NCBI GenBank assembly: GCA_016763075.1
Contig: JAESUM010000027.1
Span: 1 to 44,563 of the forward strand
DNA length: 44,563 bases
Direction: 5' to 3'
Source of the DNA: Pseudomonadales bacterium
GTDB lineage: Bacteria > Pseudomonadota > Gammaproteobacteria > Pseudomonadales > JAHRWD01
In this document: positions 1 to 44,563 of the stretch, one piece after another
Numbering within the stretch: the first letter of the stretch is position 1
Layout of the letters: each line of letters starts with the position of its first letter
Translations under genes and position numbers: made by a program
Notes under the pieces: generated by a model
Database searches by the model: none
The model's input: only the letters and a program-made list of their open reading frames with translations
What the model was told of the DNA's origin: nothing

Positions 1-2
1 CC

Positions 3-1421
3 GCCGAGGCCGACATTAAAACCGACCTACCGCACTTCAACGCCAGGCAGCTGATGGGCGAGAACATTGATGTGTTCCACAAAGACCCTTCCCATCAACA
101 AGCCATGCTGGCGAGCCTCACGAGTACCTACGAAACCAACATTGTTGTAGGTGGCCGTACCTTCGGGCTGATTGCCAACCCCATTATTGATGGTGATGTA
201 CGTATCGGCACCGTAGTGGAGTGGAGCGATAAGACTGAAGAGCTAGCAGTAGAAGTTGAAATTGATCAACTGGTTGCATCTGCAGTCGCAGGCGATCTTT
301 CTCAGAGATTGGAGACCGCAGGAAAAGTGGGCTTCACCCTTAATTTATCAACTGGCTTGAATAAACTGATGGGGGTTTGTTCTGAAGTGATTGGCGACGT
401 GTTCTCAGTCATGACTGAGGTATCAAAAGGCTCGCTAACGCATAAAGTTGAGCGAGAGTACGAGGGTGAATTTGATGCGCTAAAACGCGCCATTAACGAT
501 ACGGTAGATAAGCTAACGGAAATCATTTCAGGGATTCGTGAATCGGCCATTACGGTTAGCGGCGGTGCTCAGGAGATTTCTCAAGGCAACACCGACTTAA
601 GCCAACGTACTGAAGAACAGGCTTCTTCTCTTGAAGAAACCGCATCTAGCATGGAAGAGATGACCAGTACGGTTAAACAAAGTGCTGAGAATGCGGTAGA
701 GGCAAATGCTTTGGCGTCACAGGCTAGAGACAGAGCGCAACGTGGTGGTGAGGTGGTTAAACATGCAGTCACGGCGATGGAAGCCATCAGCGATTCCAGT
801 AAAGAGATTGCCGATATCATCGGTGTTATTGATGAGATTGCTTTCCAAACCAACTTATTAGCGCTTAACGCAGCGGTAGAAGCAGCCAGAGCGGGTGAGC
901 AGGGTAGAGGCTTCGCGGTTGTAGCGGGCGAAGTACGAAGCTTAGCGGGCAGGTCAGCAGATGCAGCTAAAGATATTAAAGCCCTTATCCGAGACAGCGA
1001 AGCGAAGGTTGCAGAAGGAGCCGAGCTGGTTAATGAGTCTGGCAACACGCTTGAGCAAATTGTAGAAGCGGTTGAAAAAGTAAGCACTATGGTGAACGAC
1101 ATTAGCGAGGCGACTGCTGAGCAAACCAATGGAATTGCCCAGGTAAATATTGCGGTTGCACAAATGGACGAAATGACCCAACAAAACGCGGCCTTAGTTG
1201 AAGAGGCCACCGCGGCCAGTGAAGCAATGGCGGAGCAGGCGCAAGGAATGTCCAAAATGGTAAGCTTCTTCGCATTACCGGCACATGCGGCGTCAGCTGC
1301 AGCTGGCGGCGGTGCAGCGATGTCGGCACCGGTAGCTGCGCGGGGGGCACCGCAGGGAAAAGCGGCGGGTAAGTCGGATGTTTCATTCACCTCAACTGGC
1401 GATGAATGGGAGGAGTTTTAG
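3..1421 (+). CDS. Methyl-accepting chemotaxis protein, 5'-truncated by window edge
   Basis: This is the C-terminal part of a chemoreceptor feeding the CheA kinase of the adjoining cheR-cheD-cheB cluster. The frame is open from base 3 with no start in its own context, so the ATG at 54 is internal and the true start lies outside the window. Visible first is the end of a PAS-type sensor ([12 protein letters not shown], then a VVEWSD strand), then a HAMP-like linker and the coiled-coil signalling domain. The hairpin tip reads [20 protein letters not shown], followed by a [10 protein letters not shown] block. No membrane segment is seen, so a cytoplasmic or PAS-sensing receptor is likely, though the missing N-terminus leaves this open. 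The protein ends in an Ala/Gly-rich tether and EWEEF, the xWxxF pentapeptide that docks CheR; P. aeruginosa Aer2/McpB ends GWEEF. Confidence 0.95.
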
Positions 1422-1491
1422 AGTTAAACGCTTAGCTTTAACTGACTGAAATATTAATCAATAGCTCAACGGCTAAACGTACTAACTAAGC

Positions 1492-1510
1492 GCCGCACAG
1501 GAAGTGCGGC
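1492..1510 (+). other. GC-rich hairpin in the cheR leader
   Basis: A perfect 7-bp stem, GCCGCAC/GTGCGGC, with loop AGGAA lies just before the cheR ribosome binding site. No T tract follows, so it is not a classical terminator. It contains the GTG at 1504, which argues against that codon being the cheR start. It may stabilise or punctuate the mcp-cheR transcript. Confidence 0.5.
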
Positions 1511-1524
1511 CAGAGGCTGAATAC

Positions 1525-2379
1525 ATGGCAAATGCAGTTCAACCAGCGTCGATGGAGAACCGTGAGTTCCCAATGAGTGATCATAACTTCAATATGATTG
1601 CTCAGATTGCCTACCAATACACTGGGATTAAACTACCAGAACAAAAACGGCAGATGATATATAGCCGGATTGCCCGAAGGATTAGGGCCTTGAGTCTGAC
1701 TGATTTCGATCAGTACTGTGCATTGATAAGTGATTCAAATAACGCTGAGTTTAACGAATTTGTTAATTCAATCACGACTAACCTGACCTCGTTTTTTAGA
1801 GAAAATCATCACTTTGAATATCTTGAATCAACCATTATTCCCGAGTTGAAAAAATCTAACGCATCGCATCGTAAAATACGTGTGTGGTCTGCAGGTTGTT
1901 CAACCGGTGAAGAGCCATACTCCATTGCTATGACGTTACTAAAGAGCTTTGGCATGAAGTCGATGTGGGATCTTAAAATACTGGCGACTGATCTTGATTC
2001 TAACGTTGTAGAGACCGGCCGGGCAGGCATATATAAGCCAGATAGGGTTAATGATTTAGACCCGAATGTGATCAAGAAATGGTTTGAACTAAATGAAACG
2101 ACAGCTAATTACGAAATGGTAAATGAAGTTAGAAAATTGATTAGATTTAACCGGCTAAATTTACTTGATGCGTGGCCAATAAAGAATAAGTTCGATGTTA
2201 TTTTCTGCAGAAATGTTGTCATATATTTTGATAAAAAAACACAGAAAAAATTGTTTGACCGATATGCAAATCAGCTCAATGATGGTGGCTATTTGATTAT
2301 TGGACACTCAGAAAGTTTGCATAAATTGACCGACCGATTTGAATCAATAGGTAAGACTGTTTATAGAAAGATGGTTTAA
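1525..2379 (+). CDS. cheR: Chemotaxis protein methyltransferase CheR
   Basis: CheR transfers methyl groups from S-adenosylmethionine to glutamates of chemoreceptors for adaptation. The 284-residue product has the helical N-terminal CheR domain (YTGIKLPEQKRQMIYSRIAR) and the SAM-binding motif RVWSAGCSTGEEPYS, followed by the CRNVVIYFDKKTQ block typical of the family. The start is taken at ATG 1525, with AGAGG about nine bases upstream; the in-frame GTG at 1504 lies inside a hairpin and has no ribosome site. The gene sits between a receptor ending EWEEF and cheD. CheR proteins with a docking beta-subdomain use such a pentapeptide, so a dedicated receptor-CheR pair is likely. It is four bases from cheD, so the two are probably co-translated. 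Confidence 0.95.
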   Translation: MANAVQPASMENREFPMSDHNFNMIAQIAYQYTGIKLPEQKRQMIYSRIARRIRALSLTDFDQYCALISDSNNAEFNEFVNSITTNLTSFFRENHHFEYLESTIIPELKKSNASHRKIRVWSAGCSTGEEPYSIAMTLLKSFGMKSMWDLKILATDLDSNVVETGRAGIYKPDRVNDLDPNVIKKWFELNETTANYEMVNEVRKLIRFNRLNLLDAWPIKNKFDVIFCRNVVIYFDKKTQKKLFDRYANQLNDGGYLIIGHSESLHKLTDRFESIGKTVYRKMV

Positions 2380-2383
2380 TGGA

Positions 2384-3034
2384 ATGAACCAAATGAAACG
2401 AGCTGTGAGCGACAAAATTTTGCCAAAAGCCCCTAGGGGCTTTGAAGGGGTCAAGCGCTACTGGGATAAAAAAATGGACATGCCAGCGGCCAAAATTATG
2501 CCTGGCGAGTTTTATGTAAGCACCCACGGTGAAATGATTGTAACGGTATTAGGTTCGTGTATATCAACCTGTATTAGAGATCGTGAGCTAGGAATAGGCG
2601 GAATGAACCACTTTATGCTGCCTATGCAAGGTGAGCATTCAAGCGGTTGGGGTGATAACGTTGCAAATTCGGCTACCCGCTACGGTAACTGGGCAATGGA
2701 ATATTTGATCAACGCCATTATTAAACTTGGTGGGAACAAAAATAATTTTGAAGTGAAGGTGTTTGGCGGCGGAAAAGTCATAGCGAATATGAGTGATGTT
2801 GGCCTTAAAAATATCTCTTTTGTTCGAGAGTATCTGAAGGCGGAATTATTAATGGTTTCCGCGACAGATGTGGGTGGTGTTCACCCAAGGAAAGTTCTGT
2901 ATTTTCCCGATACTGGGAAGGTGAAAATTAGACGCCTTATTCATGTTGATAACGATACTATTAACCAACGTGAAGACCGCTACCGCAGAGATTTGGATAC
3001 TGCTCCTGCTGAGGGATCTATCGAGCTATTTTGA
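2384..3034 (+). CDS. cheD: Chemoreceptor glutamine deamidase CheD
   Basis: CheD deamidates receptor glutamines to glutamates, creating methylation sites, and in some bacteria interacts with other Che proteins. The 216-residue product shows the family signature: catalytic Cys59 in VLGSCIST and His76 in GGMNHFMLP, followed by the conserved KVFGGGKVI and GGVHPRKVLYFPDTGKV blocks. It has about 30 extra N-terminal residues before the core; an internal ATG at 2393 is an alternative start. It lies directly after cheR and before cheB, the order of the P. aeruginosa Che2 cluster. No transfer signs or missing catalytic residues are seen. Confidence 0.95.
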   Translation: MNQMKRAVSDKILPKAPRGFEGVKRYWDKKMDMPAAKIMPGEFYVSTHGEMIVTVLGSCISTCIRDRELGIGGMNHFMLPMQGEHSSGWGDNVANSATRYGNWAMEYLINAIIKLGGNKNNFEVKVFGGGKVIANMSDVGLKNISFVREYLKAELLMVSATDVGGVHPRKVLYFPDTGKVKIRRLIHVDNDTINQREDRYRRDLDTAPAEGSIELF

Positions 3035-3094
3035 CGTAGCTATGCAAATAAACGGGCATTCGCTTTAGATGAAAGCCAACTAAGGAATAATTTG

Positions 3095-4156
3095 ATGATT
3101 TCAGTGTTTATCGTTGACGATTCTGCTTTGATCAGAGCTTTGCTCACCGAAATTTTGAGCAAAGAAGAGGATATTGAGGTGGTTGGTACTGCGCCTGACC
3201 CACTGGTGGCAAGAGACCTCATCAAACATACTAATCCTGATGTACTAACCTTAGATATAGAAATGCCGCGTATGGACGGTATTTCATTTTTAAAAAATCT
3301 AATGCGTTTGCGCCCTATGCCAGTGGTGATGATTTCTACCCTTACTGAGAAAGGAGCACCCGCAACATTAGAAGCACTTGCCCTCGGTGCCGTCGATTTT
3401 GTAGGGAAGCCAAAATCGGATATGAGCAACAGTATGGAGTTGTTTTCAGAAGAGATTGTAGAGAAAGTGAGAGCAGCTTCTAAGGCAAACGTTAGAGCGC
3501 TTGAAAACGTACCGAGGGCTACAAGTTCTGCGGATGTTGCTAAACCGGCTATACAAAAGGGTCTTATCGCGAAATCCGGTTACGTGATTGCTATAGGCGC
3601 ATCGACCGGCGGTACAGAAGCGATAAAAACAGTGTTGTCAGATATGCCAGAGAACAGCCCGCCCATTGTATTGGCGCAACATATACCTGCCAATTTTAGT
3701 AAGTCATATGCCCAAAGATTAAACGATAATTCGGCGTTGCACGCGTGTGAAGCCGAGCATCAACAGCCCCTTTTGTCTGGCTGGGCATACCTGGCACCGG
3801 GTGATTTTCATCTTAGGATACAAAAATCCCACGACGGTTATATATGTATGCTGGATCAAAAAGAGAAGGAATCTCGGCACCGGCCTTCTGTAGATGCGAT
3901 GTTTAATTCAGTCGCTGAACTGGGTAAAGGCCACGCGGTTGCAGCTTTGTTAACCGGTATGGGAACGGATGGGGCAAAAGGATTGTTGGCCATCAAACGC
4001 GCAGGTTGTTTGACTTTAGTTCAAGATGAGGCGTCTTCTGTTGTGTGGGGAATGCCGGGCTCAGCGGTTAAACTTGATGCTCATACAGAGATTATCTCTT
4101 TACACAAAATAGCCAAAAAAATTGTGGCTAACAGTATGTTTGCAAAGAAAATATAG
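3095..4156 (+). CDS. cheB: Protein-glutamate methylesterase/deamidase CheB (F7-like cluster)
   Basis: CheB removes methyl groups from receptors when phosphorylated by CheA. The N-terminal receiver domain (about residues 1-120) has the acidic pair DD8-9, phospho-acceptor Asp54 in LTLDIEMPRMDG and Lys in FVGKPK. The C-terminal methylesterase domain shows the Ser motif GASTGGTEA, the His in AQHIPANFS and the Asp in MGTDGAKGL. ATG 3095 is preferred over TTG 3092 because AAGGA lies eight bases upstream. This is one of two cheB genes in the window; the other (22280-23329) belongs to the motility pathway. A linker of about 50 residues separates the two domains. Confidence 0.96.
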   Translation: MISVFIVDDSALIRALLTEILSKEEDIEVVGTAPDPLVARDLIKHTNPDVLTLDIEMPRMDGISFLKNLMRLRPMPVVMISTLTEKGAPATLEALALGAVDFVGKPKSDMSNSMELFSEEIVEKVRAASKANVRALENVPRATSSADVAKPAIQKGLIAKSGYVIAIGASTGGTEAIKTVLSDMPENSPPIVLAQHIPANFSKSYAQRLNDNSALHACEAEHQQPLLSGWAYLAPGDFHLRIQKSHDGYICMLDQKEKESRHRPSVDAMFNSVAELGKGHAVAALLTGMGTDGAKGLLAIKRAGCLTLVQDEASSVVWGMPGSAVKLDAHTEIISLHKIAKKIVANSMFAKKI

Positions 4157-4220
4157 ATGTGGCCTTTTTTAAACTATAATTTATTCAGGACATTGAATTC
4201 ACAATTTTGGAAACGATAAA

Positions 4221-4520
4221 ATGATTAATACCAAGTCTTCAAGCGATGGTAAGGAATTAGTAATTGATATTGATGGACGGTTTGATTTTAGTGTTCATCA
4301 GCAGTTTCGTGATTCATATGAAAATGAGAAAGGAATCGAGCGTTTTTGTCTTGATATGAAAAATACCACTTACCTAGACAGCTCAGCGCTTGGCATGTTG
4401 TTGCTCATGCGAGATTTCGGTGGTGGCGAAAAGTCGGTTATTCGTATCGTTAACTGCAACGAAGACGTAAAAAATATTTTAATGGTCTCTAGTTTCGATC
4501 AGCTGTTTTCGATTTCCTAA
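4221..4520 (+). CDS. STAS-domain protein (anti-sigma factor antagonist-like)
   Basis: This 99-residue single-domain protein has the STAS fold pattern. DIDGRFDFSVHQQF is the first strand and helix, and YLDSSALGMLLLMRD carries the Ser that is phosphorylated in SpoIIAA-type antagonists. It is the last gene before a strong terminator and follows cheB by 64 bases, so it is probably co-transcribed with the receptor/cheR/cheD/cheB set. No partner serine kinase or phosphatase is visible in the window. Its target is unknown; a switch linking the sensory cluster to gene expression or second-messenger output is only a guess. The family call is firm, the function is not. Confidence 0.88.
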   Translation: MINTKSSSDGKELVIDIDGRFDFSVHQQFRDSYENEKGIERFCLDMKNTTYLDSSALGMLLLMRDFGGGEKSVIRIVNCNEDVKNILMVSSFDQLFSIS

Positions 4521-4568
4521 GTATTCGATTGACAGATACACAGTAATTAGCTGATACAAGCTAGTTGA

Positions 4569-4592
4569 AAAAGGCGGCCTTGGCCGCCTTTT
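4569..4592 (+). terminator. Rho-independent terminator after the STAS gene
   Basis: A perfect 10-bp stem, AAAAGGCGGC/GCCGCCTTTT, with loop CTTG ends in a T run. It closes the receptor-cheR-cheD-cheB-STAS unit. A 62-codon frame over this site (4565-4753) is therefore not a gene. Confidence 0.9.
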
Positions 4593-4818
4593 GGCTTTCT
4601 TTGTTATGCGGCGCGTCTTTTGTACTTGGCTGGCGTATATCCGGTATAGGCCTTTGGGTATTCGCCTCATTCAGCACACCCGCCGCTATTCATGCAGCTG
4701 ATAACACACTTGCTTCGCCGCCGATACTAGCACTTCTATTAGGCCGCTGTTAACGAGCGCTCTTGCAACGCCTGGCCTTTCAACGAATACCTGATTCATT
4801 AAAGCCTAAGCCAGATCT

Positions 4819-4834
4819 TGGCCGTGATATTGCA
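4819..4834 (+). promoter_or_regulatory. Sigma-54 promoter for fliK
   Basis: TGGCCGTGATATTGCA matches TGGCAC-N5-TTGCA, with the invariant GG at 4820-4821 and GC at 4832-4833 in the exact -24/-12 spacing. The predicted transcription start near 4844 leaves a leader of about 60 bases before the fliK ATG at 4906. It also makes the upstream in-frame ATG at 4852 an unlikely start. Confidence 0.75.
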
Positions 4835-4905
4835 ATGCATACACCAAGTGCATGTTTTCAATATGTGGTTTTCCTATCTTGGCTCTCAAAAATGAGGCGG
4901 ATTTA

Positions 4906-6291
4906 ATGAATACGGTATCCATTTCACCTTCGAAACCAGATCCCTTAAATGCGTTTTCTGATACTAAGGGTGTATCGGCCAACAGTGCTAAAAATGCAGA
5001 TAATGCGGGGGCTGTAGAGAAAACCTCTAAGTTTTATGATGAGTTTGAAAAGCATTCGGCTGAAAAAACCAAACATGCTGACTCTGATCAACCGGCAAAT
5101 TCAGATGATTCGCACGTTACCAAAGGTGAAGGGCAGGGCGCATTAGCTCTCACAGAATCCGGAAAAGAGTTACCGGAGGAAGGTGAAATATTGCCGCTTG
5201 GCGTGCTCCTTAGCATTGAAGCTGAGCAATCCAAGAATTCAGCAAAGCCAAGCAAAACCGCGGATGAAGCCATTGCTGCGTTGGCGCTTGCTGTAGGTCA
5301 AATAGGCGATAAAACTAAGGCAGTAGGCCAAAAGCAGTCTGCACCTATAAAAATACCCGGCTCCGAAGCTTTACCGGTAAACCCTTTTACCGATGTTAAC
5401 GCACCCAAAAATAGTACCGGCAAAGGGATTCCAGCGGGCGGTTTTGTGCCGGTAGGGCTTGAAAGCGCACCGGCGGTTACTATCGCTAATCCAGTTGCCA
5501 CCACTAATCCAGTTGCCACCACTAATCCGGTTGCTATTGCTAACTCAGTTGCGCTGAACAAATTCAATACTGAACAAGTGGCTACCGGCTCTACATTTGA
5601 AGCTGATTTATTGAAGGCTGCGTCGGGTAAGACTACGGATGTGAGCAATACAACTAAACCAGCAGTGGGGTTAATGGAGTCTTTGATGGCTGCGGCTACT
5701 GGGCGCTCGGAGGGTGATTTACCCGAGTCATCAATTACCGGTATTAATAAGTCGTCGGGCATTGCCGGTTTGGGTAGCTCGCTACTTACGCCGGGCATTA
5801 ATGCAGTAGCCAAAGCAGATGCTGCAGTACCCACCATACCCTTGGCCAGTGGCGCACCTTTTGGAACTCAAGGTTGGAGCAACGCGGTGGCTAACCGCGT
5901 AATGTGGTTAACCGATAACCGCATGATGAGCGCTGAGCTGAGGCTTGATCCGCCTGACCTTGGCCCACTGCAAGTGAAAATCTCGATTACTGACGGGCAG
6001 GCTCAGGTTTCTTTTGTGTCTCAAAGCAGTGATGTGCGAAGCGCTATTGACCAATCTATTGCGAAACTACGAGAGCTGTTTGAAGAGCGTGACGTAGAGC
6101 TTGTGAATGTGGATGTTTCTGATAACGCTGCCAGTGATGATTCGGCTGAGGAGCCACTGGCTGAGGCAGGCGCGACTGGGGCAGAAGTAGTGACGACTGA
6201 TGTATCTTCCGATAACGAAGGTATTGATGCTTTGGCACTGAGTGGCGGTAATAGCACCCAAACAAGCGGTTTAGTCGACTTTTACGCCTGA
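4906..6291 (+). CDS. fliK: Flagellar hook-length control protein FliK
   Basis: FliK measures hook length and switches export specificity through FlhB. The product is 461 residues: a long low-complexity Ala/Ser/Thr-rich N-terminal ruler region, then the conserved C-terminal domain around residues 340-420, with LRLDPPDLGPLQVKISI and the following helix QSIAKLRELFEERDVEL. ATG 4906 is chosen because GAGG precedes it at good spacing and a sigma-54 promoter lies just upstream. An 18-base repeat encodes NPVATT units inside the ruler. The ruler diverges quickly between species, so assignment rests on the C-terminal domain and on its place ahead of fliLMNOPQR. Confidence 0.92.
   Translation: MNTVSISPSKPDPLNAFSDTKGVSANSAKNADNAGAVEKTSKFYDEFEKHSAEKTKHADSDQPANSDDSHVTKGEGQGALALTESGKELPEEGEILPLGVLLSIEAEQSKNSAKPSKTADEAIAALALAVGQIGDKTKAVGQKQSAPIKIPGSEALPVNPFTDVNAPKNSTGKGIPAGGFVPVGLESAPAVTIANPVATTNPVATTNPVAIANSVALNKFNTEQVATGSTFEADLLKAASGKTTDVSNTTKPAVGLMESLMAAATGRSEGDLPESSITGINKSSGIAGLGSSLLTPGINAVAKADAAVPTIPLASGAPFGTQGWSNAVANRVMWLTDNRMMSAELRLDPPDLGPLQVKISITDGQAQVSFVSQSSDVRSAIDQSIAKLRELFEERDVELVNVDVSDNAASDDSAEEPLAEAGATGAEVVTTDVSSDNEGIDALALSGGNSTQTSGLVDFYA
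5488..5541 (+). repeat. 18-bp tandem repeat inside fliK
   Basis: Three copies of an 18-base unit (AATCCAGTTGCCACCACT; the third imperfect) encode NPVATT, NPVATT, NPVAIA in the ruler region. Length change by unit would stay in frame and could alter ruler length. Confidence 0.85.
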
Positions 6292-6335
6292 CGTATTCTT
6301 ATAGTTTGATTAAGCAAAGCTTCAGCGTTACTAAT

Positions 6336-6363
6336 GCTGAGGCTGAGGCTGAGGCTGAGGCTG
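6336..6363 (+). repeat. GCTGAG hexamer repeat
   Basis: Four perfect GCTGAG units plus GCTG follow one another after the fliK stop codon. The tract is noncoding as far as can be seen. It overlaps the right arm of a small hairpin. Confidence 0.85.
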
Positions 6364-6851
6364 CGGATTTGAGTTGAGAACAGCTTAATTGCGGGCTTCC
6401 GCTAATTACCCCGTGTAGTCACCCCCCCATTTGTCCGTATTACGTTTGGAAGATTCACAGCATAACGGTTGTCAGTTCTGATGCCGCACATAAACGCCTA
6501 GGGCTTTTAGCCCAGTGGCCAGTGTTATCACCATCTATATCACCATCCAAATAGTCATCCAAATGACCGCCTTTATTCCCACGGTTGAATACATACTTGA
6601 ATGCTAATACAACAGGGTAGTGCTGTGTGATGTATCGCGTTATGGCTGAGCTCAAGCGCCGCTCGGCGGGTTTATAAGCAGCGAGCTAAACTTGGTGACG
6701 GTTTTCTGTCGGATATCTGAGGTTTAGCTACACTCTTTAGGCGTCAAGTAATTGTTAATACTCCCATTGTGTTTGGCGATTTACTGGCGGTTTTTGTTTT
6801 GCTACCTGTTAAGGTATTGAAACATAAGGATAAAAAATTTAAAAATCTAGC

Positions 6852-6867
6852 TGGCATACCCTTTGCT
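6852..6867 (+). promoter_or_regulatory. Sigma-54 promoter for the fliL operon
   Basis: TGGCATACCCTTTGCT matches TGGCAC-N5-TTGCW at all but one position. GG (6853-6854) and GC (6865-6866) have exact -24/-12 spacing. It lies 35 bases before fliL and probably drives fliLMNOPQR-flhB. Sigma-54/FleQ control of this operon is known in Pseudomonas. Confidence 0.85.
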
Positions 6868-6901
6868 TGCTTAGATGTAACCCTATCTTAGGAACAAAAT
6901 A

Positions 6902-7402
6902 ATGGCAGATGATCAAAAAGAAGACAACGCACAGGCCGGTAGCGGGAAATCGAAACTACTTGTAATTATTTTAGTGGTGGTTGTCTTATTGGGCGGCGCA
7001 GGGGCTGCGGCATTTTTTCTGTTAGCATCGCCTCCGCCTGCTGGTGCTGAAGGAGAAGAACCAGTCGAAGAAGTGGTGATTAAAGCACCTGCTAAATATG
7101 TGAAAATGAAGCCTATTACGGTTAATTTCACCGTCAACAAAAAACAGCGTTTTGTACAAATTTCACCTTCGTTGATGTCTCGTGATGGCGAAATGATTAC
7201 GGCTATTGAGCAGAACATTCCGCTGATCCAAAACAGCTTGTTGATACTCTTTGCAGCGCAAGATTTTGCAGAGCTTAAAACCCGTGAAGGCCAAGTTAAG
7301 TTAAGAGAAAAAGCCCTAACAGAAGTGCAGCAAGTCATGCGCGACGAAATTGGCCAAGATGCGGTAGAGCGTGTGTTATTCACCGGCTTTATCATTCAGT
7401 AA
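6902..7402 (+). CDS. fliL: Flagellar basal body-associated protein FliL
   Basis: FliL is an inner-membrane protein that rings the stator units and supports torque and stator activation. The 166-residue product has a short cytoplasmic N-terminus, one membrane helix (about residues 19-42, Val/Leu/Ala-rich), a Pro/Glu linker and a periplasmic domain with the family's YVKMKPITVNF strand and a C-terminal VERVLFTGFIIQ. AGGA lies about nine bases before the ATG. It is first in an eight-gene unit, 41 bases before fliM. Confidence 0.95.
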   Translation: MADDQKEDNAQAGSGKSKLLVIILVVVVLLGGAGAAAFFLLASPPPAGAEGEEPVEEVVIKAPAKYVKMKPITVNFTVNKKQRFVQISPSLMSRDGEMITAIEQNIPLIQNSLLILFAAQDFAELKTREGQVKLREKALTEVQQVMRDEIGQDAVERVLFTGFIIQ

Positions 7403-7443
7403 TTTTTATAAATAAGTAATACCGCAGCTCGGAAGCTGGCTAT

Positions 7444-8415
7444 ATGGTTCAGGATATTCTTTCGCAAGACGAGATCGATGCGTTACTTCATGGCGTAGAT
7501 GATCGTGTGGTTGAACGCGAGGAGCCGCTCGCTGATGGAGAAGCGGCCAATTACGACTTAACCAGCCAAGACCGGATAGTCCGGGGTCGCATGCCGACCC
7601 TGGAAATGGTCAATGCACGTTTTGCACGGTATACCCGAATCAGCCTGTTTAACCTGTTGCGTAAAAACGCCGACGTTCAAGTTGGCGGTTTGCAGGTTAT
7701 GAAGTTTGGTGAGTACGTTCATACCATGTACGTGCCCACCAGCCTCAACATGGTTAAAGTACGGCCACTGCGGGGAACCGCTTTATTCGTATTGGATGCC
7801 AAATTAGTATTTAAATTGGTGGACAATTTTTTTGGCGGCGAAGGCCGGCATGCAAAAATTGAGGGTCGTGAATTCACACCCACTGAAAACCGAATTGTAC
7901 AAATGATGTTGGAACAAGCTTTTATCGATATGAAAGAAGCTTGGAAAACCGTGATGGATGTTGATTTCGATTACATCAGTTCAGAAGTAAATCCATCGAT
8001 GGCGAATATCGTTAGCCCAAGTGAAGTGGTGGTGATTAATACCTTTCATATTGAGCTAGATGGCGGTGGCGGCGAGCTGCATTTAACCATGCCATACTCA
8101 ATGCTAGAGCCTATTAAAGAGATGTTAGATGCAGGTCTGCAGTCTGATGTCGATGAAAAAGATGATCGCTGGGGTACCGTGCTGCGAAAAGATATCATGT
8201 CGGCAAACATCAATTTAAACGCGAACGTGATTGAAAAAAGGATCACTTTAAGAGATATCGCAGACCTTAAAGAAGGCGATATTTTACCGGTAGAAATGCC
8301 GGAACAAATCGTTTTGAAAGCCAATGGTGTACCGGTTTTTGATACCCAACTTGGTGTATCGAATGGACATCTGGCGTTAAAAATAATCGATTCAATTGCG
8401 ACAGAAGACGTATAA
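7444..8415 (+). CDS. fliM: Flagellar motor switch protein FliM
   Basis: FliM forms the middle of the C-ring and reverses the motor when phosphorylated CheY binds its N-terminus. That docking peptide is plain here at residues 5-17 (ILSQDEIDALLHG), close to the E. coli sequence. The middle CheC-like domain (about 50-230) contains the GGEGR segment, and the C-terminal SpoA domain is about 250-320. The 323-residue length is normal. GGAAG precedes the ATG by eight bases. The docking motif recurs in CheZ, CheA and the vWA protein of this window. Confidence 0.98.
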   Translation: MVQDILSQDEIDALLHGVDDRVVEREEPLADGEAANYDLTSQDRIVRGRMPTLEMVNARFARYTRISLFNLLRKNADVQVGGLQVMKFGEYVHTMYVPTSLNMVKVRPLRGTALFVLDAKLVFKLVDNFFGGEGRHAKIEGREFTPTENRIVQMMLEQAFIDMKEAWKTVMDVDFDYISSEVNPSMANIVSPSEVVVINTFHIELDGGGGELHLTMPYSMLEPIKEMLDAGLQSDVDEKDDRWGTVLRKDIMSANINLNANVIEKRITLRDIADLKEGDILPVEMPEQIVLKANGVPVFDTQLGVSNGHLALKIIDSIATEDV

Positions 8416-8435
8416 GTTTTGAAGGAGATAATAAA

Positions 8436-8906
8436 ATGAGCGATGACCCAACAGACAATGAAAACGAAGAAGTATCCGACGACTGGGCCGCGGCTTTAGA
8501 AGAGCAGGATACCGCAGAAGCACAAGCCGGCGGTGGCGACGACGACTGGGCTGCAGCCATGGCTGAACAGGCCGATACCGAAGCCGATGCTATGAGCACC
8601 CCGGATTTACAAGAACTTACGGATGACTCACAACCCCTCACGGAAACGCCGGATTTGGGTGTGGTGATGGATATTCCCGTTACCATTAGTATGGAAGTGG
8701 GAGCCACCGCAATTACTATTCGTAACTTGCTGCAACTCAGCCAAGGCTCCGTAGTAGAGCTAGATCGATTAGCCGGCGAGCCGCTAGATGTGTTGGTAAA
8801 CGGAAAATTGATTGCGCATGGCGAAGTGGTTGTAGTTAACGAAAAATTTGGCATTCGCATGACCGATGTCGTAAGCCAAACTGAACGGATTAACCGTCTT
8901 GCTTAA
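8436..8906 (+). CDS. fliN: Flagellar motor switch protein FliN
   Basis: FliN forms the base of the C-ring and receives export cargo through FliH. The C-terminal SpoA domain (about residues 75-155) is canonical: DIPVTISMEVG, GSVVELDRLAGEPLDVLVNG, GEVVVVNEKFGIRMTDVVS. The N-terminal 70 residues are acidic and contain a duplicated motif, DDWAAALEEQ (15-24) and DDWAAAMAEQ (36-45). A strong AAGGAG site lies upstream. The gene overlaps fliO by eight bases. Confidence 0.97.
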   Translation: MSDDPTDNENEEVSDDWAAALEEQDTAEAQAGGGDDDWAAAMAEQADTEADAMSTPDLQELTDDSQPLTETPDLGVVMDIPVTISMEVGATAITIRNLLQLSQGSVVELDRLAGEPLDVLVNGKLIAHGEVVVVNEKFGIRMTDVVSQTERINRLA

Positions 8907-9522
8907 GGCTACTTTGCGCTGCTTTCGTGCCGCGGTAGCGGTATCGCTGGGTTTAGCCTGTTTCTCTGTATTTGGCGCTGATTACGGCGCGGATAAAGGC
9001 GCTGTAAAAAATACCGACGCGCCTGCACTTCAAGCCAGCGTATCCAGCAAAGCCATTGGTATTTCTGAATTACCCGTTTCAAAATCTCCAGCCTTTGAGG
9101 TTTCTAAAGCCGCGACTTCATCGGGTGTTTCAACTTCTCAGTACCTCAACCTTATTCTTGGGTTGGTGGTAATTCTTGGGTTTATCTTTTTGGTGGCTTG
9201 GCTGCTGCGCCGGGTTGGGGGCATTGCGCCAACCTCCGCCAGTGCAATGAAAATAGTCGGCGGCCTAACGTTGGGTGGCCGTGACCGCGTGGTATTGCTG
9301 CAAGTGGGCGAAAAACAAATTCTACTGAGCGCATCACCAGGCAATATATCGCTCATTTATGCCTTTGACGAAGCGCCCATCGAAAATATAAGCACCAGTA
9401 CTGGGTCTGATTTTTATCACAAGTTACAAGCTAGCTTGAGCCGAAGTTCAGCAAGCTCAAAAGCAAAAAATACAGAAGCAAAAGATACCGGCAATGAGTT
9501 AGCGCGAGCTACCCAATCATGA
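8899..9522 (+). CDS. fliO: Flagellar biosynthesis protein FliO
   Basis: FliO helps assemble the FliP ring of the flagellar export gate. The 207-residue product starts at TTG 8899, eight bases inside fliN. This start gives a clean signal-like segment ([19 protein letters not shown]), and no ATG stands at the right place. A second membrane helix lies at about residues 82-104 ([21 protein letters not shown]), followed by the conserved cytoplasmic part with [20 protein letters not shown]. The stop overlaps the fliP ATG (ATGA), implying translational coupling. FliO is poorly conserved; position and the C-terminal block make the call. Confidence 0.93.
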
Positions 9523-10331
9523 ATGGTTTTATGACAACCCAGCCTAAAATGCCATGGGTAGCCTTGAAGGCAAATGCTGTGATGGCCAAAACGCTGCTCA
9601 AGGTTTTGCTGTTAATAGTGGTGATGGTTTCGTCTGGTAAGCTATTTGCAGCGGACCCTTTAACGGCATTTAAAGTAGTAGGGCAGGCTGACGGCTCTAC
9701 CGAATACAGCGTAACGCTACAGATTTTAGTGATCATGACGGCGCTGACGCTGTTGCCGTCACTGCTTATGATGATGACCTCGTTTACTCGAATCATCATT
9801 GTATTTGCGATTATGAGACAAGCCATTGGCTTGCAGCAAACGCCATCCAACCAAATTTTATTGGGCCTGGCATTGTTCCTTACCTTTTTTATCATGACGC
9901 CGGTATTTGAGCGAATTAACGATACTGCACTGCAGCCTTATCTTAACGAAGAGATGGGCAGCCTGGATGCTGTTAAATCCGGAGCGGTGCCGTTACGAGC
10001 CTTTATGCTGGCTCAAACACGTGAGTCTGACTTGGCGCTATTTTTAGATATCGCCCGCAAAAAAGATGTCGAAAGCATTGATGACGTCAGCTTTTTTATC
10101 ATTGTGCCGGCGTTTATTACTAGCGAGCTTAAAACGGCTTTTCAAATGGGGTTTATGCTGTTTATCCCATTTTTAATCATCGATTTGGTGGTGGCTAGCG
10201 TACTGATGGCAATGGGTATGATGATGTTATCCCCGATCATTATTTCACTGCCCTTTAAGATTATGTTGTTTGTATTGGTGGATGGCTGGGCAATGCTGAT
10301 GGGAAGTCTCGCATCGAGTTTTGCGATTTAG
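9519..10331 (+). CDS. fliP: Flagellar export gate protein FliP
   Basis: FliP is the main ring-forming subunit of the FliPQR export channel. The 270-residue product has an extended N-terminus and a hydrophobic signal-like segment ending near LFAADP. The conserved core follows: [42 protein letters not shown], and the C-terminal membrane helices with [19 protein letters not shown]. The ATG overlaps the fliO stop. An internal ATG (9531) is possible. Confidence 0.98.
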
Positions 10332-10363
10332 CCGCCGAATAGCCCATGCATAGGAGTTAAAAT

Positions 10364-10633
10364 ATGGTACCTGAAGCCATTGGCGAGCTCATGCGCCAGG
10401 CCATGTTTTTGATCATTACCATGGTCTCCGTGCTTATTTTGCCAAGCCTGTTTGTAGGCTTGCTGGTGAGTGTTTTTCAAGCGGCCACACAGATCAATGA
10501 GCAAACCTTATCCTTCTTGCCGCGGCTACTCACAACCTTCGTAGTGATTATGATGGCTGGCCCATGGCTGGTGACAGAAATGCTGGATTTCAGCGCCAAC
10601 CTGTTTAACCAAATACACTTTGTTGTGAACTAA
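10364..10633 (+). CDS. fliQ: Flagellar export gate protein FliQ
   Basis: FliQ is a small two-helix subunit of the FliPQR export channel. The product is 89 residues with helices at about 15-40 and 52-75 and the conserved VGLLVSVFQAATQINEQTL loop followed by FLPRLL. An AGGAG site stands before the ATG. It lies between fliP (32-base gap) and fliR (25-base gap). Confidence 0.97.
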   Translation: MVPEAIGELMRQAMFLIITMVSVLILPSLFVGLLVSVFQAATQINEQTLSFLPRLLTTFVVIMMAGPWLVTEMLDFSANLFNQIHFVVN

Positions 10634-10658
10634 CCCGGTTTCGGTACAGCAATTTCCC

Positions 10659-11453
10659 ATGCTTGAATTTAGCTCCGAACAAGCAATGTATTGGCTAGCG
10701 CTGTTTATGTGGCCCTTTGTTCGAATTTCCGGCTTCATGCTGGTAGCACCCATTTTTGGCGCGCAAACCGTACCCGTACGCATTCGTATGAGTATGGCTT
10801 TTATGTTTGCGCTAATGGTTGCCCCGTTACTTGAAGGGCTGCCGGCAATGGATCTGCTTTCCCTTGCGACCTACCTGATGATTGGCAAACAGATGCTCAT
10901 TGGTCTTGCTATGGGTTTTGCCATGCAGCTTACTTTTCAGGTGTTCATTCTTGGCGGACAGATGATTGCCATGCAGATGGGTCTTGGTTTTGCATCCATG
11001 ATGGACCCAGCCAACGGTATTTCGGTTACGGTGCTCAGTCAGTTTTTCTTGGTCACTACCATGTTGCTGTTTGTATCAATGAACGGCCACACGGTTATGT
11101 TGCAGGTCTTTCTTGAAAGTTTTATTCAAATACCTATCGAACACGCGGCCATTTCTTCAAGTCAACTTTGGACCTTAATTTTATCCGGTAGTTGGTTGTT
11201 TTCATCCGCGCTGCTCATTGCATTACCGGCGGTTACCGCGGTGCTTATTGTTAACTTCTCCTTTGGTGTGATGACAAAGGCAGCGCCTCAGCTCAACGTA
11301 TTTGCGCTTGGTTTTCCTATTGCGATGATGTTTGGGTTATTGATTGTATGGATAACCCTAGGCGACATCGTGCCGCAATTTCAGCGCATCACCATCGAAG
11401 GATTGGAGCTGATGCGGGCACTTAGTCCAACGCACAGCGGTGCAACACCATGA
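10659..11453 (+). CDS. fliR: Flagellar export gate protein FliR
   Basis: FliR completes the FliPQR channel and contacts FlhB. The 264-residue, highly hydrophobic product has about six membrane helices. Family landmarks include RISGFMLVAPIFGAQTVPVRIR near the start, MQMGLGFASMMDPANG in the middle, and APQLNVFALGFPIAM near the C-terminus. No strong ribosome site is seen before the ATG, so translation may depend on fliQ. A 96-base gap separates it from flhB. Confidence 0.97.
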   Translation: MLEFSSEQAMYWLALFMWPFVRISGFMLVAPIFGAQTVPVRIRMSMAFMFALMVAPLLEGLPAMDLLSLATYLMIGKQMLIGLAMGFAMQLTFQVFILGGQMIAMQMGLGFASMMDPANGISVTVLSQFFLVTTMLLFVSMNGHTVMLQVFLESFIQIPIEHAAISSSQLWTLILSGSWLFSSALLIALPAVTAVLIVNFSFGVMTKAAPQLNVFALGFPIAMMFGLLIVWITLGDIVPQFQRITIEGLELMRALSPTHSGATP

Positions 11454-11549
11454 GCTATTCCGGTTGCAATCAAGGTGGTTTGGTTCAGCCGTTTGGCCAT
11501 TGGCCAGCGCTTTACTGCACAAACCTTTTAGCGAGTGTAGGGGGCTCAA

Positions 11550-12758
11550 ATGGCTGAAGAAAACGGTCAGGAAAAAACCGAAGACGCAACCCCCAGACGG
11601 CTTGAAAAAGCCCGCAAAGATGGTCAGGTGGTTCGCTCCAAAGAGCTCAATACCACTGCTATTTTATTGGCAGGGGCTTTTGGTTTAATGATGTTTGGCA
11701 AGCCATTGGCTGAGGCATTGGAGGCCGCTCTGCGGTATAACTTTACCCTTGATCGTGTCGCCATTTTTGATGAAAAAGCGATGCTTTTGCATCTTGGGCT
11801 TTCGATACAATCCGTTGGCGTTTCACTGGCGCCGATTGGTATTTTGCTGATGATGGCGGCCATTTTGGGGCCCATTTCCCTTGGCGGTTGGAATTTTAGC
11901 ATCAAAGCATTAGCGCCAAAATTTAGCCGAATCAACCCGGGTTCTGGCCTCAAAAGAATGTTTTCGGCCAACTCGATGATGGAGTTGGTAAAGGCAATAG
12001 CTAAGTTTTTGCTGGTGTTAGGTATCAGCTTGACGGTACTAAAAACCAATCAATTCGAGCTAATGGGCCTGAACAAACAGGCCGTAGTTCCAGCTATGGC
12101 GCACACGGTTTCATTACTCTCGTGGTCGTTTATATTCCTTTGTAGTTCATTGATTTTAATCACGGTTATTGATATTCCATTCCAAATTAGAGAGCACGCG
12201 AATAAGCTAAAAATGACCATGCAACAGGTCAAAGATGAGATGAAAGACAGTGAAGGCCGGCCGGAAGTAAAAGGACGAATCCGGCAACTTCAGCGCGAAA
12301 TGGCTCAAGGCAGAATGATGGACAACGTACCCGATGCCGATGTCATTATTACTAACCCAACGCACTACGCGGTGGCGCTTAAATATGACCCCGAAAACAT
12401 GGGTGCGCCTTTGCTGGTTGCCAAAGGCGCCGACTTGGTTGCAGCACGAATTAGGGAGTTGGGGGTAGAGCATAAGATTCCTATTTTGTCGTTCCCGCCG
12501 CTGGCCCGTGCGGTGTATCACAGCACAGAGGTTGAGCGCGAAATCCCAGTGCCGTTGTATGTCTCGGTGGCGCAGGTGCTGGCGTATGTATTTCAGTTAC
12601 GTACCTACAAAAAAGAGGGTAGCGCCAAACCCGTTATGCCGAGTGATTTGCCAATACCTGATGAGTCTGAATTCATGAAGAACGGCTCAAGCAAAGAACC
12701 GAGTGACGAGCCGAGTGGCGAGCAGAATAAAGGGCCCAGTAAAGAAGATGCGGGCTAA
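11550..12758 (+). CDS. flhB: Flagellar export switch protein FlhB
   Basis: FlhB changes export specificity from hook to filament substrates after FliK acts. The 402-residue product begins EENGQEKTEDATPRRLEKAR, typical of the family, and has four membrane helices. The cytoplasmic autocleavage site N269-P270-T271-H272 has the same numbering as in enteric FlhB. The tail after about residue 370 is longer than usual and low in complexity (Ser/Glu/Pro with repeated PS-x-E/P units). A G-rich site precedes the ATG. No terminator is evident after it; the next gene has its own promoter. Confidence 0.97.
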   Translation: MAEENGQEKTEDATPRRLEKARKDGQVVRSKELNTTAILLAGAFGLMMFGKPLAEALEAALRYNFTLDRVAIFDEKAMLLHLGLSIQSVGVSLAPIGILLMMAAILGPISLGGWNFSIKALAPKFSRINPGSGLKRMFSANSMMELVKAIAKFLLVLGISLTVLKTNQFELMGLNKQAVVPAMAHTVSLLSWSFIFLCSSLILITVIDIPFQIREHANKLKMTMQQVKDEMKDSEGRPEVKGRIRQLQREMAQGRMMDNVPDADVIITNPTHYAVALKYDPENMGAPLLVAKGADLVAARIRELGVEHKIPILSFPPLARAVYHSTEVEREIPVPLYVSVAQVLAYVFQLRTYKKEGSAKPVMPSDLPIPDESEFMKNGSSKEPSDEPSGEQNKGPSKEDAG

Positions 12759-12920
12759 GCCAGCTTGTTGGTCTCACCTCGTGGGTGTAATACGATAGCG
12801 TCTGTAAATTGGCGAACCACATACTAGTGGCGTGGCATCGAGCCAGTATAGCTTTAGGAGTGCTCTGTAAAGTATTGTTTATTATAGATATAAATAATAT
12901 TTTTTGACGTTACTGAAAGT

Positions 12921-12936
12921 AGGTAAGGTTCTTGCA
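12921..12936 (+). promoter_or_regulatory. Candidate sigma-54 promoter for flhA
   Basis: AGGTAAGGTTCTTGCA carries GG (12922-12923) and GC (12934-12935) at -24/-12 spacing, with a perfect TTGCA in the -12 box and a weaker -24 box. It sits in the 234-base gap before flhA, with a predicted start near 12947. FleQ/sigma-54 control of flhA is known in Pseudomonas. Confidence 0.55.
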
Positions 12937-12992
12937 GACTACTCAATTAGATGATGAATACGTCAATTAATTGAGTTTATGAGTTCCTTACT

Positions 12993-15116
12993 TTGGCTAC
13001 GCAAACACCCTCACTTTTAACTGCTCAATCTGTTGTAAAGGGTAACCTCGGCGTACCTTTTGCGCTGCTGACGATGCTCGGCATGATGACCCTGCCGATG
13101 CCCGCTATTCTGCTGGATCTGTTTTTCTCCTTCAATATTGCTTTATCACTGGTGGTTTTACTGGTTGCGGTATACGCAACCCGGCCACTGGATTTCGCTG
13201 TTTTCCCTACCATTTTGTTGATCGCAACGCTGTTGAGATTGGCCTTGAACGTAGCCTCGACCCGTGTGGTTTTGCTGCATGGCCACCAAGGTGGTGATGC
13301 TGCCGGCAAGGTTATTGAGGCTTTTGGCGAGGTGGTTATTGGCGGTAACTACGCGGTCGGTTTGGTGGTTTTTGCGATTTTGGTGATCATTAATTTCGTG
13401 GTGGTAACCAAAGGTGCTGGGCGTATTTCTGAAGTCAGCGCACGTTTTACGCTGGATGCAATGCCGGGTAAACAGATGGCGATTGACGCTGATTTGAACG
13501 CCGGAATGCTCACCCAAGAAGAAGCGCAGGCGCGCCGAACTGAAGTCTCACAAGAGGCTGATTTTTACGGCTCGATGGATGGCGCTAGTAAATTTGTCAG
13601 AGGCGATGCGATAGCGGGCATCTTGATTTTGGTGATCAATATTGTTGGCGGATTAGCTATTGGTATTGCTCAGTACGATCTGGAATTTGCCGACGCCATG
13701 CAAAAATATTCGCTACTGACCATTGGTGATGGTTTGGTGGCGCAGATCCCTTCGCTATTGTTATCGACTGCTGCAGCGATGATGGTGACCCGTGTAACCA
13801 GCGGCGAAACCATGAGCGAGCAAGTATCGGATCAGATGTTCGGTTCACCCAAGGCCGTTACTGTAGCGGCAGTGGTATTGATCGTGATGGGCTCGGTACC
13901 GGGCATGCCTCATTTTGCTTTCCTAGGGTTGGGGTTTTCTGCAGCGGCAGTGGCTTGGTATATCTATAGCAACAACAAAAAACAAGAAGTGGTGCAGCAG
14001 CGCGAAGAGCTGCAAGTTCAACAAGACCAGCAACAACAGCCGGCTTTGCCAGAGCTGGGTTGGGATGATGTTGTGCCGGTTGATATCATTGGCCTTGAAG
14101 TTGGGTATCGGTTAATTCCAATGGTCGATAACACCCAAGGTGGCGAGCTGCTCAGCCGTATTAAAGGCATTCGTAAAAAGCTTTCGCAGGAGCTGGGATT
14201 TTTGATTCCATCGGTTCATATTCGCGATAATCTTGACCTTGCACCCAGCGCGTATCGGATCAGCATGATGGGTGTCACTATTGGTGAATCTGAGATTCAA
14301 CCGGACCGTTTTATGGCCATTGACCCAGGTCAGGTTTTTGGAACACTTGAAGGTATCGAGACCATCGACCCGGCCTTTGGCCTTAAAGCGGTTTGGATTG
14401 ATGCTGGACAACGCGAACACGCGCAAACACTTGGGTATACGGTGGTCGATGCCAGCACCGTTGTGGCAACACACCTTAATCAATTGCTGTTAGAAAATTC
14501 GTACCAGCTGCTTGGCCATGAAGAAGTTCAAGAATTGCTCGATATGCTTGAGCGTACATCACCCAAACTTGCTGAGGAGTTGGTGCCCAATACGGTATCC
14601 ATCAGCACACTAGTACGTGTGTTGGGCAACTTGTTAACTGAACAAGTACCGGTGCGCGATATGCGCTCCATTGCTGAATCTATCACCGAAGTTACTCCAA
14701 AAACAGATGACCCCGAGCGGCTAACCGCAGCGGTTCGTATTGGGCTATCACGGATGATTGTGCAGCAAATATGTAAAGCCGATGACGACTTGCCGGTGAT
14801 CACGCTTGATCCATCGTTAGAGCAAATATTGATTAACTCGGCCAATCAAACGCGTGGTATGGAAGGCGCCGGTTCTGACCCGGTATTAGAACCAATGATG
14901 GCAAACAATCTGCAACAATCTTTGCAAGAATCGGTCGAGAATCAAGAAATTAAAGGCGAGCCAGCGGTGCTACTGGTGTCTGAAGTAGTGCGTTCGTTTT
15001 TAGCGAAATTTGCACGTTATGGTCAGGTTAAAGTACATGTTCTTTCCTACCAAGAAATCCCCCAAACTAAAAAAATCACGATTGTTTCCACCATTGGTCG
15101 GCAGGATGATGCTTGA
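12993..15116 (+). CDS. flhA: Flagellar export gate protein FlhA
   Basis: FlhA forms the nonameric export platform and docks chaperone-substrate complexes. The 707-residue product begins at TTG 12993, the only in-frame start that keeps the conserved N-terminus (VKGNLGVPFALLTMLGMM). Eight membrane helices occupy about residues 20-320, with the FHIPEP-region block RISEVSARFTLDAMPGKQMA. The cytoplasmic domain follows after a Gln-rich linker (about 330-350). No good ribosome site is seen; a 13-codon frame at 12979 overlaps the start and might couple translation, which is speculative. Confidence 0.97.
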   Translation: MATQTPSLLTAQSVVKGNLGVPFALLTMLGMMTLPMPAILLDLFFSFNIALSLVVLLVAVYATRPLDFAVFPTILLIATLLRLALNVASTRVVLLHGHQGGDAAGKVIEAFGEVVIGGNYAVGLVVFAILVIINFVVVTKGAGRISEVSARFTLDAMPGKQMAIDADLNAGMLTQEEAQARRTEVSQEADFYGSMDGASKFVRGDAIAGILILVINIVGGLAIGIAQYDLEFADAMQKYSLLTIGDGLVAQIPSLLLSTAAAMMVTRVTSGETMSEQVSDQMFGSPKAVTVAAVVLIVMGSVPGMPHFAFLGLGFSAAAVAWYIYSNNKKQEVVQQREELQVQQDQQQQPALPELGWDDVVPVDIIGLEVGYRLIPMVDNTQGGELLSRIKGIRKKLSQELGFLIPSVHIRDNLDLAPSAYRISMMGVTIGESEIQPDRFMAIDPGQVFGTLEGIETIDPAFGLKAVWIDAGQREHAQTLGYTVVDASTVVATHLNQLLLENSYQLLGHEEVQELLDMLERTSPKLAEELVPNTVSISTLVRVLGNLLTEQVPVRDMRSIAESITEVTPKTDDPERLTAAVRIGLSRMIVQQICKADDDLPVITLDPSLEQILINSANQTRGMEGAGSDPVLEPMMANNLQQSLQESVENQEIKGEPAVLLVSEVVRSFLAKFARYGQVKVHVLSYQEIPQTKKITIVSTIGRQDDA

Positions 15117-15117
15117 T

Positions 15118-15210
15118 ATGAACCACGCAATAATCGATGCGCGTGAAGCGATGATCAATAGGCTTGGCGAAACTGCAATGACCGAAACCAAACAGAGGTT
15201 TGCGTTATGA
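15118..15210 (+). CDS. Candidate 30-residue small protein between flhA and flhF
   Basis: A short frame starts one base after the flhA stop (TGATATG) and its stop overlaps the flhF ATG (ATGA). This is the spacing of a real operon gene. The product is a soluble, probably helical peptide beginning MNHAIIDAREAMINRLGE. A weak AGGA lies 11 bases before the ATG. No family is recognised. It could be a true small protein, or a translated spacer that couples flhA to flhF translation. Confidence 0.3.
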   Translation: MNHAIIDAREAMINRLGETAMTETKQRFAL

Positions 15211-16811
15211 ATAATCACACATATGTTGCCGCCGATATGCACCATGCAATGAAGTTGGTGAAAGAAGATATGGGCCCAGATGCGGTGATTTTGTCGCAGC
15301 GTAGCGTGATGGAAGGGGTCGAAATTGTCGCCGCTCCAGCAGAAGCCATGGAAGCGCTGCAGCAGTTGCAGCCGCAACTTAATCAGCAACGAAAAGATCA
15401 AGCGCGTTCGGGCCAGCCGCAGGGAAATCAACCACCTTTGAATGCTGCGCAGCCAGTTCCTATTGCTACCGCAATTGAGTCAATGATTGCCTCAGACAGA
15501 GGTACCGTGGCAAACGATGTACTGGGGTTAAATACTCCCCAGCCAGGCGCAGCGGCCTCTTTGCAGCAGCCTGAAAAAGCTAGATCGTTTTCTTTTCCTG
15601 GGTTACCAAAACGCCCAAACACCGATAAACCTGCAGTTAAAGGTGTACCGCAAGCGTCATTGCGAACGGCTAAACCCAAACGCTCGGCTTCTGAAGATGT
15701 GACGGTGTCGTTATCGAGTGTTCAAAACCAAACCCGCACCAATGTACGACGCGCGGTTGGTTTTGAGCCGGTAACTTCTGCATCTGCCGGGCAACGCGGT
15801 GTAAACCAAACCGGGTCTGTTCGGCGGCCAGTGGCCCAAAAGCCAGCAGCGTCGCAAAGCGCAACGTTGGATAGCCATTATGAAAAAATGATTCTGCAAA
15901 ATAACGCACAATTATCGGCAATGCGAGATGAACTCAGTGGTTTAAAAGAGCTATTGGAAGCGCAGTTTAAAGCGCTTTCGTGGTCGCAGTTTAGTCAGCA
16001 AACGCCAGTACAAGCCTCTATTTGGAAGCGCCTTAAAACCATTGGGTTAGAAACGTTTTTACGTGAAGAGCTGGTTTCACGGCTAGACGCCGACCAAAAC
16101 TTAAAAACAGCCTGGAATGAAACTGCCCAAAATATACAAAATACGTTGCCGATTTTGCCGGAGAACCTGTGCGACTACAGCGGAATTGTTTCGTTGGTTG
16201 GACCAACCGGCGCAGGCAAAACCACAACGATCGGAAAAATAGCAGCGCACCATGTGTTGAAGTATGGCGTGAATGACGTTGCTCTAATCAGCACAGACAG
16301 CTACCGAATTGCATCAAGAGAACAACTCAACAGCTACGGCAGAATTTTGGGTATTCCGGTGTATAGCGTGACTAAAACGCAGCCGCTTGACCAAATTTTA
16401 GAAGCACTGACTAACAAACGTTTGGTGTTGATCGACAACCCAGGTTTGAGTGGCGACGAAGAATTGTTCAGCCAACATTTGGCACAACTGAGCGAGTCGA
16501 AATTCCCCATTGATAGCTTTTTTGTCATGCCATGCACCAGCCAATACCAAGTATTGGAAGCGTATTTAGGGCGTTTAAACCCTATTGGGTTACAGGGCTG
16601 TATTGCGAGCAAAACGGATGAAGCTTCTGAGATTGGCCACGTATTAAGCCTGGCAATTAGTTATGATTTGCCGATCGCAAGCTATACCAACGGACAAAAT
16701 ATTCCCGATGATATTTATCAAGCGAAGCCAAATACCCTGGTAACGATGGCCTCTGAGATGAGCTTATCGAAAGATAAACCAGTGCATAGAAGCGATCATG
16801 GAGAAGTTTAA
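15207..16811 (+). CDS. flhF: Flagellar polar-placement SRP-type GTPase FlhF
   Basis: FlhF marks the pole and recruits early flagellar parts. The 534-residue product has the N-terminal B domain (YVAADMHHAMKLVKEDMG), a variable Gln/Pro/Ala-rich stretch (about 55-225) and the NG domain. The P loop is GPTGAGKTT (332-340), G2 is DSYRIASREQL (364-374) and G4 is SKTD (468-471). The G3 motif, usually DTAG, reads DNPG at 410-413, which is unusual. It is followed by flhG and fliA in the standard polar-flagellum order. No promoter is seen in front, so it probably shares the flhA transcript. Confidence 0.96.
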   Translation: MNNHTYVAADMHHAMKLVKEDMGPDAVILSQRSVMEGVEIVAAPAEAMEALQQLQPQLNQQRKDQARSGQPQGNQPPLNAAQPVPIATAIESMIASDRGTVANDVLGLNTPQPGAAASLQQPEKARSFSFPGLPKRPNTDKPAVKGVPQASLRTAKPKRSASEDVTVSLSSVQNQTRTNVRRAVGFEPVTSASAGQRGVNQTGSVRRPVAQKPAASQSATLDSHYEKMILQNNAQLSAMRDELSGLKELLEAQFKALSWSQFSQQTPVQASIWKRLKTIGLETFLREELVSRLDADQNLKTAWNETAQNIQNTLPILPENLCDYSGIVSLVGPTGAGKTTTIGKIAAHHVLKYGVNDVALISTDSYRIASREQLNSYGRILGIPVYSVTKTQPLDQILEALTNKRLVLIDNPGLSGDEELFSQHLAQLSESKFPIDSFFVMPCTSQYQVLEAYLGRLNPIGLQGCIASKTDEASEIGHVLSLAISYDLPIASYTNGQNIPDDIYQAKPNTLVTMASEMSLSKDKPVHRSDHGEV

Positions 16812-16899
16812 AGTGGAGATAAACAGGATAAAACACGCCGGATGCGCTTAAATGATAACTAATATTAGCAGTAGAAGATTGAAGGTTAGAGGAATGTCA

Positions 16900-17730
16900 A
16901 TGGAAGGTTCGAAACCAGTACGAGTGATTGCAGTGACCGGCGGCAAAGGTGGTGTGGGTAAAACAAATGTATCCGTCAACCTTGGCGCTGCGCTTTCTAG
17001 CCGCGGTAATCGTGTGGTATTGCTAGACGGTGATATGGGACTGGCAAACATCGATGTGGTATTGGGACTGACCCCCGGGAAAAACATATCCGACGTGCTG
17101 TCAGGTGATTCAACCCTAGCAGAAGTCATGGTTGAAGGGCCTCTGGGCATGAAAGTCATACCGGCGGCTTCTGGCGTGCAAAATATGGTAAACCTAAGCG
17201 CCGCAGAGCACAGTGGAATCATCCACGCCTTTAGCGAGCTGGGCGACCAAATAGATGTATTGATCGTTGATACCGCTGCTGGAATATCTAGCGACGTAGT
17301 GAATTTTGTAAAGGCCTCGCAAGAAGTATTGGTGGTGGTGTGTGATGAACCCGCATCCATTACAGATGCCTACGCATTGATCAAAATGCTCAATACTGAT
17401 CATGGGGTAGACCACTTTCGAGTGCTGGCCAACATGGTTCGCTCCGATCAAGAAGGCATGAGCCTATTCAGCAAGCTGCAAAAAGTAAGCAGCCGATTTT
17501 TGGATGCCAACCTTCAATACGCCGGCTGTATTCCTCATGATGAAAACCTTCGTAAAGCCATTAAACGGCAACGCGCCGTGTTTCAGGCATACCCGAAAAG
17601 TAACTCGTCGATTGCATTCGATAAACTCGCTAGCCAGGTTTTATCTTGGCCGTTACCGTCTAAGTCCAGAGGCTACATGGAATTTTTCGCTGAACAGTTG
17701 GTGATGAGTCAAACCTCAGCAAACTTCTAG
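16900..17730 (+). CDS. flhG: Flagellar number regulator FlhG/FleN, MinD-type ATPase
   Basis: FlhG limits flagellar number by antagonising FlhF and the FleQ activator. The product (276 residues) has the deviant Walker A GGKGGVGKTNVSVNLG, the switch DGDMGLANIDVVLGL, the DTAAGIS Walker B region and a C-terminal amphipathic segment. The start at ATG 16900 is chosen because AGAGGA ends six bases upstream. ATGs at 16852 and 16894 are in frame but have no properly spaced ribosome site. It lies 88 bases after flhF and six before fliA. Confidence 0.95.
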   Translation: MEGSKPVRVIAVTGGKGGVGKTNVSVNLGAALSSRGNRVVLLDGDMGLANIDVVLGLTPGKNISDVLSGDSTLAEVMVEGPLGMKVIPAASGVQNMVNLSAAEHSGIIHAFSELGDQIDVLIVDTAAGISSDVVNFVKASQEVLVVVCDEPASITDAYALIKMLNTDHGVDHFRVLANMVRSDQEGMSLFSKLQKVSSRFLDANLQYAGCIPHDENLRKAIKRQRAVFQAYPKSNSSIAFDKLASQVLSWPLPSKSRGYMEFFAEQLVMSQTSANF

Positions 17731-17735
17731 GTTTC

Positions 17736-18479
17736 GTGAAGTCACATTTGATGTATCAGCAAACTCAAACCGTTGATCTCGATGCTCTGGTAGAGCAACA
17801 CGCCGTGTTAGTGAAGCGTATTGCACACCATTTGTTGTCGCGTTTGCCTGCCTCAGTACAACTGGATGATTTGATTCAGGCCGGCATGTTGGGGTTGTTT
17901 GAATCTGCTGGGCGCTTTGATCCATCGAAAGGAGCGCGGTTTGAAACCTATGCTGGCATCCGTATTCGCGGCGCTATGCTCGACGAAATTCGTAAAGGTG
18001 ACTGGACCCCTCGCTCGGTGCATAAACAGTCCCGTGCGATCAGTCAGGCAATCAAAGAGGTAGAGCAGAACCAAGGCGGGGATGCTCGGGACCGAGACAT
18101 AGCTGACGCCATGGAAATTAGCATGGATCAATACCACCAACTGTTGGTGGATGTATCGGGCTCACGGCTGTTCAGCCTCGAAGAGCTCAAATCAATATCT
18201 GATGGGTTTGAGGTTACAGATGCGAGCGATTCAGAATCTCTTGATGAAAATCCACTCGATATCATTCAAAAACAAGCTTTTTCGAAGTACCTTGCGCAGG
18301 TCATTAAAGGCCTTTCTGACCGAGAGCAAACTGTACTGTCGCTCTATTATGATCAAGAAATGAACTTAAAAGAGATTGGCGAAATTCTCGAAGTCAGTGA
18401 ATCCCGAGTCTCGCAAATACATAGCCAAGCCGTTTTAAGAGTGCGAGCGAGGATGCATAGTTGGAAAATTGATCAATGA
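17736..18479 (+). CDS. fliA: Flagellar sigma factor FliA (sigma-28)
   Basis: FliA directs RNA polymerase to late flagellar and chemotaxis promoters. The 247-residue product has region 2 (DDLIQAGMLGLFESAGRFD, FETYAGIRIRGAMLDEIRKG, DWTPRSVHK), region 3 and region 4 with a helix-turn-helix (LKEIGEILEVSESRVSQIHS). The start is GTG 17736; ATG 17751 is an alternative, and neither has a strong ribosome site. A FliA-type promoter occurs before cheW in this window. No FlgM gene is present here. Confidence 0.97.
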   Translation: MKSHLMYQQTQTVDLDALVEQHAVLVKRIAHHLLSRLPASVQLDDLIQAGMLGLFESAGRFDPSKGARFETYAGIRIRGAMLDEIRKGDWTPRSVHKQSRAISQAIKEVEQNQGGDARDRDIADAMEISMDQYHQLLVDVSGSRLFSLEELKSISDGFEVTDASDSESLDENPLDIIQKQAFSKYLAQVIKGLSDREQTVLSLYYDQEMNLKEIGEILEVSESRVSQIHSQAVLRVRARMHSWKIDQ

Positions 18480-18631
18480 GGCAGCAGTTTTTGTGAAATT
18501 GGTTCTAAAACTGGATAGCTGAAAAACACCGACTAGACTTTGTGTTGAAGAAATATGAAAACAGCTTGTTTAGAGATTTGGTTTTTAACGAAAACCCCTA
18601 GCAAGTGGTATAAGGCTTATCGGAGGCTGCC

Positions 18632-19021
18632 TTGGACAAAAATATGAACATTCTGATCGTCGATGATTTCTCGACGATGCGGCGAATAATAAAAAATCTT
18701 TTACGGGATCTTGGTTTTACCAATACGGAGGAAGCTGACGACGGAAGTACAGCGCTTCCAATCCTCCAAAAAGGAGGCATTGATTTTCTAATCACTGATT
18801 GGAATATGCCAAAAATGACAGGCATAGATCTTTTGCGGGCCGTTCGCGCAGACGCTGCATTGGAAACCTTACCCATTTTAATGGTGACGGCTGAGGCAAA
18901 GCGTGAACAAATCGTTGAAGCCGCTCAAGCGGGTGTGAACGGGTATGTAGTCAAACCGTTTACTGCGGCTGTACTACAAGAGAAGATCGAAAGAATCTTT
19001 GAGCGTGTGGAAGCAGGTTAA
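18632..19021 (+). CDS. cheY: Chemotaxis response regulator CheY
   Basis: Phosphorylated CheY binds FliM and changes motor rotation. The 129-residue single receiver domain has the acidic pair DD11-12, phospho-Asp56 in [11 protein letters not shown], the switch Thr in [10 protein letters not shown] and Lys in YVVKPFTA. The start is TTG 18632 because a GGAGG site ends five bases before it, whereas the ATG at 18644 would be 17 bases away. It begins cheYZAB after a 150-base gap behind fliA, which may hold a promoter, though no clear sigma-28 box is read there. Confidence 0.97.
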
Positions 19022-19043
19022 CCCCAAAAAAAGGTTGCAGGAA

Positions 19044-19823
19044 ATGTCTGGATTAACGGATACGAATTCTTACGAAGGCTACATTCAGGAGTTGTCAAAA
19101 ACGACTGAATTGCTGATGGAAAAAATAGAAGAAGGTAACGCTGGCGATATTGCGGAATTGATTGATTCTATCAAGGAAACACGTGACCGTGGCCTGTTTA
19201 CAGAAATAGGCAAATTAACACGTGCGTTACACGACGCAATTTCAGAGTTTCACATTGACTCCTATCTGGATGACTCGGATCAGAAAGAGGTTTCTACCAT
19301 CTCTGATGCGACCGACCGGTTAAGTTACGTGATGAACCTCACCGATGCAGCGGCTAACCGAACCATGGACATGGTTGAGGCTAGTTTGCCCATCGCGCAG
19401 GGTATTGGAGATGACACCAGCAAATTAAAAAGGGATTGGGAGCGGCTAGGAAAGCGCGAAATATCCTACGAAGAATTTGGTGCGCTCTACAAAGATATGG
19501 GCAAGTTTTTAGAAGCCAATGAAAAAAGAGTGACCGACTTACAACAAAATCTGACTAACATATTAGTCGCCCAAGATTATCAAGATTTAACCGGGCAGGT
19601 GATTAAGCGAGTTGTAAGCTTGGTTCAAGATGTTGAAGGTAGCTTGGTTAATTTGGTGAAACTTGCGAGTAACGTAGAAGCTGTTAGCGGCATTGAATCC
19701 GATAAAGGCGATAAAAATTCCAAGCCAGCCCAAGAAGAGATGGGTATTTTCCCCACTAAGAATGAAGAATTTGTAAGCGGTCAGGATGATGTCGACGACT
19801 TGCTGTCGAGTCTTGGCTTTTAA
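19044..19823 (+). CDS. cheZ: CheY-phosphate phosphatase CheZ
   Basis: CheZ speeds dephosphorylation of CheY. The 259-residue, largely helical product contains the catalytic Gln region in LVAQDYQDLTGQVIKRVV and ends in the CheY-binding peptide QDDVDDLLSSLGF, nearly identical to that of E. coli. ATG 19044 is chosen (AAGG nine bases upstream). An in-frame upstream extension to 18999 overlaps cheY and lacks a site. Nine bases separate it from cheA. Confidence 0.96.
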   Translation: MSGLTDTNSYEGYIQELSKTTELLMEKIEEGNAGDIAELIDSIKETRDRGLFTEIGKLTRALHDAISEFHIDSYLDDSDQKEVSTISDATDRLSYVMNLTDAAANRTMDMVEASLPIAQGIGDDTSKLKRDWERLGKREISYEEFGALYKDMGKFLEANEKRVTDLQQNLTNILVAQDYQDLTGQVIKRVVSLVQDVEGSLVNLVKLASNVEAVSGIESDKGDKNSKPAQEEMGIFPTKNEEFVSGQDDVDDLLSSLGF

Positions 19824-19832
19824 GGAGTATGC

Positions 19833-22070
19833 ATGAGTATCAGTGAAGATGATGAGATCCTTCAGGATTTTCTGGTTGAGGCTGGAGAAATTCTTGAACA
19901 GCTGAATGAGCAGCTTGTCGATCTTGAACAAAAACCAGATGACGTTGAATTATTAAACGCGATCTTCCGTGGCTTTCATACTGTGAAAGGCGGAGCTGGT
20001 TTTTTACAGATTGATAACCTTGTTAATGTTTGTCATGTGACTGAAAACTTATTCGATAGCTTGCGAAAAGGCGAGTTAACCGTCACAGCTGATTTGATGG
20101 ATATTGTTTTACAAGTTTTGGACGTTGTGAACGAAATGTTCGTTCAGATTAGAGCTAAAGATGAGGTGTGTGCGGCCGAAGATAGCCTCATTAATGCAAT
20201 CTCTAACATACTTGAAATCGATGAAGAAGAAGATGAGGAAGCTCCTGAAGCTGAAGCACAAGGTTCAGACGATGTAGAACTGTTTGGCGAAGATGAACCC
20301 GATGATTCTGATGACATTGAACTGTTTGGTGAAGAGCCGGAAGAAGCTGCTCCAAAACCAGCAGCCAGCGATAAGAAAGGTGAAATAAGCGAAGATGAAT
20401 TTGATCTGTTATTGGATCAACTTCACGGTGGTGGTAAGCATGGCGCTGTACCGGAAGACGAAGACGCTAAAGGTTCTATAGCGGATAACACCAACGCCAA
20501 GAAAAAAGCTCCTAAAAAAGGCAAAGCTAAGAAAGCCAGTGGCAAAGCAGCTTCGTCGAGCGATGAAATAAGCGCAGACGAATTTGACAAATTATTGGAT
20601 GATTTACACGGCGAAGGAAAGCACTCCAGTGCCCCTGCTGTCACAGCACCGAAAGCGCCTAAGGCCAAAAAAGCAAAACCTGCAGCCGCTAAGAAAGCAG
20701 CAAGTGCCGCACCAAAAGATGCTAAAAATAGCAGCATGATCGACGATTCAGAGTTCGATAAACTGCTTGATGACCTACATGGTCAAGGTAAAGGTCCAAC
20801 CAAAGCATCGGGCGATACTAAGAAAGCAAAACCAGCCGCCAAAGCGGCGCCTAGCAAACCAGCCGCCAAAGCGGCGCCGAAAAAAGAACCGCCTCCAACC
20901 GCTCCTGAAACTACGGTTCGAGTAGATACGCAACGGCTCGATGATATTATGAATATGGTTGGTGAGTTGGTGTTGGTACGTAACCGGTTGGTTCGACTCA
21001 GCGTAAGTATGCCGGGTGAAGATCTTGCCAAGGCCGTGTCAAACCTTGATGTGGTAACCGCTGATTTGCAATCGTCAGTAATGAAAACCAGAATGCAGCC
21101 GATCAAAAAGGTATTTGGTCGCTTCCCACGCGTTGTACGGGATCTAGCACGTTCACTTAAGAAAGAAGTTACTCTGCAAATGGCGGGCGAAGACACCGAT
21201 TTAGATAAAAACCTGGTTGAAGCGCTAGCAGATCCCTTGGTTCACTTGGTCAGAAATTCGGTGGATCACGGTATTGAATCACCTGATGAGCGAGAAGCCG
21301 CCGGTAAAGACCGCATGGGTATTGTGATACTTTCTGCAGAGCAAGAAGGCGATCATATTAACCTTACTATTTCTGATGATGGTAAGGGCATGGATCCCAA
21401 CGTATTACGAGGCCTGGCTGTCAAAAAAGGCTTGATGGACTCCGATGCAGCAGACCGGTTAACCGAAGAAGAGTGTTTTAATCTGATATTTGCGCCGGGT
21501 TTCTCTAGTAAAGAAGAGATCTCTGATGTGTCTGGTCGTGGTGTTGGCATGGATGTCGTTAAGACAAAAATTGCTCAGCTAAATGGCGCGATTCAAATTC
21601 ATTCTGAGGTCGGTAAAGGTACTCGCATTGAGATTAAAGTACCGTTAACGCTCGCGATCATGCCTACATTGATGATCATGCTGGATAAGCAAGCCTTTGC
21701 TTTGCCGTTAGTCAGCGTTAATGAAATCTTCAATCTTGATCTGTCGAAAACAAATATTGTGGATGGCCAAGAAGTCGTTACTGTTCGTGATAAAGCACTG
21801 CCACTGTTTTATTTAAAAAGTTGGTTGTTGCCTGACAAGGCTAATGAAGGCGTTGAAAACAGTGATCGCCACGTTGTGATTGTCACGGTAGGTACTCAGC
21901 GTGTCGGTTTTGTAGTGGACCAGTTGTTAGGTCAAGAAGAGGTGGTGATTAAACCTCTAGGAAGCATGCTACAAGGCACTGCCGGAATGGCCGGAGCTAC
22001 CATCACAGGTGATGGAAGAATCGCGCTGATCTTAGATGTACCAAGTATGTTGAAGAAATACGCGGCGTGA
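19833..22070 (+). CDS. cheA: Chemotaxis histidine kinase CheA
   Basis: CheA autophosphorylates in receptor arrays and phosphorylates CheY and CheB. The 745-residue product has the Hpt domain with His49 (FRGFHTVKGG), an acidic stretch with duplicated D-x-ELFGE units (147-169), and then a Lys/Ala/Pro-rich linker. Dimerisation starts near 360, the ATPase has RNSVDHG (474-480), DDGKGM (515-520) and GRGVGMDVV (568-576), and the CheW-like domain is about 605-742. The linker has no classical P2 domain. It carries three copies of an EFDxLLDxLHGxGK motif (185-200, 246-261, 303-318), resembling CheY-docking peptides. The start follows TAAGGAG. Confidence 0.97.
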   Translation: MSISEDDEILQDFLVEAGEILEQLNEQLVDLEQKPDDVELLNAIFRGFHTVKGGAGFLQIDNLVNVCHVTENLFDSLRKGELTVTADLMDIVLQVLDVVNEMFVQIRAKDEVCAAEDSLINAISNILEIDEEEDEEAPEAEAQGSDDVELFGEDEPDDSDDIELFGEEPEEAAPKPAASDKKGEISEDEFDLLLDQLHGGGKHGAVPEDEDAKGSIADNTNAKKKAPKKGKAKKASGKAASSSDEISADEFDKLLDDLHGEGKHSSAPAVTAPKAPKAKKAKPAAAKKAASAAPKDAKNSSMIDDSEFDKLLDDLHGQGKGPTKASGDTKKAKPAAKAAPSKPAAKAAPKKEPPPTAPETTVRVDTQRLDDIMNMVGELVLVRNRLVRLSVSMPGEDLAKAVSNLDVVTADLQSSVMKTRMQPIKKVFGRFPRVVRDLARSLKKEVTLQMAGEDTDLDKNLVEALADPLVHLVRNSVDHGIESPDEREAAGKDRMGIVILSAEQEGDHINLTISDDGKGMDPNVLRGLAVKKGLMDSDAADRLTEEECFNLIFAPGFSSKEEISDVSGRGVGMDVVKTKIAQLNGAIQIHSEVGKGTRIEIKVPLTLAIMPTLMIMLDKQAFALPLVSVNEIFNLDLSKTNIVDGQEVVTVRDKALPLFYLKSWLLPDKANEGVENSDRHVVIVTVGTQRVGFVVDQLLGQEEVVIKPLGSMLQGTAGMAGATITGDGRIALILDVPSMLKKYAA

Positions 22071-22230
22071 TGAGCATGTTTTAAACATGATTCAGAATGA
22101 CTTTTTTGGGATGTGATCGCTAAACCTAGATGTAAGCACGAAGTTAAAAAGTTCACGCGCATCAATACAGTTTTGTCTGACGGAGGTATGCACACCTTAC
22201 TACGACTAAGTGATAAAGATTCCGCAATAC

Positions 22231-22250
22231 AACCCATATTTATATGGGTT
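22231..22250 (+). other. Hairpin upstream of the second cheB
   Basis: AACCCATAT and ATATGGGTT form a perfect 9-bp inverted repeat around TT in the 209-base cheA-cheB gap, 29 bases before the cheB start. A smaller palindrome (CATGTTTTAAACATG, 22075-22089) follows the cheA stop. Neither has a convincing T tract; they may attenuate or process the transcript. Confidence 0.5.
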
Positions 22251-22279
22251 TAGAAGGCCGGATAACAGGTTACGAATGA

Positions 22280-23329
22280 ATGAAGATAAAAGTCCTCATT
22301 GTTGATGATTCATATTTTTTTCGCAAAAGACTTTGTGACTTGTTTGAAGACCATCCTCAAATTAGCGTAGTTGCAACCGCGGTGAACGGTGAAGATGCCT
22401 TAACCAAAGTTAAAACCTACCGCCCCGATTTAATTACAATGGATTACGAAATGCCCGTCATGGATGGCGTGACGGCTGTTCGACGGATAATGGAAAGTTA
22501 TCCAACGCCCATTTTAATGATTTCTGCACTGACCTATAAAGGCGCTTCGGTAACTCTAGAAGCATTGGAGGCTGGTGCGCTGGATTTTATTGCAAAGCTT
22601 AGCAACGATGGCGGCAACCCCTTTGCAGACAAAAAAGTACTTTGCGAGCAAATATTGCAGCTGGTTCAAAGTCAAAAAATTCGTCCAGTTGCTACAGCTA
22701 TACCTACACCTACACCGGCAATAAAACGTAGAAGCGTACGATCGGTATCAGAGAATAATTTTTCAGCGGAAGTAGTTGTGATTGGTGCTTCAACGGGTGG
22801 ACCTGTTGCAGTGCAAAATTTATTGGCCAAATTACCTCAGGATTTCCCATTACCTATTGTTGTAGCAGTTCATATGCCAGCTAATTTTACGTTGGCCTAC
22901 GCAAATAGATTAGCAAAGAGCTGTAAAATTGGCGTTAAAGAAGCGGCGGATCGTGACCCATTGATGCCAGGGCAAGCCCTTATCGCGCCAGGCGGAAGAT
23001 TAATAAAAATTTGTAAGGATAATATGGGCTTTGTGAGATTAGAGTATCAAACAACCGAATATGGCTTTGCGCCCTCAGTCGACCAACTATTCACAACGGC
23101 ATCTGAATCATACGGTAAAAATGTACTTGCAATCGTCTTGACTGGAATGGGTTCGGATGGAAGTAAGGGAGCTAAAAAATTGCGTAGTGATAACGCCACC
23201 GTTTGGGCTCAAGATGAGGAAAGTAGCGTTATTTGGGGAATGCCGGGCGTCGTTGTAAAACACAACCTCGCCAACCAAGTATTGAGTCTTGACGAGATGG
23301 CAACGAGGTTGAGCAATCTAAATGGATAA
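22280..23329 (+). CDS. cheB: Protein-glutamate methylesterase CheB (motility pathway)
   Basis: This second CheB adapts the receptors of the flagellar pathway. The receiver domain has DD9-10, phospho-Asp55 in ITMDYEMPVMDG and Lys in FIAKLS. The methylesterase domain has GASTGGPVA (Ser), AVHMPANFT (His) and GMGSDGSKGA (Asp). The two CheB proteins differ clearly in sequence and linker, so they are not a recent duplication. The stop overlaps motC by eight bases. Position after cheA equals that of P. aeruginosa PA1459. Confidence 0.96.
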   Translation: MKIKVLIVDDSYFFRKRLCDLFEDHPQISVVATAVNGEDALTKVKTYRPDLITMDYEMPVMDGVTAVRRIMESYPTPILMISALTYKGASVTLEALEAGALDFIAKLSNDGGNPFADKKVLCEQILQLVQSQKIRPVATAIPTPTPAIKRRSVRSVSENNFSAEVVVIGASTGGPVAVQNLLAKLPQDFPLPIVVAVHMPANFTLAYANRLAKSCKIGVKEAADRDPLMPGQALIAPGGRLIKICKDNMGFVRLEYQTTEYGFAPSVDQLFTTASESYGKNVLAIVLTGMGSDGSKGAKKLRSDNATVWAQDEESSVIWGMPGVVVKHNLANQVLSLDEMATRLSNLNG

Positions 23330-24065
23330 GCTTAGTTTTATTGGTGTCATCGTTGGATTCGGCGCGATCTTAGGTGGCAATATTCTTGAAGGCGGGCATC
23401 TTAACGCGTTGTTGAATTTGCCGGCATTTATGATTGTATTTGGCGGCACATTGGGTGCTGCAATGTTACAAACTCCGTGGGCAAGCATGTCCCGCGCGCT
23501 GGTTATTACGCGGTGGGTATTTTTCCCGCCAGCCACGCAACTTGTTATGGGTATAGATAATGTGGTGTCTTGGAGCAAAGTGGCACGAAAAGAAGGCCTG
23601 CTAGGTTTGGAGTTAGTCGCAGAAGATGAGCCTAATCTTTTTATGAAAAAGGGGCTCGAGCTATTGGTTGATGGCAGCGAACCTGAGGTCATTCGAAACA
23701 TATTAGACGTCGAGTTATTCGTTTCCGAGCAACGAGATATTCATGCGTCAAAATTCTATGAAGCAATGGGCGGTTACTCGCCTACGATTGGAATTATTGG
23801 TGCGGTACTTGGCTTGATTCACGTGATGGGAAATCTTGCCGACCCTGCACAATTAGGCCCTGGTATTGCCGTTGCATTTATTGCGACCATTTACGGTGTA
23901 GCGCTGGCCAACCTGCTGTTTTTACCGATTTCGAGTAAATTGAGAAGTGTGATTAGAGGTAATGTTCAGTTTCAAGAAATGGTCATTGAAGGCATAGTTT
24001 CGATCGCGGAAGGGGAAAACCCTAAATCGATTGAATTAAAACTTTCTGGCTTTGCGATACAGTAA
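23322..24065 (+). CDS. motC: Flagellar stator protein MotC (MotA family)
   Basis: MotC is the pentameric channel subunit of the second, proton-driven stator. The 247-residue product has four membrane helices: two near the N-terminus (IGVIVGFGAILGG; FMIVFGGTLGAAM) and two after the cytoplasmic loop (GGYSPTIGIIGAVLGLIHVM; GIAVAFIATIYGVALANLLF). The cytoplasmic loop between them carries the charged residues that touch FliG. It overlaps cheB and precedes motD by 40 bases. Confidence 0.95.
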   Translation: MDKLSFIGVIVGFGAILGGNILEGGHLNALLNLPAFMIVFGGTLGAAMLQTPWASMSRALVITRWVFFPPATQLVMGIDNVVSWSKVARKEGLLGLELVAEDEPNLFMKKGLELLVDGSEPEVIRNILDVELFVSEQRDIHASKFYEAMGGYSPTIGIIGAVLGLIHVMGNLADPAQLGPGIAVAFIATIYGVALANLLFLPISSKLRSVIRGNVQFQEMVIEGIVSIAEGENPKSIELKLSGFAIQ

Positions 24066-24105
24066 TTGTCGCAAAATTTATTGAAACTAATTTGTATATA
24101 TAAGT

Positions 24106-25233
24106 ATGCCGAGGCGTAAACGAGGTGAAGAAGAGCATGAAAACCACGAGCGTTGGTTGGTTTCCTATGCAGATTTTATTACTCTTTTATTCGCCTTTTT
24201 CGTGGTGATGTATTCTATTTCTCAAGTCAACGAAGGTAAGTATCGAGTGCTTGCCAAAACACTTGATTCAGCATTTAACGATGATCCGTTAGCACGGCTT
24301 AAAACCCCCGCGCTATCGCTTGACCCCATTCAACACGGCGAGCCTATTTTGCGGCCTAAGAGTTTTAGCCTTGGCATCACGCTTCCTGACAATGGCCAGC
24401 AGCCAGAAGGGAACCCTGATACCGACGAAATGCCCCAAGAATTGGATGATATGAAGGGGCTTATCGAAAAAGGTTTCGCCGAACTGGTCAATCATGAAGT
24501 ATTGACGATAAATGGGAACAATAATCGTCTTGAAATTGAGTTAAAATCTAATATCTTGTTTGAGCCCGGCGGGGCGATCCTGCAATACGAGGCAGAGCAT
24601 ATTCTGGCTCGTTTAGCATTGGTTTTAGATGGCTACAGTAACGAAATTTTGGTAGAAGGCCATACCGATGACGTTCCGATTCAAAGCTATCATTTCCCCT
24701 CAAACTGGGAGCTTTCTTCTGCCCGCTCGGCAGCGGTTGTAAGTTTGTTTGCCAAAGAAGGCATAGAGCCTGAGCGCATGTCAGTGGTTGGCTATGGCGA
24801 GTTTCGGCCGATTGCGGACAATGAAACAGAAACCGGACGCAAGAAGAATCGTCGAGTAGTGATCGTGGTTATGAAGGATGCGATGGAGCGCTCGGAGTTT
24901 GATCTTGAAAGACAAAATATTACCGACGTTGAGAATATATCGTTGCTGGACGAAAATTTCGATACGTTACCCGATGTCGATATCATGCAAATTATTGACG
25001 ACAAGGTTGGTACCAACCTGACGCCTGTGCGGCCAGTCAGTCGTGTAGCGAATGGCTTGTTTATATTGCCCAGCGGTGAGTCTGACTTTGACGAAACAGA
25101 GACGGCTTTTGACCCACCGAAAGGTGCAAAAGCTGAAAGCCAAGACTCCAGTGAAGAACAATCTGGCGAGCGTATATTACGAGCCGTACCCCTTGATGGC
25201 GGTGGAATGATATTTACTTTTGATCCCGAATAG
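24106..25233 (+). CDS. motD: Flagellar stator protein MotD (MotB family)
   Basis: MotD carries the ion-binding helix and peptidoglycan anchor of the MotCD stator. The 375-residue product has a charged N-terminus, one membrane helix with the essential Asp23 in YADFITLLFAFFVVMYS, a plug and linker, and an OmpA-like domain (about 140-260) with VEGHTDDVPI and NWELSSARS. After the OmpA core there is an acidic extension of about 110 residues with no recognised domain. Lack of the sodium-type residues cannot be judged from sequence alone. No strong ribosome site is seen. Confidence 0.95.
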   Translation: MPRRKRGEEEHENHERWLVSYADFITLLFAFFVVMYSISQVNEGKYRVLAKTLDSAFNDDPLARLKTPALSLDPIQHGEPILRPKSFSLGITLPDNGQQPEGNPDTDEMPQELDDMKGLIEKGFAELVNHEVLTINGNNNRLEIELKSNILFEPGGAILQYEAEHILARLALVLDGYSNEILVEGHTDDVPIQSYHFPSNWELSSARSAAVVSLFAKEGIEPERMSVVGYGEFRPIADNETETGRKKNRRVVIVVMKDAMERSEFDLERQNITDVENISLLDENFDTLPDVDIMQIIDDKVGTNLTPVRPVSRVANGLFILPSGESDFDETETAFDPPKGAKAESQDSSEEQSGERILRAVPLDGGGMIFTFDPE

Positions 25234-25260
25234 CATGTAAATGTAGGTGAACATCGAAGT

Positions 25261-26094
25261 ATGAAAACGTGGACTGTTACCAATCAAAAAGGCGGTGTTG
25301 GGAAAACCACCTCTGTGGTTTCTTTGGCCGGTTTGCTTGCAGGGCAAGGGTATCGCGTGTTGATGATTGATATTGATCCGCAGGGGTCATTGACCAGCTA
25401 TTTTGGTATGGACCCAGAATCGATGGAAATCAGCGCTTACAACCTCTTCCCCGTAAAAAAACAAGTCAAAATCCAGGATATGATTTTCCCCGTCGAGTCG
25501 GGTGAGTTGTCGCTTGTTCCATCTTCAACCGTATTAGTGACGCTAGAGCGTAGCATGGTTGGTAAGGAGGGAATGGGGCTGGTATTATCCCACGCGCTCA
25601 CCTCGATAGAGGATCAGTTTGATTTTGTTTTGATAGATACCTCCCCAGCTCTTGGTATTTTGATGATCAACGCGATCGCATGCTGCCAACAGCTCATCGT
25701 ACCTGTTCAGACCGAGTACTTAGCAATAAAAGGCCTGGAGAGAATGATGCGAACCCTGTCGATGGTTGCAAAATCTAGAAAAAGCTACTTGGGAACCGTG
25801 ATCGTCCCAACGATGTTTGATCGTCGGACGCAGGCTTCTGTGAAAGGCTTAAGAGTGCTCAGAAACACCTATCGAGAAGCAATTTGGCCATCTTTTATTC
25901 CCATTGATACTCGTTTTCGCGACGCCAGCGATAGCGGCAAAACGCCGTCAAAGTATGCTCCAGATGCCCGTGGTGTCAGAGCGTATACTTCGTTGATGAA
26001 ATACCTGTTGGAAACCATGACATCCAGCGATAGCGCCGAGGGTCCAACACCGACCCAACCTCTGCGCTCTGATCGCCCCCGCTCAAATGTCTGA
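25261..26094 (+). CDS. parC: ParA-family ATPase positioning chemotaxis arrays (ParC)
   Basis: ParC places chemosensory arrays at the pole in Vibrio and Pseudomonas relatives. The 277-residue product has the deviant Walker A NQKGGVGKTTSVVSLAG, a second Asp in IDIDPQGSLTSYFG, Walker B FVLIDTSPALG and a ParA-type C-terminus. The gene is in the motD-parC-parP-cheW order known for PA1462-PA1464. Its stop overlaps the next start (TGATG), implying coupling. Partition of a replicon is unlikely, since there is no parB or parS-like gene beside it. Confidence 0.92.
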   Translation: MKTWTVTNQKGGVGKTTSVVSLAGLLAGQGYRVLMIDIDPQGSLTSYFGMDPESMEISAYNLFPVKKQVKIQDMIFPVESGELSLVPSSTVLVTLERSMVGKEGMGLVLSHALTSIEDQFDFVLIDTSPALGILMINAIACCQQLIVPVQTEYLAIKGLERMMRTLSMVAKSRKSYLGTVIVPTMFDRRTQASVKGLRVLRNTYREAIWPSFIPIDTRFRDASDSGKTPSKYAPDARGVRAYTSLMKYLLETMTSSDSAEGPTPTQPLRSDRPRSNV

Positions 26095-26936
26095 TGAAAT
26101 ATTCGGCCCCGGAAGAAGCAGTTAACGTCGACGGTACCGATAACGAATACGAAACTGTATCGGATATCGTATCTGACTACCTTCAAACGATGCTGGAATC
26201 AGCATTCAGCGAATCCGAACCCGAACTAAAACTAAAACCAGAGTTAGAATTACAGCCAAAGCTTGAATCAAAAATAGCGCTCCCCAAGGTTGTAACTCAA
26301 CCGATTGAAACCTCTCCAGTACCCAAACCTAGTGTTGAGTTACCGGTGGGCCTTAAGACAACGGGCCAAAGTAAGGCACTGGACCAAAGTAAGGTAACGG
26401 ACAAACATGGGGTATCCCAAAGTAGGGTGATTCAAAGCCCCGCTACCCCAGACGTTAACACTCAAAATGATCCAACACCGGATCAACCGGCGTTAGCACC
26501 ATGGGAAATACTTGAGCTGGAATGGTTGTTAGTGACCGCAGGCCGGCTAAAATTGGCTTTCCCTTTGATTGGTTTAGATAGCGTCCAGGCCTTCGACAAA
26601 AAAGTGACACCCTTCGCGTCAAACTTAGATTGGCTGCCGGGTTTAACCCGTGTGAAGAACACCAACATACGGTTAGTCGACATCGAAAGTTATCTCATGC
26701 ACGAAGCCAGTGATATCAGCACCTGCGGTAATGTACTTGTGTTAAACAACAGTACATGGGGTTTATTAGTGGATTCGGTGGTTACCACCAAAAAAATCGC
26801 TAAATCTGAAATGCGCTGCCCAACCACCACGGGCCGCTTCAGCTGGCGCTTTGGTGTCTTGATAGACCCGGTATATACGCTGATCGATCCACTCAGGCTA
26901 TCTAAAGCGCTTGAGCATTCATTACACAAGGCGTAA
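26094..26936 (+). CDS. parP: CheW-domain array scaffold protein (ParP-like)
   Basis: ParP links ParC to the chemosensory array by a CheW-like domain that inserts beside CheA. The 280-residue product has a disordered Pro/Lys/Gln-rich N-terminal half (about 1-135, with K-L-K-P-E-L type repeats) and a divergent C-terminal CheW-like domain (about 140-280), including LKLAFPLIGLDSVQAF, WLPGLTRVKNTNIRLVDIE and WGLLVDSVVTTKKI. In Vibrio the equivalent domain binds the CheA localisation domain. The symbol is by position and architecture. Confidence 0.85.
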   Translation: MKYSAPEEAVNVDGTDNEYETVSDIVSDYLQTMLESAFSESEPELKLKPELELQPKLESKIALPKVVTQPIETSPVPKPSVELPVGLKTTGQSKALDQSKVTDKHGVSQSRVIQSPATPDVNTQNDPTPDQPALAPWEILELEWLLVTAGRLKLAFPLIGLDSVQAFDKKVTPFASNLDWLPGLTRVKNTNIRLVDIESYLMHEASDISTCGNVLVLNNSTWGLLVDSVVTTKKIAKSEMRCPTTTGRFSWRFGVLIDPVYTLIDPLRLSKALEHSLHKA

Positions 26937-27015
26937 TTACAACGATTGTTGGCGCTAGCTACACACCGGACTTCCCCTGCAATATACGTTTTTCTGTGAT
27001 GTCTTTCATTTGCGC

Positions 27016-27031
27016 TGGCATAGATGCTGCA
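27016..27031 (+). promoter_or_regulatory. Candidate sigma-54 promoter for cheW
   Basis: TGGCATAGATGCTGCA has GG (27017-27018) and GC (27029-27030) in -24/-12 spacing, a near-perfect -24 box and one mismatch in the -12 box (CTGCA). It lies 38 bases upstream of a sigma-28 promoter in the same leader. Confidence 0.5.
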
Positions 27032-27053
27032 TTGGACTATATTTACTACTGAT

Positions 27054-27080
27054 TAAACGTATTTTTGACGTTTCCGATAA
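27054..27080 (+). promoter_or_regulatory. Sigma-28 (FliA) promoter for cheW
   Basis: TAAA (27054-27057), a spacer of exactly 15 bases, then TCCGATAA (27073-27080) matches the FliA consensus TAAA-N15-GCCGATAA with one mismatch. It lies 40 bases before the cheW ATG and would let cheW be expressed with late flagellar genes. Confidence 0.85.
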
Positions 27081-27120
27081 AATTGAATTTCAATACTTTT
27101 GAATAGTAGAGGTTAAACCA

Positions 27121-27609
27121 ATGGCTACATCCACAGTAAAAATGTCGAAGGGTGACAACGATCCGGTGTTGCAATGGGTGACCTTCAAGCTGGATGGAGA
27201 AACCTACGGTATTAACGTGATGCAGGTACAAGAAGTGCTGCGCCACACTGAAATCGCTCCAGTACCCGGTGCGCCTGAATATGTTTTGGGCATTATCAAC
27301 TTACGTGGCAACGTTGTTACGGTAATTGATACGCGTCATCGTTTTGGTTTGAACGCGGTAGAGATTTCAGAAAACACCAGAATCGTAATTATCGAAGCCG
27401 ACCAACATGTTGTTGGCATTATGGTAGATGCAGTAGCCGAAGTGGTTTATCTGAATCAATCTGAAATCGATAACGCGCCGAATGTTGGTAACGATGAGAC
27501 CTCCAAGTTTATTCAGGGCGTTTGCAACAAGAATGACGTACTGCTTATTTTGATTGACCTTAACAACATGTTAACGGATGAAGATTGGGTGGATATGGGC
27601 GCGGGATAA
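27121..27609 (+). CDS. cheW: Chemotaxis adaptor protein CheW
   Basis: CheW bridges receptors and CheA. The 162-residue product is a complete CheW domain: LQWVTFKLDGETYGINVMQVQEVLR, PEYVLGIINLRGNVVTVIDTRHRFG and the VGIMVDAVAEVVYL strand. AGAGG precedes the ATG. It has its own promoter region (sigma-28 and possibly sigma-54), followed by a hairpin, so it can be expressed independently of the large upstream operon. Confidence 0.97.
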   Translation: MATSTVKMSKGDNDPVLQWVTFKLDGETYGINVMQVQEVLRHTEIAPVPGAPEYVLGIINLRGNVVTVIDTRHRFGLNAVEISENTRIVIIEADQHVVGIMVDAVAEVVYLNQSEIDNAPNVGNDETSKFIQGVCNKNDVLLILIDLNNMLTDEDWVDMGAG

Positions 27610-27610
27610 A

Positions 27611-27642
27611 GCCCTTATTTATTCGTAGAGAATAAATAAGGC
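27611..27642 (+). terminator. Long hairpin downstream of cheW
   Basis: CCTTATTTATTC (27613-27624) pairs perfectly with GAATAAATAAGG (27630-27641) around loop GTAGA. The T tract is poor, so this may be a weak terminator or a 3'-end stabilising hairpin. It separates cheW from the DUF2802 gene. Confidence 0.6.
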
Positions 27643-27796
27643 ATCAGCTAGCTCATATTTTACATCGCGCTATTAAGCGATAAAGCTAAGACCACCGACT
27701 CTATTTTTTCGTTTACAGGTTCAACACAAACCAGCACGACTTGCTCACATTACGATTTTGCTAGTAAGAAACTAAAAAATAGAGAAGGCACTGAAC

Positions 27797-28243
27797 ATGA
27801 ATATTTATAACCTACTTGTAAGCGTTAACGCCGTGCAATGGGCACTTTTGATAGCTGGTCTAGTGGTTGTAATACTGAGTATTCGCCAAGCATCCCTAAA
27901 AAAAGAGCTGAAAAGTTACGCTCGTTTGTTGGAATTAAAGAGCGACGGGAATTCAGAACAAAAGCTCGATGAAATAGCCGTTATGTGCCAAAGCCTTGTA
28001 GGGCTGGGCCAGCACATACAAAAAATTGAACGACGCTTAGGTACACTAGAGTCGAGCAACACTACCGGGCTTCAGCCCGATAATAGCGGCAAAACTCCTT
28101 ATCGTCAGGCAGCTGCGATGTTAGATATGGGCGCAGATTTAAATGACCTCGTGAATAGCCTAGAAATGTCTCAAGCCGAAGCACGGTTGTTTCAGGTGCT
28201 ACATGGCGATATGCAGGATAAGGAAGCGGTTAACCCAATCTAA
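27797..28243 (+). CDS. DUF2802 membrane-anchored protein of the chemotaxis locus
   Basis: The 148-residue product has one N-terminal membrane helix (about 12-30, VQWALLIAGLVVVILSI), a coiled-coil-like segment (about 33-85) and a conserved C-terminal patch, YRQAAAMLDMGADLNDLVNSLEMSQAEARLFQVLHG. That patch is like the helix-turn-helix-like end of DUF2802 proteins next to cheW in Pseudomonas (PA1465). Its role is unknown. The conserved linkage suggests a part in array or flagellar pole function. It precedes the vWA gene by 62 bases. Confidence 0.8.
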   Translation: MNIYNLLVSVNAVQWALLIAGLVVVILSIRQASLKKELKSYARLLELKSDGNSEQKLDEIAVMCQSLVGLGQHIQKIERRLGTLESSNTTGLQPDNSGKTPYRQAAAMLDMGADLNDLVNSLEMSQAEARLFQVLHGDMQDKEAVNPI

Positions 28244-28305
28244 CGGGATAATCCGATTTGATTAAGCTTGTGTAGCTATTATTTGACCATAGGTCTAGGA
28301 CACGC

Positions 28306-30708
28306 ATGAAGTACTATAAACCCGTTCACCGAACATCATTGAATGGGGGTTTGTTATCCCTCATCAGTAATCACCTTATGAAGCTCAAGTTCATCTGTAC
28401 ACTGATGATACTGAGCGCATTTTCCCCGCTAAGTTTTGCCGAAGACGCTACCAAGCCTGATGTCAGAATTGTGGTAGATATTTCTGGCAGCATGAAAAAC
28501 AATGACCCGAATAATCTACGAATTCCTGCGGTAAAAATGCTGCTGGGGTTGCTTCCCGACGGGTCACGCGCGGGTGTTTGGACATTTGGCCGCTACGTTA
28601 ATATGTTGGTTCCGCACAAACCGGTCACTCAAAAGTGGAAAACTCAAGCACGCCAAAGCGTTAAAAAGATAAATTCTGCGGGTCAATTTACCCATATTGA
28701 ATTAGCACTAAAGAAAGCTGGGTTTGATCTTGACCATAATAAAAAACATAAAAATACCCACGTAATTTTATTGACCGATGGCCAGGTAGATATATCGAAA
28801 AATGCCAAACTAAACAAGAATTCTCGCAACAGTATTATCCAAAATCTGGCCAAAAAATATGCCAAAGCTGGGATAAAAATTCACACGGTAGCCTTATCTA
28901 AACAAGCTGATCATTTACTATTAAAGCGAATTTCTGCGGCAACCGGAGGGATCTCTACGGTCGCCGATGATGCAGATCAACTGATGAATATGTTTTTGCA
29001 GGTGTTTGACCAAGCGGCCCCGCAAGACCAACTACCGATCACAGGAAATGTTTTTCAGATTGATTCCAGCGTTAAAGAAGCCACGGTTTTACTATTTCGC
29101 AAGAACTCAGGGCAACCAACCAAATTGACTGACCCAAAGGGTCGAGTTTGGCAAAGTAATAAATTATCGAAAAAAATGAAATGGTTCGAAGATGAGAAAT
29201 TTGACCTCATCACCATTACCAACCCGATAGACGGTGATTGGATCATTGATGCAAGTCAGCACCCAGATAACCGAGTATCTGTTATTTCAGATCTTAAGCT
29301 ACGGGTGGAAGGGTTACCGGCGGTCATTGCAGCAGGCGAGCCGCTGACAATGAGTGTGTTTTTCTTAGAGAAAAACCGTTTATTAGACGATAAAGCATTT
29401 CTTGATCTTATCGATATCAGTATTCAAATCGACAGAAATGGCTCCAAGTTAGGTTTAGCCAGAGTGACTGATTTCCCAATGGTAAAAGGGAAATACAAAG
29501 TTAAACTGCGCTCGCTCAGCAAGTATGCATCCTATGCGATATTGATCGAGGCCGATGGCAAAACCTTCAGCCGAAAGTTCCAGCGCCTTTTCAAAATTGC
29601 CCCGCCATTGCCTGATGATCCTGAATTAGACGGTGATGTGTTTGAACAACTCGCGCCCGATCCGGAACCGATAGACATCGAGCCTGAAGTCGTTATAGGC
29701 GAATTGATGGAACACCCTGTCATCAGCAAAGTTGTGAGTGTTGGCACTGCGGATAATCCGGGGTATGACGTTGTATTGGATGTTGTAGATCCAACGATGA
29801 CGACTGAAGGCACTGCGGTGATTTCAATGATAGCAAGTCCCGATGGACGAACTTTTATCGGCACCGTAGACACTACGTCTGATACCCAGTGGAAAATGCA
29901 GTTTCGCGAAGAAGATTTAACCGCGGTTGGCGAGTACAAAATACAGTTTTCATTTACCGGGAAACAAACCAGCGGAAAAGAATTTGTTTATAAACCAGAT
30001 GCACTGGTCATCACCCACCAGGACGACTGGGTAGACCCAACCCCAGAGCCCGTTGAGCCTATCGAAGCGATAGTGGATGAGCCACTGGATTACGAAGAGC
30101 CGCTGATCGATACGATTGAAGAAGAACCATTGATAGATCAGCTAGAAACAGAGCCAGAAACGGTGCCGGAAGTTGACGACGAAGCAGCCGCTGAAGTTGA
30201 AGAATCTTGGTACACAAGTGGCTGGTTTGTTGGTGGGCTGATTGCGTTATTTAATTTGTTGGTGATTGGTGGTGGTTATTTCGCTTACCGTAAACTGACC
30301 CAGCCAGATTCTGAAGCTCAAGCACCGTCAGATGAAACGAAAGAGCCCGCAGCAAAAGCAGAGTCGAGCGCCGAAGAGCCAGCAGCGGTCGCGACAGATG
30401 ATGAAGAAGACGAAGGGATTCTTGATCAATTATTCGATGAAGACAGCGCGGATAGCGCTGCTTCGGAAGGCACGGATGACCTGCAGGACCTTCTAAAAGC
30501 GGTTGATGATGAACTCGTAGCGGCTGAAGCGCCAGTGCAAGCAGCGCCGGTAGAAAAAGCCCCAATAGAAAAACCCGCTGTCGAACCACCAGCAGCTGAA
30601 TCACCTGAACCGGTTGCCGAGCCAGCAGCGCCAGTTGCAGAACCTATAACCAAACCCGCAGCAGAACCAGTGGCTGAAGTAGTTGCAGCAGAGCCTTCTC
30701 CAGTATAA
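28306..30708 (+). CDS. Membrane-anchored von Willebrand A protein, reading frame ended by premature TAA
   Basis: The 800-residue frame has a signal peptide (hydrophobic core about 28-45; ATG 28378 would give a more compact signal). A vWA domain follows, with MIDAS residues DISGS (58-62), a Thr in GQFTH and LLTDGQVD (155-162). Beta-rich domains (about 245-430 and 455-570) come next, then an acidic Pro/Glu linker, one membrane helix (about 640-662) and an acidic Ala/Pro/Glu-rich cytoplasmic tail. The tail is cut at TAA 30706, but the same frame runs on for 157 codons (30709-31182). AGGA precedes ATG 28306. It may belong to the uncharacterised TIGR03503-type vWA proteins of chemotaxis loci, which I could not verify. 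Function unknown. Confidence 0.85.
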   Translation: MKYYKPVHRTSLNGGLLSLISNHLMKLKFICTLMILSAFSPLSFAEDATKPDVRIVVDISGSMKNNDPNNLRIPAVKMLLGLLPDGSRAGVWTFGRYVNMLVPHKPVTQKWKTQARQSVKKINSAGQFTHIELALKKAGFDLDHNKKHKNTHVILLTDGQVDISKNAKLNKNSRNSIIQNLAKKYAKAGIKIHTVALSKQADHLLLKRISAATGGISTVADDADQLMNMFLQVFDQAAPQDQLPITGNVFQIDSSVKEATVLLFRKNSGQPTKLTDPKGRVWQSNKLSKKMKWFEDEKFDLITITNPIDGDWIIDASQHPDNRVSVISDLKLRVEGLPAVIAAGEPLTMSVFFLEKNRLLDDKAFLDLIDISIQIDRNGSKLGLARVTDFPMVKGKYKVKLRSLSKYASYAILIEADGKTFSRKFQRLFKIAPPLPDDPELDGDVFEQLAPDPEPIDIEPEVVIGELMEHPVISKVVSVGTADNPGYDVVLDVVDPTMTTEGTAVISMIASPDGRTFIGTVDTTSDTQWKMQFREEDLTAVGEYKIQFSFTGKQTSGKEFVYKPDALVITHQDDWVDPTPEPVEPIEAIVDEPLDYEEPLIDTIEEEPLIDQLETEPETVPEVDDEAAAEVEESWYTSGWFVGGLIALFNLLVIGGGYFAYRKLTQPDSEAQAPSDETKEPAAKAESSAEEPAAVATDDEEDEGILDQLFDEDSADSAASEGTDDLQDLLKAVDDELVAAEAPVQAAPVEKAPIEKPAVEPPAAESPEPVAEPAAPVAEPITKPAAEPVAEVVAAEPSPV

Positions 30709-31182
30709 CCGACTCCTGCACCTGAACTAACTCCTGCACCTGAACTAACTCCGACACCTGAACTAACTCCGACACCTGCAGAAAAACCTGAAAGCGCCGA
30801 TGTAGCACCGGAGCAGGCACCAGCAGCTGAGGCACCCACTGAGCCCGAGCCCGAAGCTGCAGACGCACTAGATGATATTGACGCGCTAATGGCAGAGTTT
30901 ACTGTAGAGAGCGAAAATGCTAAAAAAGACATTAGCTCGGTAAGCCCTGCTGAAGACTCGGCGGAGAATAAGGTAGAAAATACGACAGATAATGCAGAAT
31001 CAGAAACGGCAGCCAAAGATGCACCGGCAGAACCGGCTGAAGCCGAGGCAGCTTCGCCAGATGATATTGATGCACTCATGGAAGAGTTCAGCGCTGCAGA
31101 AAAAGAGGGTGGCGAATCCGGCGATGAAGATGGTTTTGAAGTGGTTGGTTTTGACGAGGATTTATCCGACGACCCGAAATAA
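30709..31182 (+). pseudogene. In-frame continuation of the vWA protein tail after the internal stop
   Basis: These 157 codons are in the same frame as the preceding gene and keep its composition: acidic, Ala/Pro/Glu-rich, with no further stop until TAA 31180-31182. They encode LTPxPE repeats and two DDIDALM motifs (30871-30900 and 31060-31089), and end in a conserved-looking GFEVVGFDEDLSDDPK. A single base change (for example CAA or GAA to TAA) would join both parts into a protein of about 958 residues. Restart at ATG 30889 has no ribosome site. Options are a fresh nonsense mutation, stop readthrough or a sequencing error. Confidence 0.75.
30712..30780 (+). repeat. 18-bp tandem repeat directly after the internal stop
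   Basis: About 3.8 copies of an 18-base unit (ACTCCTGCACCTGAACTA and near variants) encode TPxPEL. The tract starts four bases after the in-frame TAA. Slippage could change the tail length in frame. Confidence 0.9.
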
Positions 31183-31212
31183 GCTTCGACCGGAAAATAT
31201 TTTAGGTATTGC

Positions 31213-31248
31213 CGAAGTGGTTGCTCCAAAGCTAGAGTAACCACTTCG
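31213..31248. terminator. Bidirectional terminator between the vWA gene and cysK
   Basis: CGAAGTGGTTGCTC (31213-31226) pairs with GAGTAACCACTTCG (31235-31248), a 14-bp stem with one G-T pair and an eight-base loop. It lies between converging genes. On the minus strand the hairpin is followed by an A/T-rich tract. Confidence 0.7.
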
Positions 31249-31261
31249 ATCAATTAAGGTC

Positions 31262-32230
31262 TTATTGCTCTAGTTCTTTCGCTGAAAACATATCTGCAAA
31301 AAGTGCGCTAGATAAGTAACGCTCTGCCGAATCCGGTAGAATCACTACAATATTTTTACCCTTGTGCTGCTTTTGTTGGGCAACTTTTATAGCAGCAGAA
31401 ACGGCAGCACCGCCAGAAATCCCCGCAAGAATACCTTCTTCCTTCATAAGCCGCCTGGCCGTTTCAATGGCTTCTTCGTTTGATACCAGTTCAACTTGAT
31501 CAACCAGTGACAAATCCAAGTTTCCAGGAATGAAGCCAGCACCGATGCCCTGAATTTTGTGAGGCTTATGTTCTGGTTCAAGCCCAGCAAGAGTATTGCT
31601 TATTACCTTTGAATCTTCGGGTTCAACCGCAACGGTTGTGATTGCTTTGCCCATGGTTTTTTTAATGTAGCGAGACACACCGGTTAGCGTGCCGCCGGTA
31701 CCTACGCCGGAGACGAAAATATCAACGCTGCCATCGGTATCATTCCAAATTTCAGGGCCGGTAGTTTTTTCGTGGATTTCTGGATTGGCTGGGTTGGTAA
31801 ATTGTTGCAGCATCAAGTGGGTTTCAGGGTCGGCGGCTACAATTTCAGCGGCCTTAGCAATGGCACCATTTATGCCCTTTGCCGGGTCGGTAAGCTCAAG
31901 ATCGGCTCCTAACGCTTTCATCAATTGACGTCTTTCCAAGCTGAAACTAGATGGCATGGTAAGCGTGAGCGAGTATCCGCGCGCGGCAGCCACGTAGGCT
32001 AGGGCGATACCGGTGTTGCCACTGGTGGGTTCGACCAATGTCATGCCGGGTTTTAAGAGGCCTGATTTTTCAGCATCCCACACCATGTTCGCACCGATAC
32101 GGCATTTCACTGAATTGGCAGGATTACGAGCTTCAATTTTGACGTAAATGTTGGCATCGGTCATATGCTTTAACTTAACCAGCGGCGTATTACCGATGGA
32201 TAACGTGTTGTCGTCAAAAATATTGCTCAT
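31262..32230 (-). CDS. cysK: Cysteine synthase A (O-acetylserine sulfhydrylase)
   Basis: CysK makes L-cysteine from O-acetylserine and sulfide with pyridoxal phosphate. The 322-residue product has the PLP Lys42 in [11 protein letters not shown], the substrate loop [12 protein letters not shown], the phosphate-binding [10 protein letters not shown] and the C-terminal [14 protein letters not shown]. Length and motifs favour CysK over CysM. It is a lone minus-strand gene between the chemotaxis region and the moxR pair. Confidence 0.96.
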
Positions 32231-32480
32231 GGTCTATTTCCGTTGGTTTCAAATTGAGTGGTATGCATGATAGCTATAGCAGTCGACGGCGCTTATCTAA
32301 TAGATGTATACGATACCGTGTTTACCCAACTATTGAAATTAACCGGTTCTATTGGGCCCGTTAAAGCGATACCGCCGACATACTTGCTATGGCCACAAAT
32401 TGATATTACATTAACCGGCTTGGTCTGCTGGAGCGGCCGAAATAATGAACCCTATTCAATAAGTATAAGTGGCGGAATCG

Positions 32481-33329
32481 ATGAAATTTGAAGGTACAGA
32501 TAGCTATATAGCAACCGACGACCTACAGCTTGCGGTAAACGCAGCGGTTGCACTTGAGCGGCCATTGTTAATTAAAGGCGAGCCGGGCACCGGTAAAACC
32601 ATGTTGGCAGAAGAAGTCGCTACTGCTTTGGATATGAAATTGATCCGTTGGCACATTAAGTCCACCACCAAAGCGCAGCAAGGGCTTTACGAATATGACG
32701 CCGTTTCACGTTTGCGTGATTCTCAGCTTGGCGGCGACAAAGTGAATGACATCGCTAACTACATTGTTAAAGGTAAACTTTGGGAAGCATTTGATGCCGA
32801 CGAGCAGGTTGTATTGCTGATTGATGAAATCGACAAGGCGGATATCGAATTTCCAAACGATTTGCTACATGAGCTCGATAAAATGGAGTTTTATGTTTAC
32901 GAGACACAAACCTTCGTAAAAGCAAAGCACCGCCCCATCATCATCATTACCAGTAACAATGAAAAAGAGTTGCCTGATGCTTTCTTGCGTCGTTGCTTCT
33001 TCCACTACATTAACTTTCCTGACCGCACTACAATGCGCGCGATTGTGGACGTACATCACCCAGATGTTCAGCAAGATCTGGTTAAAGATGCGATGGAGAT
33101 TTTCTTCGATCTTCGTACCGTTCCGGGCATGAAAAAGAAGCCATCGACTTCAGAGCTTATCGATTGGTTGAAGCTGTTAATGTCTGACGATATCCCCGAC
33201 GCTATTTTGAAAGACCGCGATCCAACTAAAGCGATTCCACCGCTTTATGGCGCATTGATCAAAAATGAACAGGATGTTCACTTGCTTGAAAAGCTAGCCT
33301 TTATGCATCGACGAGAAAGCCGGAGCTAA
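32481..33329 (+). CDS. MoxR-family AAA+ ATPase
   Basis: MoxR ATPases act as chaperones that insert cofactors or assemble complexes, usually with a vWA partner. The 282-residue product has Walker A GEPGTGKTM (33-41), Walker B VVLLIDEIDKAD (110-121), the sensor segment ITSNNEKELPDAFLRRC and a C-terminal lid. ATG 32481 is preferred to GTG 32469, since GGCGGA stands just before it. Three bases separate its stop from the vWA gene. The client is not apparent: no cox or dehydrogenase genes adjoin. Confidence 0.93.
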   Translation: MKFEGTDSYIATDDLQLAVNAAVALERPLLIKGEPGTGKTMLAEEVATALDMKLIRWHIKSTTKAQQGLYEYDAVSRLRDSQLGGDKVNDIANYIVKGKLWEAFDADEQVVLLIDEIDKADIEFPNDLLHELDKMEFYVYETQTFVKAKHRPIIIITSNNEKELPDAFLRRCFFHYINFPDRTTMRAIVDVHHPDVQQDLVKDAMEIFFDLRTVPGMKKKPSTSELIDWLKLLMSDDIPDAILKDRDPTKAIPPLYGALIKNEQDVHLLEKLAFMHRRESRS

Positions 33330-33332
33330 AAA

Positions 33333-34514
33333 GTGTTAATCGACTTTTTTCTAACCCTGAAGAGAGCCAAAGTACCGGTTAGTCTGCGTGAATTACTAGA
33401 CTTGATCGTGGCAATGAAGAAGGGGCTAGTGTTCGCTGATGTTGATCAGTTCTATTTTCTAAGCCGCGCAATCATGGTGAAGGACGAATCGCATTACGAT
33501 AAGTTCGACATTGCTTTTGGTGTCTTCTTCAGAGGCCTTGATAGCCTCGAAGGTATCATGGAAGCACTGATTCCGGACGACTGGATTCGTAAAGCCTTCA
33601 GTGAATCGTTATCAGAAGAAGAAAAGGCCGCTATCGAATCGATGGGGGGGCTTGAAAAACTGATTGAAGAATTCAAAAAACGACTTGAAGAGCAGGATGA
33701 ACGTCACGAAGGTGGCAATAAATGGATCGGTACTGGCGGGACTTCACCCTTTGGTAACGGTGGGTTTAATCCAGAAGGCGTTCGGGTTGGCGGTGACGGC
33801 AACGAAAACTTCCGTGCGGTAAAAGTATGGGAACAACGTGATTTCAAAGACCTTGACGATAATGTCGAGATTGGTACCCGTGAAATTAAGATGGCGCTGC
33901 GCAAATTGCGTAAGTTCGCTCGTACCGGTGCTGAAGAAGAACTCGATATCGACGATACCATTCGCTCTACCGCGCGTAATGCCGGTATGCTGGATATCAA
34001 AATGGTGGCTGAGCGTCATAACTCGATCAAAGTATTGATATTTTTTGATGTCGGCGGGTCGATGGATCCTCACGTTAAAGTCTGTGAAGAACTGTTCTCA
34101 GCGACTCGTTCCCAGTTTAAGCACCTCAAGTACTTTTACTTTCATAACTTTATCTACGAATCAGTGTGGAGTGATAACTCACGCCGAAATGACGAACGCA
34201 CCCCAACGTGGGATATTCTGCACAAATACAGCTCTGACTATAAGATCATTTTTGTCGGTGATGCCAGTATGGCACCCTATGAAGTGGCCAACGTTGGCGG
34301 CAGTATCGAGCATGATAACGAAGAGGCCGGTGCCACGTGGATGGAACGCTTCACCGAAGTGTATGACAAAATCATATGGCTGAACCCACAAACGCAGGAC
34401 ACGTGGGAATACTCCAGCAGTATTTCTATGGTGCAGCATCTACTTGAAGATAAGATGTTCCCACTTACGTTGCGTGGATTGGACGAAGGGATTACATACC
34501 TAAACCGTTCTTAA
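33333..34514 (+). CDS. CoxE-type vWA-domain protein, partner of the MoxR ATPase
   Basis: The 393-residue product starts at GTG 33333 with GGAG about eight bases upstream. The N-terminal half is charged and helical, with a Gly-rich linker (about 125-155). The C-terminal half is a vWA domain with DVGGSMD at the metal site, in place of the standard DxSxS; the substitution is usual for this subfamily. MoxR-vWA pairs work as one ATPase-adaptor machine. The pair ends in a strong terminator, so the two genes form a complete operon. Confidence 0.92.
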   Translation: MLIDFFLTLKRAKVPVSLRELLDLIVAMKKGLVFADVDQFYFLSRAIMVKDESHYDKFDIAFGVFFRGLDSLEGIMEALIPDDWIRKAFSESLSEEEKAAIESMGGLEKLIEEFKKRLEEQDERHEGGNKWIGTGGTSPFGNGGFNPEGVRVGGDGNENFRAVKVWEQRDFKDLDDNVEIGTREIKMALRKLRKFARTGAEEELDIDDTIRSTARNAGMLDIKMVAERHNSIKVLIFFDVGGSMDPHVKVCEELFSATRSQFKHLKYFYFHNFIYESVWSDNSRRNDERTPTWDILHKYSSDYKIIFVGDASMAPYEVANVGGSIEHDNEEAGATWMERFTEVYDKIIWLNPQTQDTWEYSSSISMVQHLLEDKMFPLTLRGLDEGITYLNRS

Positions 34515-34534
34515 GCGACTCTCCCAAATACCTA

Positions 34535-34577
34535 CCCTCGTTACACAGACTTTAAAACCTGTGTAACGGGGGTTTTT
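34535..34577 (+). terminator. Rho-independent terminator after the MoxR/vWA operon
   Basis: A 14-bp stem with one G-T pair (34535-34548 with 34559-34572, core CGTTACACAG/CTGTGTAACG) is followed by TTTTT. It closes the two-gene operon. Confidence 0.93.
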
Positions 34578-34771
34578 CGTTTTTACAGCCTCTGTTTGTG
34601 CAGGTTTACTGTTCTCCCGCGCTGATTCATATCAAAGGCCATTTCTGGTGGTACTTCGTTGCATTCAGATCCTTCATCATTGTCGTTTTATATACTGTTG
34701 AGGCCTATGCTTATAGTGGAAAAGCAGGGTAAATCTCAAGAATGTTGAAGTAGGGTATTTATCAATCAAAT

Positions 34772-34822
34772 TGTTCAAAAAATATAGGGTGCTTTCCAGC
34801 AGGAGAGCTATATTTTTGAACA
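34772..34822. promoter_or_regulatory. Long inverted repeat upstream of the truncated hemoglobin gene
   Basis: TGTTCAAAAA-(A)-TATAG and CTATATTTTTGAACA form a 15-bp inverted repeat with one bulged base around a 20-base centre that itself holds GCT/AGC. It lies in the 464-base gap 34515-34978, whose other content is a terminator and no visible gene. No T tract follows, so an operator or RNA element is more likely than a terminator. Confidence 0.6.
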
Positions 34823-34978
34823 GGATGTAGAACTCTTTGTCGTGGTGCATTTTGCGTATTTAGATGTTTGGCAAAAAAACGCTGACACGGTTTGAATTGA
34901 AAGCTGTCTTCAAAATACATCTTGTTGGTATCGCGTTTAATTATTCAATCTAAATATATCTTCGATAGGATTTGGCAT

Positions 34979-35344
34979 ATGAGCAGTTTATACGAACGAC
35001 TAGGTGGTGAAGCAGCAGTAGACGCAGCGGTCGATATTTTTTACAGAAAAGTACTCTCTGATGAACGTATCAGTAATTATTTTGATGATGTAGACATGGA
35101 CACACAGTCTGCAAAACAAAAAGCCTTTTTAACGATGGTGTTTGGCGGCCCGAATAACTACAGCGGCAAGGATATGCGCGAAGGGCATAAAGACCTGAAA
35201 GGTGGGAAAATGGATGATAGTCACGTAGATGCAGTCATCGAATTACTGGGCGGAACCCTGCAAGAATTGGGTGCTGCAGCGGCGGATATCCAAGAAGTAG
35301 CAGGTATCGCGAACAGTGTGCGTGACGATGTTTTGAATCGCTAA
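34979..35344 (+). CDS. Group I truncated hemoglobin
   Basis: Truncated hemoglobins bind O2 or NO and often detoxify NO. The 121-residue product has the family pattern: SLYERLGGEAAVDAAVD, the MDTQSAKQKAFLTMVFGGP segment, and REGHKDL with the proximal His after the F helix. ATG 34979 has AGGA nine bases upstream; an upstream in-frame ATG (34922) would add an unrelated tail. It lies five bases before a ferredoxin-type reductase, suggesting a two-gene globin and reductase system. Confidence 0.94.
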   Translation: MSSLYERLGGEAAVDAAVDIFYRKVLSDERISNYFDDVDMDTQSAKQKAFLTMVFGGPNNYSGKDMREGHKDLKGGKMDDSHVDAVIELLGGTLQELGAAAADIQEVAGIANSVRDDVLNR

Positions 35345-35349
35345 CTGCC

Positions 35350-36327
35350 ATGACGTTCATCGTATTTGATGATCAAAAGATCGAGCTTTCCGATGGGCAG
35401 ACAGTATTGTCTGCCCTGCTTGATCAAGGGTTTGATATTCCAAATAGTTGCCAGGCCGGTGCATGCCAAACATGCATGATGCAAGTGAAAGAAGGCGAGA
35501 TTCCGGCCAAAGCACAAGCCGGTTTGAAAGACACCTTAAAGGCTCAAGGTTATTTTTTGGCTTGTAATTGCACGCCGCAAAAGCCTCTTAATATTACTGC
35601 CTGTAACGCCGCAAAAATGCGTACCAGCGCAAAAGTTGTAGCGCATGATGCATTGGGTACCGACGTAATGCGGCTCAGGGTGAAGCCAGCCGAGCCATTT
35701 ACGTACCATCCAGGCCAATACCTGACTATTTGGAAAACCGAAACCATAGGCCGAAGTTACTCTATAGCCAGTGTGGCGGATTTTGACCACTACGTAGAGC
35801 TGCATATTCGGCGAGTAAAAAATGGCGTTGTGAGCCGCTGGTTGTACGACAATGTAGCCGTGGGCGAAAGCATTCAAATTCAGCAAGCTACTGGTAATTG
35901 CTTTTATACACACGGAAATCCAGAACAAAATATTCTATTAGCAGGAACCGGTACAGGGCTTGCACCTCTTATTGGGGTTGCGCGTGATGCGCTTCAACAT
36001 GACCACAGCGGTGCCATACATTTGATCCACGGTGCATCTACCGTAGATGATTTATACATGCACCAAACACTGGTAAAAATGGCACAGCTGTATTCAAATT
36101 TTTATTACTACGCCTGCGTGCGAAAAGCAGAACGCGTGAGCCTGCCCGTAACCGGTGAATCGATTCAAACTATTATGATGTCGGTTGCTGCAGTGCCCGC
36201 ACAATGGAAAGTGTATTTGTGCGGCGGCCCTAATATGGTGAGCTCGCTCAAAAAGGCTATATTCCTTGCCGGCGCTAGCATGAAAAACATCTACAGCGAC
36301 CCTTTTATTACTTCACACTCCTCTTAG
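35350..36327 (+). CDS. Ferredoxin-NAD(P)H reductase with N-terminal 2Fe-2S domain
   Basis: The 325-residue product has a plant-type ferredoxin domain (about 1-85) with cluster ligands in CQAGACQTC and a fourth Cys in FLACNC. An FAD domain follows (about 95-190; GRSYSIAS) and then an NAD domain (about 195-320; LLAGTGTGLAPLIG and VYLCGGPNMV). Members supply electrons to oxygenases or globins. Here the gene abuts a truncated hemoglobin, so re-reduction of the heme during NO or O2 chemistry is the likely role (inferred). No oxygenase subunit is nearby. Confidence 0.92.
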   Translation: MTFIVFDDQKIELSDGQTVLSALLDQGFDIPNSCQAGACQTCMMQVKEGEIPAKAQAGLKDTLKAQGYFLACNCTPQKPLNITACNAAKMRTSAKVVAHDALGTDVMRLRVKPAEPFTYHPGQYLTIWKTETIGRSYSIASVADFDHYVELHIRRVKNGVVSRWLYDNVAVGESIQIQQATGNCFYTHGNPEQNILLAGTGTGLAPLIGVARDALQHDHSGAIHLIHGASTVDDLYMHQTLVKMAQLYSNFYYYACVRKAERVSLPVTGESIQTIMMSVAAVPAQWKVYLCGGPNMVSSLKKAIFLAGASMKNIYSDPFITSHSS

Positions 36328-36411
36328 TGTTTTTTGGGTTGCGCCTGCACAAAACGTTTAATTTCGCATTAAATTGTTTCTGGTTTTGAATGCCCCCGAG
36401 CCAACTAATGG

Positions 36412-36425
36412 GCTAAAATTTTAGC
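36412..36425. promoter_or_regulatory. Perfect 14-bp palindrome upstream of the flavin monooxygenase gene
   Basis: GCTAAAATTTTAGC is a perfect palindrome in the 270-base gap 36328-36597, about 170 bases before the gene. It could be an operator. No regulator family can be named from it. Nothing else is seen in this gap. Confidence 0.4.
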
Positions 36426-36597
36426 TTATTGTTATGGGTGTGGACGGTTGATAATTTGCATTCATTCCGCTGCTTGTGCAATACCTTCACAAGCTTACTG
36501 GGTACCTATGCATTCGATTGCGGCATTGACATCCCTCAATCTATGCAGTCTGATGTCTAGAGGATAAAAATAAAAATTCCCAGGGAGGATGAACATT

Positions 36598-37719
36598 ATG
36601 CATACAGATTTGGCTAAGAAATTAGGTATTGAATATCCAATATTTGCCTTTACCCATTGCCGCGATGTAGTAGCAGCGGTGACGAATGCCGGTGGAATCG
36701 GCGTGCTCGGAGCCACCGGCTTTAACGCCGAGCAGCTAGAAGTTGAACTCAGCTGGATTGACGAACGCGTAGGCGGCAAGCCCTACGGCGTTGATGTCAT
36801 TATTCCCAACAAGTATGTGGGCCAGAATGAACAGGATCAAGGCAAAGCGTTGGCTATGGTAAAAGCTGCCATCCCGCAAGGGCATCGCGATTTTGTAGCC
36901 GGGCTGTGCGATGAAAACGGCGTGCCGAAGTTACCCGCTGATAAACCATTCGAAGACAGAATGAGCATGACTGAAGCCACCTCGGCTCCGCTGGTAGATG
37001 TGGCGCTGCAGCATGACAACTGCAAATTGATAGCCAATGCTCTGGGTACACCTCCAGCGCATGTCATTAAACAAGTGCAGGATTCCGGGCGTATGATTGG
37101 CGCACTGTGCGGTAAAACCAAACATGCTCAATACCACATTGATGCAGGGTTAGATTTTATCATCGCTATGGGTGGCGAAGGTGGCGGCCACTCTGGCGAT
37201 GTAAGCAGTGTTGTGCTTTGGCCTGAAGTGGTCAAGCTTGCTGGAGATACCCCAGTGATTGCCGCAGGCGGTATTGGTAGTGGGCAGCAAATGGCCGCAG
37301 CTTTGGCTCTCGGTGCAGAGGGCGTTTGGTGTGGTTCGATCTGGCTTACGGTTGCAGAAGCCGCTACTTCTAATCCACAAAAGGAACGGATGTTTGAAGC
37401 CGGCTCTAGCGATACCGTACGTTCCAAAAGTTTTACCGGAAAACCCGTGCGAATGTTACGCAATAAATGGACTGATGCTTGGGATTCTGCAGATAACCCC
37501 GATCCATTGGGCGCGCCAATGCAGGGCATGCTAACCAGCGAGGCCACCACGCGTATGCGACAATATCCGAGTAAATCTCAGGATATAACCTTTAGCCCAG
37601 TAGGTCAGATTGTTGGCACCATGAACGAAACCATCAGTGCCCGTGATTTGGTGATGGAATTAGTGACAGGCTATCTCGATAGCGCTGAGCGGCTCACAAG
37701 CCTATTGCCCAAGAGCTAG
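36598..37719 (+). CDS. Nitronate monooxygenase-like FMN-dependent TIM-barrel protein
   Basis: This 373-residue protein belongs to the 2-nitropropane dioxygenase/NMO family, which oxidises nitronates with FMN; the family also includes enoyl reductases such as FabK. Landmarks are the N-terminal EYPIFAF, GGIGVLGATG, the FMN-phosphate loop AMGGEGGGHSGD, and PVIAAGGIGSGQQMAAALALGAEGVWCGS. GGAGG ends nine bases before ATG 36598; ATG 36589 directly abuts that site and is rejected. Exact substrate is unknown. Confidence 0.85.
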   Translation: MHTDLAKKLGIEYPIFAFTHCRDVVAAVTNAGGIGVLGATGFNAEQLEVELSWIDERVGGKPYGVDVIIPNKYVGQNEQDQGKALAMVKAAIPQGHRDFVAGLCDENGVPKLPADKPFEDRMSMTEATSAPLVDVALQHDNCKLIANALGTPPAHVIKQVQDSGRMIGALCGKTKHAQYHIDAGLDFIIAMGGEGGGHSGDVSSVVLWPEVVKLAGDTPVIAAGGIGSGQQMAAALALGAEGVWCGSIWLTVAEAATSNPQKERMFEAGSSDTVRSKSFTGKPVRMLRNKWTDAWDSADNPDPLGAPMQGMLTSEATTRMRQYPSKSQDITFSPVGQIVGTMNETISARDLVMELVTGYLDSAERLTSLLPKS

Positions 37720-37746
37720 CTAGGTGAAGCAAGAACTTTAATAGGC

Positions 37747-37795
37747 TAACGCCGATATAGGCATGCAAATTGTGCGGATACCTGCATCGGCGTTA
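37747..37795. terminator. Terminator between converging flavin monooxygenase and peroxiredoxin genes
   Basis: TAACGCCGAT (37747-37756) pairs perfectly with ATCGGCGTTA (37786-37795), and a shorter inner stem follows. Position between convergent genes suggests use in both directions. Confidence 0.7.
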
Positions 37796-37836
37796 TTCAG
37801 CGTGAAGCTAGTTCAACATATGCCCCAAAGTATTGA

Positions 37837-38361
37837 TCAACCTTGCTTCAAATAATTGAGCATGGTGTCTGCATCACTCACCTCAAAAGGGTCTTCCGGG
37901 CAGTTATCCATCAAGCCTTGCTCTGCAAACAACTGTTTGATTTCTCCATCTACAACATGCATGGAATAGCGCCAAGAACGATCGCCAAACCCAACGTTCT
38001 CTTTCTTAACTAACATGCCCATTTGGCGGGTAAAATCGCCATTGCCGTCTGGCAACATTTTCACGTTGCTTATCTCAAGCTGCTTCGCCCATTGAAACAT
38101 ACTGAAGGCATCGTTCACGCTGATACAGTAAATCTCGTCAACGCCCTGCGCTTTAAACGCTTCATAGTTGGATTCGTAGCCTGGTAAATGCGTGCTCGAA
38201 CAGGTTGGCGTAAAGGCACCGGGTAGGGCAAGTACAACAATGCTCTTGCCTTTGAATAGCTCGCTTGAGGCGACTGGCTGCCAGCGAAAAGGGTTGTCTC
38301 CGCCAACGCTTTCGTCGCGTACGCGTGTTTTAAAAGTGATTTCTGGGACTGTATTTTTCAT
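37837..38361 (-). CDS. Peroxiredoxin, Prx5-type
   Basis: The 174-residue product reduces H2O2 or organic peroxides by a thiol. The peroxidatic Cys54 lies in PGAFTPTCSSTHLPGY, the Prx5 signature, and a second Cys is near the C-terminus in MDNCPEDPFEVSDADTML, as in Prx5/glutaredoxin-type enzymes. The start is the ATG whose first base is 38361, with GGAA about eight bases upstream; an ATG 11 codons earlier lacks a site. The gene is divergent from oxyR with an OxyR-like site between them. Confidence 0.93.
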   Translation of the reverse strand: MKNTVPEITFKTRVRDESVGGDNPFRWQPVASSELFKGKSIVVLALPGAFTPTCSSTHLPGYESNYEAFKAQGVDEIYCISVNDAFSMFQWAKQLEISNVKMLPDGNGDFTRQMGMLVKKENVGFGDRSWRYSMHVVDGEIKQLFAEQGLMDNCPEDPFEVSDADTMLNYLKQG

Positions 38362-38433
38362 ATTAAATTCCGTTGTGAAAATGAGATCCTGCAAACTAAG
38401 CGACAGTATTCGTTATAAACCATAAATGTTAAA

Positions 38434-38470
38434 ATGAATTGTTTTTATAGAAACGATAGATAAAAACTAT
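38434..38470. promoter_or_regulatory. OxyR-binding site in the peroxiredoxin/oxyR intergenic region
   Basis: ATAGATAAAAACTAT (38456-38470) fits the OxyR half-site ATAG-N-T-N3-A-N-CTAT at every defined position. A degenerate partner half-site (38434-38448) lies at the expected seven-base spacing. The site is 74 bases before oxyR and 72 before the peroxiredoxin start. Confidence 0.75.
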
Positions 38471-38544
38471 TATTGGGTTCGGTGTGGTTAACTCGGGCTC
38501 TGCATGTACGTCATACATGTAGAACCAGCTAAAATGGAGTGGCA

Positions 38545-39414
38545 ATGAACCTTAAAGATCTTAAATATTTGGTGGCAGTGGCGCAGCATCGTAGCTTTGT
38601 GCAAGCGGCGGCAGCGTGCTTTGTTAGTCAGCCAACCCTAAGTACCCAAATTAAAAAGGTGGAACAAAGCTTAGGCGTACAAGTGTTTGAACGCACTAAC
38701 AAAAAAGTGATGCTGACTGAGATTGGCGAAGAGCTTGTCGCATCGGCACGCTTAATTTTAGCCGAAGTCGAGCGGATGAAAATAATGGCCGAAAACGCCC
38801 ACGACCCAATGGCTGGAAACCTGCGTATTGGCGCGTTTCCGTCGTTGTCGAGTTATCTGTTCCCGTCGACTGTTTCGATCATAAAAAACCAATTGCCAAA
38901 CATCAAACTGATTCTGGTCGAAGAAAAAACCAATGTTTTAATTGGCATGTTAGAGCGCGGCGAGCTGGATGCTGCTTTTTTGGCTTTGCCTGTAAAAGAA
39001 GATTTTTTGGTCACCAAAACTTTATTTGAAGAGAATTTTGAGCTTGCGGTTGCCAGCGACCACCACCTTGCAAAAAACAAAACCATTAGCGCCTCAGCCT
39101 TGAATGAGCAGCCATTACTGTTATTGGATGAAGGGCATTGTATGCGAGACCAAGCCCTACAGTTTTGCCAGCAAAGTGGCGCGCAAGAGCAATTGGGCGT
39201 GCGCGCGGCAAGCTTAGAAACGCTTCGGCAAATGGTGATTGCTGGTACCGGAATGACCTTAATGCCGCGGATAGCCATTAGGCGCGATGAGTCATCCATA
39301 GCTTATATTCCATTTAACGACCCAGCGCCAAAACGTACGATAGGGCTGGTGTGGCGCAAAAGCACCGTACGAACCGAACTTATGGAAAAATTAGTCGAAT
39401 GGTTCAAAGAATAA
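38545..39414 (+). CDS. oxyR: Hydrogen peroxide sensor and LysR-type activator OxyR
   Basis: OxyR activates antioxidant genes after peroxide forms a disulfide. The 289-residue product has an N-terminal winged helix-turn-helix (FVQAAAACFVSQPTLSTQIKKVE) and a sensor domain in which Cys199 and Cys208 (GHCMRDQALQFC) keep exactly the E. coli numbering and spacing. GGAG stands five bases before ATG 38545. It is divergent from a peroxiredoxin gene, its likely target. Confidence 0.96.
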   Translation: MNLKDLKYLVAVAQHRSFVQAAAACFVSQPTLSTQIKKVEQSLGVQVFERTNKKVMLTEIGEELVASARLILAEVERMKIMAENAHDPMAGNLRIGAFPSLSSYLFPSTVSIIKNQLPNIKLILVEEKTNVLIGMLERGELDAAFLALPVKEDFLVTKTLFEENFELAVASDHHLAKNKTISASALNEQPLLLLDEGHCMRDQALQFCQQSGAQEQLGVRAASLETLRQMVIAGTGMTLMPRIAIRRDESSIAYIPFNDPAPKRTIGLVWRKSTVRTELMEKLVEWFKE

Positions 39415-39451
39415 GCTAAGTCAGCGGTGGTTTTGCGCAGCATATTGCAGG

Positions 39452-39498
39452 GTAAAATTTTTAGTTACAACTTGTTACATCTTGTAACCGCTGTGAAA
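39452..39498 (+). promoter_or_regulatory. Phased direct repeats, likely CpxR-type operator
   Basis: GTAAA (39452), GTTAC (39464), GTTAC (39474) and GTAAC (39484) are followed by TGAAA (39494). The last four boxes repeat every 10 bases, one helical turn, which is typical of OmpR-family response regulators; CpxR of E. coli uses GTAAA-N5-GTAAA. The array is 85 bases upstream of the CpxP-like gene, with a TACTAT -10-like box at 39521. Confidence 0.6.
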
Positions 39499-39582
39499 AG
39501 GTCATGAGCCGTTCCTTAGCTACTATTAGCTCCAGCAAGTCCTGATATAAATACCATTTGTTCAATACAAAGGAGATAGCCC

Positions 39583-40083
39583 ATGAAGAAGACCAAAAAA
39601 TTGATCGTTGGCTCGTTGATCGCCATTACATTAGGAACCGTTGGTGTATTGGCCGCCGGTGGGTTCGAGCACCGTTGGGGGCACCAAGGTCAAATGGCGG
39701 GCATGATTGCAGAACGAATGCTGAAGCATGCAACCAAAGAATTGGACCTGACCGAAGTGCAGCAACAAAACCTTGAGGTGCTTCAGCAGAAAGTACTGTC
39801 TTTGCGCAGTGAAGGCCGGGAAGCCAAACGTGAGACCCGAAAACAAGTGATGATGCAGTTGTCTCAACCGACCTTAGATCAAGAGCAAGTCATGAACCTA
39901 GTGCGTGAGCGCTTACAAATGGCGGAGCAAAAAGCACCTGAAGTCATTGCTGCTTTAGCGGTCTTTTCAGACAGCCTAACCGCAGAGCAAAAAGAGATCA
40001 TTAAAAGCAGAATTGAAAACCGCAAGAACCATCACGGCGAACACCATGGCCAGAATCAGGGTGGACACCCAGCTCATCGTTGA
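39583..40083 (+). CDS. cpxP: Periplasmic CpxP/Spy-family protein
   Basis: The 166-residue product has a signal peptide (about 1-26, KKLIVGSLIAITLGTVGVLAAG) and two LTxxQ-type motifs, DLTEVQQQNL and SLTAEQKEII, as in CpxP and Spy chaperones. CpxP dampens the CpxA kinase and binds misfolded proteins. The C-terminus is His-rich (NHHGEHHGQNQGGHPAHR), suggesting metal binding. AAGGAGA precedes the ATG. It is in tandem with its regulator genes, not divergent as in E. coli. Confidence 0.85.
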   Translation: MKKTKKLIVGSLIAITLGTVGVLAAGGFEHRWGHQGQMAGMIAERMLKHATKELDLTEVQQQNLEVLQQKVLSLRSEGREAKRETRKQVMMQLSQPTLDQEQVMNLVRERLQMAEQKAPEVIAALAVFSDSLTAEQKEIIKSRIENRKNHHGEHHGQNQGGHPAHR

Positions 40084-40103
40084 TTCGCGTTGAAATAAAG
40101 TTG

Positions 40104-40150
40104 CCCCGATTCAAATCACTGTAAAGTGGGTTTGGATCGGGGTATATTTT
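40104..40150 (+). terminator. Terminator between cpxP and cpxR
   Basis: CCCCGAT...ATCGGGG closes a long stem (40104-40119 with 40126-40142, with G-T pairs and one bulge), followed by TATATTTTATT. It probably separates a short cpxP mRNA from the regulator genes, or attenuates between them. Confidence 0.8.
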
Positions 40151-40196
40151 ATTGTGGTAATCGAATCTTGAAAAGCGTTAACGTTGGAATCTGTAC

Positions 40197-40868
40197 ATGA
40201 CCAAAATCCTGCTGATTGATGACGACGAACAACTAGGCCCACCATTAACGGTCTATTTTGAACGTTATGATCTTCAGCTCCAGCAAGTCACGCATCCGCA
40301 ACAAGGCCTTAGTGCCGTGCACGACGGCGACTACCAATTGGTGATCTTGGATATCATGCTACCAGATATGGACGGTTTTGAAGTATGCCGAGAATTACGT
40401 AAAACCAGCGATATTCCGGTAATCATGCTTACCGCCCGTGGCGAAGTGATGGACCGCGTGATCGGTTTGGAACTAGGAGCAGACGACTATTTGCCAAAAC
40501 CCTTCGAACCACGAGAACTCGTCGCGCGAATCCAGACTATTTTAAAGAGAAGTAAGCCCCACGAAAACGGCTCTGCTTTGAACTATGGCCCCTTATCCAT
40601 TGATCTGAAATATCGTCATGTCGAAGTTGATGGCCGAGCGCTAGAGCTAAGCGGGCGGGAGTTTCAGTTACTCGTGCTGCTGGCAAAAGAGCCCGGCCGT
40701 AACTACACCCGCGACCAAATTTTGAGTGAGCTACGTGGCATAGACGCCGAGCTATTTTCACGCTCAGTCGATATTTCTGTAAGCCGCCTAAGAAGCAAAC
40801 TAAAACCCCTAGACTGCATAAAAACCAACTGGGGTTCAGGGTACTGCTTTGTTGAGCCGGTTAGCTAG
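40197..40868 (+). CDS. cpxR: OmpR-family response regulator, CpxR-like
   Basis: The 223-residue product has a receiver domain (about 1-118) with DDD8-10, phospho-Asp52 in LVILDIMLPDMDG, Thr in MLTARGE and Lys in YLPKPFEP. A winged-helix DNA-binding domain follows (about 125-220; LSGREFQLLVLLA, RSVDISVSRLRSKL). Neighbours encode a CpxP-like protein and a sensor kinase, so control of envelope stress is likely. The phased repeats upstream of cpxP fit its binding mode. Confidence 0.9.
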   Translation: MTKILLIDDDEQLGPPLTVYFERYDLQLQQVTHPQQGLSAVHDGDYQLVILDIMLPDMDGFEVCRELRKTSDIPVIMLTARGEVMDRVIGLELGADDYLPKPFEPRELVARIQTILKRSKPHENGSALNYGPLSIDLKYRHVEVDGRALELSGREFQLLVLLAKEPGRNYTRDQILSELRGIDAELFSRSVDISVSRLRSKLKPLDCIKTNWGSGYCFVEPVS

Positions 40869-41008
40869 AAATATTGCGTGTAACCGATAAGCTACATTCT
40901 TGAGTGTGGCCAATTTATACTACTGCGTAACTTCCTGCTGCTTTCCCGCCAGCATGATCTAACGTACTGAGGTACAAAAAACGTGAATAGAAACCATGTA
41001 TCCCAGCC

Positions 41009-42307
41009 ATGAAAAAACTAATTAATAGTATTCGTTATTCGCTCATTTCTAGGGTGATTCTCCTTTTCTTGCTGACTGCATTTTCGCTTGTGGTGGTGGT
41101 GCGTTTAAGTATTTTAGCCATTGTAAGTACTCAATTTAAAGACAATGTACTGCCGCATGTGGTTGAGTATCAGCACTACATAGAAAAAGAAATAGGCTTT
41201 CCTGCAAATGTTATTACCGCGCAACAGATCGCGCAGAGAAGCGGTGCCATTATTCATATTCGTAGTGCAGATATTAACTGGTCGTCGGATGGCAGACCCT
41301 TTGATCCCAGCGTATTAGAATTCAAGCAGCATGATAACAATCGGCTCAAGTATTGTGATTTAAATAATATTCGCTACCTTCTTTCGGAGCAAAATAACCA
41401 AAAAATATATGTTGGGTTTTCTCGAAGATTAAAACAACGCGGCGAGGGATTAGTCTCTTTATTGGTAATTATTGGTATTATTTACTTTTGTTATAAGGGC
41501 ATCCGCTGGCTATTTAGCCCTATTGGAACCATCCGCATAGGGGTTCAAAAAATGGGCGAAGGGGAGTTGGATCACCGTATTCAAATCAGTAGAAAAGACG
41601 AGCTGGGTGAACTGGCCAGTGCCGTCAACACCATGGCTGGCGACATTGAAGGAATGCTTGATTCAAAGCGTGAAATGTTGCTAGCCATAAGTCATGAATT
41701 ACGCTCACCATTGACCCGCAGTCGGGTATCGGTTGAACTCATTGAAGACGATACCATTCGCGAAAACCTCAGCCGCGATATGAAAGAAATGGAACAACTC
41801 ATCACAGAGTTGCTAGAAAGCGAGCGCCTAAACCAGCGCCACGCACAGCTCAACCGTTCAGCGGTTTTGGTCAATGATTTAGTTTTCACTGTGCTGGAGG
41901 AAAGTTTTCCTAATGACGATATTCGAACTCACCTTGCAGCCGAGAATACCGAAGTACAACTAGATGACGCAAGAACTCGATTACTTATAAAAAACCTGTT
42001 AGCTAATGCCGTGCGCCACAACCGGTTGGAGCAAGGCGGCGTTGAGATATCAACCGTATTGCGACCAGACTGTGTAGAAATTTGCGTGGTAGATCATGGT
42101 GCGGGTATTGCGCCAGAGCACCTGCCACGGATTACCGAGCCGTTTTATCGGCCCGACCCATCGCGTCAGCGCAAGACTGGCGGGTACGGATTGGGATTGT
42201 ACCTTTGCCGTATGATTGCCGAAGCACACGACGGGAGCATAAAAATAGATAGCCAACTAGGCCAAGGTACGCAAGTTCGGGTGATACTCCAACTCGAAAA
42301 GCATTGA
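41009..42307 (+). CDS. cpxA: Sensor histidine kinase, CpxA-like
   Basis: The 432-residue product has a membrane helix (about 15-38), a short periplasmic sensor of about 110 residues, a second helix (about 148-169), a HAMP domain, and HisKA with His229 in AISHELRSPLTRSR. The ATPase domain has NLLANAVRHN, DHGAGIAPEHLPR and GGYGLGLYLCR. A gap of 140 bases separates it from the regulator gene, unusually long for such a pair, and no strong ribosome site precedes ATG 41009. The Cpx label rests on the CpxP-like neighbour. Confidence 0.88.
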   Translation: MKKLINSIRYSLISRVILLFLLTAFSLVVVVRLSILAIVSTQFKDNVLPHVVEYQHYIEKEIGFPANVITAQQIAQRSGAIIHIRSADINWSSDGRPFDPSVLEFKQHDNNRLKYCDLNNIRYLLSEQNNQKIYVGFSRRLKQRGEGLVSLLVIIGIIYFCYKGIRWLFSPIGTIRIGVQKMGEGELDHRIQISRKDELGELASAVNTMAGDIEGMLDSKREMLLAISHELRSPLTRSRVSVELIEDDTIRENLSRDMKEMEQLITELLESERLNQRHAQLNRSAVLVNDLVFTVLEESFPNDDIRTHLAAENTEVQLDDARTRLLIKNLLANAVRHNRLEQGGVEISTVLRPDCVEICVVDHGAGIAPEHLPRITEPFYRPDPSRQRKTGGYGLGLYLCRMIAEAHDGSIKIDSQLGQGTQVRVILQLEKH

Positions 42308-42410
42308 ACATGGCCCAGCGCTAAATTATGGTGTGCGCGTTACGCATATTGAGTTCGGTAAGGCCGAACCGATGCAATAAAAACCTCACTATTTATAGGC
42401 TGACCTTCTG

Positions 42411-42752
42411 ATGAAACTCACCGAACAAAACGCCGAGGCCATTGGCCAACCCATTTTGGATAGCATTCTTAAAGCACATGCAGAATCAGACTATGCTGTA
42501 CTGAGCGAATTTCTTTCGGCGGATTTAAAGCTTGTGCTGACTGAAGAGGTGTTCAAAGAAGCGATTCAAAACGAGCTGTCTACCTATGGAACAGTTCGCT
42601 CAACCACCTATTTAGGGCACCTTAATCGAAAAGGTGAGCTTCAGCTACTGTGGAAAATAAGCTATGCCAAAGGCCAAGAAGATGTCTTGTGGGAGCTGTA
42701 TTTGGGTGAAGTTAACGACAAAATTGAGGTGCTTGGGCTTTGGTTCGGCTAA
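42411..42752 (+). CDS. Small soluble protein of unknown function
   Basis: The 113-residue product looks like an alpha-plus-beta, SnoaL/DUF3887-like fold: two helices (AIGQPILDSILKAHAESDYAVLSEFL) followed by strands (STTYLGHLNRKGELQLLWKISYA and VLWELYLGEVNDKIEVLGLWF). I do not recognise a specific family with confidence. No signal peptide or cysteines are present. It stands alone, 104 bases after the kinase gene. Confidence 0.65.
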   Translation: MKLTEQNAEAIGQPILDSILKAHAESDYAVLSEFLSADLKLVLTEEVFKEAIQNELSTYGTVRSTTYLGHLNRKGELQLLWKISYAKGQEDVLWELYLGEVNDKIEVLGLWFG

Positions 42753-42875
42753 CTCCTATTAACCATAAAAAATGACACCTTCGAAATAGTGTAACTAAAG
42801 CGCAACCTTTGGATGTAATTAAAGCCAGTAGCGGATTAAAACTTAAACGGTTAACCAATAGGAAGTAGACAGTAC

Positions 42876-43280
42876 GTGGAAACTTTACAAGCTGAAATTG
42901 CAGCTCAGATGGCAACCATAAGTACGCCGGTTGGATATTGGATGATCTGGATGAGAGCTATATTACTCAGCTCACTACTCTTTGCATGGAAACACAAAGA
43001 AGCACGGTGGGCGGTAGGAGCGATCGTCATGACACGTATCAGTACCATAGTTATTTTTATACTGTGGGCAAACGTGCATCTGTTTGGAATTGCACATTTG
43101 ATTTGGTGGACCCCACTATTGGTCTATTTATTGAAGTCATATCAACTTCAGGAGAAATTCAGGCAGTGGAGTTTTGTCAGAGTTTGGCATCACCTATTGT
43201 GTGCAACCATTACTGTTTCGCTGTTGTTTGATGTGCGAGACATATACCTTGTAATAACCGGCGTAAAAGCCATGCATTAA
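42876..43280 (+). CDS. Small integral membrane protein of unknown function
   Basis: The 134-residue product has about four hydrophobic stretches (around 20-38, 45-68, 72-88 and 103-130) and little else. It starts at GTG 42876 with a weak GGAAG site; ATG 42909 is an alternative start that keeps most of the protein. No family is recognised. It lies between two unrelated genes with gaps of about 100 bases on each side. Confidence 0.6.
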   Translation: METLQAEIAAQMATISTPVGYWMIWMRAILLSSLLFAWKHKEARWAVGAIVMTRISTIVIFILWANVHLFGIAHLIWWTPLLVYLLKSYQLQEKFRQWSFVRVWHHLLCATITVSLLFDVRDIYLVITGVKAMH

Positions 43281-43378
43281 GTGAAGCTGCCTTATATTTA
43301 GGTGGTGATTCGGTAACATTGCGGTACGAGTGAATTTGAAACAGGTTCCAACAAAGAACAATAAAGAGGAACAACGTT

Positions 43379-44353
43379 ATGAAAATATTTATCACCGGTG
43401 CATCCGGGTTTGTAGGTGGCGCTGCGCTACAACGCCTTACTCGGCACCATCAAGTCACTGCCATGTCGCGCTCTGCACAGAGCGACGAAAAAATCAAAGC
43501 CATTGGCGGCGAGCCTGTGCGTTGCCAGTTGGGTAATGTTGAGTTGGCCAACCTTGAAGGCTGCGATGTTGTGATTCACAGCGCTGCGTATATTGGCCCC
43601 TGGGGCACAAAAGAGCTGTATTGGAAAACGAATGTCGATGGCACTGCCCAGCTCCTAGACATTGCAAAACAAGCAGGCGTAAAACGCTTTATTCATATTG
43701 GCACCGAAGCTGGCTGCTTTCATGGCCAAGAAATGAAAGGTATTGATGAGACCTATCCACTGAGTAATAAATCACCTTATTACTACTCCCAAACCAAAGC
43801 GGAAGCCGAGCGCAAAGTGATTGCGGCGAATGATTCTGGCAATGATTTCGAAACCATAAGTCTACGCCCACGACTCATTTGGGGGCCAGGGGATCAAAGT
43901 GTTTTACCAGGAATTGCAGAAGCGGTTAAACAGGATAAATTTATGTGGATTGGCGGCGGTGAAGCCTTAACTGCCAGTACGTATATCGACAACTTAACCG
44001 ATGCCATCGAGATTGCCTTAGAAAAAGGCGAGGGCGGTGAAGCTTATTTTATTGTTGATGAAGACAGCCACAGCTTCCGTGACTTGTTCTCAGGTATGTT
44101 GGCCACGCAAGATCTGAGTGTGCCGGATAAATCTATCCCTAGTTGGGTGGTTCGCAGTATGGCTTTTGTTGCAGAGGCGGTGTGGAAGACATTTAGCCTA
44201 AAAACTGACCCGCCGGTGACTCGTTTTGCGGCGGCGTTGATGTCGGTTGAATGCACCATTGATAGCGACAAAGCTCAGCAGCACCTGGGTTATAAACCCA
44301 CCGTAAGTATGGAGCAAGGCTTTGAGGCATTGCGGATGTTAGGCAAGCCTTAA
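43379..44353 (+). CDS. NAD-dependent epimerase/dehydratase (extended SDR)
   Basis: The 324-residue product has the Rossmann motif TGASGFVGGAAL at its start, the NVDGTAQLLDIAKQAGVKRF segment and the catalytic YSQTK pair. The usual catalytic Ser position reads THIGTEAG-like (IGTEAGCF), so the Ser may be replaced by Thr. It resembles 3-beta-hydroxysteroid dehydrogenase/isomerase-like sugar or lipid SDRs. Substrate unknown. It is followed by a strong terminator. Confidence 0.88.
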   Translation: MKIFITGASGFVGGAALQRLTRHHQVTAMSRSAQSDEKIKAIGGEPVRCQLGNVELANLEGCDVVIHSAAYIGPWGTKELYWKTNVDGTAQLLDIAKQAGVKRFIHIGTEAGCFHGQEMKGIDETYPLSNKSPYYYSQTKAEAERKVIAANDSGNDFETISLRPRLIWGPGDQSVLPGIAEAVKQDKFMWIGGGEALTASTYIDNLTDAIEIALEKGEGGEAYFIVDEDSHSFRDLFSGMLATQDLSVPDKSIPSWVVRSMAFVAEAVWKTFSLKTDPPVTRFAAALMSVECTIDSDKAQQHLGYKPTVSMEQGFEALRMLGKP

Positions 44354-44381
44354 CAAGCATTTAAGCAAGTATTGCAGGGCC

Positions 44382-44418
44382 AAGCCCCTGCCAGCATTTG
44401 AATGCTGGCAGGGGCTTT
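44382..44418 (+). terminator. Rho-independent terminator after the epimerase gene
   Basis: A perfect 16-bp stem (AAGCCCCTGCCAGCAT with its complement) and loop TTGA are followed by a short T run. Confidence 0.88.
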
Positions 44419-44475
44419 AACTTGATTGCATGTTTATTTAGAGCGTTGTACGGCTTGCTGGAACTAGCTCAAGAT

Positions 44476-44538
44476 ACCGCTTACCGCTTACCGCTTACCG
44501 CTTACCGCTTACCGCTTACCGCTTACCGCTTACCGCTT
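44476..44538 (+). repeat. Nine perfect tandem copies of a 7-bp repeat
   Basis: ACCGCTT is repeated nine times without error over 63 bases in noncoding DNA close to the window's right edge. The unit length is not a multiple of three, so copy-number change would shift frame or spacing if the tract lies in a gene or promoter that continues outside the window. Confidence 0.95.
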
Positions 44539-44563
44539 AATTTCCGATGAACTTATTCGTTCA

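Follow-up and report, generated by a model that had tools for sequence, protein, structure and literature searches.

A vWA-bearing membrane protein with putative homology to MotW and FliM-like tail motifs in a Pseudomonadales bacterium

The gene starting at position 28306 of the analyzed window, a stretch of 44,563 nucleotides from a Pseudomonadales bacterium, probably encodes a vWA-bearing homologue of the motility protein MotW. The protein would be located in the inner membrane at the cell pole, and its full-length form in the congener would dock CheY-P or FlhG through FliM-like peptides. We assign this reading a probability of roughly 0.6. It would give a testable function, by way of MotW, to the widespread uncharacterized vWA membrane proteins of marine Gammaproteobacteria, a family for which one genome collection contains at least 505 loci. 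It would also show that docking peptides of the FliM type are not confined to the C-ring but can be part of an envelope protein's tail. Binding of CheY-P or FlhG would open a direct physical route by which the envelope could influence motor switching or the control of flagellar number.

Domain architecture of the vWA protein

The open reading frame of the vWA membrane protein spans positions 28306-30708 and encodes 800 aa, terminating at an in-frame TAA. All features are on the forward strand unless stated otherwise. Judged by the position of the signal peptide, the ATG at 28378 (Met25) is a likelier start than the ATG at 28306. The topology given in the earlier note, comprising a signal peptide, a vWA domain, beta domains, one membrane helix, and an acidic tail, was recovered in full by the combination of Pfam, sequence, and an AlphaFold2 model built with 39 related sequences.

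The signal peptide (MKLKFICTLMILSAFSPLSFA, 28378-28440) was identified in the sequence and corresponds to a helix at residues 15-39 in the model. It is followed by a periplasmic vWA domain (aa 50-238, 28453-29019), which was assigned to PF00092 with an E-value of 7.7e-12 in the Pfam scan and modeled with a pLDDT mostly above 90. The domain has a Rossmann-like fold with the MIDAS pattern DxSxS...T...D, and the residues D58, S60, S62, T129, and D158 are intact in this protein and invariant in 39 sequences. In the fold search, solved vWA domains gave Z scores of up to 25, with an rmsd of 2.0 for 191 residues. Clear matches to solved structures were obtained for the vWA domain only, and this search has no bearing on whether the fold of the Ig-like part is novel.

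Three periplasmic beta-sandwich (Ig-like) domains at aa 241-335, 340-432, and 472-571 (29026-30018) lead into a disordered, acidic, Pro/Glu-rich periplasmic linker (aa 572-638, 30019-30219) with a pLDDT below 50 in the model. A single transmembrane helix (aa 639-665, 30220-30300) was found in both sequence and model. The translated cytoplasmic tail (aa 666-800, 30301-30705) is acidic and includes the conserved helix DDLQDLLKAVDDELV; it is modeled as disordered with one helix.

HubP/FimV likewise combines a periplasmic domain, one membrane helix, and an acidic cytoplasmic part, but the Pfam and NCBIfam scans of the vWA protein found neither the LysM/FimV core nor the C-terminal FimV TPR domain. 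The vWA protein was rejected as a replacement for HubP/FimV because a separate FimV is encoded in both this genome and the congener.

Homology to TIGR03503 and, probably, to MotW

The Ig-like domains are homologous to the ectodomain of TIGR03503/MotW. The NCBIfam scan matched aa 242-375 to profile positions 2-136 of TIGR03503 with an E-value of 3.8e-27 and 95.2 bits, a score below the curated cut-off of 305.6 bits. Several vWA relatives match profile positions 2-373. Alignment of the vWA family with 15 TIGR03503 proteins using hhalign gave a probability of 100% and an E-value of 1.7e-43 over 299 columns, which cover the entire Ig-like region. A literature search for TIGR03503 found no paper on it.

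MotW is the inner-membrane protein VC2232 of Vibrio cholerae, which is recruited to the pole by its periplasmic part via HubP and whose loss results in lower tumbling and speed (PMC8789113). It was described as having a signal peptide, Ig-like domains, a coiled coil, a C-proximal helix, and a short Lys/Arg tail that is dispensable for localization (PMC8789113). The TIGR03503 protein of genome G193 has the same architecture when its domains are read from sequence, with a signal peptide, Ig-like/beta domains, a membrane-proximal coiled coil, a C-proximal helix, and a short Lys/Arg-rich end over 439 aa. Its gene adjoins dnaQ and rnhA and is found near fadE (dnaQ and fadE identified by Pfam), and dnaQ adjoins the TIGR03503 gene in 25 of 25 loci. 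We take dnaQ and fadE to be VC2233 and VC2231 in V. cholerae. The rnhA gene of this species is VC2234 (PMC6606805), two locus numbers from VC2232. Given this position and the shared architecture, MotW probably belongs to TIGR03503; the assignment is based on synteny and the described architecture.

The vWA protein would then be a vWA-bearing homologue of MotW. Both have a signal peptide, three Ig-like periplasmic domains with homology across this region, and a single C-proximal helix, and both are found in flagellated Gammaproteobacteria. The vWA protein differs by the additional N-terminal vWA domain with its MIDAS and by a disordered linker in the place of the coiled coil. While the tail of MotW is short and positively charged, that of the vWA protein is acidic and at least 135 aa long. 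The gene positions differ as well, with the MotW gene between dnaQ/rnhA and fadE, and the vWA gene behind cheW-fipA in this genome and behind ycgN in relatives.

Gene neighborhood and rearrangement

In the window, the vWA gene lies directly behind cheW (27121-27609) and a gene that the domain scan assigned to DUF2802 (27797-28243), as the earlier note had described. That note also stated that no function is established, which holds for the vWA form. The DUF2802 protein has since been named FipA; it is a partner of FlhF, and its gene is located downstream of the flagellar/chemotaxis operon (PMC11620751). A 187-base gap separates cheW from fipA, and the inverted repeat GCCCTTATTTATTC-gtaga-GAATAAATAAGGC at 27612-27642, immediately 3' of cheW, may point to a separate transcription unit for fipA and the vWA gene. 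Counts in the promoter/terminator scan were not above those of shuffles.

The location behind chemotaxis genes is limited to one genus. Among 80 named loci and 30 order-level loci, which are partly overlapping sets, the congener alone shared the chemotaxis linkage of the vWA gene. The vWA gene and fipA were 290-600 kb apart or on separate contigs in 19 of 19 other relatives carrying both. In the usual order, dnaX-ybaB-recR-rnd-ycgL-ycgN is followed by a small membrane protein, the vWA gene, in some cases cysK, and then moxR and coxE, where dnaX, ybaB, recR, rnd, and ycgL were named by gene order and length and ycgN by its CxxCxxCC domain. Since the small membrane protein still adjoins ycgN on another contig in both this genome and the congener, with the vWA gene gone from there, the present location is explained by a rearrangement that broke the old order immediately 5' of the vWA gene and placed the gene behind cheW-fipA. 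The relocated segment includes cysK (31262-32230, reverse strand). The genes for a MoxR-type AAA ATPase and a CoxE-type vWA protein (32469-34514) are conserved downstream neighbors, occurring in 44 and 41 of the 80 named loci, respectively, and both were carried along when the vWA gene was relocated in this genus.

The chemotaxis linkage arose once, and conserved membership of a chemotaxis operon was rejected. As the linkage to cheW/DUF2802 is absent in relatives outside the genus, the argument that the earlier note drew from operon position fails. Its broader proposal of an envelope protein acting on motility or chemotaxis draws support instead from the homology to MotW/TIGR03503, the co-occurrence with FliM, and the EIDAL motifs.

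In-frame stop and ancestral C-terminus

The earlier note had treated 28306-31182 as one reading frame and thereby read through the TAA at 30706-30708; position 31182 marks where a second segment in the same frame stops. Behind the TAA, a tail remnant (30709-31182) of 157 codons (30709-31179) is homologous to the C-terminus of the congener protein. In the alignment of both tails, this frame ends with DGFEVVGFDEDLSDDPK and the congener protein with DDFEIVGFDEDLSDDP. The gene is uninterrupted and encodes 871 aa in the congener (G001 = JARGPR01, locus L073), the single congener compared. Because of this shared ending, the 157 codons are regarded as the genuine, ancestral C-terminus, and the stop is therefore either a recent truncation or a sequence error. 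Between the two congeners, synonymous sites are saturated, and dN/dS values for the tail are therefore descriptive only.

Lineage-specific gene decay or a wrong assembly, with the truncated 800-aa protein as a pseudogene-like product, is a possible account of the locus, though an unlikely one. It fits an in-frame TAA in a gene that is intact in the congener, and it also fits the frameshift in motY of the same genome. Past the stop, however, the frame stays open to its conserved end, and all remaining genes common to the window and the congener align in one frame. The account also has no bearing on the function of the congener protein. The motY gene (L159:4841-5775, G000:C88; PF18393 in the congener) is on another contig and is frameshifted in this genome only. 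As a second broken motility gene besides the vWA tail, it reflects either an assembly error or incipient motility loss.

FliM-like motifs in the tail

Two FliM-like motifs, LDDIDALMAEF (30871-30888) and PDDIDALMEEF (31060-31077), are encoded in the remnant behind the stop. The EIDAL motif of FliM binds CheY-P (PMC9126983, PMC6946799), and FlhG also contacts the FliM N-terminus (PMC12826062). In the window, fliM (7444-8415) encodes the N-terminus MVQDILSQDEIDALLHG, which is the reference CheY-P docking motif and reads DEIDALL at its core. The tail versions DDIDALM/EDIDALI fit the docking core of the N-terminal EIDAL(L) peptide of FliM/FliY; E/D-I-D-A-L with a hydrophobic next residue was found twice in the congener tail and twice behind the stop in this genome. 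While the FliM/FliY peptide is single and N-terminal in a C-ring protein, the tail motifs are internal tandem copies in the acidic tail of a membrane protein, end in M or I, and in this genome are separated from the translated protein. If the stop is real, the docking peptides are severed here.

The DNA pattern [DE][DE]IDA(L/F) had five sites in this genome, namely FliM, two in the vWA tail, a thiolase, and a non-gene site. In the congener, it was found in FliM, twice in the vWA tail, and at one non-gene site. The congener tail held 2 motif copies compared with 0.005 in shuffles, and exact [DE]IDALL occurred in 3 copies from two lineages among 101 other family tails, again compared with 0.005 in shuffles. 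The "CheY-dock-like" motifs that the earlier note saw in the tail are thus real, with DDIDALM far above chance, but its text had assigned them to a protein that ends before both copies in this genome. Exact EIDALL is present in acidic tails of the vWA relatives L080, L100, and L104, which are without chemotaxis linkage, and these are apparently independent occurrences.

The motifs could also be incidental acidic helices without a partner in a motility protein of the MotW type, with the chemotaxis location as a neutral outcome of the rearrangement. We consider this fairly improbable. Family tail lengths lie between about 10 and more than 400 residues and most tails are without the motif, the linkage arose only once, and translation of the protein ends before the motifs in this genome, all of which would agree with incidental motifs. 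Against this reading, motif counts in the genus as well as in two further lineages are higher than in shuffles, while 20 FimV tails of similar acidity, with 9,825 residues, contained no [DE]IDALL; the FimV tail of this genome is likewise without the motif. Both copies were moreover kept between the congeners although the linkers diverged.

Co-occurrence with flagellar genes

Across 56 genomes of the order, FliM was present in 28 of 31 carriers of the vWA protein compared with 13 of 25 non-carriers (p=0.002), and the co-occurrence was retained with one genome per family (p=0.001); shared ancestry is only partly controlled in these statistics. A stricter "polar-type" FliM score gave p=2e-6 with a threshold chosen after seeing the data, and for this reason the test for any FliM (p=0.002) was relied on. 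FipA also co-occurred with the vWA protein (p=0.0005, 56 genomes). The exceptions were three vWA carriers without detectable FliM and five strong-FliM genomes without the vWA protein. CoxE, the neighbor used as a control, showed no co-occurrence with the vWA protein in the 56 genomes (p=0.74), occurring in 45 of them compared with 31 for the vWA protein.

It is quite improbable that the protein serves envelope integrity or substrate handling jointly with its neighbors, the MoxR ATPase and the CoxE-type vWA protein, unrelated to motility: the frequent downstream genes, their joint relocation, and the precedent of known MoxR-vWA pairs are in favor, but the presence of the vWA protein follows FliM and is independent of CoxE, and MoxR is cytoplasmic whereas the vWA domain is periplasmic in the model. 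Functional pairing with MoxR/CoxE was rejected on the negative co-occurrence test. BatA/BatB and other MoxR-associated vWA proteins share the vWA domain with a MIDAS and a nearby MoxR gene. They differ from the present protein, in which a periplasmic vWA domain precedes the Ig-like domains and which does not co-occur with MoxR/CoxE. A separate, Bat-operon-like MoxR-vWA cluster is present elsewhere in the genome.

Proposed mode of action

As a vWA-bearing MotW homologue, the protein may act as follows. The periplasmic metal-binding vWA domain and the three Ig-like domains would bind a partner in the envelope, which is probably either HubP/FimV, the polar landmark, or the cell wall or flagellar base at the pole. 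The acidic cytoplasmic tail would present short peptides to the motility machinery, and in this genus the rearrangement joined the gene to the che/fipA region at its 3' end. In the full-length tail, the two motifs resembling the FliM N-terminus most likely dock CheY-P and/or FlhG, and in this way the vWA protein would sequester switching signals at the flagellated pole or relay them there.

A more specific and tentative version, which we hold to be doubtful, is a transmembrane sensor of the envelope that has no relation to chemoreceptors and acts directly on the switch. The vWA and Ig-like domains would sense the condition of the pole or of the flagellar base. The tandem FliM-like peptides would bind CheY-P in competition with the C-ring, or would hold FlhG, so that the state of the envelope would set the reversal frequency without CheA.

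Membrane proteins encoded upstream in relatives

The gene preceding the vWA gene in relatives was considered as a disguised DUF2802 gene. This was rejected, as it encodes a different membrane protein of about 110 aa without a Pfam match. In many relatives, the gene for this conserved multi-helix protein (G000:C88:32816-33130) comes right before the vWA gene, and the two proteins are possible partners. A three-helix membrane protein of the YLATT type (PF20303; L036:7474-8139) is encoded just upstream of the vWA gene in about 20 of the 80 named loci.
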